Assembly: GCA_025963775.1 (NCBI GenBank)
Contig: JAOQAD010000012.1
Location: 124,001-188,000 of the forward strand
Length of the DNA: 64,000 nt
Source of the DNA: Bacteroidota bacterium
GTDB lineage: Bacteria; Bacteroidota; Bacteroidia; 2-12-FULL-35-15
Reading direction: 5' to 3'
How positions within the stretch are numbered: position 1 is the first letter of the stretch; each line of letters begins with the position of its first letter. Made by a program: the position numbers and the translations under genes. The notes beneath the pieces were generated by a model, which saw only the letters and a list, made by a program, of their open reading frames with translations, was not told the origin of the DNA and searched no databases. This document shows positions 1-64,000 of this stretch, one piece after another.

Positions 1-108
1 AGCACCGGATGATCATCGTTGCTTCCAAACCAGCGGGAATACGGGCATCCGTTTTGTAACCATGTGTCGAGAGTGGAAGAGTGCTCATCACTCTTCTGGG
101 CAATGTGG
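1..108. other. left edge, no gene assigned
   Basis: Short open frames run off the left edge, one on the plus strand ending at about 124, but none shows a recognisable domain. I assign nothing here. The next supported gene ends at 109 on the minus strand. Confidence 0.4.
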
Positions 109-432
109 TTACTTCATTGTATAAGTGTTGAACGTTTTGTTCCTTACTTTTCTTGCTTTTTTCTTTTTGTCTGCAGGAAACCATTTGGTGCTTGCAAAGC
201 CGTTACCATCCACTTTGCGGCCGCTTGCGCACTGTTCTCTTCTCAATGAGGTTCCGTTATGGCGGATCGCTTTGTCCGGTTTCTGTTTTGCGAAATGATA
301 CACTTGTTTTCTCACTTTCACTTTTCCTTTGAACATGCTTTGTTTTTCATTTCCAAGGTGTGATGCAGTTTGTGCTGTTACGAAACCTGAGATCCCTAAA
401 ATCAGGCTTGTGATTAAGATAAATTTTTTCAT
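109..432 (-). CDS. small basic secreted protein, unknown function
   Basis: This 107-residue protein begins MKKFILITSLILGISG and has a clear signal peptide ending near VTAQ (about residue 21), so it should be exported to the periplasm or beyond. The mature ~86 residues are very rich in Lys and Arg, including a KKKKARK run near the C terminus, and contain one Cys, so disulfide cross-linking within the chain is not possible. I recognise no family. The gene is monocistronic, with an inverted repeat immediately in front of its ATG. The signal peptide and ATG context make it likely real; the low-complexity mature part leaves some doubt. Confidence 0.6.
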   Translation of the reverse strand: MKKFILITSLILGISGFVTAQTASHLGNEKQSMFKGKVKVRKQVYHFAKQKPDKAIRHNGTSLRREQCASGRKVDGNGFASTKWFPADKKKKARKVRNKTFNTYTMK

Positions 433-433
433 T

Positions 434-474
434 GTATGTAGATTTTAAATTGTTTCTAATTGTTTTCTACATAC
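434..474. promoter_or_regulatory. inverted repeat upstream of the basic secreted protein gene
   Basis: GTATGTAGA (434-442) and its reverse complement TCTACATAC (466-474) flank 23 bases that hold two direct copies of AATTGTTT (448-455 and 458-465). The left arm lies two bases before the minus-strand ATG at 432. It could be a hairpin in the mRNA leader or an operator; no terminator-like T-run supports a terminator. Confidence 0.5.
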
Positions 475-699
475 ACTATAGAAAACGGAATGCCGTGTAT
501 GCCTGGAAAGCCCGTCAGAAAGGCAAAAGGAGCAGATCCCGATTTAAAAGTGCATTTTCGGATGCCGAATGAACAGAAAAACAGTTTGGGAAATTTCAGC
601 ATCCTGCAAGCTGCAAGCCTGTAATTGTGGGAAATTTGGGGAAATCCCAATTTGGGACAAGATCATTCCCCAATTTTCCACACCTATGCGTTCAGTGAA

Positions 700-880
700 T
701 TTTATGTCTGGCCTCTCTCAGGCCACTGTTGAACGGATACAACCCTTTGTTTCAGGAGCTGTGATTTAGCAGGTGTGATCCAGTATGTACGGTCTGCGGA
801 TATCCCAGGCCCCGGAGGGCTCGGACATTCTTAGAAATTTCCTTTTACGTCCGCATACTTGCCCCGGAGGGGCAAAACAT
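700..880 (-). repeat. dispersed double-hairpin repeat, reverse orientation
   Basis: This sits in the 533-base gene-free stretch 433-965. Small GC-rich palindromes occur at 710-724 (ggcc...ggcc), 809-820 (gccccggagggc) and 859-876 (ttgccccggaggggcaaa). The same pair of palindromes with similar spacing, linked by a tttctaaaatg-like spacer, recurs in plus orientation at 4165-4233 and 63661-63730. I see no coding evidence in this stretch. Confidence 0.65.
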
Positions 881-911
881 TTAACCTGCAGTAACCGGCT
901 GAGCGTCTCAA

Positions 912-940
912 ATAAAAAAAACCTCCCGTAAAAGGAGGCT
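912..940 (-). terminator. Rho-independent terminator of the CotH gene
   Basis: On the minus strand a CCTCC/GGAGG stem with a 7-base loop is followed by a run of eight T. It lies just downstream of the stop codon of the CotH-family gene. Confidence 0.7.
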
Positions 941-965
941 TCTTCATTCATTATATAAGAGTATT

Positions 966-3413
966 CTATTCTTTCGAGATCATGATCGCCTTGGAATTTT
1001 CACCCGCTTCTATTTTCATGATATAAAGCCCGTTGGCAAGTCCTGCACCCTTCATAGAGAAAGGAACAGTATGTCTTCCGCCTTTCTGCATAGAGCCGGC
1101 AACCACATCCATCACTTCATTTCCCATCACCGAATATAATTTCAGGGATACTTCCGAATCTTCCGGAAGCTCATAGGAAACGGTAACCTGGTCGTTCCCG
1201 GGATTTGGATAAGCTTCCAGGCCGAACTCCATCATTTCAAAATGTGCGGTGAATTTATCATCAGAGCTGATGTTCTTTTCAAAAGAGATGTTCTTCTCTT
1301 CTTCCCCTGTATTTGATGTCCAGTAAGTGAATTTATAGCCGGGATTCGGCAGGGCGGTGATCTTTACAGGAACGCCGTCAAAATAAACGCCTGTCCATGG
1401 CAACGAATCCGGTACTATTGTGCTGATCCTGATCTTTCCTGCCCCTGCAGGCATCACATCCAGGTCAACGTCCACTTGTCCGTTCAGGTTAAACTCCGAT
1501 ACAATGTGATTGCGGGCATGCTCCCTCCTGTCCTCGTTGAAATCCATCATTCCGCTGATCGCGCTGCTCCAGGCCGAATACGTTCCACCCCATTTATTGA
1601 AATGCATGGCCATGATGGAATTGACCTCGTCCCTCATCTCGTAAGCCACATCGTGCACATTGCGGTGGGTATATACCGTGTTGATCAGGTCGGCATAGCG
1701 GTTCACAAAATAATTTTTGAATTCAGTATTGTTCAGCAATGCATCAAACATATCGGAATGCTCATTCGGCATAAAGGGATAACGCGCCTTGTCGAGGTAG
1801 TTGGTGTATGGCGAGCTGTACAATCCCATCCCGAAATCGAGGTCCCACAAGATGTATCTCCATTTGCCCCCCTGCATGCGCGGCCTCCAGAGCTTGATGT
1901 TGTTTACCCAGTCACCCAGCCAGTCCTTGTTGCCATAATACGTTTCCGCGATGAAATAATCGCAGAAGTTCTCAATGTCGAGCATTTTTCCGACATGGGA
2001 ATAATAACCGGGCGAAGAGGAATTAGCAGTAGTGATGTAATTGTACATATTATAGAATCCTGTATCCGAGCCGGCAATTGTATAGATCAGGCCGGAATGC
2101 TCCAGGAAGTCCACCTGGTCGGCGGTATAGCCCATATTCTTCTCAAGGTAGGCTTCATCTTCCCTCTCGCGGATCTCGTAAAAGCCCCAGAAGTTACCAT
2201 TCAGATAGACAACAGCAGGCTCATAGGCCATGTAATCCACGTGCTGCTTTTTAAGCAGGCGCTGCATAAATGCATCCCTGAAATGTGTACCGCCATTGTC
2301 CGTACCGCCGTTCCGCAGGATGATATCGCGGTAGGAATTGATGTATTTCTTTTCCGGGATCAGGGAGCAGTTCACTTCCGGTGTGCCGTAATGTGACCTG
2401 CATTTTACTTTAAAGCTCTTCTGTGCAAAAGCGCGTGAATAACCGCCGAAGATCTTTAAGCCGGCCGGTGTCCCGAACTGCTTTACTTTGTTCTTGTCGA
2501 AATACTCGATGTAGCAGGGTTTTTCAATGTCTTTCCAGTAATTCGCACCGTAATGCGGAAGGGCCGTATCTGCCGCCGGGCCGTCAACATACATCCCGGT
2601 CAAAGAATCAAACAGGTCGAGCGAATCGATCGTGAGCGAGAAGATCGGCACATCGATGTTGCTTTCACTGATAAAGAATGTTTTTTTCACAACAGGGCTT
2701 GGTAATAAGCCGCTGGTGCTGAATGTGCGGGTTGCAAGCACTTTGGTGGATGTAAGCGTAACCGGCCCCGTATAAGCAGGAGAAGTTGCCGAAGGAATAG
2801 ATCCGTCAACGGTATAATGCACCTGCCCGGTAGCAGAGCTCACACTTATTGTTTGCGGTCCGCCGAAAAATCCGCCGTCGCTGGAAATAACCGGTGCAGG
2901 CTCATAGCCCGCATAACAGGCAGAAGAGTTGTTGGATGCATTGGGAGTTGGTGTTTTAAAAAAGCACCAGTTGGAAGAGCCGTCCGGGTTCCTTCCGTAG
3001 GAATTATCGGTTTGCAGTGCCGGCTGAATGTAATACTCATCGATCTCAGCCCCCATGCTGTTCTTTAAGGTCAGCTTGTAATCGCCGCCGGAAATTTTGA
3101 AGGAAATGTGCCTGAATACCCCGCTTATGATTGTATCCCGGCCCGAAGCCAGTAATACCAGGTAGCTGTGCGCATAAATGGTCATGGATGGGAAATGCCA
3201 TTCTTTCCCGCTGGTTTTGCTGATCGAATAATGGTCCAGGTTCACAGAGCTGCTTCCCGCATTGTACAGCTCGATCCAATCCTCCGGCTGCGACACCTCG
3301 TTATTATTGATGGAAGCATTGGTATGCGACACTTCATTGATCAGCACCTGCGCACTGAGGGGAGCAACCGATAAACAGAAAAGTAACAGAACGGAGTAGT
3401 ATAGTTGTTTCAT
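966..3413 (-). CDS. CotH-family surface protein with lamin-tail domain and T9SS sorting tail
   Basis: An 815-residue exported protein. Residues 1-21 are a signal peptide (ending SAQ). A lamin-tail domain follows (about 22-140, with VLINEVS and EDWIELYN), then a chitobiase/hexosaminidase C-terminal-like Ig domain (about 175-245, HYTVDGSIPS). A CotH kinase-like domain spans about 255-640, with LKIFGGYSR, LRNGGTDN, VYLNGNFWGFYEIRE and WDLDFGMG. A bacterial-repeat-like segment covers about 650-725. A type A T9SS sorting domain starts at EAYPNPGND (residue 733) and ends the protein. CotH folds resemble atypical protein kinases, and family members in spores and Bacteroidota are surface or coat proteins. 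Secretion to the cell surface by T9SS is expected from the tail. It is monocistronic with its own terminator. Confidence 0.9.
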   Translation of the reverse strand: MKQLYYSVLLLFCLSVAPLSAQVLINEVSHTNASINNNEVSQPEDWIELYNAGSSSVNLDHYSISKTSGKEWHFPSMTIYAHSYLVLLASGRDTIISGVFRHISFKISGGDYKLTLKNSMGAEIDEYYIQPALQTDNSYGRNPDGSSNWCFFKTPTPNASNNSSACYAGYEPAPVISSDGGFFGGPQTISVSSATGQVHYTVDGSIPSATSPAYTGPVTLTSTKVLATRTFSTSGLLPSPVVKKTFFISESNIDVPIFSLTIDSLDLFDSLTGMYVDGPAADTALPHYGANYWKDIEKPCYIEYFDKNKVKQFGTPAGLKIFGGYSRAFAQKSFKVKCRSHYGTPEVNCSLIPEKKYINSYRDIILRNGGTDNGGTHFRDAFMQRLLKKQHVDYMAYEPAVVYLNGNFWGFYEIREREDEAYLEKNMGYTADQVDFLEHSGLIYTIAGSDTGFYNMYNYITTANSSSPGYYSHVGKMLDIENFCDYFIAETYYGNKDWLGDWVNNIKLWRPRMQGGKWRYILWDLDFGMGLYSSPYTNYLDKARYPFMPNEHSDMFDALLNNTEFKNYFVNRYADLINTVYTHRNVHDVAYEMRDEVNSIMAMHFNKWGGTYSAWSSAISGMMDFNEDRREHARNHIVSEFNLNGQVDVDLDVMPAGAGKIRISTIVPDSLPWTGVYFDGVPVKITALPNPGYKFTYWTSNTGEEEKNISFEKNISSDDKFTAHFEMMEFGLEAYPNPGNDQVTVSYELPEDSEVSLKLYSVMGNEVMDVVAGSMQKGGRHTVPFSMKGAGLANGLYIMKIEAGENSKAIMISKE

Positions 3414-3535
3414 GATAGGGTATTATTTATTCATACTGATCATACTACATTTTCATGCCTTTGTGATTTTTCCCGGAAAATGGTGCAATGGCGCGTCTTT
3501 TGTGGCGCACTTTGTACAAAAAAACCGGAAAAGAT

Positions 3536-3754
3536 ATGAGCCAGGCATTTGTAAAGGAAGGCGACGATCAGTGGCTGCACGAGATCCAGCCGACGATGAA
3601 CGCATTAATAGTATACCTTACCAGGGAAAACGGCGGGATCCGCATTTATGAGAAAAAGAGCTATTTTAACAAGGAATTGGGCAGGGAAGTGCATGAAATG
3701 AACGACGGACTGAGCTATGCGCTGAATGAAGAAGGAAAATGGTACGTACTGTAA
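3536..3754 (+). CDS. conserved small hypothetical protein
   Basis: A 72-residue cytoplasmic protein starting MSQAFVKEGDDQW. A longer open frame begins at 3488, but the ATG at 3536 starts the part that resembles a small conserved Bacteroidota protein I recall, with NALIVYLTRENGGIRIYEK and a C-terminal LSYAL..EGKW segment. No signal peptide or membrane segment is present and the function is unknown. It lies between the divergent CotH gene and the cold-shock gene. Confidence 0.75.
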   Translation: MSQAFVKEGDDQWLHEIQPTMNALIVYLTRENGGIRIYEKKSYFNKELGREVHEMNDGLSYALNEEGKWYVL

Positions 3755-3805
3755 GCCTTGCTGAATAAGGAATTTACAGCTTAAATACCTTAAATAATAA
3801 TAAAA

Positions 3806-3838
3806 TTGTTCTTGTTTCGAATATTAGTCGTATCTTTG
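3806..3838 (+). promoter_or_regulatory. promoter of the cold-shock gene
   Basis: A perfect Bacteroidota -7 element TATCTTTG lies at 3831-3838, with TTG candidates at 3806-3808 (spacer 22) and 3812-3814 (spacer 16). The implied leader is only about 25 bases. Two near-identical AT-rich 16-mers (3790-3805 and 3850-3865, one mismatch) flank the promoter. Confidence 0.7.
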
Positions 3839-3866
3839 CTTAAATTAATTTAAATACTAATAAAAA

Positions 3867-4058
3867 ATGAACACAGGAACAGTAAAGTTCTTTAACAACG
3901 CGAAAGGTTTCGGATTTGTTAAAGATGAACAAACAGGAAAAGAAATTTTTGTACACGTATCAGGACTGGTTGATGAGATCAGGGAAAATGATACCGTAAC
4001 TTACGAAGTACAAGAAGGTAAAAAAGGTTTAAATGCAGTAAATGTAAAACTAGCTTAG
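3867..4058 (+). CDS. cold-shock protein, CspA family
   Basis: A 63-residue single cold-shock domain. RNP1 is KGFGFV (residues 13-18) and RNP2 is IFVHV (27-31). It opens with the usual GTVKFFN strand. The family binds single-stranded RNA and DNA, melts RNA secondary structure and acts as an RNA chaperone in the cytoplasm. It has its own promoter and terminator. The leader is too short to be an E. coli-type cspA thermosensor, so cold control, if any, is probably at the promoter. Confidence 0.95.
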   Translation: MNTGTVKFFNNAKGFGFVKDEQTGKEIFVHVSGLVDEIRENDTVTYEVQEGKKGLNAVNVKLA

Positions 4059-4080
4059 TTATATATTATCATTTAATAGA

Positions 4081-4112
4081 AGGTCCCCTGTGAAAACAGG
4101 GGACTTTTTATT
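4081..4112 (+). terminator. terminator of the cold-shock gene
   Basis: Perfect 9-bp stem gtcccctgt/acaggggac (4083-4091 and 4096-4104) with a 4-base loop, followed by a T-rich run. Confidence 0.85.
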
Positions 4113-4125
4113 TTATACCATAATT

Positions 4126-4306
4126 GTCATTCCTGCTCCGACACGGGATCCGCTCCCATAAAACGTTTTGCCCTTCGGGGGCAAGCTACACATTTTCACT
4201 TGGGTTTCTAAAATGTTTGGCCCCTCCGGCCGGTTGACCCATGACAAGATTGACCCGGCGGAGCCCAAAACAATACCGCTAATATTCATTGCCGGAGGGT
4301 CAAAAC
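4126..4306 (+). repeat. dispersed palindromic repeats upstream of efp
   Basis: This gene-free stretch (4059-4433) holds a decayed copy of the CGACACGGGATC palindrome (4126-4152). It also holds a double-hairpin repeat: ttttgcccttcgggggcaa at about 4165-4184 and ttggcccctccggcc at about 4217-4233, joined by tttctaaaatg. A further imperfect pair is gacccggcggag (4252) and gccggagggtc (4291). The open frame crossing this stretch has no protein-like features. Confidence 0.65.
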
Positions 4307-4357
4307 AAACTCAGCCCCCGGCCTCCTTTCTCCAAGCTCCTTCCTCTCCCGTTCAAA

Positions 4358-4388
4358 TTTGCAAATCCGCCCATAAATCCTATCTTTG
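4358..4388 (+). promoter_or_regulatory. promoter of efp
   Basis: Textbook Bacteroidota sigma-A promoter: TTTG at 4358-4361, a 19-base spacer and TATCTTTG at 4381-4388. The start codon follows 45 bases later. Confidence 0.85.
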
Positions 4389-4433
4389 CAGACCAATTTT
4401 AAAATACAATCTAAATTTTAATTCAATCATCCA

Positions 4434-4994
4434 ATGGCAAATTCAGGCGATATTAACGTAGGCTCTGTGATCCGTTTTAACGGTGAGCTTTGCAGAATTG
4501 AAGAATACCAGCACCGTACACCGGGAAATTTACGTGCATTTTACCAGGCACGCATGCGTAACTTAAAGAACGGCAAGATCGTGGAGAACCGCTTCCGTGC
4601 AGGTGAGGCTGTGGAAGTTGTACGCGTTGAGTACAAACAGTTGCAATTTATTTATCCTGAAGGCGAATTCATCGTGCTGATGGACAACGATACATACGAG
4701 CAGATCCATTTACCGGCTTTCCTTTTGGGCGACAGCATCAAATTCCTGAAAGAAGGAATGGAAGTCAAAGTATCCTTCGAAGGCGATGAGCCGATCCTGG
4801 CTGAAGCCCCTGTTTTTGTGGAGCTCGTGATCACATACGCCGAGCCGGGTGTTAAAGGCGATACTGCAACCAACACGCTGAAGCCTGCTACGCTGGAAAC
4901 CGGCGCTGTAGTGAACGTTCCTCTGTTCATCAACGAAGGAGAAAAGATCAGGATCGATACACGCACCAACTCCTACGTTGAGCGCGTAAAATAA
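4434..4994 (+). CDS. efp: elongation factor P
   Basis: A 186-residue protein of full family length: KOW-like domain I (1-65), OB domain II (66-128) and OB domain III (129-186), with the conserved VTYAEPGVKGDTATNTLKPA signature and an IDTRTNSYVERVK end. EF-P binds between the P and E sites and relieves stalling at polyproline. The tip loop that normally holds the modified Lys34 (PGKG) here reads TPGNLRAFYQ, two residues longer and without Lys; Arg34 is the nearest basic residue. I recall similar loops in some Chitinophagaceae, so this is a lineage variant rather than an error. It has its own promoter and terminator. Confidence 0.95.
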   Translation: MANSGDINVGSVIRFNGELCRIEEYQHRTPGNLRAFYQARMRNLKNGKIVENRFRAGEAVEVVRVEYKQLQFIYPEGEFIVLMDNDTYEQIHLPAFLLGDSIKFLKEGMEVKVSFEGDEPILAEAPVFVELVITYAEPGVKGDTATNTLKPATLETGAVVNVPLFINEGEKIRIDTRTNSYVERVK

Positions 4995-5007
4995 TTCAGA
5001 TACTATT

Positions 5008-5050
5008 AAAAAAAACGTCCCTGCAATTCATCTGCCGGGACGTTTTTTTT
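5008..5050 (+). terminator. terminator of efp
   Basis: Stem aaaaacgtccc/gggacgttttt (5011-5021 and 5037-5047) with a 15-base loop and a T-run. Confidence 0.85.
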
Positions 5051-5243
5051 GTTTCCGCCATCCGATTAATATCCGATTACCTGCCTGTTACCCAATCACC
5101 TACCATTTTTCCCATCCCCATAAATAGTGGCGGGATTTCCACACTTTTTGCGGGCCTCCCTTAACTTACACTTGATTTCCAGCCTCTTCACAAATGGCAT
5201 AGTTTTTCTTTTTAAACGGGGAAATAAACTTAAAACACCCTGT

Positions 5244-7892
5244 ATGAATATCCTGGATCTGAACATTATGAGAGGGCCGAACTATTGGTCCAATTACCGT
5301 CAACATATTATTATCATGAAACTCGACATCGGCAAGTATGAAGAGCTTCCAACCAACAAGATCGAAGGGTTTTCTGAACGGATCGAGAAAATGTTCCCAT
5401 CGATGTTCAGCCACCGCTGCTCGGAAGGGCATGAAGGAGGCTTTTTTGAGCGCATTCAGGAAGGCACCTGGATGGGGCATGTGGTAGAGCACATCGCACT
5501 GGAGATCCAGACCCTTGCCGGGATGGAATGCGGCTATGGCCGTACACGCTCTGCCGGGGCAACAGGAATTTACCATGTGATCTTCTCCTACGAGATCGAA
5601 AATGCAGGATTGTATGCTGCCGAAGCTGCTATCCGCATCGTGGAATCACTGATCAGCAATACGCCATACGACCTTGAAGAGGACATCAGCCAGTTAAAAC
5701 GCATTCACCGCCGCGAAGCATTCGGCCCAAGCACACAATCCATCGTTAACGAAGCTAAAAAACGCAATATCCCATACAAACGCCTGAACAAAGGATCCAT
5801 GATCATGTTCGGCCAGGGCATCCATCAGAAAAAGATCCGCGCATCCATGACCTGCCAGACAGCTTCCATTGGAGTTGACCTTGCAGGCGATAAGGACGAA
5901 ACGAAAAAGCTCCTGAAGAAAGCATACATCCCTGTTCCAAGCGGCGAAGTGATCTCCGACGAGGAAGGACTGAGGGACATCCTCCAGGAAATGAGCTTCC
6001 CTGTAGTTATAAAACCGATCGATGGCAATCACGGCCGTGGCATTACCACCAACATCCGCGATGTGGAGCAGGCAATAAGCGCCTTTCATATTGCAAAGAC
6101 AATTTCCGAAGATGTGATCGTGGAGCGTTTCATCGAAGGATTTGATTACCGTTTCCTCGTGATCAATTATAAATTAGTGGCTGTTGCAAAACGCACACCT
6201 GCAATGGTAATGGGGGATGGCATTTCCAGCATCAGCGAGCTCATCGAGCAAACCAACACCGATCCGAACAGGGGTGACGGACATGAAAAGATCATGACAA
6301 AAATAAAAGTGGATGAAGTAACTGAAAATATTCTTGCAGATAAAGGCTTAACCTTGAAATCGATCCTCCCGATGGGACAGATCCTTCTCCTGAAGGACAC
6401 CGCTAACATGAGCACAGGAGGAACATCCCGCGATGTGACCGACCTTGTGCACCCCGACAACGTATTCATGGCTGAGCGTATTGCACGCATCATGAACCTC
6501 GATATCTGCGGAATCGATGTGGTTGCAAAAGACATAGATGTTCCTATCACGAACGAGATCGGCGGCGTTGTGGAAGTGAATGCCTGCCCGGGATTCAGGA
6601 TGCACCTGAGCCCTGCAAAAGGCCTTCCGCGCAATGTGGCGGAGCCGGTGATGAGCATGCTCTTCCCTGGAGGAAAGCCTGCACGCATCCCTGTGGTTGC
6701 CATCACAGGCACAAACGGGAAGACAACTACCACCCGCCTTGTGGCGCACATGGCGAAACAAGCGGGATTCCGCCCGGGCTTTACCACTACCGACGGAATT
6801 TACATCGACGGGCACCTGATCCATTACGGTGATTGCACCGGGCCTGTAAGCGCTGAAACGGTCTTAACTGATCCAACTGTAGACTTCGCTGTGCTTGAAT
6901 GCGCAAGAGGCGGGATCCTGCGTGCAGGGCTTGGCTTCGACAACTGCAACATCAGCATCGTTACCAACATCACCGAAGACCACCTCGGGCTGAAAGGCAT
7001 TGAAACCCTTTCGGAGATGGCAAAGGTAAAAGAAGTGGTAGCGCGCAGCACCTTCGATGACGGCTATTCCATTTTAAATGCGGATGACGATCTCGTATAC
7101 GATATGCGTGAAGAGCTGGACTGCAACATTGCATTGTTCAGCACCGAAGAGAACAACGAGCGCATCGCACGCCACTGCAGAAGAGGCGGCATGGCTGCAA
7201 CGATTGAAAAAGGCTACCTCACCATCACACGCGGCGAATGGCAGACAAGGATCTGCAGGATCGAGAATGTGCCATTGTCGTTCGGCGGCAAGGCAAGCTC
7301 CATGGTAAAAAATATACTTGCTGCAACGCTTGCCGGACTGATCAGCAATTTCAGCCTGGAGGATATCCGTGCAGCATTGCTCTCTTTCATTCCTTCACCG
7401 GAATTCACACCCGGGAGAATGAACGTGTTCAAGTTCAGCAATTTCGACGTAATGATCGATTATGCGCACAACACCGGCGGCTTTATCGAACTGAAAAAAT
7501 ACGTTGACAACGTCAGCTCTGCCGCTAAAATAGGCATCATTACGGCTGTTGGCGACAGGAGGGACGAAGACATCCGCAACATCGGGCATTATGCGGCACA
7601 GATGTTCAGCCAGGTCGTGATCCGTCACGACAAGGACCTGCGCGGAAGGCCGGCTGAAGAGATCACCGCGCTGCTTACAGAAGGGATCAATGGTGTGAAC
7701 AAAAACATCCCGGTAACTGTGATCCCCGATGAACAGGATGCATTGCTTCATGTAATGAACAATGCAGTGAACGGGGCATTCATCTTTGTGTGCACCGACA
7801 ATATCAAACGCAGCATCGACTTTGTAAAAGAGTTGAAAAAAGAAAATGAAAAGCCTGACAGCACGATGTTCACGCTGTCAAGAGTTTCATAA
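5244..7892 (+). CDS. cphA: cyanophycin synthetase (first copy, HxxEH present)
   Basis: An 882-residue cyanophycin synthetase, which builds multi-L-arginyl-poly-L-aspartate by alternately adding Asp to the backbone and Arg to the side chain with ATP. The N domain (1-160) carries the canonical CphA1 stretch HRCSEGHEGGFFERI followed by GTWMGHVVEHIALE, including HVVEH at 79-83. The ATP-grasp domain (about 205-480) has DGNHGRG at 260-266 and metal-binding EVNACPGFRMH. The Mur-ligase domain (about 480-882) has the P-loop GTNGKTTTTR at 489 onward, LECARGGILR, and DYAHNTGG. I chose the ATG at 5244 because CphA homology starts at MNILDLNIMRGPNYWS; the upstream extension to 5127 has no homology. Its paralogue is at 9750. 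A terminator at 7918 follows. Identity is secure; substrate preference is inferred. Confidence 0.95.
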   Translation: MNILDLNIMRGPNYWSNYRQHIIIMKLDIGKYEELPTNKIEGFSERIEKMFPSMFSHRCSEGHEGGFFERIQEGTWMGHVVEHIALEIQTLAGMECGYGRTRSAGATGIYHVIFSYEIENAGLYAAEAAIRIVESLISNTPYDLEEDISQLKRIHRREAFGPSTQSIVNEAKKRNIPYKRLNKGSMIMFGQGIHQKKIRASMTCQTASIGVDLAGDKDETKKLLKKAYIPVPSGEVISDEEGLRDILQEMSFPVVIKPIDGNHGRGITTNIRDVEQAISAFHIAKTISEDVIVERFIEGFDYRFLVINYKLVAVAKRTPAMVMGDGISSISELIEQTNTDPNRGDGHEKIMTKIKVDEVTENILADKGLTLKSILPMGQILLLKDTANMSTGGTSRDVTDLVHPDNVFMAERIARIMNLDICGIDVVAKDIDVPITNEIGGVVEVNACPGFRMHLSPAKGLPRNVAEPVMSMLFPGGKPARIPVVAITGTNGKTTTTRLVAHMAKQAGFRPGFTTTDGIYIDGHLIHYGDCTGPVSAETVLTDPTVDFAVLECARGGILRAGLGFDNCNISIVTNITEDHLGLKGIETLSEMAKVKEVVARSTFDDGYSILNADDDLVYDMREELDCNIALFSTEENNERIARHCRRGGMAATIEKGYLTITRGEWQTRICRIENVPLSFGGKASSMVKNILAATLAGLISNFSLEDIRAALLSFIPSPEFTPGRMNVFKFSNFDVMIDYAHNTGGFIELKKYVDNVSSAAKIGIITAVGDRRDEDIRNIGHYAAQMFSQVVIRHDKDLRGRPAEEITALLTEGINGVNKNIPVTVIPDEQDALLHVMNNAVNGAFIFVCTDNIKRSIDFVKELKKENEKPDSTMFTLSRVS

Positions 7893-7917
7893 TTTTTACA
7901 TTGGTTTGTGAAAATGG

Positions 7918-7951
7918 AAAGCCCCACGCAACTAATGCCTGGGGCTTTTTA
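7918..7951 (+). terminator. terminator between cphA and the convergent peptidase gene
   Basis: Stem aagcccca/tggggctt (7919-7926 and 7940-7947) followed by T-rich sequence. It can also act for the minus-strand gene that ends at 7968. Confidence 0.75.
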
Positions 7952-7967
7952 TTTATAATACTTTATT

Positions 7968-8903
7968 TCAGTCCTTATAAATACCAATAAAAAGGTCCTC
8001 TCCCGATCTTTTCATCGCACGGTACATGCCTTCCGAGTTAAAAGGCATTTCAATATTTCCGGCTGCATCAATTGCGATCAGTCCGCCTTCCCCGCCCAGC
8101 TTCACCAGTTTTTTCATTACAACAATGTCGCAGGCTTCTTTCAGTGAAAGCCCCTTGTATTCCATCAGGCAGGAAACATCATAAGCCACCACCGAGCGGA
8201 TAAAATATTCGCCGTGCCCCGTGCAGGAGATCGCGCAGGTTGCATTGTTCGCATAGGTTCCCGCTCCTATGATCGGGCTGTCCCCTACTCTTCCCCAGCG
8301 TTTGTTCGTCATGCCGCCGGTGGACGTTGCAGCTGCAATATTCCCGTGCACATCCAGCGCAACCGCACCCACCGTTCCGAATTTTTTTTCATCGCCGGGC
8401 GTGGTATGGTCAAGCACGATCTGCCCTTCTTCCCTTGCCACCAACAGCTGATCGTAACGGTGCTGCACAAAAAAGTATTCATCCGGCGCAAATTCAAGTC
8501 CCATGTCCTTTGCAAAATCTGCAGCGCCTGAGTTGGCAAGCAGCACATGCGCCGATTTTTCCATGATCGCTTTCGCAAGCAATACAGGATGCTTCAGGTT
8601 CCTGATGCCTGATACGGCACCTGCCATCAGCGTTTTCCCATCCATGATCGCCGCATCCATTTCATGCTTGCCTTCGTGATTGAACACAGAGCCTTTCCCT
8701 GCATTGAACAGCTCATTGTTCTCCATCAGCCGTACGCTCTCCGTGATCGCATCCAGCGCATTTCCGCCTTCTGCAAGGATCTTATCGCCAATTTCAATTG
8801 CTTCGCTGAGCGCTGATTTATAAGCTGCTTCCAGTTCAGGGGTGAGCCCGCTCCTCGTGATCGTTCCTGCTCCGCCATGTATTGCTATTGCATATTTTTT
8901 CAT
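7968..8903 (-). CDS. isoaspartyl peptidase / plant-type L-asparaginase
   Basis: A 311-residue Ntn-hydrolase of the IaaA/EcAIII family. It opens YAIAIHGGAGTI, and the autocleavage site is KFG|TVGAVALD with Thr177 as the new N-terminal nucleophile; TSTGGMTNK and GTGTY/GHGE-type substrate segments follow (here GAGTYA and CTGHGEYF). The family hydrolyses beta-aspartyl dipeptides and asparagine. In cyanophycin degradation an enzyme of this kind splits beta-Asp-Arg released by cyanophycinase into Asp and Arg. Its position between two cphA genes, on the opposite strand, supports that role. I place the start at 8903 (MKKYAIA...); the frame extends upstream to 9041 but that part is not family-like. 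Confidence 0.9.
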   Translation of the reverse strand: MKKYAIAIHGGAGTITRSGLTPELEAAYKSALSEAIEIGDKILAEGGNALDAITESVRLMENNELFNAGKGSVFNHEGKHEMDAAIMDGKTLMAGAVSGIRNLKHPVLLAKAIMEKSAHVLLANSGAADFAKDMGLEFAPDEYFFVQHRYDQLLVAREEGQIVLDHTTPGDEKKFGTVGAVALDVHGNIAAATSTGGMTNKRWGRVGDSPIIGAGTYANNATCAISCTGHGEYFIRSVVAYDVSCLMEYKGLSLKEACDIVVMKKLVKLGGEGGLIAIDAAGNIEMPFNSEGMYRAMKRSGEDLFIGIYKD

Positions 8904-9084
8904 AATCCTGTTTAATTGATCTTCCGCTAAATTATGCATTATTCCCTTAAAAAACGTGCTAAGCAAAGTATCCACGCTAATGAGATGCTGGGTATTTTTT
9001 TTCACAAAAATTCCTGCAGCTACTTTATAAAAAAGAGGCACGTTCTTTTATCTGTGACAAACACAACCTTAAAAACCTTATAAA

Positions 9085-9681
9085 ATGAAAACAAAAGCAG
9101 CTAACAAAAAAGCACCGGCAGAGTATGGCATTGAAGAATCAAAGCTTATGAAATTATTTGAAGACGAATTGAAAGACATTTACTGGGCAGAAAAAGCGCT
9201 GACCAAAGCATTGCCGAAGATGGTAAAGAATGCAACGAATGAAGAGCTCATTGCTGCACTGGAAAACCACCTGGAAGAAACAGAAGCACAGGTTGAAAAA
9301 CTGGAGCAGGTATTCGAATCCATCGGCAAAAAGGCACAGGCTAAAAAATGTGAAGCGATGGCAGGCCTTGTAAAGGAAGCGGAAGAGATCATGAAAGACA
9401 CCGACAAAGGTGCAATGCGTGATGCAGGCATTATTTCAGCAGGCCAGAAAGTAGAGCATTATGAAATTGCAACTTACGGCACTTTGCGCCAGTTTGCAAA
9501 AACACTGGGACTTGAGGATGCAGCAGGATTGCTGGAAGAGATCCTGAACGAAGAAAAAGCAGCAGATGAAAAATTAACTGAAGTTGCAGAAGCAACTATC
9601 AACATGCAGGCGGCAGAGGAACAAGAAGGAGAAGATGAAGAAGAAGCTCCTAAAGCAAAAAAAGCTGCGAAAAAAAAATAA
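9085..9681 (+). CDS. DUF892 ferritin-like protein (YciE/YciF family)
   Basis: A 198-residue helical protein. Residues about 15-175 form the DUF892 ferritin-like bundle, with LMKLFEDELKDIYWAEKAL, NHLEETEAQVEKLEQVF and GQKVEHYEIATYGTLR providing the Glu/His carboxylate pairs typical of a di-metal site. The C terminus is a low-complexity tail, first acidic (EEQEGEDEEEAPK) then basic (AKKAAKKK). E. coli relatives are stress-induced and of uncertain function. It stands inside the cyanophycin locus with its own terminator, so a stationary-phase or starvation role is plausible but not shown. Confidence 0.85.
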   Translation: MKTKAANKKAPAEYGIEESKLMKLFEDELKDIYWAEKALTKALPKMVKNATNEELIAALENHLEETEAQVEKLEQVFESIGKKAQAKKCEAMAGLVKEAEEIMKDTDKGAMRDAGIISAGQKVEHYEIATYGTLRQFAKTLGLEDAAGLLEEILNEEKAADEKLTEVAEATINMQAAEEQEGEDEEEAPKAKKAAKKK

Positions 9682-9688
9682 AGAATAG

Positions 9689-9722
9689 CGGGAGCAAATA
9701 GAAAAAATTTGCTCCCGATTCT
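9689..9722 (+). terminator. terminator of the DUF892 gene
   Basis: Perfect 11-bp stem cgggagcaaat/atttgctcccg (9689-9699 and 9707-9717), then a T-rich stretch. Confidence 0.85.
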
Positions 9723-9749
9723 TTCTTACACAAAAAAAACCAGAGCCCT

Positions 9750-12305
9750 ATGTTTGAGATTACTGAAACGAAAGTGATGCGGGGGCCCAATCAATGGTCA
9801 GATCAGCACACTCAGCTTATTGTATTAAAATTAAAGACAGGCAGCTCAGTAAAGGCCGGCCTGCTTAAAGAAATTAACGGGATGTTCCCGGAAGTGCATC
9901 CGAATGAATCGCCGGTAAATGAAATTGCCGAAGCATTCAGGATCATTGCCATTGGCCTGCAGCGCAGGGCCGGAATGAATGTGGAATTCGGCAGCATAGC
10001 GGCAACAGCGAAACCGGAAATTTTTCGTATACTCTTTTCCTACGAATATGAAGCTGCAGGAAAACATGCAGCTGCTTCGGCACTGAAGATGCTTGAAGCT
10101 ATTGCAACAGGTCAGCCTGCAGGCCTTGACGAATGTATCGAAGAGCTTCACGAGATCAGGTCGGATGAAGATATGGGCGCTACCACTTCTTTTATCCTCC
10201 ATGAAGCCATCAGCCGTGGCATTCCTTACAAGCGTTTTGACAATGGATCACTCATCACACTTGGCTACGGAAGAAAGCAGAAAAAAATGCGCACTGCCCT
10301 CGTGGATTCTACCAGCGGCATTGGCATAGAGCTGGCCGGCGACAAGGAAGAAACGAAAAAAATGCTGGAGGAAGCAAAGCTGCCGGTACCGAAAGGCGTG
10401 ATCGTTTATGATGAAGAAGAGCTGCTCAGCGAAATAAAGAACATGCAGTTCCCCCTGGTGACAAAACCGCTGGATGGTAATCACGGAAGGGGCGTTACAA
10501 CAGAGATCAACAGCATTGAAAAAGCGCTGCACGGGTTGAAGATCGCGCAGAAGATCTCAAAGGCCGTGATCGTGGAAGAGTTCATCCGCGGTGAGGACCA
10601 TCGTTTTCTCGTGATCAACTATAAGCTGGTAGCTGTTGCAAAACGCACACCAGCACATGTGAAAGGCGATGGCAAATCGACTGTTCAACAACTTATCGAT
10701 AATGAGAATGAACATCCTGACCGCGGCTCCAGCCAGGAACATCCGCTGGCACAGATAAAAGTGGATGACATTACGAAAAAGCTTCTTGCTGAAAAATCAT
10801 TAACACTTGAATCCATTCTGCCGGAAGGCGAAACAGTATACCTGAAAGAGATCGCGAACATCAGCGCAGGCGGCACTTCCACCGACGTTACCGATATTGT
10901 GCATCCTGAAAATATTTTCATGGCAGAGCACATCGCCAAACTGTTCAGCCTTAACATCTGCGGGATCGATATATTAACGACGGACGTGAGCGTTCCGCTG
11001 ACAAAACAAACAGGCGCCATCATTGAAGTGAATGCCGGCCCTGGGATCAGGATGCATACAAACCCAACCATCGGTATTCCACGCAATGTGGCCAAGCCGA
11101 TCATTGACATGCTGTTCCCCGATAACGACACGCGCATCCCATTGATCGCCATTACGGGCACAAACGGCAAGACCACCACTACCCGCTTAACGGCGCATAT
11201 TTTAAAAGAGACCGGCAAAACAGTCGGCTACACCACTACCGAAGGAATTTACATCGATGATCATATCATTGAGAATGGCGACTGCACAGGCTCACAAAGC
11301 GCACAAACCATCCTCTTCGATCCGACCGTTGATATCGCGGTGCTTGAATGTGCCCGTGGCGGGATCATCCGTGCAGGGCTCGGCTTCGACAGCTGCGACA
11401 TCAGCATCGTGACGAATGTTTCTGATGACCATCTCGGAACAAAAGATATTGAAACGCTGGAGGAGCTTGCAAAGGTGAAGCTGGTTGTTGCCAAAAGCAC
11501 GAAGAAGGATGGCTATGCTATCCTCAATGCCGATGATGACCTTGTGTACGACATGCAGCAATATACCAACTGCAAGATCGCGCTGTTCAGCATGGATGAG
11601 AACAGCCCCCGCATCAAAGCACATTGTGAAAGCGGCGGGGTTGCTGCAGTGATCGGGGAAGGTTATCTCACCGTTTATAACGGAGAGTGGAAAACAAGGA
11701 TCGCACCGATCGAAAGCATTCCCTTAAGCTTTGAAGGAAGAGCAGAGTTTATGATCCAGAACATATTGGCAGCAACACTGGCAGCCATGCTGCAAACAGG
11801 ATTCAATTCCGAAGTGGTGAGAAAAGGATTATTATCATTCATTCCTTCACCTGAAAAAACTCCCGGAAGGCTGAACATTTTCAAATTCAAAAATTTCGAT
11901 TTCATCATCGATTACGCACATAACAAAAGCGGCTTTATCGAGCTGAAAAAATTTCTGGACAAAACGGATGCTTCCGAAAAAACAGGGATCATCGCAGCAA
12001 CGGGCGACCGCAGGGATGAGGACATCCGCAATCTCGGGCGCTATGCCGCACAGATGTTCGACAACATCATCATCCGCCACGACACTGACCTGAGAGGCCG
12101 CCCGGAGGCAGAACATTCAAAGCTCCTGATCGAAGGCATCGAAGAGATCAGTAAAGAAATCCCTGTAAAGGTGATCCCGGATGAAAAGGAAGCGATCAGC
12201 TATGCGATCGCAAAAGCAAAGAAAGGATCGATGATCCTGGCATGCGCCGACGATGTGCATGCAACCATTGCCTTTGTATCGGAAACAAAATCACGTGAAC
12301 ACTAA
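9750..12305 (+). CDS. cyanophycin synthetase paralogue (second copy, HxxEH lost)
   Basis: An 851-residue paralogue of the protein at 5244, alignable end to end. ATP-grasp (about 185-460) keeps DGNHGRG at 242-248 and EVNAGPGIRMH. The Mur-ligase half keeps the P-loop GTNGKTTTTR at 470 onward, LECARGGIIR, and DYAHNKSG. Both ligase sites therefore look intact. The N domain is about 18 residues shorter, lacks the HRCSEG..GGF segment, and has EAFRI (61-65) where the first copy has HVVEH. Tandem or near-tandem cphA pairs are known from Burkholderiales (cphA/cphA'). The cyanophycinase gene begins 9 bases after its stop, so the two are almost certainly co-transcribed. Whether it works alone or with the first copy cannot be told from sequence. 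Confidence 0.93.
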   Translation: MFEITETKVMRGPNQWSDQHTQLIVLKLKTGSSVKAGLLKEINGMFPEVHPNESPVNEIAEAFRIIAIGLQRRAGMNVEFGSIAATAKPEIFRILFSYEYEAAGKHAAASALKMLEAIATGQPAGLDECIEELHEIRSDEDMGATTSFILHEAISRGIPYKRFDNGSLITLGYGRKQKKMRTALVDSTSGIGIELAGDKEETKKMLEEAKLPVPKGVIVYDEEELLSEIKNMQFPLVTKPLDGNHGRGVTTEINSIEKALHGLKIAQKISKAVIVEEFIRGEDHRFLVINYKLVAVAKRTPAHVKGDGKSTVQQLIDNENEHPDRGSSQEHPLAQIKVDDITKKLLAEKSLTLESILPEGETVYLKEIANISAGGTSTDVTDIVHPENIFMAEHIAKLFSLNICGIDILTTDVSVPLTKQTGAIIEVNAGPGIRMHTNPTIGIPRNVAKPIIDMLFPDNDTRIPLIAITGTNGKTTTTRLTAHILKETGKTVGYTTTEGIYIDDHIIENGDCTGSQSAQTILFDPTVDIAVLECARGGIIRAGLGFDSCDISIVTNVSDDHLGTKDIETLEELAKVKLVVAKSTKKDGYAILNADDDLVYDMQQYTNCKIALFSMDENSPRIKAHCESGGVAAVIGEGYLTVYNGEWKTRIAPIESIPLSFEGRAEFMIQNILAATLAAMLQTGFNSEVVRKGLLSFIPSPEKTPGRLNIFKFKNFDFIIDYAHNKSGFIELKKFLDKTDASEKTGIIAATGDRRDEDIRNLGRYAAQMFDNIIIRHDTDLRGRPEAEHSKLLIEGIEEISKEIPVKVIPDEKEAISYAIAKAKKGSMILACADDVHATIAFVSETKSREH

Positions 12306-12314
12306 AATTTATTT

Positions 12315-13256
12315 ATGTTACAGCAAATACCCAAAGGGACATTATTAGTAATTGGCGGAGCGGAGGACAGGAGCGACAAGAGCGGGCTTACCCGGAACAG
12401 GGAATATGAGCGTTTCGAGATCCTCAGCGAGCTGCTGCCGAAAAAGAACCATAACAGGAGAAAACAGATCGAGATCATTACCACGGCATCAAATGTACCC
12501 ATTGAGATCAACGAGCTTTACCGGGAAACGTTTAAAAAGATCGGTTTCAAGCAGATCGGCTTTATTAACATGAGCAATAATCTTGAAGCGGATAATCCTA
12601 AATATGTAAAGCGCATTAAGGATGCCCATGCTGTTTTTTTCTCGGGCGGCGATCAGTTCCGCCTCTCGACCATCCTCGGCAGTTCCGATGTGGTTGAAAA
12701 GGTGCGCGAAAAATACATGAAGGACAAAGATTTTATTTTAGCAGGGACGAGCGCCGGGGCAATGGCCATGTCGGGGCTGATGCTTTATGAAGGCGAGAAC
12801 AACGAGGCCATGCTCAGCCAGACCGTGAAATTCAGCTCGGGCCTGGGCTTTATCCAGGGCTGCATCATCGACACACATTTTATTAAAAGGGGAAGGTTCG
12901 GAAGGCTTGCGCAATCCATTGTGATGAACCCTTCCTGCATCGGCATCGGGCTGGGCGAAGATACTGCGCTCATCATTAAACGCGGAAGCATAGCAGAATG
13001 CAAAGGCTCCGGAATGGTGATCATCATTGATGGCAAAGATGTAGGGCATACGAACATTGCGTATGCTGCTCCCGATGTGCCATTGTGCATCGAAAACCTG
13101 AGAGTGCATATTCTTTCGAAGGGAAATGGCTATGACTTCAGGGAGCGAAAATTCATGCCGTCTAAAAGGGATATCAAGGCTGAACGCCTTACAAGGCCGC
13201 CGGCAAAAAAGACAATGACGAAAAAAGCCAGGAAAACAGTTTCCAAAAAAGCCTGA
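12315..13256 (+). CDS. cphB: cyanophycinase
   Basis: A 313-residue S51-type serine peptidase that cuts cyanophycin into beta-Asp-Arg dipeptides. The core is complete: LLVIGGAEDR at the start, SGGDQFR (110-116), nucleophile Ser146 in GTSAGAM, and the histidine at about 188 in IDTHFIKRGR. There is no signal peptide, so it should act on the organism's own cytoplasmic polymer, unlike secreted CphE enzymes. The last ~20 residues form a Lys/Ala/Thr-rich basic tail (AKKTMTKKARKTVSKKA) absent from the minimal catalytic fold. Nine bases separate it from the upstream synthetase. Synthesis and breakdown enzymes are thus in one operon. Confidence 0.95.
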   Translation: MLQQIPKGTLLVIGGAEDRSDKSGLTRNREYERFEILSELLPKKNHNRRKQIEIITTASNVPIEINELYRETFKKIGFKQIGFINMSNNLEADNPKYVKRIKDAHAVFFSGGDQFRLSTILGSSDVVEKVREKYMKDKDFILAGTSAGAMAMSGLMLYEGENNEAMLSQTVKFSSGLGFIQGCIIDTHFIKRGRFGRLAQSIVMNPSCIGIGLGEDTALIIKRGSIAECKGSGMVIIIDGKDVGHTNIAYAAPDVPLCIENLRVHILSKGNGYDFRERKFMPSKRDIKAERLTRPPAKKTMTKKARKTVSKKA

Positions 13257-13335
13257 GCCGGGGCGCTTATTGCCCATTTCCGGCAGTTTATTCTGGTACA
13301 AGGTTTTATTTACAGAAATAGCTTTATTTATAAAA

Positions 13336-13599
13336 ATGGAAACAACAACCCAACAAAAAAACACATTTATGGAAACACTTATATTAAAAATGATGCTCTC
13401 CTGGGCAATACTGATCATTGGCTTTGTAGCGCTGTTTGCAGGATGCAACAGTACACCCAATCCAAACGCTGCCGGCAATGGCTACAGCTCAGATGTTGCA
13501 GATGATTCGGTAACGCCTGCCGTTCCTGATAACACACGCACCGATGGCATCAGGCAAAAGAGCATGGCAGACACTGCCGCTGCGCATAAAACAAACTAA
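13336..13599 (+). CDS. small lipoprotein, unknown function
   Basis: An 87-residue protein starting at the ATG at 13336; an in-frame ATG at 13369 is the alternative start. A hydrophobic segment LSWAILIIGFVALFAGC ends in a lipobox with Cys, so the mature part should be lipid-anchored. The remaining ~50 residues are Asn/Asp/Thr/Ala-rich and probably disordered. No family is recognised. It follows cphB by 79 bases and ends at a bidirectional terminator. Confidence 0.65.
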   Translation: METTTQQKNTFMETLILKMMLSWAILIIGFVALFAGCNSTPNPNAAGNGYSSDVADDSVTPAVPDNTRTDGIRQKSMADTAAAHKTN

Positions 13600-13618
13600 G
13601 TTACTAAACGATCTAAAA

Positions 13619-13648
13619 CAAAAAATGCCGCTTAATGCGGCATTTTTA
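13619..13648. terminator. bidirectional terminator
   Basis: Perfect 11-bp stem aaaaatgccgc/gcggcattttt (13621-13631 and 13637-13647) with A and T tracts on both sides. It serves the lipoprotein gene and the convergent wrbA gene. Confidence 0.85.
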
Positions 13649-13651
13649 TTT

Positions 13652-14263
13652 TCATTCTTTTCCTTTTTTGATCCAGCCTGCAACCTGCACCACGCGCTTT
13701 GCCTGGTGCATCACGGCATCCTTCACATCTTCCTTCATCTTTCCTTTTTCATCCACCGAAACGCTGGTGCCATAAGGGTTTCCACCTGCTGCAAATGTTA
13801 CGGGATCGGTATAGCCCGGTGCAACAACAATTGCGCCCCAGTGGTACATGGTGGTATACAAGGCCAGCACCGTCGCTTCCTGTCCGCCGTGAGGGTTCAT
13901 CGCACTCGACATGGCGCTCACTACCTTGTTCGTTAATTTCCCTTGCTGCCAGAGCCCTCCTGTTGAATCAAGGAATTGCTTCATCTGCGCAGGCAGGTTC
14001 CCGTAACGTGTCGGCATCGAAAAGATGATCGCATCCGCCCAGTCGAGGTCATCCGCCTTTGCTTCCGCAACATCTTTTGTTTTTTCTGCATTTGCCTTCC
14101 AGCCGGGGTTTCCATCGATCGCTTCCTTCGGTGCAAGCTCTTTCACCTTTACGGTCTTTACTTCTGCGCCTTCCTTCTCAGCGCTTTCTGCAGCCCATTG
14201 TGCGAGCTGGTAATTGGTGCCGGTAGAGCTGTAATACACTACCAGCAATTTTAGTTTTGTCAT
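13652..14263 (-). CDS. wrbA: NAD(P)H:quinone oxidoreductase WrbA
   Basis: A 203-residue flavodoxin-fold protein. The FMN phosphate loop is YYSSTGTNYQLA (residues 10-21) and the second FMN contact is SMPTRYGNLPAQMKQFLD, both diagnostic for WrbA. AMNPHGGQE, YHWGAIVVAPGY and GNPYGTSV follow in order as in WrbA proteins. The family reduces quinones with two electrons, avoiding semiquinones, and is often under stationary-phase control. The acidic protein gene lies 11 bases upstream on the same strand, so they probably form an operon. Confidence 0.95.
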   Translation of the reverse strand: MTKLKLLVVYYSSTGTNYQLAQWAAESAEKEGAEVKTVKVKELAPKEAIDGNPGWKANAEKTKDVAEAKADDLDWADAIIFSMPTRYGNLPAQMKQFLDSTGGLWQQGKLTNKVVSAMSSAMNPHGGQEATVLALYTTMYHWGAIVVAPGYTDPVTFAAGGNPYGTSVSVDEKGKMKEDVKDAVMHQAKRVVQVAGWIKKGKE

Positions 14264-14274
14264 ATCAGTCCGTT

Positions 14275-14634
14275 TTAAATGTTATTGGTTTCTTCCAGAT
14301 TGTCATGCGCATCGCCTCCGATGCTGTAGGAGTTGTTCTCCTCATCCTCCGATCCTTTCTTCTCCTGTACATCATCCAGCTCTGCACCGGGAACGTCAAG
14401 GTCCTTGCCTGTAAAATCAACAGGATGCACCCTGTGCTTCAGGTCTTCGTCATCGCCCATGTCCATGCTCAGGTCTTTCGGGCCCAGTGCCTCCAGGTCT
14501 TCTTTTGTAACGTCGGCATCGTTGCCAGGGACCAGCTCTATTTTATCCAGTTCAGGCATCTTGTTTTTCGCATCTTCCGGCATGCTGCCATCAGCAGATG
14601 AATTTTCCGCTTTGTTGTTTTTCTCGTTTTTCAT
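14275..14634 (-). CDS. acidic conserved hypothetical protein
   Basis: A 119-residue, highly acidic and probably disordered protein with no signal peptide. It contains PELDKIELVPGNDADVTKE, ALGPKDLSMDMGDDED and DFTGKDLDVPGAELDD, which I recall as a conserved Sphingobacteriia/Chitinophagia hypothetical family. It lies 11 bases upstream of wrbA on the same strand. Function is unknown; stress association is only inferred from neighbours. Confidence 0.75.
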   Translation of the reverse strand: MKNEKNNKAENSSADGSMPEDAKNKMPELDKIELVPGNDADVTKEDLEALGPKDLSMDMGDDEDLKHRVHPVDFTGKDLDVPGAELDDVQEKKGSEDEENNSYSIGGDAHDNLEETNNI

Positions 14635-14699
14635 ATTGAACTATTTAGGTGTGATTTAATTTATTGGGTTATAAATAAAAGCGGGTAAAATACATGCCA

Positions 14700-15509
14700 T
14701 TAGCCGGAGAAGCTGTAATCCGCTTCACGCAATTTTTCAAACACAGCGAGCATGATCTCCGATTTTTTTTCAGAGAAGGAAAATTTGAAATTCACCGTAT
14801 CGAACCAGAAAACAACCGTCACTTTTACCTTGTCGCCGTTCAACGCTTCCGCGATCACCTTCACCGGCTTTTCGGGAGTCTGCAATATATGGTCAAAGGA
14901 ATGCATCGTATCCCTGATCAGCTGTATGGCTTTGGGCGCATCGCCTGTAGCAATGTTAATGCTGAATGTCTGGCTGAGCTCATTGATGTCCTTATACCTT
15001 GAAAGCGGGTTTTTGATGATCATGGAATTAGGAATAAGGATGATCTTCCCTTCATCGGATTCCACGGTGGTTTGCCTCAGCGTCATGTCCCTCACGATAC
15101 CTTTCACTTCCTCGCATTCGATGAGGCTGCCCACATGGTAAGGCCTGCTAAAGGCAAGGATCAGCCCCGCCAGGAAATTTTCGCCGATATCCTTCAGCGC
15201 AAAGCCGACCACAAATGTGGTGATGCCTGCACCGGCGAGGATCTTATTCGAAATGGTTCCAAGGCCCAGGATGCCAAGCGCCAGCACAGTGCCAAGGATA
15301 AAAAAAACAGCCCACACGATCTTGCCGATAAAATTTGCGATGAGCGGATCCTTTGTCCTCCGCAATGAATATTTTGAAACGATCTTCGACAGGAAATTAG
15401 CGATGAACAGGGCTGCTATAAAACAGGCGATCCCGCCGATCAAAGCAGGCAGGTAGGCAATAAAGCCATGAAGTGAAAGATGGAATGTCTGCAGGAATTT
15501 ATCGAACAT
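14700..15509 (-). CDS. small-conductance mechanosensitive channel, MscS family
   Basis: A 269-residue inner-membrane protein. Three membrane segments (about 15-40, 60-85 and 90-120) precede the MscS core. TM3 carries LAGAGITTFVVGFALKDIG with the Gly/Ala packing pattern of the pore helix. The beta domain follows with LIECEEVKGIVRDMTLRQT and LIPNSMIIKNPLSRY, then a C-terminal alpha/beta domain. MscS channels open on membrane tension and release solutes during hypo-osmotic shock. It is monocistronic, with a hairpin at 15554 upstream. Confidence 0.93.
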   Translation of the reverse strand: MFDKFLQTFHLSLHGFIAYLPALIGGIACFIAALFIANFLSKIVSKYSLRRTKDPLIANFIGKIVWAVFFILGTVLALGILGLGTISNKILAGAGITTFVVGFALKDIGENFLAGLILAFSRPYHVGSLIECEEVKGIVRDMTLRQTTVESDEGKIILIPNSMIIKNPLSRYKDINELSQTFSINIATGDAPKAIQLIRDTMHSFDHILQTPEKPVKVIAEALNGDKVKVTVVFWFDTVNFKFSFSEKKSEIMLAVFEKLREADYSFSG

Positions 15510-15553
15510 AAAAATTAAGGATCATTAAATAATTACGAAGCAGCACCGCGTAA

Positions 15554-15583
15554 AAAAAGGCTTCTTAAAGGAAGCCTTTTTGA
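15554..15583. terminator. terminator-like hairpin
   Basis: Perfect 11-bp stem aaaaaggcttc/gaagccttttt (15554-15564 and 15571-15581) between the divergent mscS-like and SemiSWEET genes. No gene obviously ends here, so it may be a transcriptional insulator or a remnant. Confidence 0.6.
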
Positions 15584-15762
15584 GATTTTTATTTCCTTGC
15601 CACTATTACATCTCAGGCAATATGGCTGTATGAATATCTCTTGCCTTATTGATTGAAAATCCTGTGCCAACCATTTTTTTCAATGATTTAGGGGAGATCC
15701 CGGAAAAATAATTCACAACCGGCAAAACAGTCAACCGGGTATATTTCTTTAATGCCCGGCGT

Positions 15763-16035
15763 ATGATCTTAGCCACACTAAATCCGTATATCATCGGAAC
15801 TGCCGCCGGAGTTTTTACGGCAGCTTCCATGCTTCCGCAATTAGTTAAGATCATCAAAGAAAAAGAAGCAGGCGACATTTCCATTCCCATGGTGCTGATC
15901 CTTCTTACAGGGCTCAGCCTTTGGATCTGCTATGGCTTTATGAAGGATGACTGGGCGATCATCCTCACCAATATTTTTTCACTGCTGGTGAATCTCGCGA
16001 TGCTTTTTTTCGGGATTAAATATAAAGACCACTGA
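15763..16035 (+). CDS. SemiSWEET/PQ-loop sugar transporter
   Basis: A 90-residue protein with three membrane helices, the exact size of bacterial SemiSWEETs. The PQ motif is AASMLPQLVKIIKEKEAGDIS (residues 20-40); the later helices hold LLTGLSLWICYGFM and NIFSLLVNLAMLFFG. SemiSWEETs dimerise and transport small sugars down their gradient through the inner membrane. The substrate cannot be read from sequence. Confidence 0.92.
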   Translation: MILATLNPYIIGTAAGVFTAASMLPQLVKIIKEKEAGDISIPMVLILLTGLSLWICYGFMKDDWAIILTNIFSLLVNLAMLFFGIKYKDH

Positions 16036-16060
16036 TTACTATGGTTAAGTGTGTGTGCGG

Positions 16061-16650
16061 CTGTCAGTTCGAGCGAAGCCGGGAACGTGAGCGGCTAACT
16101 CAGTACCTTCATCCCCCGACACGGGATCTCATGAATGTTATTCCGTCATCCCGTGCCCCGACACGGGATCTCATAAATGTTTGCAGTGATTTATATGGAT
16201 TTTGTTGACGTGCGTTGTGCTTTTTACCACGGAGGAGCGGAGAACATAGAGAAACACGGAGGATTTACCACTAAGGCACTAAGAATGTATTAGTGCAGAG
16301 AACACGGAGGAAGCTTCGCTTCTGTGCAGTGCGCGCGGCTGTCAGTTCGAGCGAAGCCGGGAACGTGAGCGGGCTAACTCAGTACCTTCATCCTCCGACA
16401 CGGGATCTCATAAATGTTATTCCGTCATCCCGTGCCCCGACACGGGATCTCATAAATGTTTGCAGTGATTTATATAGATTTTGTTGACGTGCGTTGTGCT
16501 TTTTACCACGGAGAAGCGGAGAACATAGAGAAACACGGAGGATTTACCACTGAGGCACTAGAATGTATTAGTGCAGAGAACACGGAGGAAGCTTCGCTTC
16601 TGTGCAGTGCGCGCCTGTCAGTTCGAGCGAAGCCGGGAACGCGTGTGGGT
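16061..16650. repeat. tandem duplication of a ~277-bp intergenic unit with partial third copy
   Basis: The gene-free stretch 16036-16769 holds unit 1 at 16061-16338 (278 bp), unit 2 at 16339-16614 (276 bp, nearly identical) and the first ~36 bases of a third at 16615-16650. Each unit begins ctgtcagttcgagcgaagcc, contains two CGACACGGGATCTCAT palindromes about 45 bases apart, and has an accacggag/aacacggag-rich half. Differences between copies are single bases or short indels, so the duplication is recent. Open frames through it are repetitive and not gene-like. Confidence 0.9.
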
Positions 16651-16733
16651 CACACCTGTGCAGGCCGCCCAAATGTTTCGACAGGCTCAACATGACAACA
16701 CGCACCTGCAAAATCACCAAGCAAATATTTCCG

Positions 16734-16741
16734 TATCTTTG
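16734..16741 (+). promoter_or_regulatory. -7 promoter element of lpxD
   Basis: Perfect TATCTTTG, 28 bases before the lpxD ATG and just downstream of the tandem duplication. No clear -33 TTG at the usual distance. Confidence 0.6.
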
Positions 16742-16769
16742 AAAGCAACGAACCATTAGCAACAACAGC

Positions 16770-17705
16770 ATGAAATTACCGGCAGCACATACCCTCAAAA
16801 GCATTGCTTCTATCATACAGTGTGAATCCGAAGGAAACCCGGATCACCTCATCACAGGCTTAAACGAGATCCACATGGTGGAAGCGGGAGATATTGTTTT
16901 TGTAGACCATCCGAAATATTATGACAAGGCCCTGGCATCCAAAGCCACGACGATCCTTATCAATAAAAAAGTGGAATGCCCTGCCGGAAAAGCCCTGCTG
17001 ATCTCCGATGATCCGTTCAGGGATTACAATAAGCTGGTACGCCACTTCTATCCTGTCAACTATTCTTCAAAGTCCCAAAGCGATACTGCACAGGTGGGAC
17101 AGAATACCGTGATCATGCCGGGTGTTTACCTGGGTAACCGCGTAACTGTCGGGGAAAACTGTGTGCTGCATCCCAATGTAGTGATCTATGACGATTGCCA
17201 CATCGGCAACAACGTGATCATACATGCCGGAACAGTGATCGGCGCGGATGCTTTTTATTACAAGAAGCGTCCCAGTCATTTTGATAAGATGATCTCCTGC
17301 GGAAGCGTAGTGATCGAAGACCATGTGGAGATCGGCGCCTTGTGCACGATAGACAAAGGCGTTTCGGGCGTGACCCGCATCGGCGAAGGCACCAAGATCG
17401 ATAACCATGTGCAGATAGGGCATGATACACAGGTAGGCAAAATGTGCCTGTTCGCATCGCATGTGGGCGTTGCCGGCGTGGTGACCATTGAGGACGGCGT
17501 TACGCTCTGGGGACAGGCGGGCGTAAGAAGCGATGTAACACTTGGCAAAGGATCGGTGCTGCTTGCACAGGCCGGGCTGGGCGAGGATCTCGCGGCAGGC
17601 AAAACCTATTTCGGTTCCCCTGCCGGTGAAGCAAGGGCGAAGATGAAGGAAGTAGCTGCACTGAAAATGCTGCCCGATCTCATTAAAAAGATCATAGAAA
17701 AGTAG
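16770..17705 (+). CDS. lpxD: UDP-3-O-acylglucosamine N-acyltransferase (LpxD family)
   Basis: A 311-residue left-handed beta-helix acyltransferase. An N-terminal LpxD-type uridine-binding domain (1-100, with EAGDIVFVDHPKYYDKAL) precedes hexapeptide repeats (about 108-265, such as VGQNTVIMPGVYLGNRVTVGE in overlapping turns). The catalytic histidine is His218 in QIGHDT. LpxD adds the second acyl chain in lipid A synthesis at the cytoplasmic membrane face. It is somewhat shorter than E. coli LpxD (341) and stands alone rather than beside lpxC/fabZ. Bacteroidota often have a second, divergent LpxD-like gene, so this may be that copy. Confidence 0.88.
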   Translation: MKLPAAHTLKSIASIIQCESEGNPDHLITGLNEIHMVEAGDIVFVDHPKYYDKALASKATTILINKKVECPAGKALLISDDPFRDYNKLVRHFYPVNYSSKSQSDTAQVGQNTVIMPGVYLGNRVTVGENCVLHPNVVIYDDCHIGNNVIIHAGTVIGADAFYYKKRPSHFDKMISCGSVVIEDHVEIGALCTIDKGVSGVTRIGEGTKIDNHVQIGHDTQVGKMCLFASHVGVAGVVTIEDGVTLWGQAGVRSDVTLGKGSVLLAQAGLGEDLAAGKTYFGSPAGEARAKMKEVAALKMLPDLIKKIIEK

Positions 17706-17786
17706 CGTTTGACATTTTTTTAAGAAAGCAGGTCGGCGGGATTCCGGATTTTGTCTAAAATATGCAGCCCTGAAGCCTTAAAAAAT

Positions 17787-17794
17787 TAAATTTG
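17787..17794 (+). promoter_or_regulatory. -7 promoter element of the GAF-SpoIIE gene
   Basis: TAAATTTG matches TAnnTTTG, 20 bases before the start codon at 17815. No convincing -33 element. Confidence 0.5.
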
Positions 17795-17814
17795 TATAGA
17801 TACTAAAACGCTTT

Positions 17815-19041
17815 ATGTCAACTCCGGTCAATAAGAATTTATCGAAACGTATTAAGGATATTAAACTTAATTCGTTATTGGAGATCACCAAGGCGATCAA
17901 CAACAACTTTTCCACCGAGCAATTGCTGGAGATCTTTGAAGATGTGCTGGAGAACCAGCTCAGCATCGGCAAGCTCGTGCTGTTCAGCAATGAGAACGAA
18001 AAAGGCTGGAAATGCATCCTGAAATATGGCGTTGGCTCAGAATACAACGAGATCAACGTAGAGCGCGATCTGCTCCCGATCACCGAGATCGGCACCATCA
18101 ACTTTTCAAAAAAGCAGCTCAACAAAGCCTTCGAGATCGTTGTGCCTGTATATCATAAATCGCAGCCATTGGCGTATGTTCTCATTGGCGACCTCGAGGA
18201 CAAGGTTGAAGTAAGCCCTGCCATCAAGCATTTGCCTTTCGTGCAAACGCTCACCAGCATTATTGTTGTTGCCATCGAAAATAAAAAACTGGCAAAGGAG
18301 AATATCCGCCAGGCAGCTTTGCGCCGCGAGCTGGAGCTGGCTTCCGAAATGCAGTCGATGCTGTTCCCAAGCACATTGCCGCATGACAACAAGCTCGACA
18401 CTGCAGCCTTTTATTTGCCGCACCAGCAGGTGGGCGGCGACTACTACGATTTCATCTGGCTGAACGAGAACGAATGCGCTTTCTGCGTTGCCGATGTTTC
18501 CGGCAAAGGCGTGGCTGCGGCATTGCTCATGTCCAACTTCCAGGCAAACCTCCGCATCCTTTTCAATCACACCACTTCCCTTACCGAGCTGGTGAAAGAG
18601 CTGAACACAAAAGTGATGGCGAGTGCAAAAGGAGAAAAATTCATCACGCTGTTCATTGCAAAATACAATCTTGTTACGCATACTTTGACCTACGTAAATG
18701 CAGCGCACAACCCGCCGCTGATCGCAACGGAGAATTCCATCAGCAGCCTGAAGATCGGTTGTACCGGACTTGGCATGTTCGATGAGATCACGAAGATCAA
18801 GGAAGGCATTGTGAACATCACACCGGGCACTACGATCGTTTGCTATACCGATGGACTGGTGGAGCTTGAAAATGATAATTCGGAAGATTTCGGAATGGAT
18901 TCACTGAAGGAGATCATTAAGAACAATCCGAAGCTGGATATGAAAGCGCTGAACAAGAAGATCATGGAAACGATCATTACCTATAAGCAAAGCAAGCCTT
19001 ACATTGATGACATCGCGCTGTTCAGCGTGCGCATCCACTAA
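17815..19041 (+). CDS. GAF-domain SpoIIE-type serine phosphatase
   Basis: A 408-residue cytoplasmic protein. A GAF-like sensor domain (about 15-160) is joined by a helical linker (ELELASEMQSMLFP, about 176-190) to a PP2C/SpoIIE domain (about 195-408). Metal-binding aspartates are in QVGGDYYDF and CVADVSGKGVAAAL, with CYTDGLVEL and DDIALFSV near the end. Such RsbU-like phosphatases dephosphorylate anti-sigma-factor antagonists or other regulators on a signal sensed by the GAF part. Its target is not encoded nearby. Its stop codon overlaps that of the convergent O-antigen polymerase gene by four bases. Confidence 0.9.
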   Translation: MSTPVNKNLSKRIKDIKLNSLLEITKAINNNFSTEQLLEIFEDVLENQLSIGKLVLFSNENEKGWKCILKYGVGSEYNEINVERDLLPITEIGTINFSKKQLNKAFEIVVPVYHKSQPLAYVLIGDLEDKVEVSPAIKHLPFVQTLTSIIVVAIENKKLAKENIRQAALRRELELASEMQSMLFPSTLPHDNKLDTAAFYLPHQQVGGDYYDFIWLNENECAFCVADVSGKGVAAALLMSNFQANLRILFNHTTSLTELVKELNTKVMASAKGEKFITLFIAKYNLVTHTLTYVNAAHNPPLIATENSISSLKIGCTGLGMFDEITKIKEGIVNITPGTTIVCYTDGLVELENDNSEDFGMDSLKEIIKNNPKLDMKALNKKIMETIITYKQSKPYIDDIALFSVRIH

Positions 19042-20501
19042 AAATTGCTTACCGGCTCTTCCTCTTTTTCCCCTGTCGCTATTTTTTCCCTGTCGCTGTG
19101 GTACACATCGATCGCTACGATCATGGCTACAAATCCCCAGAATGGAACAGATGCCTTGTCGGTGTCAAGGAAGTTATTCAGCGCACCGTGTGTGATGTAC
19201 GTAATGAAACCGAGCAGTATGACAAGTACAAGGCTTTTGGTCTCGTAATCTTTCAGCGTGTAATACAGGCGGAATCCCGTTGAAAGCACACAGATGATTA
19301 TGGTCACGAACGTGAGCAAGCCAAGGAACCCGGATTCACACAGCGGCCCGATGTACTCGCTGTGGGCATTTCCCTTATCGCCCATGTTGGTGCTGATGAT
19401 GGTCTTCTCCTTTGCATGCTGGAAAGGCGCATACTCAAAGCTGTATGTTCCCGGCCCCCAGCCGAAGAACGGCCGTTCATGGAACATGCGGAAAGCTGCG
19501 TTCCAGCGGTTGATACGCTCCAGGTTGGAAGCATCCGTGGAAATGTTCGAGATCGATTCGATGTGCTTGTCAAAATCCTGCGAAGCATCCTGCCTGTTCT
19601 TCTCCAGCTTCATCACGATCTCCGTCTGGTAAACAAAAGCCACTGCAGCCACGCCCATGAAGGCGATCAGCAGGATCCTGAACTTCACTTTCATCTTCAG
19701 CATAACATAAGCGATCAGTGCAACTGCAAGGCTCACCCATGCCGCTCTTGTGTAGGAGAAGATCAGCCCGAGGATATAGATCACCAGCAGCATGATCGCT
19801 GCAAAGCGAATGCTTGCCGAATATTTACGGTTCAGGCAAAAGAACAAAAGCACGGGAAAGAACATCGCCAGCATTGCTCCATAAACCGTATGGTCGTTAT
19901 AGAAGGGCGACATAATGTAATTCGCGATCTGTTCGTCAAAGTTCACCTGCGCATGGCAGATGAGCGTGTACACAATGATCACCGCGAAAGGGATCAGGTA
20001 AAGCCACATGAACGTTTTGATGTTGCTGTACTTCTTGAACAGGCGCGTGCCCAGGAAATAGAACACCACCACAAACCATAAACGTGCGATCAGGAATTTA
20101 AAGGAAACAACGGGAAGGTCGCTGGTGATGGACGTAATGAAGATCCAGGTAAGGTTCATGACCACGGCAATGGTCACGGGATGCTTGATCACATTTGAAT
20201 CGAAGCTGAGCTGGTGAAGCTGCTTCAGCAGGAAGATCAGCATGATCCCGAAAATAATGGGCTCGGTTGGAAGGCTGAGGCCGAGGCCGCCTTCCAGGTC
20301 CTGGAGATTGATCGCAAAAGGTGTAAGGAACACCACCATCATGATCAGCTTGTCGAGGGAAAATACGGCAAGCAGCACCACAAGTATGACAGCCGGAACG
20401 AGGTTGAAATAATAAAATTCAAAATAGGTGCACACCGCGTTGATCAGGATGAACGCGATGGCCAGTGTATAGACCCATTTTAAATTCTTTTCTTTGATCA
20501 C
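19038..20501 (-). CDS. O-antigen ligase/polymerase family membrane protein
   Basis: A 487-residue protein with about 11-12 membrane helices. The Wzy_C/WaaL hallmarks are a SYTRAAW motif after a central helix and a large periplasmic loop with RINRWNAAFRMFHERPFFG, GWGPGTYSF and NAHSEYIGPLCESGFLG. These enzymes polymerise or ligate undecaprenyl-linked glycans at the periplasmic face. It is the last gene of the minus-strand polysaccharide cluster and overlaps the upstream Wzz-like gene by four bases (ATGA), implying translational coupling. Ligase versus polymerase cannot be separated by sequence alone. Confidence 0.9.
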   Translation of the reverse strand: MIKEKNLKWVYTLAIAFILINAVCTYFEFYYFNLVPAVILVVLLAVFSLDKLIMMVVFLTPFAINLQDLEGGLGLSLPTEPIIFGIMLIFLLKQLHQLSFDSNVIKHPVTIAVVMNLTWIFITSITSDLPVVSFKFLIARLWFVVVFYFLGTRLFKKYSNIKTFMWLYLIPFAVIIVYTLICHAQVNFDEQIANYIMSPFYNDHTVYGAMLAMFFPVLLFFCLNRKYSASIRFAAIMLLVIYILGLIFSYTRAAWVSLAVALIAYVMLKMKVKFRILLIAFMGVAAVAFVYQTEIVMKLEKNRQDASQDFDKHIESISNISTDASNLERINRWNAAFRMFHERPFFGWGPGTYSFEYAPFQHAKEKTIISTNMGDKGNAHSEYIGPLCESGFLGLLTFVTIIICVLSTGFRLYYTLKDYETKSLVLVILLGFITYITHGALNNFLDTDKASVPFWGFVAMIVAIDVYHSDREKIATGEKEEEPVSNF

Positions 20502-21454
20502 GGCTTGTTCTCCTGGAGTCTTTTCCTGAAATCGTTAAGAAGGATTATAGTGAACAGGAACATGTTCGCTGCCACTACGGAGATCAGCACAATGAGCCAG
20601 CGCACCGGGTAGGATTTTTTATCCGCAGGTGTTGGTGTGGACACAATGTATGTATATGTGAACTTTTTATCCAGCTCCCTGCGCACGTTATCGTATTCAT
20701 TGCGGACAGCGTTATAGCTTCCCAGGATCCCGTCGTACAATACTTTCGTCCTGTAATACTCGCCGCCTTTTTCCTCGAGGTTCCTCATCAGCACATCAAT
20801 ATCCTTCGAGCCTCTTCCGCTTACAAGCGATTTCATGTAGCCCTGCGTTACTTCCTTTACCTGGATATTATAATCAAGGATCTGGTATTTCACACGCAGC
20901 TCCTGCAGGTTCTTATCCAGCGAATCGAGCAACTTTGCTTTCAGGTTCATCTGTCCCTCAACGATCTTCAGGACCTCCCGCGATTTTTCCTTGTGCAGCG
21001 TGCTGATCTTATTGTCCAGCTGGAAAACGATCTCATTCACCATGTCGCAGGCCATCTGTGCACTAATATCTGTCACTTCAATATCAACCGACTCGTACTG
21101 GTTTTTTGAAATGCTTACAAATGTCTTGTACATTCCATACAAAGCCGCGTGCCCTTCTTTCGCAGTAGTATCAATATTATAATGAGCAGCCAGGTTGAAC
21201 TTCCGGATCACTGCATCGCGGATATAAGTGGATTGCAGCATCTGCAGGATCTGCTCCGTGTTGCTTTCTTCACTGAATGGTACAACGTTGGCAGGGTATA
21301 CGGTTGCGCTCGATTTGTAACGCGGCTTTATAAAGAACTCACTTGAAAAGATCGCTGCTGCAGCTGCTGCAACCACGGTGATCACAAGAAACTGGATCTT
21401 CCATTTTGAGAAGAGCCTCACATAATAAAGGGCACTTTGTCTGTATTCTTCCAT
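20498..21454 (-). CDS. Wzz-like polysaccharide chain-length/export protein (copy A)
   Basis: A 318-residue inner-membrane protein. A cytoplasmic start is followed by TM1 (about 19-38), a long periplasmic helical part (about 40-275, with a FFIKPRYKSSATVYP entry) and TM2 (about 288-310) preceded by the Pro-rich TPTPADKKSYPVRW motif typical of Wzz/PCP proteins. No tyrosine-kinase domain is attached. Wzz proteins set the modal length of O-antigen or exopolysaccharide chains. It resembles the next gene (copy B, 21504) in the TM2 region, where both have a KKSYP(V/I)RWLIV segment. Confidence 0.88.
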   Translation of the reverse strand: MEEYRQSALYYVRLFSKWKIQFLVITVVAAAAAAIFSSEFFIKPRYKSSATVYPANVVPFSEESNTEQILQMLQSTYIRDAVIRKFNLAAHYNIDTTAKEGHAALYGMYKTFVSISKNQYESVDIEVTDISAQMACDMVNEIVFQLDNKISTLHKEKSREVLKIVEGQMNLKAKLLDSLDKNLQELRVKYQILDYNIQVKEVTQGYMKSLVSGRGSKDIDVLMRNLEEKGGEYYRTKVLYDGILGSYNAVRNEYDNVRRELDKKFTYTYIVSTPTPADKKSYPVRWLIVLISVVAANMFLFTIILLNDFRKRLQENKP

Positions 21455-21503
21455 TAGAAGCGGTATTTAAGAATTTGTATTTTTCAGATGAGGAAAGCCG
21501 GGA

Positions 21504-22520
21504 TTATCGTAAACGGAATTGTTTGATGTTCTCCACCAGCAATATGGTGATCACTGCGACCAGCAGGGACGACAGGGTTGATACAACAACGATGAGCCAG
21601 CGGATCGGGTATGATTTCTTCTCAGCAGGATACGCATTGCTCACCACGAACTTCTGGGAAAGCACCTGTTCGGCATCCACCTTTGCCTCATCGTATTTCG
21701 ACTTCAGCAGGTTCAGCTGCTTGCGCTGCATATACATGTTATCACGCAATGAAACATAAGCGCTTCCGTATTTTCCGATGATCTGCAATTTTTCCTCCAG
21801 CGATTTCATCGCACGCTGGTCGTTCTTCGAGATCGCGATCGCATACTGTTCACTTGTTACTTCCGATTGTGATTCATAATCGAACACGCCATAGCTGTTG
21901 ATCATTTTCAGGGAATCCTCCATTGCGCGGATCTCCGTCAGCTTCGACAGGTATTCGCGCTCTACGATCTTCATCGCTTCCTTGGCACGGTCGTGCTGGA
22001 TGCGTGTTTTGGTGGAGTCGTGCAGGGCTGCAATGTCATTTGCCATCAGGGCCGCAGTGTCTGCGCTGTAGTCCATCACTTCGATCTTCACCGACATAAA
22101 TTCGGTGCGCTTGAAATTGATGTTCTGCAGGAACTCATCGTATAATTTTGTACGCTTGTAAGGGTCTTCAGGGTCGATGCCGTAATGCTCCATCAGGTGG
22201 TACTTTTCACAGATGCGGCTGCGCACCTCGTCAGAGCTGAGGATCTGGAGCATCTGCTCCGCTTCCTCCTCTTCACCGAACTGCAATACATCCTCCTTGC
22301 TTGTCGCGTTATCGCTCAAAAGGGCTTTGGAGATGGAATTGGTGGTGGCAGGGAAAAGAATAACGGTGGATTTGTATTTTTCCTGGATGGTAAGGGCAAT
22401 GATGCAGGAAATTATAAAAGCGGAAACTCCAACAATTCCTAATTGTTTGCGCCATTTGTAGATGAAAAATAATACATTCAGTGAATTGAAATCATCTGGC
22501 GCTGAAGTTCTCTTATTCAT
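21504..22520 (-). CDS. Wzz-like polysaccharide chain-length/export protein (copy B)
   Basis: A 338-residue PCP-type protein: TM1 at about 27-48 (LGIVGVSAFIISCIIAL), a periplasmic coiled-coil part, and TM2 at about 308-330 after AYPAEKKSYPIRWLIVV. It has the same architecture as copy A but a longer periplasmic part, and both lack a kinase domain. A promoter lies directly upstream at 22553-22583, so copies B and A and the polymerase may be transcribed independently of the flippase. Confidence 0.88.
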   Translation of the reverse strand: MNKRTSAPDDFNSLNVLFFIYKWRKQLGIVGVSAFIISCIIALTIQEKYKSTVILFPATTNSISKALLSDNATSKEDVLQFGEEEEAEQMLQILSSDEVRSRICEKYHLMEHYGIDPEDPYKRTKLYDEFLQNINFKRTEFMSVKIEVMDYSADTAALMANDIAALHDSTKTRIQHDRAKEAMKIVEREYLSKLTEIRAMEDSLKMINSYGVFDYESQSEVTSEQYAIAISKNDQRAMKSLEEKLQIIGKYGSAYVSLRDNMYMQRKQLNLLKSKYDEAKVDAEQVLSQKFVVSNAYPAEKKSYPIRWLIVVVSTLSSLLVAVITILLVENIKQFRLR

Positions 22521-22552
22521 ATTTTAGAGTTATAAATTTTCACTTAGGACGA

Positions 22553-22583
22553 CAAAATTAGAAAAATTTGCTAAACCGCCCAA
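22553..22583 (-). promoter_or_regulatory. promoter of the Wzz/polymerase genes
   Basis: On the minus strand TTG (22581-22583), a 20-base spacer and TAATTTTG (22553-22560) fit the Bacteroidota consensus in the 74-base gap between the flippase and Wzz genes. Confidence 0.6.
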
Positions 22584-22594
22584 TTAATAGGCAT

Positions 22595-24076
22595 TTATCC
22601 ATATTTCAGCAGGCGGTAAATGCCTTTTAAGCTGATGATGCCGGTAATAAAGGCCCATAACCCGCAGGAAATGACCATAATGGAGAATTTGATCATCCAG
22701 TGGGAATGCAGCAGCTCGTGGCTGGCATAGTTGATGGCGATCACTCCTACAGCGTACATCACCAGCGTGTTGATGAGGCGGTAGTTAACCCTGAACTTAA
22801 AGATCCGCTGGGCAATGAGCACCTGGATGCCTGCCGTGAGGAACTGGGTGATCATGCTGGAGATGGCGGAGCCGAATGCCTCCAGCTTGTGGATCAGGAA
22901 GTAATTGAGCGTTACATTCAGCACCATTCCGAAGGCAGCCATGATGTTCAGCTGCTTCATGTTGCCATTGGCCGTAAGCAGCGTACCGAAGATATAGGTG
23001 GTGGACACGGCGATAAAGCTGAGCATCAGCAGGCCGAAGATGCTGGACGACTGCTGCAGGTGCAGGGCATACACCGTAAACGACTCATCGGGATGCCGCG
23101 GATAGAGCATCTCCATCAGCTCTTTCCCATAAAAGGCGCATCCCACGCCGATCACAATGGCAGGAGTCAGCAATAGCGTGCTGATGAGCTTTACCAGCGG
23201 TTCCACGGATTCCTTGTATTTCAGCATTCTCGAAAATACAGGCAACAGCATCCCGGCTGTAAGAAAAGCGATCATATTGGTGGCATCCAGCAGCCTGAAT
23301 GCCTGGGCATAGATCCCCGACTGCACATCCCCGTTCGGGAGGATCCGCTCGATCATAACAGAGTCGATGCGGTTATAAAATGACATCAGCAGGGTAAGAA
23401 TGGCAAATGGAAGGCTCTTTTTGAGGATCATCAGCGAAAAAGGGAAATTCCACTGGAACTTGAATGAATGCGTTTTGCTCAGGATAATGATGAAAGCTGT
23501 GACAGCGCTTACCAGGTAAGAGAAGGTTTGGGCATACACGAAATACATGATCCCGTCCCCCTTCGGATCACTCAGGATGCCCGTTTTCAGCATGAAGATG
23601 CAAAGAATGATCATAATGGAACGGTCGAGCACCGAAACGATCGCATCGGTTTTGAACAGGTGAAGTCCCGCCAGGTTGGAGCGCAGGTAATTGATGAAGA
23701 AAAGCAGGAACATGTTGAAGCCCTGCACGAGGAGAAGCTTCATCAAACGTGTATCATAACCGATGAGGAAACCGGTCACCATCACCACAATGATGTAGAT
23801 CACAGCAAGGATCAGCTTCAGCGTGAACAGGCCCGAAAAATGCTTGGTCAGCAGGTGGTTGTTCTGGGCAATGTTCTTATTGTTGAAATTGGTGATCCCG
23901 AAATCCAGGATAATGGTAAGGATAAAGGAGAAGTTGAAGATGGCGAAATACGTCCCGAACTCTGCCGCACCCACCTCGTTCTGCACCGCCCTGTCGAACC
24001 CGAGGATGTACACGGATTTGATCAATAGGTTCAGGATGAGTAAAAAAGCAAGATTGGTTACGAACTTCTTTTGCAT
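22595..24076 (-). CDS. polysaccharide flippase, Wzx/MATE-like
   Basis: A 493-residue protein with about 14 membrane helices of the polysaccharide biosynthesis/oligosaccharide flippase family. It starts with FVTNLAFLLILNLLIKSVYILGFDR, then LDFGITNFNNKNIAQN and a central FYNRIDSVMIE motif typical of Wzx proteins. It would flip undecaprenyl-linked repeat units across the inner membrane for the polymerase encoded downstream. The next gene upstream (FkbM) is 18 bases away on the same strand. Confidence 0.9.
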   Translation of the reverse strand: MQKKFVTNLAFLLILNLLIKSVYILGFDRAVQNEVGAAEFGTYFAIFNFSFILTIILDFGITNFNNKNIAQNNHLLTKHFSGLFTLKLILAVIYIIVVMVTGFLIGYDTRLMKLLLVQGFNMFLLFFINYLRSNLAGLHLFKTDAIVSVLDRSIMIILCIFMLKTGILSDPKGDGIMYFVYAQTFSYLVSAVTAFIIILSKTHSFKFQWNFPFSLMILKKSLPFAILTLLMSFYNRIDSVMIERILPNGDVQSGIYAQAFRLLDATNMIAFLTAGMLLPVFSRMLKYKESVEPLVKLISTLLLTPAIVIGVGCAFYGKELMEMLYPRHPDESFTVYALHLQQSSSIFGLLMLSFIAVSTTYIFGTLLTANGNMKQLNIMAAFGMVLNVTLNYFLIHKLEAFGSAISSMITQFLTAGIQVLIAQRIFKFRVNYRLINTLVMYAVGVIAINYASHELLHSHWMIKFSIMVISCGLWAFITGIISLKGIYRLLKYG

Positions 24077-24094
24077 TCGGTAAAAATAAGGATT

Positions 24095-24826
24095 TTAGGC
24101 AGGTATGAAGATAAAATTCTGCTTTACATGGACGGCAGGATCGAACACCACCAGCTTGTCATTGACGGCTACATGGGTTTTATAATCCAGTGAATCGAAA
24201 AGGCCAAAGCATTTGTAGCGGTTCTCATTGTCCCAGAGCTCGGCATACACCACCGGCCTGTTCTTCGCGATCAGCTTTTTAGCACCATCCAGCACAAAGA
24301 ACTCGAAGTTCTCCACATCTATCTTTATTGCGCTGATGCGTTTGTCCGTATTCAGTTCCTGCATGTTGTCCAGCATTCTTAACGGCACGCAGAAACGCTC
24401 GCCTTCATTGTTCTCCGGGATCGATTCATGCACCACGTGGCTCAGTCCCTGCATCCGCACAGCGCTGATCACCGGCATCACCATTTCCACGGTGCCTTCC
24501 GAATTGCCCAGGGCGACTTCGAACAGCTTTACATTCTTCAGCTTAAAATAGCGGATGATCCGCCTGAATGCATCAATATTATTCGGCATGGGCTCAAAGC
24601 TGTACACCATCGAATCTTTGATCCCCGCAAGGTGAACGGTCATGATCCCGATGTTGGCGCCAATATCCAGCACGGCTGTGCCTTCCGGGACCAGGCCCAT
24701 GAACTGGAAAAAATCCTTTTCCTTTTTGTCGCGCTTCAGCGTGGAGATCTTAAAAAGCGAAAAAACAAAGAGGTAGTTTTTAAATCCTAAGAGTTTATGC
24801 AATATATATTTTGCAGCATTTTTCAT
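24095..24826 (-). CDS. FkbM-family SAM-dependent methyltransferase
   Basis: A 243-residue protein with a Rossmann methyltransferase core. The SAM motif is VLDIGANIGIMTVHL (residues about 52-67), followed by VYSFEPMPNNIDAFRRI and the FkbM signature DKRISAIKIDVENFEFFVLDGA. FkbM enzymes O-methylate sugars or polyketides. As first gene of the minus-strand polysaccharide cluster it probably decorates the glycan. A divergent glycosyltransferase starts about 105 bases away. Confidence 0.92.
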   Translation of the reverse strand: MKNAAKYILHKLLGFKNYLFVFSLFKISTLKRDKKEKDFFQFMGLVPEGTAVLDIGANIGIMTVHLAGIKDSMVYSFEPMPNNIDAFRRIIRYFKLKNVKLFEVALGNSEGTVEMVMPVISAVRMQGLSHVVHESIPENNEGERFCVPLRMLDNMQELNTDKRISAIKIDVENFEFFVLDGAKKLIAKNRPVVYAELWDNENRYKCFGLFDSLDYKTHVAVNDKLVVFDPAVHVKQNFIFIPA

Positions 24827-24931
24827 CCGGGCTGTAAAAGTATAATTTTTATGGGAATCTGAACATTAATATTGCGAAAGCTTGCCGCCCCTGCACGCTG
24901 TAAAAATAAATCCTTATTTTCGCTGCTTCAC

Positions 24932-26059
24932 ATGGAGATCGTAGTAAACACCCGACTGTTACTGAAAAACAAGCTCGAAGGCATCGGCTGGTTCAGCTAT
25001 GAAACGCTGAAGCGGATCACTGCTGCGCATCCCGGGCATCATTTTATCTTCCTCTTCGACCGCGAGCCGGATGAAGAATTCTTCTTTTCGGACAATGTAA
25101 CGCCGATCATCCTTTCCCCGCAGGCAAGGCATCCCGTGCTTTTTTACCTCTGGTTCGAATTCTCTGTCGGCAGCCTCCTCAACAGGCTGAAGCCGGATGT
25201 GTTCGTATCTCCCGACGGCTATCTTTCGCTCCGGGCGAACTGTAAGCAGCTGCCGGTGATGCACGACCTTAATTTTGAGCATTATCCCAACGACCTTACC
25301 TTTCCCGTCAGAAAATATTACAAGTTCTTTTTCCCCCGCTTTGCCAGGAAAGCCACGAGGATCGCGACGGTGTCGGAGTTTTCGAAAGCTGACATTGTAA
25401 AGACATACGGGATCAGCCCGGAGAAGATCGATGTGGTGTATAATGGCTGCAACACCGCTTATCTTCCCGTTTCGCAGGAGGTGCAGCGCCTCACAAAGGA
25501 AAAATACAGCATGGGAAAAGAATATTTCCTGTTCGTTGGCGCCCTGCATCCCCGCAAGAACATTTCAAGGCTTTTTAAGGCTTTTGATCTTTTTAAGAAC
25601 ACATCCAAAAGTGATGCAAAGCTTGTGATCGTAGGTGCGAAATATTACTGGGCCAGCGAGATCAAACAAACCTATCTCGGCATGCAGCACAAGGCGGATG
25701 TGGTGTTCACAGGCCGCGTAGGCAGCGAGGAATTAAAGAACATTCTTGGTTCTGCGCTTGCACTCACCTATGTTCCCTACTTTGAAGGCTTCGGGATCCC
25801 GATCCTCGAGGCGATGAATACCGACACGCCTGTGATCACAGGCAATGTGACCTCCATGCCCGAAGTGGCAAAAGATGCCGCCCTGCTGATCGACCCTTTT
25901 TCAGAAAAATCGATCGCAGATGGCATGCTCAGGATCCACAATGAGCCGGAGCTCCGGAAAGCCCTTGTGGAAAAAGGAAGGCTGCGCAGGCAGGATTTCA
26001 GCTGGGACAAAACAGCAGAAGCATTGTGGGAAAGCATTCTCAAAACGGCCAGCTCTTAA
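24932..26059 (+). CDS. glycosyltransferase family 4
   Basis: A 375-residue GT-B enzyme. The N-terminal part has the acceptor-domain entry NTRLLLKNKLEGIGWF; the C-terminal donor domain has YFLFVGALHPRKNISRLFKA, YVPYFEGFGIPILEAMNTDTPVI in segments, and the E-x7-E type EGFGIPILE motif. Such enzymes transfer a sugar from a nucleotide donor with retention of configuration, usually in cell-wall or exopolysaccharide assembly. The ATG at 24932 is preferred over an upstream TTG at 24872. It is divergent from the polysaccharide cluster and probably serves it. Confidence 0.92.
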   Translation: MEIVVNTRLLLKNKLEGIGWFSYETLKRITAAHPGHHFIFLFDREPDEEFFFSDNVTPIILSPQARHPVLFYLWFEFSVGSLLNRLKPDVFVSPDGYLSLRANCKQLPVMHDLNFEHYPNDLTFPVRKYYKFFFPRFARKATRIATVSEFSKADIVKTYGISPEKIDVVYNGCNTAYLPVSQEVQRLTKEKYSMGKEYFLFVGALHPRKNISRLFKAFDLFKNTSKSDAKLVIVGAKYYWASEIKQTYLGMQHKADVVFTGRVGSEELKNILGSALALTYVPYFEGFGIPILEAMNTDTPVITGNVTSMPEVAKDAALLIDPFSEKSIADGMLRIHNEPELRKALVEKGRLRRQDFSWDKTAEALWESILKTASS

Positions 26060-26066
26060 TTTCCAT

Positions 26067-26453
26067 TCAATAACCTTCCGGGCAAAGCAGCTCGTAATAG
26101 CTGATCACGGTGAGCTCCGGGTTCTTAAACCTTACCTTCGGGACAAACATTTCGTTTGCCTTTTTATAGATATGCGCAAAATGCAGGGTTTGCCGGGCTT
26201 CTACAAAAGCCTGCAGCCGCTTCAGCTGCTCCGCTTTAAATTCAAGCTCTTTGTACCACATCACGAGGTCGCCCTGCTCCGTCTTCAGCTTCAGCGAGGC
26301 GCCGTTCTTTCCCAGCTCGATCAGCGCATGAAATGGCCCCGGCTCCCTTTTTTCCAGCAGTGCTTCGTATGATTTGCCGGCCTGGTATTCGGAAGGATAA
26401 ATGATGCCCAGCCGGTGAGGCTTATCCTTGTATAGTTTTACGATCAGTTGCAT
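26067..26453 (-). CDS. hypothetical cytoplasmic protein
   Basis: A 128-residue protein with no signal peptide or membrane segment. It has a mixed alpha/beta pattern (MQLIVKLYKDKPHRLGIIYPSE at the start, cut here by length; ELEFKAEQLKRL helix in the middle). I recognise no family. It converges with the GT4 gene, only 7 bases apart. Confidence 0.6.
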   Translation of the reverse strand: MQLIVKLYKDKPHRLGIIYPSEYQAGKSYEALLEKREPGPFHALIELGKNGASLKLKTEQGDLVMWYKELEFKAEQLKRLQAFVEARQTLHFAHIYKKANEMFVPKVRFKNPELTVISYYELLCPEGY

Positions 26454-26859
26454 GCTGTAAAATTAATCCCGGAAAATGCGGATGCTGGCTATGAATTATA
26501 GTTTGTTAAGAGATTCTTCGCTCCACTGCGTTCCGCTCAGAATGACAAACAGCATAAATCAGCTATCTCGGATAGTTTGTTATGCTGAGGCACGAAGCAT
26601 CCCTTTTTCGCACACATCCGTAAGCAGGTATTTAGAAGAACAGGCGGAATTTTATTAGCGTCAGTTCGAGTAGTGAGGGACGGGCATATCGAGAACAAGC
26701 CCGCACAATTCCCGATACTCTCCCTTCGGCCGAACTCGAAATGACGAACACACAGATTCGCAAATTCGTATCAATTCGCTATCAGTAATTTAACATTGTG
26801 GAAAACTCATTAAAAATCATTTCCCTATAAATCGTATTTTCGCAGGAAGAAGAAAACCA
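26454..26859. repeat. mosaic of dispersed repeat fragments
   Basis: This gene-free stretch holds ttcgctcca..cgttccgctcagaatgac-type and ttatgctgaggcacgaagcatc-type fragments (26515-26605) and an inverted pair cagttcgagtag / ccgaactcgaaatgac spread over about 26660-26745. Fragments of this kind are common in Bacteroidota intergenic DNA. A weak TATTTTCG -7-like element lies before rnhB. No gene is seen. Confidence 0.55.
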
Positions 26860-27471
26860 ATGCTCAAAAAATATTTCGATAAAATACTGGTAGAAGCCGG
26901 CTGCGATGAAGCCGGGCGGGGATGCCTCGCCGGGCCGGTATTTGCATCAGCAGTGATCCTTCCCAAAAAGTTCAAACACAGCCTCCTCAACGATTCAAAA
27001 AAGCTGAACGACAAACAGCGCAGGGAGCTTCGCCCGATCATCGAATCCTCCGCCATTGCATGGGCTGTGGCACAGGTGAGCGCTGAAGAGATCGACCAGG
27101 TCAACATTCTGAATGCTTCTTTTTTAGCCATGCACCGGGCACTCGACCAGCTCGGAGTGATCCCCGAAAGCCTGCTGATCGATGGCAACCGATTTAAAAA
27201 GTACAAAGAAATTCCGCATCATTGCATCATCGAAGGCGACGGAAAATACATGAGCATTGCCGCTGCATCCATCCTCGCCAAGACATACCGCGACGATTAC
27301 ATGCTGGAGCTGCATCATTCATTTCCGCATTACGACTGGATGAACAATAAGGCCTACGCAACAAAGAGCCACCGCAGCGCCATTCTCGAGCACGGCATCA
27401 CCGAGCACCACCGGAAAAGTTTTACGCTTGTGCCTGACCAGCTGGAGCTGGATTTAGGCCTTTCCGAATAA
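26860..27471 (+). CDS. rnhB: ribonuclease HII
   Basis: A 203-residue cytoplasmic nuclease that removes ribonucleotides and RNA-DNA hybrids from DNA. The active-site block [12 protein letters not shown] supplies Asp16 and Glu17; [18 protein letters not shown] and the [22 protein letters not shown] region provide the remaining acidic ligands, and [14 protein letters not shown] is the conserved C-terminal segment. Length is normal. Confidence 0.96.
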
Positions 27472-27587
27472 CGCTTAGCGGATCCCGGCTTTTATTCCTA
27501 TTCCGAAAAAGATAATATATTCTCTCCATCAACCCCTTGCTGTTAGTAAGTTCCTGCTGCAGGCAGGGCAAGCCGCTGCCCATTCAC

Positions 27588-27595
27588 TAATTTTG
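27588..27595 (+). promoter_or_regulatory. -7 promoter element
   Basis: TAATTTTG matches TAnnTTTG, 22 bases before the ATG of the 913-residue protein. Confidence 0.5.
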
Positions 27596-27616
27596 CAATG
27601 ATCCATCACCAGGTAA

Positions 27617-30358
27617 ATGCTGAAAAAAATAATCTTCGGTGCTTTTATTGCCCTTTGCCTTGCAGGAGGCATTTACTGGTTTGTGTATACGAGGCAGGCC
27701 CGGACGCCTGTAACAGAAGGCATCAACGCCATACCGGCGAGCGCTGCCATCATTTTTGAAAGCAGGCAGGCAAAGAATACCTGGAAAAAACTTTCACAGA
27801 CCAACATCATGTGGGAAGAGCTGCTCGGGACAGAAACCTTCCGGAACCTCAATATCCAGGCCCGTTACATCGATTCCATCCTCCAGCTGAATCCGGCTGT
27901 TTCTGCCTTGCTTGACGAGCATTCCGTTTTTATTTCCGCCCATCCCGCTGAAAAAAGCACTTTTCATTTTCTCTTTGTCTATAGCCTTCCCAACCGCACT
28001 TACCAGTCGGACATGGAAGAGTTCCTTGAAAAAATGAACAATGGAAAAGAGATCGCTTATTCGGATTTTGAGGACAGGCAGATCGGGAAACTGAATGCCC
28101 CGGGTAAGGGAACGCTGCTCTTCTCTTTCGTGGAAGGCACGCTGGTCATGAGCACGGATGAGCTGCTGTTGCAGGAAAGCATCCGTCAGCTCAACAGCGG
28201 TGCTTCTCTTGCGAAGGATAAGAATTTCAGCAAGGTGCTGACCACCGCAGGAAAAAAAGTGGATGCAAATATTTACCTGAATTATAAAACATTTCCGGGA
28301 ATGCTTAGGCAATTTATTTCAGCGGACTGCAAAGATGATCTTGCTGGATTAGCTGATTTTGCAGACTGTTCCGGCTGGGATGTGACCGTAAAGCCAAATG
28401 CGCTCATGTTAAGCGGGTTCAGCGCCGCAGATGATTCCCTCCATAAAAATTACCTCGGCATTTTCAGCAACCAGAAGCCGCAGGCCATCGAGCTCACCAA
28501 GATCATTCCTTCCAAAACCGCGCTGATGATATTTTACGGGATCAGCAATACCAAAGCATTCCGGGAGGATTATAAAAAACAGTTGAAAGCCTCTTCCACC
28601 CTGCCCGCGTATGAACGCTTCATCCAATCTGCAGGAGCAACATGGCACCTCGATATCGAACATTGCCTGCTCGACTGGATCGACAACGAGATAGCGCTGG
28701 TGGTGACGGAACCTGCCGGTCCCGATTTCAGTCCCAATACATTTGCAGTGATGCATTCCAATACCATCGGCGAAGCGCTTACATCGCTGAATGCAGCTGC
28801 CGATTCGGTGGCAGCGATCAGCAAGGAAAAACACGATACGGTTTCTTTCCGCGGCCATGTGATCAACCGGCTGAACATTCCGCAGCTATTGCCGCAGCTA
28901 TTCGGCCGGCAGTTCAGCAGGATCAGCAACTGCTATTTTACACCTGTCGGCGATTACATTGTTTTCGGGAATTCCGAAGATGCGCTGCGCAATTTCATCA
29001 GCAGCTTTGAGAATAACAAAACACTCGCAAACGATAAAAATTATATTTCCTTCGCAGAGAACATTTCCTCGGAGGCAAACATTTATGTGTACTCTGCGAT
29101 AGCACGCTCGGCAAACATCTATAAAAATTTCACCAGCGCCGGGCTGTCCGCCGATATAGATAACAGGCTGGAGCTCTTTCATAAATTCGAAGCGGCGGGC
29201 ATCCAGTTTTCTTCCAACAATAATTTATTTTACAGCAATGTGTATCTGAAATACAATCCCGCTTACAAGCAGGAGACGGGCACGCTCTGGGAATCGAAGC
29301 TGGATACGACCATCAGCACACGTCCCTACCTCGTGGTCAATCACAACACAAAAGCAAAAGAAGTGCTGGTGCAGGATGACGCCAACAAAATTTATCTCAT
29401 CAGTAATACCGGGAAAGTGATCTGGACAAAACAGCTGCACGAAAAAATAATGAGCGAGGTGATCCAGGTGGATGTGCTGAAGAACAACAAGCTCCAGATG
29501 GTGTTCAATACACGTTCTTTCATTTATATGTTCGACCGGAACGGCAACGATATGAAAGGATTCCCGCTGAAATTAAAATCGCAGGCAACCAACGCTGTTT
29601 CGGTGATCGATTATGAGAACAACCGCGATTACCGCATCTTCATCGCCTGCGAAAACCAGCGCATCCTCAGCTATAAAGCCAATGGGGAGCCTGTCAGCGG
29701 ATTTGAAGCTGATAAGACCGAAAGCCCGGTATACCTGCCTGTGCAGTATTTCAATGCCGGCAACAAGGATCATCTCTGCGCAGTGGATGTGAAAGGAAAA
29801 GTATACATCTTCGACAGGCATGGCGCCATCCGCATAAAAATGAAGGAACAGCTGGCGCAGGGCATCCGCAATTTCTATGTGGAAGCGGGAAAAGATTACA
29901 GGCGCTCATATATCGTCGCAGCCGATACGCTTGGAAACATCACGAGGATCAGCCTTTCGGGCGATAAGGAAAAAATGAAGTTCCAGGACTTTGAAACTTC
30001 CCCTTATTTTGATTACCGCGACATCAACAATGACAAGACAAAGGAATACATTTTCCTGGGCCGCAAAGAGCTGAAAGTATTCAATGCTGACAAATCGCTT
30101 CTCTTTAATTATGAATTCGGGGATGAGATCACACAGGCGCCGCAGTTCTTCCTGTTCCCCGATGGCAGCGGCAAGATCGGGGTGTGCTCCGAAGCCTCCG
30201 GCGAGCTTTACCTCTTCAACGACAATGGTTCCTTATTCAACGCCTTTCCTTTAAAAGGGAAAACAACGTTCAGCATCGGCGATATGAACAATGAAGGCAG
30301 CTTTAACCTCATCACAGGCAGCGCCGACAACAGCATATATGTATACCAGCTTCAATAA
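27617..30358 (+). CDS. large membrane-anchored protein, DUF3352-like with C-terminal propeller
   Basis: A 913-residue protein with an N-terminal membrane anchor (about 4-24, IIFGAFIALCLAGGIYWFVY), so most of it lies in the periplasm. Residues about 35-560 resemble DUF3352-type proteins (INAIPASAAIIFESRQAKNTW start, repeated FSAADDS/FGNSEDALRNF units). Residues about 575-913 form repeated beta strands with DxNGD-like loops (MFDRNGNDMKGFP, IFDRHGAIRIKM, FLFPDGSGK), suggesting a seven- or eight-bladed VCBS/PQQ-like propeller. Function unknown. The DUF5723-OmpA gene follows within 65 bases on the same strand. Confidence 0.8.
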   Translation: MLKKIIFGAFIALCLAGGIYWFVYTRQARTPVTEGINAIPASAAIIFESRQAKNTWKKLSQTNIMWEELLGTETFRNLNIQARYIDSILQLNPAVSALLDEHSVFISAHPAEKSTFHFLFVYSLPNRTYQSDMEEFLEKMNNGKEIAYSDFEDRQIGKLNAPGKGTLLFSFVEGTLVMSTDELLLQESIRQLNSGASLAKDKNFSKVLTTAGKKVDANIYLNYKTFPGMLRQFISADCKDDLAGLADFADCSGWDVTVKPNALMLSGFSAADDSLHKNYLGIFSNQKPQAIELTKIIPSKTALMIFYGISNTKAFREDYKKQLKASSTLPAYERFIQSAGATWHLDIEHCLLDWIDNEIALVVTEPAGPDFSPNTFAVMHSNTIGEALTSLNAAADSVAAISKEKHDTVSFRGHVINRLNIPQLLPQLFGRQFSRISNCYFTPVGDYIVFGNSEDALRNFISSFENNKTLANDKNYISFAENISSEANIYVYSAIARSANIYKNFTSAGLSADIDNRLELFHKFEAAGIQFSSNNNLFYSNVYLKYNPAYKQETGTLWESKLDTTISTRPYLVVNHNTKAKEVLVQDDANKIYLISNTGKVIWTKQLHEKIMSEVIQVDVLKNNKLQMVFNTRSFIYMFDRNGNDMKGFPLKLKSQATNAVSVIDYENNRDYRIFIACENQRILSYKANGEPVSGFEADKTESPVYLPVQYFNAGNKDHLCAVDVKGKVYIFDRHGAIRIKMKEQLAQGIRNFYVEAGKDYRRSYIVAADTLGNITRISLSGDKEKMKFQDFETSPYFDYRDINNDKTKEYIFLGRKELKVFNADKSLLFNYEFGDEITQAPQFFLFPDGSGKIGVCSEASGELYLFNDNGSLFNAFPLKGKTTFSIGDMNNEGSFNLITGSADNSIYVYQLQ

Positions 30359-30421
30359 GCTGATTTTTTGCTGAAATTCAAAAAATCATTACCTTCACAT
30401 CACATTAATCAAAACATTCCC

Positions 30422-32896
30422 ATGATGAAAAAGCTACTTTTGTTCTTCATTTCAATTCTGACTCTTTCTTACAGTTCAAGCGCCCAGGATTTTCTCGGCT
30501 ACATCAACTCTAATTATTCCGGGGTTACGGGTGTAGACCTCAACCCTGCCAACGTGGTCAACAGCCGCTACAAAGTGGACATAACACTGGTTGGAGCAAG
30601 CCTTTCGGCTTACAACAATTATGTTGGACTGAAACGCAGCGCACTTAAAAAAGACCAATACGGGCACTATTACGCCTTTGATGACACAGCCTTTGCAGAT
30701 AATTACCTCAGCACAAGGGATGGCAACAACATCAGCAAATCGGTTTATCTATCCAACCAGATCTATCTGCCGTCTTTCCTTGTAAGCATCGGGACAAAGG
30801 ATGCGATCGCCTTGAAAACAAAAGTAAGGACGATCATGAATGCCGATGGGATCGAACCCGATCTGGCACGCCTCATATATCACAGCCTCGATTATCCTGA
30901 CCTGTGGAACATGAAGCTCAGCAATCAGAACCTCAGCATCCAGACGATGACATGGGCTGAATACGGCTTATCATACGGGCATGTGTTCCAGGACGACGGG
31001 CCGCATTTCTTCAAGGCCGGGATCACCGCAAAATATATCCAGGGGCTTCAATCGGCCTACATGAATGTTCAGAACCTCGATTACCAGTTTACCGATGATA
31101 CAACCGCATCGCTTTTTCATTCCGATGTAAGCTATGGCCACTCCACCAATTATGAAGGTGAAAAGCTGGAAGCCGGGTATAAGAATGCAGCCTTATTCTC
31201 CTGGGGGCTTGATTTAGGTGTTGTTTACGAATGGCGCCCCGATTACCAATCCTATAAATATGATATGGACGGCGAAACAAACCTCTGGAGAAAAGACAAG
31301 AACAAATACAAGCTGAAGGTCGGCCTTTCTGCAGTGGACATCGGCTGGGTGAAATTCAAAAAAGGAAAATACTCCCGCGATTTTACAGCAGATATCAATG
31401 CCTGGAACCTTCATGAGTTCGATACGGTTGCTTCCTTCGATGAGTTCGACAGCATCCTGAACTACCATTACCCGATGAACAAGGGTGACCAGTATTATAA
31501 AATGAACCTGCCTACTGCATTCAGTTTGCAGATCGATTACAACATTTACAAAGATTTTTATGTGAACTTCACCCCGTACTGGTCTCCGCGCTTTAAAAAG
31601 GACAAAGAGAAGGTTCACGATATCACCACGTTCAGCTTAACACCGCGCTGGGATCATAAATGGTTCGGGGCGTTCATTCCTTTCTCTTATGATGTCACCG
31701 GGAATTTCAAAGCAGGCCTTGCTTTACGCATAGGGCCGCTGATTGTTGGAACCAACAGCCTTGGGCCATGGGTGGCACGCAAGGATATTTACGGGGCGGA
31801 TGTATATGCAATGCTGAAGATCCCGATCATGTACGGACGTCCGAAAGACAAGGATAAAGATAAAGTGTCCGATAAAAAAGACAAGTGTAAGGAAGTACCG
31901 GGAACATGGGAATTCCTTGGTTGTCCTGACCGCGACGGCGATCACATCCAGGATAAGGATGACGTTTGCCCTGATGTCCCGGGATTACCGCAGTACCATG
32001 GCTGCCCTGATAAGGATGGCGACGGAATCATCGACAGCCAGGATGCTTGCCCGGATGATGCCGGATTGGTTGAATTCAACGGATGTCCTGATAAAGACGG
32101 TGACAAGATCATCGACAAGGAAGATGATTGTCCTGAAGTTGCCGGATTGCCTGCATTCAAAGGCTGTCCTGATAAAGACGGCGACGGCGTAATGGACAAG
32201 GAAGACCGTTGTCCTGAAAAACCAGGCCCTGCAAGCAATGACGGATGCCCTGAAACAAAACTGATCCTGATCGATCCGCAGGGTAACCCGCTGAAAACAG
32301 CAACCATGGGCAAAGACAATAGCTTTAACTTTGATGAGCTGCCTGCGGATGAGCTGGTGCTGTTCAGGCTCGAAGGCGATGACGTAGAAGGCATCACCGA
32401 AGTGAAAGTAATGGTAGGTGGCATCGCGAAGAGAGCCTTAAAGGATAACAAAGACCACTTGTTCCGCTTCATCGTGATCAAGCCTGATAACAACGGGCTG
32501 AAACCTGAACCAACAAAAGATGTAGCGATCAAACTGAACAAGGAAGAAGAAGAAGTGTTGAAGAAAGCATTCAATAACCTTGAGTTTGCGTCCGCGAAAG
32601 ACATCATCAAGCAGGAATCATATGCTTCACTCGATGAGCTTGCAGGATTGATGGCGAAAAAACCAAACTGGAGATTGAAAATTTCCGGCCACACCGATAA
32701 CCAGGGTGGTAAAACCACCAACATGAAGCTTTCTGAAAAACGTGCGAAAGCCGTTCAGAAATACCTCGTGAGCAAAGGCATTGCTGCCGACAGGTTCAAA
32801 GTGGAATGGTTCGGACAGACAAAACCTATTGCGGATAACAAAACAGAAGCAGGCCGCCAGAAGAACAGGCGCGTGGAAATGCTGATCATCGAATAA
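30422..32896 (+). CDS. DUF5723/TSP3/OmpA-family outer-membrane protein
   Basis: An 824-residue secreted protein with signal peptide MMKKLLLFFISILTLSYSSSAQ (shown in two parts: MMKKLLLFFISI, LTLSYSSSAQ). A DUF5723 beta-barrel-like part (about 23-460, with NSNYSGVTGVDLNPANVV) is followed by thrombospondin type-3 calcium repeats (about 480-610; DKDGDGIIDSQDACPDD and similar units recur five times). A SUSD-like spacer follows, then a C-terminal OmpA peptidoglycan-binding domain (about 710-824; SGHTDNQGGKTTN, LSEKRAKAV, NRRVEMLI). It probably tethers an outer-membrane barrel to peptidoglycan. The ATG at 30422 (or 30425) is preferred over an upstream TTG. Confidence 0.92.
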   Translation: MMKKLLLFFISILTLSYSSSAQDFLGYINSNYSGVTGVDLNPANVVNSRYKVDITLVGASLSAYNNYVGLKRSALKKDQYGHYYAFDDTAFADNYLSTRDGNNISKSVYLSNQIYLPSFLVSIGTKDAIALKTKVRTIMNADGIEPDLARLIYHSLDYPDLWNMKLSNQNLSIQTMTWAEYGLSYGHVFQDDGPHFFKAGITAKYIQGLQSAYMNVQNLDYQFTDDTTASLFHSDVSYGHSTNYEGEKLEAGYKNAALFSWGLDLGVVYEWRPDYQSYKYDMDGETNLWRKDKNKYKLKVGLSAVDIGWVKFKKGKYSRDFTADINAWNLHEFDTVASFDEFDSILNYHYPMNKGDQYYKMNLPTAFSLQIDYNIYKDFYVNFTPYWSPRFKKDKEKVHDITTFSLTPRWDHKWFGAFIPFSYDVTGNFKAGLALRIGPLIVGTNSLGPWVARKDIYGADVYAMLKIPIMYGRPKDKDKDKVSDKKDKCKEVPGTWEFLGCPDRDGDHIQDKDDVCPDVPGLPQYHGCPDKDGDGIIDSQDACPDDAGLVEFNGCPDKDGDKIIDKEDDCPEVAGLPAFKGCPDKDGDGVMDKEDRCPEKPGPASNDGCPETKLILIDPQGNPLKTATMGKDNSFNFDELPADELVLFRLEGDDVEGITEVKVMVGGIAKRALKDNKDHLFRFIVIKPDNNGLKPEPTKDVAIKLNKEEEEVLKKAFNNLEFASAKDIIKQESYASLDELAGLMAKKPNWRLKISGHTDNQGGKTTNMKLSEKRAKAVQKYLVSKGIAADRFKVEWFGQTKPIADNKTEAGRQKNRRVEMLIIE

Positions 32897-32911
32897 CAAA
32901 AAGTCAACACC

Positions 32912-32943
32912 AAAAAGGAAAGCCAAAATGGCTTTCCTTTTTT
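32912..32943 (+). terminator. terminator of the DUF5723-OmpA gene
   Basis: Perfect 13-bp stem aaaaaggaaagcc/ggctttccttttt with a 5-base loop and T-run. Confidence 0.85.
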
Positions 32944-32956
32944 AAATCAAATCGAT

Positions 32957-33592
32957 ATGAAAAAACTATTTTCTCTTACGGTTATTGTAATTGCAGCATT
33001 GGGCATGAAAGCGCAGACTGCAAAAGATGCATTCAATGCAACAGAAGTTGTATGGTACGGGCTTGATTTTACAAAAGCAAAATTCGTTGGCCAGTTCGAC
33101 CAGGGATTTGGCGCCATGCCGGCAACAGGAACCGATATGCGCAACAAATGGATCCCGCAGTGGAATGCGCTGATCGCAAAAGAGCCGCAGAATTTCAAGA
33201 TCAAGGATGCATTCCGCAAGGACAATGTGTATTACGACCTGGCGCCGCTGAACGAGCTGAACAGCAAGATCGATGTGGACAACTGCATGAGCTTTAACCC
33301 CGGAAAGATCGAAAGGGCTGACATTGATGCGATGGTAAAAAAATACGGAACAGGCGATAAGAAAGAAGGCATCGGCCTTACGTTTATTGTTGAGAATTTC
33401 AACAAAAACATGGAGATGGCAGATGTGTATGTTACCTTCTTCGACATTGCAACTAAAAAAGTACTGTTCACAGAAAAGATGTCCGGGAAAACGATTGGTG
33501 TTGGTATGAGGAATTACTGGGCGGGTGCCATCAAAAACATCCTGAAACAGATCGATGGAGGCGAATATAAAGCCTGGAAAGCAAAAGCATAA
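32957..33592 (+). CDS. secreted protein, unknown function
   Basis: A 211-residue protein with a signal peptide (MKKLFSLTVIVIAALGMKAQ). The mature part has the repeated look of a small Bacteroidota periplasmic family (AFNATEVVWYGLDFTKAKF; GLTFIVENFNKN; FDIATKKVLFTEKMSGK) that I cannot name. Position directly after the outer-membrane gene and before a lipoprotein suggests an envelope role only. Confidence 0.75.
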   Translation: MKKLFSLTVIVIAALGMKAQTAKDAFNATEVVWYGLDFTKAKFVGQFDQGFGAMPATGTDMRNKWIPQWNALIAKEPQNFKIKDAFRKDNVYYDLAPLNELNSKIDVDNCMSFNPGKIERADIDAMVKKYGTGDKKEGIGLTFIVENFNKNMEMADVYVTFFDIATKKVLFTEKMSGKTIGVGMRNYWAGAIKNILKQIDGGEYKAWKAKA

Positions 33593-33610
33593 ACAACAGT
33601 TACCATACAT

Positions 33611-33640
33611 GATCCCCTGCAAAAAGCGGGGGATTTTATT
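33611..33640 (+). terminator. terminator after the secreted-protein gene
   Basis: Stem gatccccTgc/gcGgggatt with an aaaaa loop and T-rich tail (33612-33638). Its presence shows that the lipoprotein gene should start at 33648, after the hairpin, not at an earlier in-frame codon. Confidence 0.7.
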
Positions 33641-33647
33641 TCCGCTC

Positions 33648-34340
33648 ATGAGAATTATCCCTGCACTGATCATCGCCTGCTTATTGTCTGCCTGTAGCCA
33701 GCCGGGTAACCCGGTCCAGGTGAAAAGCCCGGCCCGGCTGCTTGTGCAGGATACGTTGAGGGTCACAAAAGAATTTACGGGTATTTACTTTGACGATGGT
33801 GTAGGAAAATTCATTGCCTGTGGCCAGCCGCAGATGATCTACCGTGTAAAAGATAATACGCAGCTCAATGCCGCTTTGAAAAAGATCCTTCCGAATGCTT
33901 ATAAGGGCGAGGCCATCTTTGTAAAAATGAACGCTGAACTTAGCTCGATCGAATCAAAGATATTTGCCGGATTGCTGGAGGTGAAGGAAGTTTTAAAGAC
34001 AGAGCAGAAGAACCCGGAGAACACCTGCATTCCTTCTGATTTCTGGTGCATGGGCACTGAGCCTTTCTGGCAGCTGCAGATCTCTGAAAAGGAAAACCTG
34101 ATCGACCTGTATAATCCTATGGAGCAGAAGACCATTCATACGGCTTATGTAAAGCCTGAAGTAAAAGAGGGGACAATTACCTATACCACATTGAACAATT
34201 CAAAGGAAACCAATTTCCGGATCGTTATCATTAAGAAAAAATGCAGCGATGGAATGAGCGGCCGCGAATATGATTATGAGGCAAACATACTTATGAACGG
34301 CACAGCTGAATACAAAGGCTGCGCAGTAACGGGGAACTGA
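33648..34340 (+). CDS. lipoprotein with C-terminal COG3650-like domain
   Basis: A 230-residue protein starting MRIIPALIIACLLSAC: signal peptide plus lipobox LSAC, so lipid-anchored in the envelope. An N-terminal part resembles NlpE-type stress lipoproteins (TGIYFDDGVGKFIACGQP). The C-terminal part has GTEPFWQLQISEKENLIDL and CSDGMSGREYDYEANI..GCA, the pattern of COG3650-type putative lysozyme-inhibitor-like lipoproteins. Function is inferred only by resemblance. Confidence 0.75.
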   Translation: MRIIPALIIACLLSACSQPGNPVQVKSPARLLVQDTLRVTKEFTGIYFDDGVGKFIACGQPQMIYRVKDNTQLNAALKKILPNAYKGEAIFVKMNAELSSIESKIFAGLLEVKEVLKTEQKNPENTCIPSDFWCMGTEPFWQLQISEKENLIDLYNPMEQKTIHTAYVKPEVKEGTITYTTLNNSKETNFRIVIIKKKCSDGMSGREYDYEANILMNGTAEYKGCAVTGN

Positions 34341-34378
34341 TTAAGCTGGCAGTTCGGAGTTTGCCTGCTAACATTTAT

Positions 34379-34407
34379 GAGATCCCGTGTCGGAGCACGG
34401 GATGACG
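34379..34407. repeat. CCCGTG palindromic repeat, single hairpin
   Basis: GAGATCCCGTGtcggagCACGGGATGAC: one copy of the dispersed palindrome also seen at 4126, 16100-16460, 43404 and 60391. It lies between two plus-strand genes and could fold in mRNA. Confidence 0.75.
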
Positions 34408-34421
34408 ACTAAAAAGAATTT

Positions 34422-35276
34422 ATGAAATTACACGTAATCAACACAGGAAATTTTAAGCTCGACGGAGGCGCTATGTTTGGCGTTGTCCCGAAATCGTTAT
34501 GGAGCCGCACCAACCCGGCAGATGAAAACAACTTATGCACATGGAGTATGCGCTGCCTGCTCATCGAGGATGGCAACAGGCTGATCCTTGTCGATAATGG
34601 CATCGGCGATAAGCAGGATGCAAAATTCTTTGCGCATTATTACCTCAGCGGAAGTGATACGCTTGAATCGTCCCTGAAAAAGGCAGGCTTCAGCACCGGT
34701 GATGTTACCGATATGTTCCTTACACACCTTCACTTCGATCATTGCGGGGGAAGCATCAAATACAATGATAACAGGAACGGCTACGATACGGTTTTTAAAA
34801 ACGCGATCTACTGGAGCAATGCAGAGCACTGGGAATGGGCCACCAAGCCAAACAACCGTGAAAAGGCAAGCTTCCTGAAAGAGAACATCCTTCCAATCCA
34901 TGAAAGCGGGCAGCTGAAATTCATTGATGGCGAAGAATCAAAGCAGCTGGGTGAGAACATTTCACTTTCCTACATGCGCGGACATACTGATGCGATGATG
35001 ATCCCGCAAATAAAATACAAAGGCAAAACTGTGGCTTTCATGGCCGACCTTCTGCCTTCCACAGGCCATATTCCATTGCCTTACGTGATGGGTTACGATA
35101 CGCGCCCGCTGCTCACACTGTCTGAAAAAGAAAAATTCCTGAAGCGTGCCGCTGATGAGGAATTTATTCTTTTCCTCGAGCATGATTCGGTGAACGAGTG
35201 CTGCACGTTGCAGAATACGGAAAAGGGAGTGCGGTTGAAGGATACGTTTACGCTGAAGGAGTGTTTTGGGAAATAA
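34422..35276 (+). CDS. metallo-beta-lactamase-fold hydrolase
   Basis: A 284-residue cytoplasmic protein of the MBL superfamily. The zinc motif HLHFDH (His102, His104, Asp106, His107) is preceded by LILVDNGIGDK, with later histidines in EHWEW and MRGHTDAMM, and a final EHDS. This arrangement (GxGDK, THLHxDH, GHT) matches AHL-lactonase/quorum-quenching-like and other small-molecule hydrolases, but the substrate is not predictable. Confidence 0.9.
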   Translation: MKLHVINTGNFKLDGGAMFGVVPKSLWSRTNPADENNLCTWSMRCLLIEDGNRLILVDNGIGDKQDAKFFAHYYLSGSDTLESSLKKAGFSTGDVTDMFLTHLHFDHCGGSIKYNDNRNGYDTVFKNAIYWSNAEHWEWATKPNNREKASFLKENILPIHESGQLKFIDGEESKQLGENISLSYMRGHTDAMMIPQIKYKGKTVAFMADLLPSTGHIPLPYVMGYDTRPLLTLSEKEKFLKRAADEEFILFLEHDSVNECCTLQNTEKGVRLKDTFTLKECFGK

Positions 35277-35278
35277 CG

Positions 35279-36862
35279 TTAATACCAGGTTGGATCCGGA
35301 GCTTTTATTCTTATTACAGAAGGATCATTGAGAATATAATCAGGAAGCTTGCCATTGTCGATCACTGCAAGCTTTATATTTTCCTTTTTGAACTTTAGAT
35401 AGTCATTGTATCCCAGAGGCTTGTCATACGCTATAAAATCCGTGTAGAACATGATCCCAATATTTTTTTCTGCTTTACAGTTAAAAATAATATAATCTGA
35501 AGAAGGTAGAATATTTTTCAATGATTTAATAAAAACGGCGTCCCGTATTTTATCAGCTCTTTTATCATTATCGTTTGGCTTAACTTCAAGCGTATGTTTG
35601 TATGTGATCTTATACATGTTCATATTTCCCCAGCAGATCAGTGCCAGGATTATTACCATAAAGCTTTTTTGAAAGGCTGTACGCTTAAACAGTTTTTCTT
35701 TAAGCCAACTAAGAACATCTTTAATAAGTGCAGCAAGTGAAAGGAATACAAACGGGCTGACAATAAAACAAAACCCAATCATTTTTGTGGCTGCAAAGGA
35801 AAAAAAAAGGTACACAATGATAATGTATGAGAAAAAGGCAATTTTGAATTTATTGTCAGAAAGCTGTCTGTATAAGAATACAAATGAGATCAGGATAATA
35901 AATGGAACCAATTGCCCATCCCCATATATCTTACGTAAATTATCAAAGTAATAAAAGGCATCGCCTCCATGCCCTTCCACAACTTCAAAAAAATGCCTGG
36001 TATTAAGCGAATATTCAATGCTGCTTTCCTTTGGGAACGCTTTTGATATATACAACTGCCACGGCAGAAAAATAACGATACAGGTAAATAAGCTGACTCC
36101 GATGCCAGCATAAGATCGCAAAGCGATTCTTTTCTGTTTGTCGCATAGTATGGAAATTCCCCAGCCGGAAAAAACAAGAAGCCCTGTGAGCCACTTAACA
36201 AGCACGGCAAAACCACTGAATAGCCCGATTAAGATAAGCCAGTGCTTCTTCCCGGAAGTCTCATACTCCACCCATGCCCAAATGCTTGCGGTAATATAAA
36301 ACAGGAAGGCAACATCGTTATGATCGCTTGGCGGAAAGCCTGTACACAATTCATGAACAAAAAAAGCAGAAGCAAAAAGCAGAGCGCCATAATATGCAGT
36401 ACGTTCATTTAAAGAAGCCTTGCCTATGCGATAAATCATCAGTGGAATGATGCTCATCATTAACATGGAAGGCAACCTTACCGCAAACTCATTTAAGCCG
36501 AACAGCTTTAAGCTCAAAGCGATCTGCCATAAGAACAGCGGCTGCTTATGCAGCCAGACGTGATTTGAGATCCAGTTCGCCGGATCGTAAGACAGGACTG
36601 GATGATCGTATAAGGTAGGGATCAAGGGATGGTTTAAAAAATTCTTTGCAACGAGGGCATGAAACTGTTCATCCCAATTGTTCAGAAACGGGTCTAACAA
36701 AGCCATAAATGAGCAAAGAAAAATACCAGAACCCAAAAGAAATAGTAGACTCAGCCAATTTTTATGAACTATTTCAAAAAAGAATATACTAATTAGCAAG
36801 CAAGAAAAACCAGCAATAAGCAGATAAAACAAATCCGAGTCTAAGTAAAAAATCGTATTCAT
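35279..36862 (-). CDS. glycosyltransferase family 39-like membrane protein
   Basis: A 527-residue protein with about 12 membrane helices. The first periplasmic loop holds NWDEQFHALVAKNFL, the acidic D/E motif of GT-C (ArnT/PMT) enzymes, followed by VWLHKQPLFLWQIAL and FAVRLPSMLM. It should transfer a sugar from a polyprenyl-phosphate donor to an acceptor at the periplasmic face. It begins the AT-richer block that runs to about 40.9 kb. Confidence 0.85.
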   Translation of the reverse strand: MNTIFYLDSDLFYLLIAGFSCLLISIFFFEIVHKNWLSLLFLLGSGIFLCSFMALLDPFLNNWDEQFHALVAKNFLNHPLIPTLYDHPVLSYDPANWISNHVWLHKQPLFLWQIALSLKLFGLNEFAVRLPSMLMMSIIPLMIYRIGKASLNERTAYYGALLFASAFFVHELCTGFPPSDHNDVAFLFYITASIWAWVEYETSGKKHWLILIGLFSGFAVLVKWLTGLLVFSGWGISILCDKQKRIALRSYAGIGVSLFTCIVIFLPWQLYISKAFPKESSIEYSLNTRHFFEVVEGHGGDAFYYFDNLRKIYGDGQLVPFIILISFVFLYRQLSDNKFKIAFFSYIIIVYLFFSFAATKMIGFCFIVSPFVFLSLAALIKDVLSWLKEKLFKRTAFQKSFMVIILALICWGNMNMYKITYKHTLEVKPNDNDKRADKIRDAVFIKSLKNILPSSDYIIFNCKAEKNIGIMFYTDFIAYDKPLGYNDYLKFKKENIKLAVIDNGKLPDYILNDPSVIRIKAPDPTWY

Positions 36863-36929
36863 AATATCAATTCATGCTGTGATAAAACCCTAATTATTAT
36901 TGCCCCCAAATGTATACACAAAATTGATA

Positions 36930-37757
36930 TTAGTTAATTAAAATCATTCTTTTACTATCAACCTCCTGATGATCAATAATCAAAGTATAAATATACATTC
37001 CTTGAGTAAGCTCCCCTGCCAGTATTATTATACTACCACTTTTATTTAAGTCAAGAGGATAAGACTTTTTAAAGTTTCCCTGTAAATCAAAAATAGCAAT
37101 AGATGCAGATTTACTTGTGTTACTTAATTCATATTCTATCTTCGTTTCACCATTAAAAGGGTTGGGAGTATTTTGATACAGCTTTCCTTTCGACGAAGTA
37201 TGTTCTATATTCGGATTTCCTATAGAGTTGTTATTGTTCGATGATTGTTGATTGGACTGTTCCTCCTCCTTCTTAGCACAACAACTACTAACAATAACAC
37301 TTAACGAATCAATTTTTCTATTACTTTCCTCTATCAGTTTTTGCTGTTCTTTCAAAGATTCTATAAGTACCGGAATCAGACCAATATAGTTTACAGCCTT
37401 AGGTGTTGTTTTAGATACAAGATCCGGCATAACTCGCTCTAATTCCTGGGCTAATAGTCCATAATTATAATTATCTATATTAGAACCATTTTGAACATTA
37501 GTAAATTGATATTTGTAGCAATTTAACTGTTTTATAATAGCAGAACAATTCCTCAGAGGAGTAATATTTTTTTTATATGTGGAATCAGATAAATTAAAAT
37601 AGTTAACAGCCATAACATCCCCCTGTACGTGAAGTTTTACAAATGGCACATCTGTTCCTATCCCCACTGAGCCTGTATTAACTATTTTCAACTGGCCAAA
37701 TGAATTTATTGATAATGAAATCAAACAAAACATTAATATTTTAAATTCCGCTTTCAT
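36930..37757 (-). CDS. S74 tail-fibre chaperone-like secreted protein with T9SS tail
   Basis: A 275-residue protein: signal peptide (about 1-21, SFGQ end), a tail-fibre-like VGIGTDVPFVKLHVQGDV repeat, then a peptidase S74/endosialidase chaperone domain (about 60-155) with DSTYKKNITPLRNC, NYGLLAQELERVMPDL and IPVLIESLKEQQKLI. A Ser/Asn-rich linker with a CC pair (CCAKKEEEQSNQQSSNN) leads to a T9SS type A tail (NTPNPFNGETKIEYEL... MILIN). The S74 domain normally trimerises and self-cleaves phage tail fibres. In Bacteroidota such proteins are exported surface proteins. Confidence 0.85.
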   Translation of the reverse strand: MKAEFKILMFCLISLSINSFGQLKIVNTGSVGIGTDVPFVKLHVQGDVMAVNYFNLSDSTYKKNITPLRNCSAIIKQLNCYKYQFTNVQNGSNIDNYNYGLLAQELERVMPDLVSKTTPKAVNYIGLIPVLIESLKEQQKLIEESNRKIDSLSVIVSSCCAKKEEEQSNQQSSNNNNSIGNPNIEHTSSKGKLYQNTPNPFNGETKIEYELSNTSKSASIAIFDLQGNFKKSYPLDLNKSGSIIILAGELTQGMYIYTLIIDHQEVDSKRMILIN

Positions 37758-37795
37758 GATATTTTAAGATTAATTTTTAAAATTTGCCTATATTT

Positions 37796-39181
37796 TTATT
37801 GACAAATAACAATTTTCATTTCTACATTTGAACCAACATTAGCTGAAAAACCTGGCTTTAAAGTAATTTCATCGGTAGCTTTTAAAGATACTGTACTACC
37901 ACTTGAAACCGTTGCAGTACAACCGGTTACCTGCCCTAAAGTAATTTCCTTCTTTATTCCATTATCGTATCCCACAAAATTATAATTACATGGATTAAAG
38001 GAAAAACCACAACTATTTTCAGGTAAAGTATTCAAGCATTGACCATTAGCGTCGGCTAAAAAGGTGGCGCCAATGGGAATAGTAAAATCGCCAGCTAATT
38101 CAATTGAATTTGCAGCATGAAGATAGGTATTTGTACCTACAGCAACTGAATTTTCACATCCGCCACTTCCAATAACTATTTTATTTTTTATTTTATTATC
38201 ATGCGATGGAAAGTCATAAACGCAAGTATTAATTATTGAATTACAATCTGTCTTTAATTTATATACTCTGACATAATCTATTTTCATTTGGGCAGGAAAC
38301 TCGGCGGAACCATCCAATAAAGTTTGGCTAAGTGCAAAATTGAAAATGATTTTAACAGGATCGTTGATCTCAGGATTTGTTATAATTCTAACAGGTCGAT
38401 TATCAAAATACCAAACAATTCTGGTTGGTGACCATTCAATTGCATATGTATGATAATCGAGCGTATAATCAAGCCCGACATCTATATCAGCTCCCTGACA
38501 ACCTTCTAAAGTGCAATAAAAGTCCGCAGGATTAGTGGGACAAGTATATGTGGGCAATCCGTCACATAATCCTTTATGAATATTGGTTCCCATTTTATTT
38601 TTATTACCCACAGGAGCACCTTCTTCATCAACTCCTACAATTTTGCCCACATTTTCTACAATGTCAATTTCAGAATTATTTATGTGCGATGGTAAACCGT
38701 CCCTTAGGAATACCCAGAAAGCAGGCCAAAAGCCAACTCCCCAAGGCAGCCTAATCCTTGCTTCATAATAGCCATACTGAAAATTAGTTAAACTATTAAC
38801 ATTAGCTTGTGTTTCAATGCACCCCGAAGTAAAGTGATAACCCTCAAAATCTGAAGTACCGTGACTAATATTGAGTTGATGTAAAATGTTTTGCCTTGCA
38901 CATTCCTCAGTGTTCACATAAATTGGATCACAAATGTAAGGCTCGTTACGAGCTTGCAAAACCAAGCTACCGTTATCTATGAATACATTATTAGGACTAT
39001 TCGTATATACCTGGGGTTCTCCTCCATAGTGATCGAAGTTATTTAGCACCTTCCATACAGCAGGGTCTAAAGTATTAAAATCATCATTAAAAACAAGTTC
39101 CCAGTTAGGGTCATTAACCGGCAACTGCCCGAAAGAGGAAACAGCGCTAATTATAAAAAAAAACAATATGGCTTTCTTCAT
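37796..39181 (-). CDS. secreted glycoside hydrolase family 16 (laminarinase-like) with 3-coathanger repeats
   Basis: A 461-residue protein with a signal peptide (MKKAILFFFIISAVSSFGQ). The GH16 domain (about 25-335) has ARIRLPWGVGFWPAFWVFLRD and the catalytic EIDIVE motif with nucleophile Glu171 and acid/base Glu176. C-terminal 3-coathanger-stack units (about 340-461; NSIELAGDFTIPIGATFLAD and DEITLKPGFSANVGSN) are typical of T9SS-associated Bacteroidota proteins, but no YPNP sorting tail is seen. GH16 enzymes cut beta-1,3- or mixed glucans, agar or carrageenan; the substrate is not resolved. The start at 39181 is preferred to an upstream extension. Confidence 0.92.
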   Translation of the reverse strand: MKKAILFFFIISAVSSFGQLPVNDPNWELVFNDDFNTLDPAVWKVLNNFDHYGGEPQVYTNSPNNVFIDNGSLVLQARNEPYICDPIYVNTEECARQNILHQLNISHGTSDFEGYHFTSGCIETQANVNSLTNFQYGYYEARIRLPWGVGFWPAFWVFLRDGLPSHINNSEIDIVENVGKIVGVDEEGAPVGNKNKMGTNIHKGLCDGLPTYTCPTNPADFYCTLEGCQGADIDVGLDYTLDYHTYAIEWSPTRIVWYFDNRPVRIITNPEINDPVKIIFNFALSQTLLDGSAEFPAQMKIDYVRVYKLKTDCNSIINTCVYDFPSHDNKIKNKIVIGSGGCENSVAVGTNTYLHAANSIELAGDFTIPIGATFLADANGQCLNTLPENSCGFSFNPCNYNFVGYDNGIKKEITLGQVTGCTATVSSGSTVSLKATDEITLKPGFSANVGSNVEMKIVICQ

Positions 39182-39191
39182 AATATTAATT

Positions 39192-40829
39192 TTATTTATT
39201 TTCCAAGGCTTCGATTCGCTTATTTTGTTCAATGATATATAAAGTAAGCTCCTCCACCTTTTGCAATAACTTAGTTTGAAAATCACCTATTAAAACCCCA
39301 CCAGCGTCACTTACATCCTCAGAAGAAGGAATTCCAGGTAAGTGCTTGTTAATTTGAAGGTATTTTTCTAACTCAGTTATTTTTGTTAATTTATATTCCT
39401 TTTCAAAAACGTAATCAGGCCAAGGCGTCGTGCTTATCTCAACTTTCATTTCTTTTGCTCCAATAGTGCCATTTACAGCTAACTTGTATCCATTAGGATT
39501 ATTGCCATTTAAGTCAATGCCAATACCTACATCTCCATTAGCAAGCCAACTTAATGCAATATTCTTTGTTCCACTTTGATTAGTACCCAAAGCTCCACCA
39601 GTATATCCATAAAGTACGGGACCATCTATTGACTTATTTGCATATTTGCCTGTGGTTGTATAAATATCAAAATATCCAATACCGTGATTTTGATCCTTAA
39701 AGTAGATTTGATATCCATTTACTTTTATATTTCCTAAAACGTCCAGCTTTTCAGTAGGACTCGAACTTCCGATTCCCACTTTCCCTAACGTTGCTGAACA
39801 AATTTGCACATCGCCACCATTAGTGCCAGTGTTAATATAAGTATTATTACCACAAAAATAATTTAACAATAAGCTTCCCGGACCTGTATTACCTTCAATA
39901 CTGGCATCAATAGAACTTCCTCCTGTCCAGGCCTGCAAATTTAAAAGACCACTGCCCGGAGTTATCCCTCCTGTAGCATCAGCATCATAAATCTGCAATA
40001 TACCCCCAAAAATATTTGCGGTCGACGACGCTTGTGCAGCACACGCAGGAGTTCTATATGTCAATCCTGTTCGGCCATAACTAAATGTTCTTACACCGCT
40101 AATATTGCTGTATGAAATACCATTTAAATTGTCAAACTTCACTCCTTGTCGAGCTATAAGAGCACCTAAAAAATCAGCATCGCCATTTACACTCAGCTTA
40201 CTTTGAAGCTTAACGGGATCAGTAAATTTTGAAACACCATAAAAAGCCTTAGTACTATCCATAATAATAGAATCCGTAACAATAGATGCGGCCTTCATTT
40301 GCTTGGGCGTTGTAATTTTCTCATTGATGACCAATGCTCCCTGTAAATAAAGGTTCTGAGTAATCCGCACATCTCCATCAACATCCAGCTTATAATTAGG
40401 CGTTGAAGTTCCTATACCAACCTTACCTCCGTTATAATATATTTTTGTTCCGTTATTCTCCCACTGTGAGCCAAGAGGCAAAACACCCCAAGACCCGTCC
40501 GCTAATAATACTCTGGTTGCATCCCCAGTATAATTAAGCATTCCAAGTTTTCCATTATTATCGAATGTAACTAAGCCTGTTCCGGAAGATTCCAATGATT
40601 TTAAAATAAAATTACCATTGGCTTTTATTTTAACAGCAACATTGTTATTCGCTTTAATAATAAAATCCTCATTATTATTTGTTCCAATGTACTCGCCACT
40701 TGCTATCGTATTTCCATTAATATTCCATTTTGAGGGAGTTTGCGAATACAAATTTGCAGCGAATAAAACTAACAAAGTAAGAGTAAATAGTAAGTTGCCA
40801 TAGCAACTTAATGTCCGGTTGTGTTTCAT
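39192..40829 (-). CDS. tail-fibre-like repeat surface protein
   Basis: A 545-residue protein with an N-terminal membrane or signal segment (about 12-29, GNLLFTLTLLVLFAANLYSQ). The middle holds repeated GKVGIGTSTPNYKLDVDGDV-type units (three clear copies), as in phage tail fibres and Bacteroidota surface proteins. The C terminus WPDYVFEKEYKLTKITELEKYL...KHLPGIPS ends in a coiled coil (KLLQKVEELTLYIIEQNKRIEALE) that probably trimerises. It lies 10 bases upstream of the GH16 gene on the same strand and is likely co-transcribed with it. Function unknown. Confidence 0.85.
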   Translation of the reverse strand: MKHNRTLSCYGNLLFTLTLLVLFAANLYSQTPSKWNINGNTIASGEYIGTNNNEDFIIKANNNVAVKIKANGNFILKSLESSGTGLVTFDNNGKLGMLNYTGDATRVLLADGSWGVLPLGSQWENNGTKIYYNGGKVGIGTSTPNYKLDVDGDVRITQNLYLQGALVINEKITTPKQMKAASIVTDSIIMDSTKAFYGVSKFTDPVKLQSKLSVNGDADFLGALIARQGVKFDNLNGISYSNISGVRTFSYGRTGLTYRTPACAAQASSTANIFGGILQIYDADATGGITPGSGLLNLQAWTGGSSIDASIEGNTGPGSLLLNYFCGNNTYINTGTNGGDVQICSATLGKVGIGSSSPTEKLDVLGNIKVNGYQIYFKDQNHGIGYFDIYTTTGKYANKSIDGPVLYGYTGGALGTNQSGTKNIALSWLANGDVGIGIDLNGNNPNGYKLAVNGTIGAKEMKVEISTTPWPDYVFEKEYKLTKITELEKYLQINKHLPGIPSSEDVSDAGGVLIGDFQTKLLQKVEELTLYIIEQNKRIEALENK

Positions 40830-40911
40830 GTTTTGAGACTTAAAAAAAGATGCGTTTGGTAGAATAGTTATACTAATATAACACTTTTATTCAAAAAACA
40901 AACTCTCGTTT

Positions 40912-41763
40912 TTAGAACTCGATCTTCTCCTCTTTCACCACAGCCCCATCCGTTATCATTTTTGCGTAGTACGTCCCTGCCGGGAGATTTGCCGTATTGA
41001 ATGTATAGAACAATTTATAGTCGCCGCGTGAATGCGGCTGCCTTTCAAACAGCAGCTGTACCTGCTTTCCTTCACTGTTGAAGATCGCGATGGTTACTTT
41101 ATTGTCGATGTTCAGCGAATAGGCAAACACTCCTTCCACCTTTACTGCCCTGCCGATCACGCTGCTCTCATCCTGCTGCCTGTACACCACATCATAAGCA
41201 GGGATCGGCCTCCCGGTGACAAGTGAAACATACTTGCGGAGGTTCTGCACATCTTCTTTGTTTCCGTCTTCAATGCTTGCGATGGAATTATTGTCGGAAA
41301 TTACCCACACAGCCTGCTGTGCAGTGTAATTGCTGTAATATTTATTTTTATCAATGAATGCTGCCAGCTTCACAAGGTTGCTGTCGGCCATTTTACCCAC
41401 ATCGTATACAGAGTTGAGTGATGGAGCGCTGTTATGCGCCTGGCAGCACATCCCGAAAACATTATAGGAACGCTGCTGGTTGGCGGCAAGCACAAAGCTT
41501 TGCTGCTGCGTTACCAAAATATCCTGCTGCGAATCATCCTTTGAATCCAGCCTTCTTCCCGCTTCCACTTTAAGGCTTATAGGAGCATTCGTCACATTCC
41601 TGATCTTCATTTCGATCACATCACCCGTGTATCCGCCCTTTCCTTTGATCTCCAGCTTCACAAGGCCTTTCTTGGCCGCTTCTTCAACGGTCCATACATT
41701 GCCTGCAACCAGGGCATCCGCACTTATTGCCGATGCCAGTACCATAAGATTGATGATCTTCAT
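40912..41763 (-). CDS. secreted protein with T9SS-like C terminus
   Basis: A 283-residue protein with a weak signal region (MKIINLMVLASAISADALVAG). The middle has VEEAAKKGLVKLEIKGKGGYTGDVIEMKIRN-like strands and a CC pair (GMCCQAHNS). The end (FNSEGKQVQLLF, LPAGTYYAKMITDG, VVKEEKIEF) has the shape of a T9SS type A sorting domain without a YPNP motif. No family is recognised. A long AT-rich gap (40830-40911) separates it from the AT-rich island. Confidence 0.7.
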   Translation of the reverse strand: MKIINLMVLASAISADALVAGNVWTVEEAAKKGLVKLEIKGKGGYTGDVIEMKIRNVTNAPISLKVEAGRRLDSKDDSQQDILVTQQQSFVLAANQQRSYNVFGMCCQAHNSAPSLNSVYDVGKMADSNLVKLAAFIDKNKYYSNYTAQQAVWVISDNNSIASIEDGNKEDVQNLRKYVSLVTGRPIPAYDVVYRQQDESSVIGRAVKVEGVFAYSLNIDNKVTIAIFNSEGKQVQLLFERQPHSRGDYKLFYTFNTANLPAGTYYAKMITDGAVVKEEKIEF

Positions 41764-41912
41764 TTGCGCCTCCTTTTAAGAATGTATCGGGGAAAGAAAT
41801 TTTATCTTATAACGCAGGAAAAATGAAATGTTACACGCAACATGAAAGATTCTTTTTTTTATTCAGTAATTGTTATAAATTAGCTAAGATCAATCAATTT
41901 ACACATTCACAA

Positions 41913-42098
41913 ATGGCAACTCCTGCAAAATCACTTTATGGAGAATTCACGAATGGGGGCTTCATGAAGATCAGGAGGCTTGACCAGGGTGAAACTTTTT
42001 CGGAAGGTTTTGTTCCGGAAACGGAAAATGGGAAATCTACAATTAATCAATCTTCTGCATTTCCGGATTGGCCAAAGCCCAAATCAACAACAAAATAA
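41913..42098 (+). CDS. small hypothetical protein
   Basis: A 61-residue protein starting MATPAKSLYGEFTNGGFMKIRR, with a Pro/Lys C terminus. No motif is recognised. It precedes the next gene by 7 bases, suggesting a small operon. Confidence 0.45.
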   Translation: MATPAKSLYGEFTNGGFMKIRRLDQGETFSEGFVPETENGKSTINQSSAFPDWPKPKSTTK

Positions 42099-42105
42099 CT
42101 GCGGT

Positions 42106-42765
42106 ATGAAATTATTCTTCTGTTTCGCTGCGATCCTTTTCATCCCTGTTATTTCATTTGAAAAACGAAATGACGATGAAGCCTGTACCCGTACAAAAGA
42201 CAGCCTCGTCCAGGTGCTCGGCAATAAATCACTGGGGTTTATCCTCGGAGGTTCGGAAAATGACCGGGAAGTGCTCCGGATCTGGAAATTGCCGAAGGGG
42301 CAGTGTGCAACCATTAGTATCATTAAGGATAGATCCATTGATGAAGACATCCGTTTCTTCGCAGCTGAAGTCATGCTCGAAAATGCAGAAGAGATTCCCG
42401 CAGATATTGACAAAGCGGACCTGGGGAAGCTCTATGCACAGGCATTATCCAAAAAGAAAATGGACCTGAATTACCTCGGGATGAATTCTAAAGATGACTT
42501 ACGGTACACAGGCAGGCATTTGTTAAGAATAGGTAAGCCTGCAATTCCCGCCCTCGCCACACTGCTTGACAATGAAGAACAACTCTGGTACTGCTGCGGG
42601 AGTAAAGCGTCAGAAAAAGCTAACGCTCTATGGGAATACAGGATAAAAGATGTAGCAGCTTTTTTTATTTTAAAGATCCGGAACAAGCCTTTTACATGGA
42701 GCCATAATCCAAACAAGCGTGACAGGATGATCAAAAGATTAAAAAGAGGGCTCCACGGGAATTAA
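42106..42765 (+). CDS. secreted hypothetical protein
   Basis: A 219-residue protein with a signal peptide (MKLFFCFAAILFIPVISF). The body has paired Cys-containing helices and HEAT-like segments (GRHLLRIGKPAIPALATLLDN). I recognise no family. The ATG at 42106 is preferred to the in-frame upstream start because it gives a clean signal peptide. Confidence 0.6.
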   Translation: MKLFFCFAAILFIPVISFEKRNDDEACTRTKDSLVQVLGNKSLGFILGGSENDREVLRIWKLPKGQCATISIIKDRSIDEDIRFFAAEVMLENAEEIPADIDKADLGKLYAQALSKKKMDLNYLGMNSKDDLRYTGRHLLRIGKPAIPALATLLDNEEQLWYCCGSKASEKANALWEYRIKDVAAFFILKIRNKPFTWSHNPNKRDRMIKRLKRGLHGN

Positions 42766-42777
42766 ACCTTCAGAAAC

Positions 42778-43002
42778 ATGAGCAAGGAGCATTATACGGC
42801 CGTTGAAACCAATACTAAAACGTTAACCAGGGAGCTGGCCTGGTTCGATCAGCTTATATGCTTCCGCGCTTACCAATGGCGCAAATCGATTTTCCAAAAA
42901 TGGCCTTCAGGAAAATATACGGATCCGGATACCTTACCTGAATTCGAAGATGTTAAGCTAATGAATGAACAATCGTTCGAGCCTTCCTTACCGACGTTAT
43001 AA
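42778..43002 (+). CDS. small hypothetical protein
   Basis: A 74-residue protein. The start ETNTKTLTRELAWFDQLICFRA resembles the N terminus of a Bacteroidota AAA ATPase family, of which this could be a short remnant, but that is a weak resemblance. It follows the previous gene by 12 bases. Confidence 0.4.
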   Translation: MSKEHYTAVETNTKTLTRELAWFDQLICFRAYQWRKSIFQKWPSGKYTDPDTLPEFEDVKLMNEQSFEPSLPTL

Positions 43003-43012
43003 CCGGCAGGTT

Positions 43013-43375
43013 TCAGAACAGCTTCCACACAGTTTCCTTAAAGCCAATGAATACGCCATCTTCACGCACTTCAACAGGATACGTTTCCACCACATCGCCC
43101 AGGCCACTTTTGGCACGGCCGGTCTTCAGGTCAAAGTGATAACGGTGAAGGGGACAAACAACGCTTCCTTCGGCAGTGCAATAACCATTTCCCAATGAAG
43201 CACCATTGTGCGGGCATTTATCATTCACTGCAAAAAATCCTTCGGCAGTATGTGCCAGGCAGATCTTTTTCTTCCCGACATTCATCGTGGTAACGTGCCC
43301 TTCCTTCACCATCATGTTGGCGGCTTCGGAGGAATCGAAGAGTTTGTACCAATTGAGCTTTTTCTCGAATAGCAT
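43013..43375 (-). CDS. Rieske [2Fe-2S] ferredoxin-type protein
   Basis: A 120-residue protein consisting of one Rieske domain. The cluster ligands are Cys54 and His56 in KCPHNG and Cys74 and His77 in VVCPLHRYHFD. Such stand-alone Rieske ferredoxins pass electrons to oxygenases; no oxygenase lies nearby. It has its own -7 element (43380-43387). Confidence 0.93.
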   Translation of the reverse strand: MLFEKKLNWYKLFDSSEAANMMVKEGHVTTMNVGKKKICLAHTAEGFFAVNDKCPHNGASLGNGYCTAEGSVVCPLHRYHFDLKTGRAKSGLGDVVETYPVEVREDGVFIGFKETVWKLF

Positions 43376-43379
43376 GATT

Positions 43380-43387
43380 CAAACTTA
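43380..43387 (-). promoter_or_regulatory. -7 promoter element of the Rieske gene
   Basis: Reverse-strand TAAGTTTG, 5 bases before the start codon, implying a nearly leaderless message. Confidence 0.45.
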
Positions 43388-43403
43388 CGTAAATTTACTC
43401 AAT

Positions 43404-43507
43404 GTCATGCCGTGCTTCGACACGGCATCTCTCCGCAATGTTGAGGTTAGTTGAATTCTCTTCACCTCATGATAATAGTGAGATCCCGTGTCGGAGCACG
43501 GGATGAC
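43404..43507. repeat. ~105-bp double-hairpin palindromic element, copy 1
   Basis: Two hairpins with stems ATGCCGTG/CACGGCAT (at about 43408-43428) and ATCCCGTG/CACGGGAT (at about 43482-43505) separated by ~55 bases that include ctccgcaatg and cctcatgataatagtg. The same architecture recurs at 60391-60494, with the two stem sequences exchanged. Confidence 0.8.
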
Positions 43508-43541
43508 CAATCATAAGGAATGTATCATAAATAATCCGGAA

Positions 43542-45974
43542 TTAAACCTTCCGTTTCCTTTTCAGCATCGAGTAATCAAGGTAATACAGCAGCTTAATGG
43601 AAAAGCTGTTGAATTGCGGTGAACGGAATGTTTCATCCACATCATCTGAAAAGTGTTCGATCACCTGGCTGCCGTATGTGTAGATCGCGTTCTTCCACAC
43701 AAAGCTTACCTCGCTTCCGGGAGAGAACTGCCATTTATAAACAAGATCAATATTGAAAGCATTGAAATTCACATTCGAATTTCCCGGGTATTGATTATCG
43801 TCGAACAGCAATCCCTTATCGCTGAGCGTATAATATTGCTTATACTCCGCTTTTGACCAGTAATGGCGGCCACGGAGCGACAGCGACATTTTATTCGTGA
43901 AAATATAATTGATGTTCAGCTGGTTCGTGATCGTAAGCACACTTCTTCTCCCGAACGTGATCACATCCGAAGTTTCATCATAATTCACAAAGCCAATGTC
44001 ATCATTCTGGTATTCCCTGTTGTAGCTGTATATAAAGGAAAGCTTGTTGTTCACGCGGAAGCGCGGATCGAGCCCGAATGAAATAGTATACCGGCTGTTC
44101 TCTTCGAAATACCTGTAATTCACACGCCCGTCAAGTGCAAAACGTTTCCTGTAATCGGAGGAGAACCAATAATAGCCAAGGTAATCTTTCGGGTACGCAT
44201 AATAATGTCCTTTTACCCTCGGCTCCCAGTGGTCGTAAGTGACGATCGGCTCAAAATTGAATCCCGCGCCGGTGGAGAGAAAGGAACGTGTGAAAGTGGT
44301 GTATGCCTCACCGAAGATGTTGAAATTCCACAAAAAGCCTGGATGGTACAAGCGCGAATATCCAACGCCTCCTGAAACACTGAAATCATTGAGCCTCCAG
44401 AATGGAGTGAATATATTATAACCTGCGTTCACATACGTTTCGATCGTATTGTTCATGAAAGAAATTCCCAGGTCATTCGGATCATAGGTATCGCTTTTCA
44501 CATTTGCAGAAATGCTGTAAGTTAATTTTCCGCTGATCTTTCCCGCGCGTAAAGCATACACATAGCCGAGCACCGGCTTCGAAGAATCGGAAAAATAAAG
44601 CTGGCTCACAGCCCCGTTGCCATTCACCGCGAAGGTATTTTTCCTGTTCGCGAATTTAAATTCCGTGCCGGTCACATTCGCATCATACGCTTTTCCTTCG
44701 CGTGTTACATTGGTGTTGATCAGGCTGATGTAGGAATTGTTTTTCAAGGCCTGGTCGAACACCAGCACATTGTAATTCGTAAGCGGCTGCGTGAGCACCT
44801 TTCTTGTATTCCCCGAAGAATCAGAGATCACCGCGTAGGTATTCGCGGATGTTGCATTGAAAACCCCGATGCCGAGATTAGTCCTTGTACGTCCCGAAAC
44901 TTTGGTAGCATTGATCAGCTGCGTGCTTCCCGGGTTCTCCTTGACGTACTCTCCTTCTTTCAGCTCTGCATACGGTGCATAATAATCCAGCGGAACACCG
45001 CCTACACGCCTTGAATAGAACAACCCGCCCTTGTTGAACAATTCTGTTCCTTCTGTAAAAAACTGACGGTTCTCATCGTACTGAACTTCAAAAGGCGAAA
45101 GGTTCAGCACTTTATTGTCACTTTGCACCTGTCCGAAATCGGGCACCAGCGTCATGTCCAGCGTGAAGCTTTCATTGATGCCGTATTTGATATCCATGCC
45201 GCCGTTCAGGGAATAAGTGTTGTTGCTCTTGCCCGGCAGGTCGTAAGGATAATTTTCAAGATATGCGGAAACGTACGGCGTAACCGATAAACGCAAAGGG
45301 GATTTAATATCCGAGATGCCGTTAAGGTCGCCGCTCTGGTTGACCAGCCCGTCGGCTTCCGGTTTGATCTCGTTCCAGAAGGCATCTTCCCGCGTACGCC
45401 GTACTTTACGGATAATGTTCAGCCCGAATTTCTGTTCGGCCACATTCGGAAAACGCAATGCGGAATAAGGGATCCTGAATTCAACCACCCATCCCTTGTC
45501 CGTGATCCTCACCTGGCTCTGCCAAACGGCATTCCAGTTGAGGTCCTGTCCCTGCGAGGAATAGCGGGCATCCAGCTGAACGCCGGCAGCGGTGACAAAA
45601 AATCCATAAGCATTGATGTCATCGTTGTAGGTGTCAAGAAACAGCCCGAATGCATCGGCATTAGCCTCGTTATCGCGCTGGCTGAGCTCATGCAGGATAC
45701 TGTCGGGATTACTGTCGTAAAGCATCGCGCCTACGTAGATCGCAACATCATCGTACAGGATCTTTACCTCGCTTGTGAACTTTGAAGGCTGGCCGGGCTT
45801 GGGAGCACGCTGCACAAAATCGCCGGCAGGCTCAGCCGTTTGCCAGGCCTCTTCGTTCAGCACCCCGTCGATCTTAGGCGCTGTGGATGTACGTTTGGCA
45901 GTGAGCTGTTTTTTATCAGCGGCGGTGGAAGCAACTGTTAAAAGGCAAAGAAGGGAGAGTAAAAAATGTTTCAT
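43542..45974 (-). CDS. DUF5916 outer-membrane protein with N-terminal CBM9-like domain
   Basis: An 810-residue protein with a signal peptide (MKHFLLSLLCLLTVASTAA). A carbohydrate-binding family 9-like domain (about 25-230) contains APKIDGVLNEEAWQTAEPA and VEFRIPYSALRFP. A DUF5916 beta-barrel-like part (about 240-810) begins KYGINESFTLDMTLVPDFGQVQSD and FDENRQFFTEGTELF (the standard DUF5916 blocks) and ends in aromatic-rich strands. It is likely an outer-membrane protein of unknown substrate. I prefer the ATG at 45974 because a TAAATTTG element at 45990-45997 would place the transcription start just before it. Confidence 0.88.
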   Translation of the reverse strand: MKHFLLSLLCLLTVASTAADKKQLTAKRTSTAPKIDGVLNEEAWQTAEPAGDFVQRAPKPGQPSKFTSEVKILYDDVAIYVGAMLYDSNPDSILHELSQRDNEANADAFGLFLDTYNDDINAYGFFVTAAGVQLDARYSSQGQDLNWNAVWQSQVRITDKGWVVEFRIPYSALRFPNVAEQKFGLNIIRKVRRTREDAFWNEIKPEADGLVNQSGDLNGISDIKSPLRLSVTPYVSAYLENYPYDLPGKSNNTYSLNGGMDIKYGINESFTLDMTLVPDFGQVQSDNKVLNLSPFEVQYDENRQFFTEGTELFNKGGLFYSRRVGGVPLDYYAPYAELKEGEYVKENPGSTQLINATKVSGRTRTNLGIGVFNATSANTYAVISDSSGNTRKVLTQPLTNYNVLVFDQALKNNSYISLINTNVTREGKAYDANVTGTEFKFANRKNTFAVNGNGAVSQLYFSDSSKPVLGYVYALRAGKISGKLTYSISANVKSDTYDPNDLGISFMNNTIETYVNAGYNIFTPFWRLNDFSVSGGVGYSRLYHPGFLWNFNIFGEAYTTFTRSFLSTGAGFNFEPIVTYDHWEPRVKGHYYAYPKDYLGYYWFSSDYRKRFALDGRVNYRYFEENSRYTISFGLDPRFRVNNKLSFIYSYNREYQNDDIGFVNYDETSDVITFGRRSVLTITNQLNINYIFTNKMSLSLRGRHYWSKAEYKQYYTLSDKGLLFDDNQYPGNSNVNFNAFNIDLVYKWQFSPGSEVSFVWKNAIYTYGSQVIEHFSDDVDETFRSPQFNSFSIKLLYYLDYSMLKRKRKV

Positions 45975-45989
45975 GGGGCCTTGCATGCG

Positions 45990-45997
45990 CAAATTTA
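45990..45997 (-). promoter_or_regulatory. -7 promoter element of the DUF5916 gene
   Basis: Reverse-strand TAAATTTG. It overlaps the longer possible reading frame, which argues for the downstream start. Confidence 0.5.
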
Positions 45998-46088
45998 CGT
46001 TTGCGCAGGTAAAAAGTAAAAAGCATTTTACTAATGGTAGTTAATATTGATGAGCGGGAACCCAGGCTGTTCTCAGCCCGCAGAGAAA

Positions 46089-48230
46089 TCAAACCTGTAT
46101 GCCGATGATCAGCACATCATCCACCTGCTCGAGCTTACCGATCCAGTTCTCAAATGTTTTAACCAGCATGGCTTTCTGCTCTTTTGCAGGCTTCATTGAA
46201 TTATCTTTCAATAACTGCTGCAGCTGCTTGTACTTGAATTTTTTGCCGAGCGGGCCGCCAAACTGGTCGGCATAGCCATCGGTAAACAGGTAGATATTGT
46301 CGCCTTTCTGAAGCTGGAAGCTTTGGTTGTCGAACTTCCTGATCGTTTCACCAACGAAAGTGCCTACAGGAAATTTATTCGGGTTCAGCTCGATCAGCTT
46401 TTCATCCCGGATGATCCACAAAGAGTTGTAGGCGCCGGCATACTGGAGCTCCAGCGTATCGTAGTTAATGTTGCAGAGGGCGATGTCCATCCCGTCCTTC
46501 ACAGTGGCTTCATCTTCGTACTGGCGCAATGTATCGGTAACACCGGCATTCATTTCATCGAGAATATCGGAAGGCTTCGTGATCCTGTGCTCATTCACCG
46601 CCTGGTTCAGCAGGTTAAAGCCCACAATGCTCATGAATGCGCCCGGAACGCCATGCCCTGTACAATCCACGGCAGCGATCAGCAGCTCGCTTCCTTTTTT
46701 CTCCATCCAGTAAAAATCACCGCTGACAATGTCTTTCGGCTTGTATAAAATAAATCCCTTATCGCGGAATTCCTTTTCAAAGCTGGAGCTTGGCAGGAAC
46801 GCAAGCTGGATCCGTTTGGCGTATTTGATACTGTCCGTAATGTCTTTGTTCTTTGTTTCGATCTGCCCGTAAGCAATGTTCAGCTCGTTGTGCTGGCGGA
46901 TGATCTCCTGCTTCTGTGCTTCCAGCTTCGCGTTTGCTTTCTGCTTGAGCTGGTAGCGGTTGAAGATCACAAAAGCAATGATGAGCAAAAGTATGAACCC
47001 GATGATGAATGCATTCTTAAAAAGGCGTTGCTTATTGGCATCCAGCGCCTGGATCTCTAAATTCTGCCTGCTGATCTTCAGCTCTTTTTCCTGCTTTTCA
47101 AAATCGAATTTTGCCTGCATCTCGTTCATGGAGCGCGCGCCTTCTATGTTGTAGATGCTGTCTTTCAGGTCGCCGGCAAGCATGTAATAATCAGCAGCCT
47201 CTTTGAATTTATTCACTTCAAAATAGGTTTGCGCCACGTTCTTGTAATTGGTGAGCAGCACATCGCTGGCACCGATCACTTTTGCGGCGTCGATCGCTTT
47301 CAGGAAATACTCGATCGCTGTTTTTTTATCGCCGGTGAAATAATAATTGCCCCCGATATTACCCAGTGTATTGGCCATTCCCAGCTGGTCGCCCACTTCT
47401 CTCTTCAGCTCATAGGAACGCAAATAATATTCCCTTGCCTTGGGCTGGTCATTCATGTACGTATAAATGCTCCCGATGTTATTCAGCGTGGAAGCAATGC
47501 CTTTTTTATTCCCGAGCTTTTCCTTGATCGCAAGCGACTTTCTTAAATACTCAAGCGCCGTTTCATTTTCTCCCTTATCGCCGTGCACATTGGCGATGTT
47601 GTTATAACATGCGGAGATCCCGGCCTCATCGTTTAAAAGCGTGCGGATCTTCAGTGATTTCTGGTAATACTCCAAAGCCAGGTTCAGCTTGTGCAGCTTG
47701 TAATACACCAATCCAACGTTAATGAGGGAAGACGACATGGCCGATGAATCGTTCATTTCCTCACGGATGGTGAGCGCTTGCAGGTTATAGTTCAGCGATT
47801 TTTCATAGCTCCCGAAATCGGTGTATACGCTGGCCATTGCAAGAAATACATCGGCAACGCCGGGCTTGTTCGAAATGCCCTGGAATGTTTTCTTTGCTTC
47901 GAGGTAATAGCCGAGTGCCTTGTTGTTTTCGCCTTTGGAATAGTATCCCCGGCCGATGTTGAGCAGGGCGCGTGCAAGCCCGGGTGTGTCGTTATATTTC
48001 TGCGCAAGCGCCATCGACTGCTTGGCATAGTAAATGGCCTTGTCAGGGGTTTTATCGAAGTAATGCAGGGAAAGTGAATTCAGCACACGGATCTTGGCGG
48101 TATCGGCAGAGCTTTTCAAAAGAAGCATAAGGCTATCCACATTCGCAGCGCGGGAACGTTGCGGAAGATGCAGCACCACGAAAATAAAAAAGAGGAATGC
48201 AGTGAAATAAGTCTTCCTTCTGTAACGCAT
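46089..48230 (-). CDS. TPR-containing SpoIIE-type phosphatase, membrane-anchored
   Basis: A 713-residue protein: signal-like N terminus (about 9-28), seven or more TPRs (about 50-370; ARALLNIGRGYYSKGENNKALGYY and similar units), a membrane helix (about 404-424, NAFIIGFILLLIIAFVIFN), a coiled coil (KANAKLEAQKQEIIRQHNEL) and a C-terminal SpoIIE/PP2C domain (about 460-713) with DIVSGDFYWMEK, AAVDCTGHGVPGAFMSI, IYLFTDGYADQFGG and VDDVLIIGI. A periplasmic TPR sensor coupled through the membrane to a cytoplasmic phosphatase is a common Bacteroidota signalling layout. The target is unknown. Confidence 0.92.
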   Translation of the reverse strand: MRYRRKTYFTAFLFFIFVVLHLPQRSRAANVDSLMLLLKSSADTAKIRVLNSLSLHYFDKTPDKAIYYAKQSMALAQKYNDTPGLARALLNIGRGYYSKGENNKALGYYLEAKKTFQGISNKPGVADVFLAMASVYTDFGSYEKSLNYNLQALTIREEMNDSSAMSSSLINVGLVYYKLHKLNLALEYYQKSLKIRTLLNDEAGISACYNNIANVHGDKGENETALEYLRKSLAIKEKLGNKKGIASTLNNIGSIYTYMNDQPKAREYYLRSYELKREVGDQLGMANTLGNIGGNYYFTGDKKTAIEYFLKAIDAAKVIGASDVLLTNYKNVAQTYFEVNKFKEAADYYMLAGDLKDSIYNIEGARSMNEMQAKFDFEKQEKELKISRQNLEIQALDANKQRLFKNAFIIGFILLLIIAFVIFNRYQLKQKANAKLEAQKQEIIRQHNELNIAYGQIETKNKDITDSIKYAKRIQLAFLPSSSFEKEFRDKGFILYKPKDIVSGDFYWMEKKGSELLIAAVDCTGHGVPGAFMSIVGFNLLNQAVNEHRITKPSDILDEMNAGVTDTLRQYEDEATVKDGMDIALCNINYDTLELQYAGAYNSLWIIRDEKLIELNPNKFPVGTFVGETIRKFDNQSFQLQKGDNIYLFTDGYADQFGGPLGKKFKYKQLQQLLKDNSMKPAKEQKAMLVKTFENWIGKLEQVDDVLIIGIQV

Positions 48231-48280
48231 AAAGTTCTGTGTACTTTTTTTAAAGATAGTTTATTTTTTTAAGCCCACAA

Positions 48281-48305
48281 AAAAAGCGGGAAATTTCCCG
48301 CTTTC
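48281..48305. terminator. bidirectional terminator hairpin
   Basis: Perfect palindrome aaagcgggaaa/tttcccgcttt (48283-48304) with short A and T tracts. It lies just beyond the stop codon of the 48326 gene on the minus strand. Confidence 0.7.
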
Positions 48306-48325
48306 AGTTTTACATGCTGTCTTCT

Positions 48326-48718
48326 TTATTTGGCATCCGGCTCAGCCAGCTTCACATACACGGCATAGATGGTGCCTTTTTCATCCTTGAAGTGATCATA
48401 CTTTACAGTATCTCCCGATGAAATTCCCTGCTCTTTCATCATTGGCACATATGCCATGATCTCGCCGAAATTTGCATCCGTGATCATACCGGTGTCATTG
48501 TCTTTGCCGGTGATGATGCCTTTCCTGTATATCTCCACGTTAAAGGCTGTTTTTTCCTGCGTGGTCGGATTGGTATACACATCAAAACGTACAACTGTTC
48601 CCGGTGCAAGTCCAAGCTGCTTGCTGAAGGGCTGAATGTATTTTATCTCCTTTCCGTTTTCATTTACAACAATACCATGCTCATTGTCTGTTGAGACTTT
48701 AATTTTACCTTTCGCCAT
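48326..48718 (-). CDS. duplicated cold-shock-like protein
   Basis: A 130-residue protein that reads as two similar ~62-residue halves, each shaped like a degenerate cold-shock OB fold. Half one starts KGKIKVSTDNEHGIVVNENGKE and has PGTVVRFDVYTN; half two starts RKGIITGKDNDTGMITDANFGE and has SGDTVKYDHFKDEKG. RNP1/RNP2 aromatics are largely replaced, so nucleic-acid binding is uncertain. It has no signal peptide. A -7 element lies upstream (48772-48779). The duplication is seen in the sequence; the fold is inferred. Confidence 0.7.
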   Translation of the reverse strand: MAKGKIKVSTDNEHGIVVNENGKEIKYIQPFSKQLGLAPGTVVRFDVYTNPTTQEKTAFNVEIYRKGIITGKDNDTGMITDANFGEIMAYVPMMKEQGISSGDTVKYDHFKDEKGTIYAVYVKLAEPDAK

Positions 48719-48771
48719 AATGTTTTGTTTTTGGGTTTATGTTTTGTGTTTGTTTGGTAAATATAGTGACC

Positions 48772-48779
48772 CAAAACTA
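48772..48779 (-). promoter_or_regulatory. -7 promoter element
   Basis: Reverse-strand TAGTTTTG, about 54 bases before the start codon of the duplicated cold-shock-like gene. Confidence 0.45.
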
Positions 48780-48801
48780 AAATCAAAATTTTAAGGCTGA
48801 T

Positions 48802-49743
48802 TTATTTTGAAAGGAAATCGTTGATGTTTTTCTCCACCCGCTCCAACACGTTGCTGGCATCGGCTTTCACAAATTTTTCACCTACAATGTTCTCGTACAG
48901 CTCAATGTATCGTTCCGACACGGAGCTTACCACTTCGGGCGTCATCTCCGGCACCTGCTGTCCGTCTTTACCCTGGAAGCCATTTTCCATCAGCCATTCG
49001 CGTACGAACTCTTTCGACAATTGCTTTTGTGCTTCGCCTTTCTGCTGGCGGCCTTCATAACCTTCCTTGTAAAAATAGCGTGATGAATCCGGTGTATGGA
49101 TCTCATCGATCAGGTAGATCTTTCCGTCTTTTTTCCCAAACTCATATTTTGTATCCACGAGGATCAGGCCCATTTTTGCAGCGATCTCTGTCCCGCGCTG
49201 AAATACAGCACGCGTATATTTTTCAAGCTGCTCATAATCTTCTTTTGAAACAATGCCCTGTTTCAAAATTTCTTCCTTTGAAATATCTTCATCATGTCCA
49301 ACGGAAGCTTTTGTTGTAGGCGTGATCAGCGGTTCAGGGAATCTGTCATTCTCCTTCATGCCATCCGGCATTGATACTCCGCAGATCATTCGCTTCCCGG
49401 ATTTGTATTCCCTCCATGCGTGTCCGCTGAGGTAACCGCGGATCACCATTTCCACTTTGAATGGCTCGCAAAAATGACCCACTGTTACCATCGGGTCCGG
49501 AACAGCGATCATCCAGTTCGGAACGATGTCTTCCGTCGCCTTTAAAAATTTTGCAGCGATCTGGTTCAATACCTGTCCTTTGTAAGGAATGCCTTTTGGC
49601 AATACCACGTCAAATGCCGAGATCCGGTCACTTACGATCATCACCAGCATTTCATCACCGATGTTGTATACATCGCGCACTTTTCCTTTGTAAAAGCTTT
49701 TTTGTTTCGGGAAGCTGAATTTTGTTTCTGTAATCGCGTTCAT
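48802..49743 (-). CDS. purC: SAICAR synthetase
   Basis: A 313-residue phosphoribosylaminoimidazole-succinocarboxamide synthase, step 7 of de novo purine synthesis, joining CAIR and aspartate with [25 protein letters not shown] is the N-terminal ATP site, [16 protein letters not shown] and the [12 protein letters not shown] motif are diagnostic. It is longer than E. coli PurC (237) and close to the yeast-like length class. It stands apart from other pur genes. Confidence 0.96.
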
Positions 49744-49784
49744 AATTTTACATGTTGAATTATTAGATGATTGAATTTAGATTT

Positions 49785-50282
49785 TTAACCTATAAAAAAA
49801 TACAATACTTCATTTTCTGCGCTGAGCTCCTTGATGTTATCTGCCAGTACTTTCAATGCTTCCAGCTGCTGTTCCGCAAGCTCTCTTTCGCCATGATTGC
49901 TGAATGCGAGGTTGAATGCGATCAGCTCATTTATATCGATCGGTGCCGAATCGATCTTTTTGATGATCTCCGCTTTCTTGCTGAATGGCAGCAGGAATAC
50001 CGTTGCATGCAGTTTTTCAGTGAGCGAATCTCCATAGCTATCGAGCTCATTTTTATCAAGGGCGGCGCCCAGTTTTTCTTCAAGGAAACAAATAAGATTG
50101 ATATAAATGTATCCCGAACAATCAATGTCCTTCAGCTTTCGCGAGTTTTTTTCCAGGTAAGGATGATAATTTTCCGTTGTGTACTTCCAGAACAAAACCT
50201 TTCCCTTCGTCGGCTCGACCGCTTCCACCAGTCCTGCCAGCTTATCCCTTTCTATGATCCTGAACTCTGCTATTGCTGACAT
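49785..50282 (-). CDS. hypothetical cytoplasmic protein
   Basis: A 165-residue helical protein starting MSAIAEFRIIERDKLAGLVEA, with no signal peptide or membrane segment. I do not recognise the family. It lies between phoH and purC, on the same strand as both. Confidence 0.7.
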   Translation of the reverse strand: MSAIAEFRIIERDKLAGLVEAVEPTKGKVLFWKYTTENYHPYLEKNSRKLKDIDCSGYIYINLICFLEEKLGAALDKNELDSYGDSLTEKLHATVFLLPFSKKAEIIKKIDSAPIDINELIAFNLAFSNHGERELAEQQLEALKVLADNIKELSAENEVLYFFIG

Positions 50283-50337
50283 TTTTTCCTTTTTCTTTAT
50301 AATCCTTCATTTCACTCAGAATGACAAGGCCTGTAAT

Positions 50338-51303
50338 TTATTTTTCCTCCTTTTTCTCTTTCACATTATCATACATCTCCACGATCCTCTTCACCAGCTT
50401 GTGGCGGATCACATCCGATCCATCGAGCTTAATGAATTCAATCCCTTCCACCTTGTTCAGCAGGCGCATGGCCTGTGGCAAGCCGGATGGCTGGTTCTTC
50501 GGAAGATCCACCTGCGTGATGTCTCCTGTGATGATGAACTTCGCGGAAGCGCCCATCCGTGTGAGGAACATTTTCAATTGCCCTTCCGTTGCATTCTGCG
50601 CCTCATCGAGGATCACAAATGCATTATCAAGCGTACGCCCGCGCATAAAGGCAAGCGGCGCTATCTGGATGATCTTGTTCTCGAGGTAATAGGATAATTT
50701 TTCAGCGGGGATCATGTCGTACAATGCATCGTACAATGGCTGCAGGTACGGATCCAGCTTCTCTTTCAGGTCGCCGGGAAGAAAGCCGAGGTTCTCTCCT
50801 GCCTCCACTGCGGGACGTGTAAGAATGATCTTTTTAACTTCCCTGTTCTTTAAAGCACGTACCGCTAAAGCAACGGCAGTGTATGTTTTACCGGTTCCTG
50901 CAGGGCCGATGGCAAACACCATGTCATTTTTTGAAATGCTGTCGACGATCCTGCGCTGGTTCTCTGTCCGCGCTTTCACAATGAGGCCGCCGTTTCCAAA
51001 CACCAGCACATCATCGCCTGCAGCCTGCTCCGTTTTTGCACCCGACTCTTTTGTCCCTGCAAGGATCTGCTCTACCGCATTCTCCGTAAGGTTCCCGTAC
51101 CGGTGAAAATAATCGATCAGCACATTCAGCACCATCTCCACCTGGTTAAGATCTTCTTCTTCACCTGAAATTTTGATCGTTTCTCCGCGCGCTACAATTT
51201 TTACTTTGGGGAACCGTTTCCGGATCAGCCCCATTTTACTGTCGTTCACACCGTACAGATCAACCGGTGCAATATCTTCTAATATGATTTTTCTTTCGTT
51301 CAA
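50338..51303 (-). CDS. phoH: PhoH family ATPase
   Basis: A 321-residue protein: an N-terminal KH-like part (about 30-80), then the PhoH ATPase domain with Walker A GPAGTGKT (133-140), LTRPAVEAGENLGFLPGDL, and Walker B VILDEAQNA (231-239), followed by ITGDITQVDLP. Bacterial PhoH/PhoH2-like proteins are RNA helicase-like ATPases linked to RNA metabolism; in many genomes PhoH sits next to ybeY, which is not here. It is divergent from the SAM hydroxide adenosyltransferase gene. Confidence 0.95.
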   Translation of the reverse strand: MNERKIILEDIAPVDLYGVNDSKMGLIRKRFPKVKIVARGETIKISGEEEDLNQVEMVLNVLIDYFHRYGNLTENAVEQILAGTKESGAKTEQAAGDDVLVFGNGGLIVKARTENQRRIVDSISKNDMVFAIGPAGTGKTYTAVALAVRALKNREVKKIILTRPAVEAGENLGFLPGDLKEKLDPYLQPLYDALYDMIPAEKLSYYLENKIIQIAPLAFMRGRTLDNAFVILDEAQNATEGQLKMFLTRMGASAKFIITGDITQVDLPKNQPSGLPQAMRLLNKVEGIEFIKLDGSDVIRHKLVKRIVEMYDNVKEKKEEK

Positions 51304-51367
51304 TTTCTTAATTTTTCAGAAATGTGATTTAATGTGATATTTTATTTCTGAAAGCACGAAAATAACA

Positions 51368-51375
51368 TATTTTTG
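51368..51375 (+). promoter_or_regulatory. -7 promoter element of the 51426 operon
   Basis: TATTTTTG matches TAnnTTTG, 50 bases before the start codon; it lies in the divergent region with phoH. Confidence 0.5.
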
Positions 51376-51425
51376 CATATTCATTAAGGATTACAGCGAG
51401 AGAAAACATCAGAAATTACTAACAA

Positions 51426-52196
51426 ATGGCGATCATTACACTCACGACGGATTTCGGGTTGAAGGATCATTATGTAAGCGCCATCAAAGGCGCCATCCTT
51501 AGCCGGCTTCCGGGTGCCACCATTGTTGACATTTCCCACAAGATCGAAAAATATAACCTGCTGGATGCCTCGTATATCCTAAAAGAAAGCTATCCCAATT
51601 TCCCGGAAGGCACTATCCATATCATCGGCATCAACACGGAGCTCTCAAACTCAGGCGGGTATGTACTGTTGAAGCAGAACGGGCATTATTTTGTCGGGGC
51701 CGACAATGGCATCTTCTCGCTGCTGTTCGAGGAAACACCGCGTGAGATCAGGGAAATAAGCCCTGCGGATGACCGGGAACTGAGCTTTCCTGTCCGTGAT
51801 GTTTTTGTGAAGGCAGCCTGTGAGCTTGCTGCAGGAACCGATTTCAACATCATCGGCACACCAAAGGACGGCCTGCTGGAACGCATCGCTTTCCGTGCCA
51901 CTTCCATGGGCGACAATATCCGCGGCTCATTCGTGTACATCGATTCATACGGCAACGTGACCACCAACATCGACAGGCGCCTGTTCGAGCAGGTGGGCAA
52001 GCGCAGGCCATTCCTTATTGAGCTGGCAAGGCACAGCATTGAGCGCATCAGCAAAGAATACAGCGAAGTGCCCGAAGGCGAAGTGCTGGCCATCTTTAAT
52101 TCTTCCGACTATCTCGAGATTGCAATGCGCAACGGCAAAGCAGGCAGCCTGCTGAACTTAAAGATCAACGATTCCATAACCATCAGGTTCCTATGA
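51426..52196 (+). CDS. SAM hydroxide adenosyltransferase (DUF62 family)
   Basis: A 256-residue protein with the DUF62 layout: ITLTTDFGLKDHYVSAIKGAI at the start (shown by its first 20), ATIVDISHKIEKYN, then the C-terminal barrel with GSFVYIDSYGNVTTNI. The family cleaves S-adenosylmethionine with water or hydroxide to adenosine and methionine. The stop codon overlaps the next start (ATGA), so the genes are translationally coupled. Confidence 0.93.
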   Translation: MAIITLTTDFGLKDHYVSAIKGAILSRLPGATIVDISHKIEKYNLLDASYILKESYPNFPEGTIHIIGINTELSNSGGYVLLKQNGHYFVGADNGIFSLLFEETPREIREISPADDRELSFPVRDVFVKAACELAAGTDFNIIGTPKDGLLERIAFRATSMGDNIRGSFVYIDSYGNVTTNIDRRLFEQVGKRRPFLIELARHSIERISKEYSEVPEGEVLAIFNSSDYLEIAMRNGKAGSLLNLKINDSITIRFL

Positions 52197-52489
52197 TCAT
52201 CCGCATTGTAAAAATGAGCTTTGCTCCCGAAAAGGTAAATGAGTTCCTTCAGCTCTTTGATTCTTCCAAACAGCAGATCCGCAATTTTGAAGGCTGCCGT
52301 CACCTTGAGCTGCTGAAGGAGGCAAACCAAAAAAATATTTTCTTCACCTACAGCTATTGGGAAAACGAAAGCGATCTCGAACACTACCGCAATTCCGCAC
52401 TTTTCGCAGGGGTTTGGGCCAACACAAAGATCTTATTCAACGACAAGCCCCAGGCCTGGAGCCTTGTGCAGCATACGCTTGTAACATAA
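52193..52489 (+). CDS. antibiotic-biosynthesis-monooxygenase (ABM) fold protein
   Basis: A 98-residue dimeric ferredoxin-like ABM-domain protein (MIIRIVKMSFAPEKVNEFLQ start; FTYSYWENESDLEHYRNS; FAGVWANTK). Members include quinol monooxygenases and haem-degrading enzymes; no haem-binding His is evident, so function is open. Overlaps the previous gene by 4 bases. Confidence 0.88.
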   Translation: MIIRIVKMSFAPEKVNEFLQLFDSSKQQIRNFEGCRHLELLKEANQKNIFFTYSYWENESDLEHYRNSALFAGVWANTKILFNDKPQAWSLVQHTLVT

Positions 52490-52505
52490 TACTAACCGAC
52501 CGAAC

Positions 52506-54293
52506 GTGAACCTGGCAAAAAATAATCCTGTGCTTCTTACCCTGCTTGCAACGCTGATCGCCTGCATCTTCCTGACGGCACAGTTCTCGTGGCGGGGGCC
52601 CGACAGGAAAGGCTACACGCATGTGATCGACAGCGATGGAAAAGGGTATTATATGTACCTGCCTTCCATCTTTATCCAAAAGAACCTTGCTTCCTTAACG
52701 CCGGACGACCGCTATGTTTTCAAAACAACATCAGGTGCCGTCAATAAATATTTTGCAGGCACTGCCATTGCCATGCTTCCATTTTTCGGCGGAGGCTACA
52801 TCACGGCGGCGCTCACGCACAAGCCGCTGACCGGCTATTCACCGCCTTTTCAACGGGCCATCAGCATTGCCGCATGGGCTTACCTCGGCCTTGGATTGCT
52901 GTTCCTTGCCGGACTGCTCATCCTTTACAACATCAGGACAGAGCTGGTCTGCATCACGCTCATTGCCATTGTTTTCGGCACCAACCTGCTGATGTATGCG
53001 GTATATCATCCTTCATTCTCACACGTGTATTCCTTTTGCTTTGTCGCGATGTTCCTTTATTATGCAAAACGCGTATTCACGGAGCGGCGGCTCAATCATG
53101 CGCTCCTGCTGGCTTTTGCGCTGGGCATGATCGTGATCATCCGCCCGACGAACGGGCTCATTATTCTTGCATTGCCTTTTATTGCCGGCTCCTGGGAAGT
53201 GATGAAAGATACCTTCAAAGCATTCCTTAATTACCGGCTTATTGCTGTAATCGCTGTGTTTGCAGGCATTGTAAGCATCCAGTTAATTCTCTGGCACATT
53301 CAAACAGGATCATTTTTTGTACAGAGCTATAAGCATGAAGGATTTTATTTTGCGCATCCCGAAGTGCTGAATACGCTCTTCAGCTTCCGCAAAGGCTTTT
53401 TCCTCTACACGCCGCTGGCGGCAGTGTCGCTCTGCGGGCTGATCATTGTTGCAAAGAAAAGCCGCTTCCAGCTGTATTCACTTCTCCTGTTCTTTTTATT
53501 TCTTGTATACATCACGGCTTCCTGGTGGAACTGGTACTACGGGCCATCCTTCGGGCAAAGGCCTTTTGTGGAGTTCTATCCTTTGAATGCAGTGCTGCTT
53601 GCATTGCTTCTTTCTTCCCTGAACAAGCTCAGTCACCGTCGTGCATTCTATTCATTCATAGGATTGCTGCTGGCTTTCAACCTGCTGCAAAGTTTCCAGT
53701 ATGTGAAGAACATTATTTCGCCATGGGATATGAATTTTGAAAAATACAAATACACCTTTCTAAGGACGGCACCGAAATATTATTCCTGCCTTGGCGGCAA
53801 CAATGATATCATTCCTTATCCCGGTGTAAAGAACCTGCTGCTCGGCCTTAAGAACGATTATGAAAAAAGATATCCGTACTGGGCAGAAAGCGAACTGAAA
53901 GCTGTTGGAGGCGATCACAAAAACGTTGCTGATTTTACGGAGCTCGAATTCAATTCCGCCTGCGACATTAAAGCCGGCAGCTCCATAGCAAACCACCGGC
54001 TGCTCTATGCAGAGATCGGGCTGGAAAAGCTGGAGCTTAACCCGGCAGGAAGCAAGGGCCCGCTGATCGGGATCGTTGTTTCGGATGCAAAAGGGACCGC
54101 TTATACATACAGCACTTTCGGCATCAACGAGATCCCGACAAGATCCTCCGGCCACTGGAAAGCCTTTAATTACCATGTGGAGCTGCCAAAAGTGAGAAAA
54201 CCGGGAGATGTGATCCGCGTGTACATCTGGAATAAAACGCTGCAACCCTTTTATATCGACAACTTCCAGGTAAGGCTTTACGGCATTGACTGA
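52506..54293 (+). CDS. polytopic membrane protein, GT-C-like
   Basis: A 595-residue protein with about 11-12 membrane helices in the first 420 residues and a C-terminal soluble domain (about 430-595). The first loop holds THVIDSDGKGYYMYLPSIFIQKN (first 20 residues THVIDSDGKGYYMYLPSIFI), which looks like the acidic loop of GT-C glycosyltransferases, and the membrane part ends before SWWNWYYGPSFGQRPFVEFYP. I infer a dolichyl/polyprenyl-phosphate-sugar transferase, but this is not certain. It uses a GTG start and lies 16 bases after the ABM gene. Confidence 0.75.
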   Translation: MNLAKNNPVLLTLLATLIACIFLTAQFSWRGPDRKGYTHVIDSDGKGYYMYLPSIFIQKNLASLTPDDRYVFKTTSGAVNKYFAGTAIAMLPFFGGGYITAALTHKPLTGYSPPFQRAISIAAWAYLGLGLLFLAGLLILYNIRTELVCITLIAIVFGTNLLMYAVYHPSFSHVYSFCFVAMFLYYAKRVFTERRLNHALLLAFALGMIVIIRPTNGLIILALPFIAGSWEVMKDTFKAFLNYRLIAVIAVFAGIVSIQLILWHIQTGSFFVQSYKHEGFYFAHPEVLNTLFSFRKGFFLYTPLAAVSLCGLIIVAKKSRFQLYSLLLFFLFLVYITASWWNWYYGPSFGQRPFVEFYPLNAVLLALLLSSLNKLSHRRAFYSFIGLLLAFNLLQSFQYVKNIISPWDMNFEKYKYTFLRTAPKYYSCLGGNNDIIPYPGVKNLLLGLKNDYEKRYPYWAESELKAVGGDHKNVADFTELEFNSACDIKAGSSIANHRLLYAEIGLEKLELNPAGSKGPLIGIVVSDAKGTAYTYSTFGINEIPTRSSGHWKAFNYHVELPKVRKPGDVIRVYIWNKTLQPFYIDNFQVRLYGID

Positions 54294-54372
54294 AATCCGG
54301 AAGAATGACGGCCTCGAAATGAGGCTGTCGAAATTTTAGCATAATCTACCCGCTATTCATTTAATATTTCCT

Positions 54373-54380
54373 TACATTTG
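54373..54380 (+). promoter_or_regulatory. -7 promoter element of the 54394 operon
   Basis: TACATTTG matches TAnnTTTG, 13 bases before the ATG at 54394, so the leader is very short. Confidence 0.55.
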
Positions 54381-54393
54381 CTTAGCACACAGC

Positions 54394-54933
54394 ATGAAAA
54401 AGGTATTCGCCATATTCTTTTTATTCATCTTCCTCTTCAACACAGTGGGCTATCTTCTTGTGTACCACGCGGAGCAATATGCTATTAAACAGGAGATGAA
54501 GATCAATATAAGGCTTGGCGTTTTTGATGAGCGTGTAAGTGCCATTACCATTGACAACGCGCTCCTTTCATCCGCCGGTTCCGAATTTGAATTAAAAGGC
54601 GATGAGTTTATCTACAAGGGAAAACAATACGATATCCTCAGCAAAAAAACAGAAGGCAATAAAACCACTTTTTACGCGGTGAATGATACGAAGGAAGAGC
54701 ATCTCCTGTCCTCACTCGAAGATCACATCCAGAATACGGCCGACCTTACAACAACCCACAAACAGCCTTTCCACGCGAAAAATATAAGCAAGAGCTTTTC
54801 TGTACTGTATTATTCCGAGATCAGTTCCTTTTACATGACAGTTCCTTCCAATACTGTCATTTACCCGTCCCTTGAATGCATCTACCATTCGATCGATCAG
54901 AAAACTGCCCTGCTTCCTCCTAAGACCGCTTAA
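54394..54933 (+). CDS. membrane-anchored hypothetical protein upstream of a TonB receptor
   Basis: A 179-residue protein with an N-terminal membrane helix (about 2-22, KKVFAIFFLFIFLFNTVGYLL) and a ~150-residue exported part. No family is recognised. Proteins of this layout often sit directly upstream of metal TonB receptors in Bacteroidota, as here. Confidence 0.7.
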   Translation: MKKVFAIFFLFIFLFNTVGYLLVYHAEQYAIKQEMKINIRLGVFDERVSAITIDNALLSSAGSEFELKGDEFIYKGKQYDILSKKTEGNKTTFYAVNDTKEEHLLSSLEDHIQNTADLTTTHKQPFHAKNISKSFSVLYYSEISSFYMTVPSNTVIYPSLECIYHSIDQKTALLPPKTA

Positions 54934-54983
54934 TCATTCCAGAAGAACTGTGCCCGGCAAATCCTTTGCTTGCGGCACTCCGG

Positions 54984-57023
54984 ATGTTTCTATTAAGCTC
55001 TAAACAATTGAGATCAGTCTTTAGTATTTATTTATTCCTCATGGGTATTGCCATATCCTGTGCGCAGAACGACACTTCTTCAGTAAAAAAACTGAAGGAG
55101 GTGGAAGTCTCCGTCATCCGCAATACCTATACAAACAAGACCGCATTGAATGTAACCGACCTTTCTGCGGAGAAGATGAGAAGCCGCGGCGCATTCAACA
55201 TTTCCGACGGCTTAACCGCTGTTCCTGGCATCAGCCAGATGACCACGGGAGTGGCCATTTCAAAGCCTGTGATCAGGGGGCTACACGGGAACAGGCTGCA
55301 AACCGTATTCTCAGGGCTTCGCTTCGACAACCAGCAATGGCAGGATGAGCACGGGCTCGGCATCTCCGACATTGGCGTTGACCATGTGGAGATCATAAAA
55401 GGCCCTGCTTCATTGCTCTATGGCTCGGAAGCTGTAGGCGGCGTGATCAACATCATTGAAGAAAAAAATGCAGAAGAAGGAAAGATCGTTGGCGACCTCA
55501 ACACGCGCTTTTTGAGCAATACATTCGGCAATGCCACCGACCTTGGCTTCAAAGGCAATAGCAACAACAAAAACTGGAGGATCCGCGCGGGCTACGAATC
55601 GGATGCCGATTACCAGGATGGAAAAGATGTACGCATTTTAAACTCGCGCTTCAGCGGCTATTATTTCAAGGCTTCCTACGGGTTCACAAAAAAGAAATGG
55701 ATCTGCCAGAACAATTACAACGGCTCGCTGAATAATTTCGGCTTCATCATGTCCGACAGCAAAACCGACAAAGACCTGGACAACCGCTTCAGCCGCACAA
55801 TGGACGGACCTCACCACAGCGTACTGCTGAACATACTTTCTTCGCAGAATATTTTTGCACTGAAAAATTCCGTGCTCAAATTAAACCTCGGCGCCCAGTC
55901 CAACATCCGGATGGAGGATGAAGGCGGCGGCGAGATCAGCCTGGACATGCACCTGAGCTCGCTTGTGTACAACCTGCAATGGATCAAAATGCTGACAGAA
56001 AAAACGGAGCTGATCATCAGCAGCCAGGGCATCCTGCAGAACAACAGCAATTACGGGAAGCGCATCATTGTGCCCGATGCCAACATGACTGAAACGGGGC
56101 TTTCATTTTTTCTTAACCGGAAGTTCGGAATGCTGATCCTCGAAGGTGGAATCGGCGGAAACTACAGGCACATTAAAACATTTGAGTCGGGGAGCTTCAA
56201 CACACCGGATAAGGAGATCGGGCCTTTCGAACGCTCCCTGCCTTCCCTGAACGGAATGCTGGGTGCAACGCTTAACCCGAATGATCACTGGAACATCAAG
56301 TTTTGCGGAAGCACAGGGTTCCGTTCCGGCAACATGGCAGAGCTTGCTTCCAACGGGCTGCACGAAGGCATCTTCCAGTACGAGATCGGCAATCCCGGCC
56401 TGAAGGCGGAGCAGAATTTCAATGCCGAACTTGCATTGAACTATACATCAGAGCAATTTGAATTTTCACTCGCCGGGTTCAATAACTATTTCGACAATTA
56501 CATCTACCTCGCTCCCACTGCTGAAACATTTTACGGGATCACGATCTTCCGTTATTTCCAAAGCAATGCCGACCTGTACGGAGGAGAAGCAGCAATCTCC
56601 TTTAAGCCAAAAGCGTTAAAGGGGCTGGAATTTTCATCCTCCTTCGCAACGGTAACAGGCTTGCTGAGCGACTCTGCTTACCTGCCATTCATTCCTGCAG
56701 ACAAACTGCACGGAGAGATCAGGTACACATTCAGCCTTAAAAACACATTGAAGGATTTTTATGTTTCTGTAAGCAATGATTATGTGTTCGAACAGAATTA
56801 TCCCGCCGTAAATGAAACCCGCACCGGCGATTACAACCTGCTGAATGCGGGAATAGGAACAGAGCTTTTAATAGGGAAACAAACGCTGAAGCTTGGCCTG
56901 GTCTGCAACAACCTGCTCAACGAATATTATTACGACCACCTGTCACGCTTCAAGCCATACGGCTTTCACAACATCGGCCGCAACATTATCCTGAACATTC
57001 AAATCCCTTTTAATATAAAATAA
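54984..57023 (+). CDS. TonB-dependent outer-membrane receptor, ZnuD-like
   Basis: A 679-residue receptor with signal segment (about 1-27). The plug domain (about 40-155) has GISQMTTGVAISKPVIRGLHGNRLQ and QQWQDEHGLGISDIGVDHVEIIKGP; the barrel ends GFHNIGRNIILNIQIPFNIK (20 residues). The G-x-H/G-x-R plug and GRN-type end resemble ZnuD-type zinc receptors, but the substrate is only inferred. It lacks a carboxypeptidase-regulatory domain. Two small lipoprotein genes follow, both downstream on the same strand. The start at 54984 (ATG) is preferred over an upstream TTG. Confidence 0.88.
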   Translation: MFLLSSKQLRSVFSIYLFLMGIAISCAQNDTSSVKKLKEVEVSVIRNTYTNKTALNVTDLSAEKMRSRGAFNISDGLTAVPGISQMTTGVAISKPVIRGLHGNRLQTVFSGLRFDNQQWQDEHGLGISDIGVDHVEIIKGPASLLYGSEAVGGVINIIEEKNAEEGKIVGDLNTRFLSNTFGNATDLGFKGNSNNKNWRIRAGYESDADYQDGKDVRILNSRFSGYYFKASYGFTKKKWICQNNYNGSLNNFGFIMSDSKTDKDLDNRFSRTMDGPHHSVLLNILSSQNIFALKNSVLKLNLGAQSNIRMEDEGGGEISLDMHLSSLVYNLQWIKMLTEKTELIISSQGILQNNSNYGKRIIVPDANMTETGLSFFLNRKFGMLILEGGIGGNYRHIKTFESGSFNTPDKEIGPFERSLPSLNGMLGATLNPNDHWNIKFCGSTGFRSGNMAELASNGLHEGIFQYEIGNPGLKAEQNFNAELALNYTSEQFEFSLAGFNNYFDNYIYLAPTAETFYGITIFRYFQSNADLYGGEAAISFKPKALKGLEFSSSFATVTGLLSDSAYLPFIPADKLHGEIRYTFSLKNTLKDFYVSVSNDYVFEQNYPAVNETRTGDYNLLNAGIGTELLIGKQTLKLGLVCNNLLNEYYYDHLSRFKPYGFHNIGRNIILNIQIPFNIK

Positions 57024-57035
57024 ACCAAAACAGCC

Positions 57036-57449
57036 ATGAAAACAATCACATCAAAATTATTCCTGGGCCTGCTGCTGATCACAGCCGCCGTATTCAGTCC
57101 TGCATGTAAAAAGGAAAAGGACAAACAGATCCCGCCGGAGCTCTCTTTTAAAACAGGAAGCGGCTACACTTCTTCCAGCGACTCGGTAGGCACGAATGAC
57201 ACCCTGCTGGTGGGCGTAAACGCGAACAAAACGGAGGACAAAGACCTTCTGCAGCGCTTCATTGTAACGCAACAGTACGATGCAAACTCAGCAACGACCA
57301 TCCTGACGGAATCGTTCAACCAGGATACGTATTCGAAGGACATGACCATTATTACGAGAAGCGTTGCCGGGACGGAGAAATATACCTATACCATCATCAA
57401 CCGCGACGGGCTTACAAAAACAATTTCCCTGGTGCTTGCAGTACATTAA
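57036..57449 (+). CDS. small lipoprotein after the TonB receptor
   Basis: A 137-residue protein with lipoprotein signal MKTITSKLFLGLLLITAAVFSPAC (Cys24 is the lipid-attachment site). The mature part is a single beta-rich domain with TKTISLVL at the end, and is not assigned. It follows the receptor by 12 bases and is probably in its operon. Confidence 0.75.
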   Translation: MKTITSKLFLGLLLITAAVFSPACKKEKDKQIPPELSFKTGSGYTSSSDSVGTNDTLLVGVNANKTEDKDLLQRFIVTQQYDANSATTILTESFNQDTYSKDMTIITRSVAGTEKYTYTIINRDGLTKTISLVLAVH

Positions 57450-57507
57450 AAATAATATCAGTAACAATCAAACAATTAATTATTAACCAATCAAAAACCA
57501 AAACAAA

Positions 57508-57744
57508 ATGAAAAAAGTAGTTTTATTTGCCGCAGCAGTAGCTGCAATCTCAATGTCTTCATGCGTGAAAGAACGCGACTGTACCTGCACAACAACGAAT
57601 TCGTATGCAGGAAGCAGCACTTCTTCAACGCAAACGATCGTGTACAAGGATGTAACAAAGAAACAGGCGAAAACGCTTTGTGCAAGCTACACCACCACTG
57701 ATGACAGCGGTTACACCACCACACAGGATTGCGAGTTGAAATAG
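57508..57744 (+). CDS. small cysteine-containing lipoprotein
   Basis: A 78-residue protein with a lipoprotein-type signal (MKKVVLFAAAVAAISMSSC, Cys19). The mature part is Ser/Thr-rich with four further Cys (KERDCTCTT, LCASY, DCELK). This may be a metal- or redox-related small lipoprotein; no family is recognised. Confidence 0.75.
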   Translation: MKKVVLFAAAVAAISMSSCVKERDCTCTTTNSYAGSSTSSTQTIVYKDVTKKQAKTLCASYTTTDDSGYTTTQDCELK

Positions 57745-57774
57745 TAGCAGCAAAACCTTAATGTTGGTTTGTAA

Positions 57775-57808
57775 AAAGGCCCGTACAGATTTCCGTACGG
57801 GCCTTTAT
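57775..57808. terminator. bidirectional terminator
   Basis: 12-bp stem aaaggcccgtac/gtacgggccttt (57775-57786 and 57795-57806) with T-rich end. It serves the lipoprotein gene on the left and the convergent peroxiredoxin gene on the right. Confidence 0.85.
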
Positions 57809-57824
57809 TGTAATGTAATGCAGA

Positions 57825-58292
57825 TCAGCTGAGCGTTGACAATGTTTCCTTTATCTTAGTAAAATCAGGAATTTCCGATGCATTCTCCATCACCTCCGCA
57901 TAGCGTATGATCCCTTCCTTATCGATCACAAAAGCGGCACGCTTCGAAACGCCTTTCATTCCGAGCAGCTCATCGTACAGCACATCGTACATTTCCGATG
58001 CCTCTTTGTTAAAGTCCGAAAGCAATTCAAAATTAAGATGCTGGTCTTCTTTGTATTTCGCCAGCGTAAAGAATGAGTCGATGGAAATGCCGAATACCAC
58101 GGCATTTCCATTGTTGTAGGATGCGATATCGTCGCGGGTGGCGCACAATTCTTTGGTACAGGTGCCCGAAAAGGCAAAGGGAAAGAACAGGAGCACTACA
58201 TTTTTTCCACGCTGCTCAGCGAGGGAAACTTTCTTCCGTTGGGTATCCGTGAGGGTAAATAAAGGGGCTTCCTGCCCTGTTTGTATGCTCAT
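57825..58292 (-). CDS. AhpE/Bcp-like peroxiredoxin
   Basis: A 155-residue thioredoxin-fold peroxidase. The peroxidatic site is AFSGTCTKELC with Cys45; a second Cys at 50 in the same loop could act as resolving cysteine. DKEGIIRYAEVM is the usual peroxiredoxin segment. It reduces hydroperoxides in the cytoplasm. It is divergent from a second peroxiredoxin gene (58548); the ~250-base gap between them holds a perfect long inverted repeat. Confidence 0.9.
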   Translation of the reverse strand: MSIQTGQEAPLFTLTDTQRKKVSLAEQRGKNVVLLFFPFAFSGTCTKELCATRDDIASYNNGNAVVFGISIDSFFTLAKYKEDQHLNFELLSDFNKEASEMYDVLYDELLGMKGVSKRAAFVIDKEGIIRYAEVMENASEIPDFTKIKETLSTLS

Positions 58293-58382
58293 AGCGTATT
58301 TTTGGGGTTAAAATGGCTGTTAAACTCAACAATAAAGGTAGTGATTTGTTTAATTAATAACGCTGGTGTTATTCCAACGCTC

Positions 58383-58441
58383 TTTCTCGACTTCGCTCGA
58401 AATGACTGTCGCGCGTTGTCATTTCGAGCGAAGTCGAGAAA
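58383..58441. repeat. perfect 24-bp inverted repeat between divergent peroxiredoxin genes
   Basis: TTTCTCGACTTCGCTCGAAATGAC (58383-58406, first 20 shown as TTTCTCGACTTCGCTCGAAA) and its exact reverse complement at 58418-58441 flank an 11-base loop (tgtcgcgcgtt). The TTTCGAGCGAAGTCGAGAAA arm is a known type of dispersed repeat in Bacteroidota intergenic DNA. Confidence 0.85.
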
Positions 58442-58495
58442 GCGGAAGGCATGGGCATTAATTCCTATATTTCAAATGTAATTAATCTATTTTCG

Positions 58496-58503
58496 TAACT
58501 TTG
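58496..58503 (+). promoter_or_regulatory. -7 promoter element of the peroxiredoxin gene
   Basis: TAACTTTG matches TAnnTTTG, 44 bases before the ATG at 58548. Confidence 0.6.
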
Positions 58504-58547
58504 CCCCGTAATTATTTTTGTTAAACCTAAAAAAACACATAAACATA

Positions 58548-59177
58548 ATGTCATTAGTAGGAAAAAAAGCGCCATCATTCAAAGCGCAGGCCGTAGTTAA
58601 CGGCGGAGAAATTGTTGCCGACTTCTCTTTGGAGCAGTACATCGGTAAAAAACACGTGATCTTCTTCTTTTACCCGAAGGATTTCACATTCGTATGTCCT
58701 ACAGAGCTGCATGCTTTCCAGGACAAGATCGCGGAATTTGAAAAACGCAATGTTGCAGTGGTTGCCTGTTCAACAGATACAGAGCAGTCGCACTGGGGCT
58801 GGCTGCAGGTACCGAAAGCAAGCGGCGGGATCCAGGGCGTGAAATACCCTATTGTTGCTGATACAACAAAGATCATTTCCATGGATTTTGATGTATTGTT
58901 CGGAGAATACGAGATCGATGAGGATAACCGCCTTGTGGCAAACGGCCCGATGATCGCTTTCCGCGGACTGTACCTGATCGATAAAAAAGGTGTTGTCCGC
59001 CATCAGCTGATCAACGACCTTCCTTTGGGACGTAACGTGGATGAAGCGCTCCGCATGGTGGATGCACTGCAGTTCAACGAAGAGAACGGCGAAGTTTGCC
59101 CTGCCAACTGGGTGAAAGGCGAAACAGCGATGAAGGCTACGCACGACGGCGTTGCAAGCTACCTTGCTGCAAATTAA
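58548..59177 (+). CDS. 2-Cys peroxiredoxin (AhpC family)
   Basis: A 209-residue typical 2-Cys peroxiredoxin. Peroxidatic Cys50 is in DFTFVCPTEL and resolving Cys184 in EVCPANW. GVVRHQLINDLPLGRNVDE is the standard dimer-interface block. It reduces H2O2 and organic peroxides, recycled by thioredoxin or AhpF (not here). The start at 58548 (MSLVGKKAPSF) is preferred to an upstream in-frame ATG. Confidence 0.95.
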   Translation: MSLVGKKAPSFKAQAVVNGGEIVADFSLEQYIGKKHVIFFFYPKDFTFVCPTELHAFQDKIAEFEKRNVAVVACSTDTEQSHWGWLQVPKASGGIQGVKYPIVADTTKIISMDFDVLFGEYEIDEDNRLVANGPMIAFRGLYLIDKKGVVRHQLINDLPLGRNVDEALRMVDALQFNEENGEVCPANWVKGETAMKATHDGVASYLAAN

Positions 59178-59200
59178 TTGTTAATACTTTTTTATATCTC

Positions 59201-59236
59201 AAAAAGCGCACTTCACACGAAGAGCGCTTTTTGATT
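59201..59236 (+). terminator. terminator of the 2-Cys peroxiredoxin gene
   Basis: Stem aaaaagcgc/gcgcttttt (59201-59209 and 59224-59232) with a 14-base loop. Confidence 0.7.
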
Positions 59237-59244
59237 TATATTTG
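59237..59244 (+). promoter_or_regulatory. -7 promoter element of the OmpH-like gene
   Basis: TATATTTG, matching TAnnTTTG, directly behind the terminator and 22 bases before the ATG at 59267. Confidence 0.6.
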
Positions 59245-59266
59245 TTCATCATTAAAAAATCAGAAA

Positions 59267-59935
59267 ATGAATAAAAAAGCTGCCATCATCCTTAATGTTG
59301 TATTGATCCTTGCTGTAGGAGTGCTGTATTATCTTCACTTCTCCTCCTGCAACAGCTGCGAAGCACCCGGAGCCGGCACCGGCAGCAGCACTGATTCTGC
59401 CGCTGCAGCAAAGCCTGTTGTTGCTGATCCGAAAGACATCAAGCCATCCAAGATCGTATATGTGAACATTGATGTGCTGAATGATAAATACGAGTACCTA
59501 CAGGACATCAGCTCTGCGGCAAAAGCAGAGCATACTACCCTCCAGAACCAATACCAGTCGAAAGGAGAAAAGCTGCAGAAGGATTATGAAGAGTTCCAGC
59601 AGAGCGCACAGGGCGGCTTGCTGTCGGAAAACCAGATCGGCCAGAAGCAGGAAGAATTTGCAAAAAGAAAAGAAGACCTTGATCAGCTTCAGCTGAAAGC
59701 GGATGACCTGATGGCGAAGATCCAGGATGAATCCTTCAAAGCGATGGAGAACGTAAAGAACTACATCACCGAATACAACAAGAAAAGCAATTACGATTAT
59801 GTGATCGCCTACAGCGATAACCCGGGAGCAACGCAATTACTGCTGGCAAACCCGGCCTACGACATCACCACCGAGATCCTTGAAGGGCTGAATGCCCAGT
59901 ACCAGGCTGAAAAAGCCGCTAAAAAGAAAAAATAA
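59267..59935 (+). CDS. OmpH/Skp-like periplasmic chaperone
   Basis: A 222-residue protein with an N-terminal membrane/signal segment (MNKKAAIILNVVLILAVGVLYYLHF). The rest is a long helical Skp/OmpH domain (about 60-222), with KIVYVNIDVLNDKYEYLQD, AEHTTLQNQYQSKGEKLQKD and NYDYVIAYSDNPGATQLLLA. OmpH/Skp proteins hold unfolded outer-membrane proteins in the periplasm. The start at 59267 is preferred to the upstream in-frame ATG. The MazG-like gene follows by 8 bases. Confidence 0.92.
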   Translation: MNKKAAIILNVVLILAVGVLYYLHFSSCNSCEAPGAGTGSSTDSAAAAKPVVADPKDIKPSKIVYVNIDVLNDKYEYLQDISSAAKAEHTTLQNQYQSKGEKLQKDYEEFQQSAQGGLLSENQIGQKQEEFAKRKEDLDQLQLKADDLMAKIQDESFKAMENVKNYITEYNKKSNYDYVIAYSDNPGATQLLLANPAYDITTEILEGLNAQYQAEKAAKKKK

Positions 59936-59943
59936 CACGTAGC

Positions 59944-60345
59944 ATGGAAACAAACACACTCATTCATAAGATCAAACACGTGGAAAAATTCCACGATACA
60001 TTCAGGATCGGTAACCGTTACGAGCCAACTGCGATTGTGCCGGAAAACGAATACATGCTGCGCTACAACCTCATCAAAGAAGAGAACGATGAATATCTTG
60101 AAGCCTGCAAGAACGGCGATATCGTGGAGATAGCAGATGCACTGGGCGACCAGCTGTATATTTTATTCGGCACCATCCTCCGCCACGGGCTGCAGCATAA
60201 AATAGAAGAAGTGTTTGACGAGATCCAGCGCAGCAACATGAGCAAGCTGGATGAGAATGGGGAACCGATCTTCCGTGAAGACGGAAAGATCCTGAAAAGC
60301 AATCTTTACTTTAAGCCGGATATTAAGGCGATCCTGGAGAAGTAA
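59944..60345 (+). CDS. MazG-like nucleoside triphosphate pyrophosphohydrolase
   Basis: A 133-residue all-alpha NTP-PPase. The metal motif is KEENDEYLEA (Glu46, Glu47, Glu50) and VEIADALGDQLYI (Glu62 to Asp69). The family removes pyrophosphate from (d)NTPs, sometimes damaged ones. It is probably in an operon with the OmpH-like gene, a pairing with no clear functional link. Confidence 0.85.
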   Translation: METNTLIHKIKHVEKFHDTFRIGNRYEPTAIVPENEYMLRYNLIKEENDEYLEACKNGDIVEIADALGDQLYILFGTILRHGLQHKIEEVFDEIQRSNMSKLDENGEPIFREDGKILKSNLYFKPDIKAILEK

Positions 60346-60390
60346 TTTACCACTAAGGCACTACTAAGAACACTTAGTTTGTATGTTAAT

Positions 60391-60494
60391 GTCATCCCGT
60401 GCCCCGACACGGGATCTCTGCGCAATTTCAAAGCGTGCAGGATTCCCCTCACTTTATGATTATAGAGAGATGCCGTGTCGCAGCACGGCATGAC
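60391..60494. repeat. ~105-bp double-hairpin palindromic element, copy 2
   Basis: Hairpins with stems ATCCCGTG/CACGGGAT (about 60394-60415) and ATGCCGTG/CACGGCAT (about 60469-60491) at the same spacing as at 43404. Relative to copy 1 the C-G and G-C pair at stem position 3 is exchanged in both hairpins, so each stem stays fully paired. Confidence 0.8.
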
Positions 60495-60515
60495 GATGCC
60501 CGGAGGGCGAAATAA

Positions 60516-61163
60516 TTACTTCACCTGGAAAAAATGATCATAGATCAGCACCAATCCGAAAATGATCAGTGCGCTGCCGGTAATGTAATTTACAATGGTC
60601 ATGAGCCTGTCGGTGAGGAACCGCTTGATCTTCCCCGCAAGGTATACTTTTGTTAGCTCCACCACCAGCGTTATAGTAAGCACGATGGAGAAGAACAAAA
60701 TCATCTTCAGCATTGAATAATCCAGCGTTTTACTGATCGCCGTAACATTTCCAAGCCAGAGGAACCAAACCGTAGGATTGAACAGGTTGATCACAAAGCC
60801 TTTCAGGATCATAAGGGAAGGATGCGGCGCCTGGTAATCCACCTCGATCACTGCATCCGATTTTGTAGTATGCTTCCTGAAATAAAATGTGCCGAAGGCG
60901 ATGAGGATCACCCCGCCGATAATAGCGGAAAAGGTCTGGGCTTTTTCGGAATGCAGGAGATTGATCGCCCCGAAATGCACCACCAGACAAATGGCGAGGC
61001 ACAGCATGAAATCGCTGAGCACGATGCCCATTGCCAGCAGCGATCCGGGCTTATAGCCGTATTTAATGCCGGTGTTGATCAGCGAAAAAAATGCCGGGCC
61101 GAAGGAAAAGGTCAGCAGCAGCACAATGATCAATCCCTGGTATATAAGACTTAAAACAACCAT
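60516..61163 (-). CDS. LysE-family amino-acid exporter
   Basis: A 215-residue inner-membrane protein with six helices. The N-terminal half has LTFSFGPAFFSLINTGIKYG, the usual LysE/RhtB start; LKGFVINLFNPTVWFLWLG and a C-terminal helix pair follow. Members export Lys, Arg, homoserine and similar amino acids or are uncharacterised. Confidence 0.88.
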   Translation of the reverse strand: MVVLSLIYQGLIIVLLLTFSFGPAFFSLINTGIKYGYKPGSLLAMGIVLSDFMLCLAICLVVHFGAINLLHSEKAQTFSAIIGGVILIAFGTFYFRKHTTKSDAVIEVDYQAPHPSLMILKGFVINLFNPTVWFLWLGNVTAISKTLDYSMLKMILFFSIVLTITLVVELTKVYLAGKIKRFLTDRLMTIVNYITGSALIIFGLVLIYDHFFQVK

Positions 61164-61166
61164 GCA

Positions 61167-62699
61167 TTATTTTTTAGTTTGGGCAATGCAGTCTTTCCAG
61201 CCCTGCAGGTCCTTATGTTTGAGCACACGCGGAAATTTTGATGCGGCGCCTACCTTTACCCTTGCCCTCAGGTATTCCTGGAACACCGAGGAAGGCAGCA
61301 CGTCCACGATCACTTCTTTCAGTGCCGCTGTACGCTCCACCCGGTAATCATCGTTCAGGTTCTTTAAGTTCTCATCGATGAGCGTACGCAGCTTTGCCAC
61401 ATCCACAGGCTCATCTATTCCCACATACCAGTGGTGCGCAAACAGTGTTTCATAATTGATGCCTGCCACGGTAAACTCGTTGATCTCCACATCCAGCTCG
61501 TTGGCTGCAAGCTCAATCGCGCGGTTCATGTTGTCAACCGAAAGATGTTCGCCGCAAAGGCTCAGGTATTGCTTGGTTCGGCCTGCAATCGCGATCTCGT
61601 AATATTCAAGCGAAGTGAATTTTATCACATCGCCGATGAGGTAGCGCCATGCACCTGCAACAGTGCTCATCAGCAACGCATACTCCACGCCTTCTTCCAC
61701 CTGCCCGATGTGCAGCGCCTGGGGATTCTCCACCATGTTGCCTTCATCATCAAAATTATCGGAAGTGAAAGGCACGAACTCAAAAAAGATCCCGTTGTCG
61801 AGCACCATCGCGATGCCAGTGGCATTCGGACGGTTCTGGTAGCCGATCAAGCCCTCGGAAGCAAGATAGGAATCGGAATAAACAATGGGCTTGCCAAGGA
61901 GCTTCTCAAATCCTTTTTTGTAAGGGGCAATGGCAACGCCGCCATGAACGTAGGCAGCAAGGTTCGGCCAGATGTCGTGAATGGTGTTTACCTTGTAATG
62001 AGCAATGATCTTTTCAAACAGGATCTGCACCCATGCCGGTACGCCTACAACAATCCCGATGTCCCAATCCTTTGCCTTCAGCGTGATCTCTTCCAGCTTC
62101 TGGTCCCAGTTGGTTTCCTTTGCAATGCGGTTCCCCGGCTTGTAATAATGCTGGAAAAAGAAAGGGATCTTCTTTGCAGTGATGCCGCTCAGGTCGCCTT
62201 CAAAATAAGTCCCGTTATAGTTTAAATGCGTGCTTCCCCCGAGCATCAGCATGCCGCGCTCATAATGTTCCTTTGGAAAATTATACTGGCCCTGGGAGAT
62301 CATCTGGCGGATGCTTGCCTTCTGGATCGCTTTCAGCATATCGGAAGTAACCGGGATGTATTTGCTGGCAGCTTCGGAAGTCCCGGAGCTGAGTGCAAAA
62401 TATTTCACCCGCTTCGGCCAGGTAACATAGGATTCGCCGTTCACCGCCCTGTACCACCATTTTTTGAACATGGAGCTGTAATCGTGGGTGGGAACCGATT
62501 GCTGGAATGCCGTTACATGGTCCTTCTCGCTTAAGATCTTTGAAAAATTATAATGTTCACCGAAAGCGGTGAATTCTGCCTTGGTAAGTAATTTACGCAA
62601 TACCTTTTCCTGCTGTTTAAAGCCGTTCACTTTCCTGATCCTGGGCATGCGTTCCCTGATCTCAAATGTACGCTTCAATATCGAACCTAAAATTGCCAT
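61167..62699 (-). CDS. GH3-family acyl-acid amido synthetase-like protein
   Basis: A 510-residue ANL-superfamily protein, similar to plant GH3 (auxin/jasmonate conjugating) enzymes. The phosphate-binding block is FALSSGTSEAASKYIPVTSD, followed by YSDSYLASEGLIGYQNR, and AGRTKQYLSLCGEHLSVDNM near the hinge. Bacterial GH3 genes in Bacteroidota have unknown substrates. The ATG at 62699 (MAILGSILKR) is preferred to the upstream start. It lies 3 bases downstream of the lysE-like gene's start and is probably co-transcribed with it. Confidence 0.88.
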   Translation of the reverse strand: MAILGSILKRTFEIRERMPRIRKVNGFKQQEKVLRKLLTKAEFTAFGEHYNFSKILSEKDHVTAFQQSVPTHDYSSMFKKWWYRAVNGESYVTWPKRVKYFALSSGTSEAASKYIPVTSDMLKAIQKASIRQMISQGQYNFPKEHYERGMLMLGGSTHLNYNGTYFEGDLSGITAKKIPFFFQHYYKPGNRIAKETNWDQKLEEITLKAKDWDIGIVVGVPAWVQILFEKIIAHYKVNTIHDIWPNLAAYVHGGVAIAPYKKGFEKLLGKPIVYSDSYLASEGLIGYQNRPNATGIAMVLDNGIFFEFVPFTSDNFDDEGNMVENPQALHIGQVEEGVEYALLMSTVAGAWRYLIGDVIKFTSLEYYEIAIAGRTKQYLSLCGEHLSVDNMNRAIELAANELDVEINEFTVAGINYETLFAHHWYVGIDEPVDVAKLRTLIDENLKNLNDDYRVERTAALKEVIVDVLPSSVFQEYLRARVKVGAASKFPRVLKHKDLQGWKDCIAQTKK

Positions 62700-62793
62700 C
62701 CTTTTGTAGAGTAAATTTTCACTAAAATAGTCATTTTCAGAAATAAAATCGCGATTTTTAGCAATAATTAAAACCCCTGCAAGCCCGCTTATT

Positions 62794-63600
62794 TTGAGCC
62801 ATCTGAAAGCCATTGCTTTATCGCTGCTTTTTATTTTCTGTATTTTTACGCTCCCTGCAAATTCACAGGTAAAGCCGCTTCAGCATGCGCATGCCCACAA
62901 CGATTACAAACACAAGCGCCCTTTGTGTGATGCGATGCATTGCGGCTTCACCAGCTTTGAAGCGGATATTTTCCTGGAAAAAGGCAAGCTCATTGTTGCG
63001 CACATCTCCCCTTTGCTGAAACACAAAACGCTGGAGCAGCTGTATTTAAAGCCGCTGTACGATTCCGTCACAAAGAACAAAGGAGCAGCTTACACTTCCT
63101 ATGCGAACCCTGTGATCCTGCTGATCGACATTAAATCGGATGCAGATAAAACCTATGAAGCATTAAAGCCTTTGCTGGAAAAGTATGCATCCATGCTCAC
63201 ATGGGCGGAGAATGGAAAAGTACATGAAGGTGCTGTTACCATCATACTTTCCGGCCATAAGCCTTACGGGAAAGTGCAAGAGGAAAGCCACAGGCTGGCT
63301 TTTATTGATCAATCGCTTTTGAATATCGGGGAATCTGCAAAAGACAGTTCTGTTTACCCTCTTGCAAGCTGCAACTACTCTTCCCTGATGAGCTGGAAAG
63401 GAAAAGGAAGCATTGATAAGGCGGAGGAAGAAAAGCTGAAAACGCTTGTTGCGTTGGCGCATGCACAGGGAAAAAAAGTGAGGCTCTGGGCTTCACCTGA
63501 GAATAAAGAAGTATGGGAGATGTTATTGAAAAATGGCGTAGACCTTATAAATACGGATGAGCTGGAAGAGTTGAAGATATTTTTATTGATGAAAAAATAG
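62794..63600 (+). CDS. PI-PLC/GDPD-like phosphodiesterase, secreted
   Basis: A 268-residue protein with a signal peptide (LKAIALSLLFIFCIFTLPANSQ). A TIM-barrel phosphodiesterase-like domain opens with HAHAHNDYKHKRPLCDAM and FTSFEADIF; LLIDIKSDA and a C-terminal LWASPENKEVWEMLLKNGVDLINTD (first part) follow. This resembles GDPD/PI-PLC-type Bacteroidota proteins. No ATG precedes the signal peptide, so I use the TTG start at 62794. Confidence 0.82.
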   Translation: MSHLKAIALSLLFIFCIFTLPANSQVKPLQHAHAHNDYKHKRPLCDAMHCGFTSFEADIFLEKGKLIVAHISPLLKHKTLEQLYLKPLYDSVTKNKGAAYTSYANPVILLIDIKSDADKTYEALKPLLEKYASMLTWAENGKVHEGAVTIILSGHKPYGKVQEESHRLAFIDQSLLNIGESAKDSSVYPLASCNYSSLMSWKGKGSIDKAEEEKLKTLVALAHAQGKKVRLWASPENKEVWEMLLKNGVDLINTDELEELKIFLLMKK

Positions 63601-63660
63601 TTGCCACAGATTCACACGTTTTTATCGTTCAATAATTCCCGGGACTTCTGCACGGATGTG

Positions 63661-63808
63661 TTTTGCCCCGCTGGGGCAAGGTTTAGATCGAATGAAACTT
63701 TCTAAAAATGTTTGGCCTCTCTGAGGCCAGTGAATAGTTTACAAAGAAACCTGCGGATAAAACCAAGTCTTTGCGTTCTTTGCGTAAGGCTTTGCGTTCT
63801 TTGCGGTT
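63661..63808 (+). repeat. double-hairpin repeat and ctttgcgttctttgcg direct repeat
   Basis: ttttgccccgctggggcaa (63661-63679) and ttggcctctctgaggcca (63712-63729) with a tttctaaaaatg linker form a third copy of the dispersed double-hairpin repeat. Beyond it ctttgcgttctttgcg occurs twice in direct orientation (63769-63784 and 63790-63805). No gene is seen in 63601-63819. Confidence 0.7.
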
Positions 63809-63819
63809 AAATACTTCCC

Positions 63820-64000
63820 TTACAATCCATCCGCGATCTTATTCCTCAGCTTCTCCACTTTCTGGTTAATGAAGATCAGCTGCCGCTCGTTCATCACGGC
63901 ATTGCTGGTCACTTTATCGTAAAGGGAAGTGATCCCTTTCAAATCCTCGATCAGTGAAGCAATGTAAGCATCCTGCTTGTATTCATCCAGCAGCCTGATC
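63820..64000 (-). CDS. C-terminal end of a gene cut by the window edge
   Basis: An open minus-strand frame of at least 59 residues runs from the right edge to a TAA at 63820. It is helical: IRLLDEYKQDAYIASLIEDL, then NERQLIFINQKVEKLRNKIADGL. No family is named. Only the C terminus is visible. Confidence 0.6.
   Translation of the reverse strand, partial: IRLLDEYKQDAYIASLIEDLKGITSLYDKVTSNAVMNERQLIFINQKVEKLRNKIADGL

Follow-up and report, generated by a model that had tools for sequence, protein, structure and literature searches.

Neighbouring cyanophycin synthetases with and without the N-domain primer-forming site in a Bacteroidota genome

In cyanophycin synthetases of the CphA1 type, cryo-EM, mutagenesis and mass spectrometry have identified the Cx19HxxEH motif of the N domain as a metallopeptidase-like site whose endo-cyanophycinase activity generates primers (PMC9262961). 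The full motif is found in 83% of the CphA1s of nr70, and the E82Q substitution removes the primer independence of SuCphA1 (PMC9262961). Both this mutant and the motif-less TmCphA1, in which all four motif residues are missing, are primer-dependent (PMC9262961). Synthesis without primer is obtained when the isolated N domain is provided in trans to TmCphA1 and also in dimers in which an N+ protomer lies beside an N-G+M+ protomer (PMC9262961). With cutting and polymerising carried by one enzyme, the expression level cannot set the balance between them (Sharon et al. 2022, PMC9262961). Loss of the N-domain site (TmCphA1) and neighbouring cphA pairs are each already known, separately. A published pair split into N+ and N- members was not found in the open-access literature, which is weak evidence as the subscription journals lie mostly outside it.

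The two synthetase genes and their N domains

The window, i.e. the whole stretch of 64,000 nucleotides that was analysed, is part of the Bacteroidota MAG G000 (3.33 Mb, 65% complete) and contains two cphA genes separated by 1.86 kb, with a minus-strand gene for an isoaspartyl peptidase (IaaA) and a gene for a DUF892 protein between them (Table 1). Both products exceed the cut-offs of the NCBIfam profiles TIGR02068 (850 bits) and NF010623 (877 bits), with 1221.6 and 1120.1 bits respectively for copy 1 and 1025.8 and 970.8 bits for copy 2. Taken as a whole, the locus is best explained, with a probability that we put at about 0.6, as encoding two paralogous cyanophycin synthetases, both predicted to be catalytically competent. 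Copy 2 would then be a CphA1 that depends on primers and is confined to elongation, for which copy 1 could supply primers in trans.

Table 1. Genes and sequence features of the cyanophycin locus (positions in the window)
Feature	Position	Strand	Remarks
Conserved elements TGATTTCCAG and TGGCATAGTTTTT	5173..5207	+	-71 and -49 from the copy 1 ATG
CphA1 copy 1 (N+G+M+)	5244..7892	+	882 aa from ATG 5244; complete Cx19HxxEH
C59 codon of copy 1	5418..5420	+	Third metal ligand of the N-domain site (role according to PMC9262961)
HVVEH (79-83) of copy 1	5478..5492	+	N-domain metallopeptidase-like motif (PMC9262961)
Isoaspartyl peptidase / L-asparaginase (IaaA type)	7968..8903	-	Start codon inferred from profile match
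DUF892 (YciE/YciF-like) protein	9085..9681	+	Precedes the N- cphA directly in seven genomes
Terminator-like hairpin	9689..9717	+	11-bp stem, T-rich tail, about 30 nt 5' of copy 2
CphA1 copy 2 (N-G+M+)	9750..12305	+	851 aa
13-residue deletion junction, copy 2 codons 54/55	9909..9914	+	F67/R70 region removed
EAFRI (61-65) of copy 2	9930..9944	+	Place where HxxEH was lost
Cyanophycinase CphB	12315..13256	+	GTSAGA nucleophile motif; starts 9 nt 3' of copy 2

In copy 1, H57-R58-C59 and H79-V-V-E82-H83 together form Cx19HVVEH, and alignment places HVVEH exactly at residues 79-83, as the original prediction had stated. The same prediction took HxxEH for the N-domain site of CphA1, and in the published CphA1 structures this motif is indeed the N-domain active site, formed by H79, E82 and H83 with C59, E82Q abolishing primer-independent synthesis (PMC9262961). 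Facing this motif, copy 2 has E61-A-F-R-I65. The replacement of all three putative residues had thus been described exactly, but the extent of the loss was understated: at ten site or near-site positions of SuCphA1 (57, 59, 67, 70, 79, 82, 83, 87, 90 and 100), copy 2 keeps none of the residues and copy 1 keeps nine (H57, C59, F67, R70, H79, E82, H83, E87 and R100). The signature of self-priming enzymes, Cx19HxxEH (C59, H79, E82 and H83), is consequently complete in copy 1, and all four residues are lacking in copy 2. The N domain of copy 2 is also shorter (141 residues vs 159 in copy 1). The difference, first estimated at about 18 residues, is exactly 18 and corresponds mostly to a 6-residue and a 13-residue gap immediately before the active-site helix. 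Chance or misalignment is ruled out as the source of this loss, since it is common to orthologues at 77-90% identity, the 13-residue deletion included. Among the seven orthologues, the N domain contains no invariant Cys or His that would point to a replacement metal site.

Ligase sites, predicted fold and selection

The claim that both ligase sites of copy 2 are intact held for every G- and M-site residue checked. Briefly, the G site (residue list from PMC9427784) has K220, K261, H267, R309, R323, N394, S396, D431, E450, G456 and R458, and the M site (residues from PMC9427784 and PMC9262961) has GTNGKTTT, T522, E558, D585, H586, DYAHN and GDRRD. Copy 2 as a CphA2, which has a single active site and has lost the M site, is ruled out by the conservation of GTNGKTTT, T522, E558, D585 and H586. 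As a side observation, H267, whose replacement by Ala inactivates the G site of SuCphA1, is Q in some motif-less CphA1s (L037 7998-10589, L058 and L059), and both copies of the window keep H.

The predicted model of copy 2 (mean pLDDT 89) superimposes on TeCphA1 (7wae) with a Z of 57.4 and an rmsd of 2.6 over 843 residues, and on SuCphA1 with a Z of 51-52. According to this model, copy 2 retains the whole three-domain CphA1 fold. Its N domain keeps the sheet, the former active-site helix (58-73), the backing helix (101-119) and the helix 126-140, and is devoid of the short helix corresponding to residues 65-72 of copy 1.

The dN/dS ratio (omega) was computed over four genomes, domain by domain. 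Between G000 and G014, the N-domain omega is 0.15 for copy 2 and 0.067 for copy 1, and the values for the G and M domains are 0.051 and 0.039 for copy 2 and 0.057 and 0.051 for copy 1. For more distant pairs, in which dS is mostly saturated, the N-domain dN lies between 0.33 and 0.55 for copy 2 and between 0.11 and 0.17 for copy 1. In terms of dN, the N domain of copy 2 evolves 2-4 times faster among orthologues than that of copy 1. Across the seven pairs, the mean N-domain identity is 41% for the motif-less and 72% for the motif-bearing proteins, the identity of the G and M domains being equal. A fast-evolving N domain associated with equally conserved G and M domains indicates that constraint has been lost in the N domain and maintained in the ligases.

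These values also bear on the idea that copy 2 is a decaying, functionless duplicate, which its fast-evolving N domain might suggest, as might L060, a distant relative (clade A, see below) that is truncated and has lost the M site too. Decay into a pseudogene was nevertheless rejected on the basis of the G and M omega of about 0.05 (0.04-0.06), the same as in copy 1. Moreover, the frame, the ligase residues, the neighbours and an upstream hairpin are kept in seven genomes, so that a functionless copy 2 appears highly improbable.

Distribution of the loss and conservation of the pair

The sample comprised 207 distinct CphA1-like sequences, nearly all from Bacteroidota, the large searches having scored the two best candidates per genome. 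The strict Cx19HxxEH motif is present in 180 of them, and the remaining 27 consist of six sequences with Cx21HxxEH, one masked in the motif, three truncated, two distant homologues and 15 in which the site is lost. Deep-branching CphA1s (L094, L123-L127) carry Cx21HxxEH, with two extra residues before GTW, and are missed by a strict Cx19HxxEH count.

The 15 losses were distributed into three groups. Clade A contains eight of them (window copy 2, G014, G016, G007, G430, G431, G662 and the unlinked L060 of G006), clade B four (G014, G016, G431 and one Chryseobacterium plasmid) and group C three (G107, G201 and G422, all of one Bacteroidota genus, with a single copy detected). In group C (L115, L119 and L120), the motif reads HVI[YQ]H without the Cys and is therefore a natural E82Q or E82Y, E82Q being the substitution by which SuCphA1 has been inactivated experimentally. 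The tree is restricted to the G and M domains and does not include L111, L159 or group C, whose assignment rests on the form of their N domain, on their neighbours or on identity. Clade A (support 100/100) and clade B (L058, L059 and the Chryseobacterium sequence in the tree, 100/100, motif-less throughout) are separate, which gives two losses of the N site on the G+M tree. The site has thus been lost more than once in Bacteroidota, with the ligases still under selection.

L060 (8045-10240) has lost the N site, its M P-loop GTNGKTTT has become DYPEAATL and it is truncated; the checked G-site residues are all kept. From its sequence, it may be CphA2-like by convergence, or decaying. No motif-bearing cphA was found next to L060 or to the clade B genes in the stretches examined. 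On plasmids of Deinococcus (L103 10472-12971) and Roseateles/Shinella (L094 8816-10621), the gene after cphA is annotated as a Mur ligase and encodes a truncated CphA-like protein that has no ATP-grasp loop and is split in two frames in L103. These neighbours represent a different kind of partner.

The clade A gene adjoins a motif-bearing cphA in at least seven genomes. The motif-bearing partners cluster together with moderate support (80/76), which makes it probable that both genes of the pair were inherited, or transferred, as a unit. In three of the seven pair genomes, an N- and an N+ module lie in tandem, each accompanied by hydrolases of its own. The genes of G430 are arranged as DUF892 - CphA(N-) - CphB - IaaA - (MscS-like) - CphA(N+) - CphB - IaaA(reverse); G431 is similar except that two frames share its first CphB, and G662 has no first CphB. 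The arrangement in the group of the window is CphA(N+) - IaaA(reverse) - DUF892 - CphA(N-) - CphB. The CphB of the window is 61-64% identical to the CphB of the N- module and 48-50% to that of the N+ module, and its IaaA is 66-68% identical to the IaaA of the N+ module and 43-44% to that of the N- module. These identities make the two hydrolases orthologues of those of the N- and the N+ module, respectively, and indicate that the modules of the window have swapped order and that each has lost one hydrolase. Judged from these comparisons, the locus is a reordered and reduced version of the tandem two-module arrangement.

This modular organisation could also be read in other ways. Copy 1 and copy 2 might be independent isoenzymes, derived from an operon duplication and expressed under specific conditions, copy 2 being primer-dependent and using remnants from its own CphB or other primers rather than those of copy 1. 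Indeed, DUF892-CphA(N-)-CphB is a module of its own, both modules of G430 and G431 carry CphB and IaaA, motif-less CphA1s exist as the sole copy found (G107, G201 and G422) and remnant chains have been proposed as primers for such enzymes (PMC9262961). We consider this rather unlikely, however, because the N+ and N- types have remained neighbours across deep divergence and across the exchange of module positions, their groupings being congruent, and because the chains of copy 1 would share the cytoplasm with copy 2. Alternatively, copy 2 might make a different polymer, with another side-chain or backbone amino acid and with hydrolases of its own, in keeping with the separate CphB and IaaA of each G430 and G431 module and with small differences in the M motif (DYAHNK in copy 2, DYAHNT in copy 1 and DYAHNP in SuCphA1). 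This seems improbable given that the Asp-recognition residues R323, N394, S396 and R458 are all kept in copy 2 and that, in the window and its relatives, CphB comes from one module and IaaA from the second. In addition, G014 (97% complete) encodes one CphB for its three CphA1s, an argument limited by the additional CphB genes found elsewhere in G000, G016 and G007.

The two genes also differ in their upstream signals. Copy 1 and its N+ counterparts in six relatives are preceded by TGATTNYCAG followed, about 22 nt further on, by TGGYAYA and a T run. Both elements together occur upstream of exactly those seven N+ genes and of none of the 178 other regions tested, and sites of this type number one or two per genome in total; shared ancestry contributes to this conservation, as the seven N+ genes form a clade. 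A sigma-54 promoter is not claimed before copy 1, where a -24-like box is present without a -12 GC. In all seven loci (window, L044, L045, L046, L037, L039 and L159), the interval from the end of DUF892 to the N- cphA contains a hairpin with a T-rich tail, located about 30 nt 5' of the cphA start. The stems are unrelated between the two genome groups and the position is constant, and we regard this hairpin as a candidate attenuator or processing site. Copy 1 and copy 2 seem to belong to different transcription units, and the two synthetases may be under separate control.

Proposed cooperation and comparison with known systems

In the reading that we prefer, copy 1 would be a complete, self-priming enzyme whose G domain adds Asp and whose M domain adds Arg, the Cx19HxxEH of its N domain slowly cleaving chains to give short (beta-Asp-Arg)n primers. 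Copy 2, having ligase sites and an N scaffold without cutting activity, would elongate existing ends and start chains poorly alone; it would be fed by primers of copy 1 in trans, possibly in mixed oligomers, and by CphB remnants. Given the published trans-complementation, an elongation-only copy 2 fed by copy 1 and by CphB remnants is the most economical reading. With the two genes apparently transcribed separately, the cell would be able to adjust the proportion of cutting and elongating sites, an option that does not exist for a single enzyme. From the site loss, the intact ligase residues, the selection pattern, the conserved linkage and the module structure, we infer the primer dependence of copy 2, the primer supply by copy 1 and the control of their ratio. 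The division of labour initially suggested, with copy 1 making primers and polymer and copy 2 only elongating, is partly supported and has been strengthened by the relaxed N domain with constrained ligases, the long-lived linkage and the separate upstream signals.

W672, the residue that SuCphA1 requires for tetramers, is kept in both copies of the window and is S or T in the pairs of G430 and G431. A mixed tetramer is thus possible in the window, but could not be a general rule resting on W672; copy 1 and copy 2 might form hetero-oligomers. A motif-bearing partner is not obligatory, as a motif-less CphA1 is the sole copy found in the case of TmCphA1 and in one Bacteroidota genus. More tentatively, the pair could constitute a two-enzyme machine, in which N+G+M+ and N-G+M+ synthetases, co-inherited and separately controlled, would cooperate, possibly in mixed oligomers, their ratio setting chain number and length.

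In the naturally occurring window pair, the balance between cutting and polymerising could be set by expression, and conservation of the pair in at least seven genomes suggests that polymer starting and lengthening can be set separately. With this pair, one could test directly whether the number and length of chains are limited in vivo by the supply of primers, and cyanophycin production would have a ready N+/N- set.

Compared with SuCphA1 and TeCphA1 (PDB 7lg5, 7txv and 7wae), copy 2 has the same predicted three-domain fold and the same G and M residues, and copy 1 shares the N site too, whereas copy 2 has none of the N-site residues and 18 fewer N-domain residues. CphA2 (PDB 7ta5 and 8fxi) resembles copy 2 in being a second synthetase-like enzyme that has no N-site motif, but it has one active site and repolymerises beta-Asp-Arg, whereas copy 2 has the full length and both ligase sites intact; L060 of G006, with the G site only, is nearer to CphA2 in its residue state than copy 2 is. 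Neighbouring cphA pairs with the same adjacency as in the window are present in Ralstonia eutropha, Accumulibacter and Tetrasphaera (PMC11362209, PMC10687191), although the cphA clusters of the Accumulibacter type contain no cphB, unlike the window. Finally, TmCphA1 from Tatumella morbirosei (PDB 7lgn) resembles copy 2 in having no Cx19HxxEH and in keeping the G and M sites. It works as proposed here for copy 2, was described as a single motif-less enzyme and is 34-37% identical to copy 2 across the structural match. Since copy 2 is closer to the motif-bearing CphA1s of Bacteroidota and is co-encoded with one of them, its loss of the N site is separate from that of TmCphA1.
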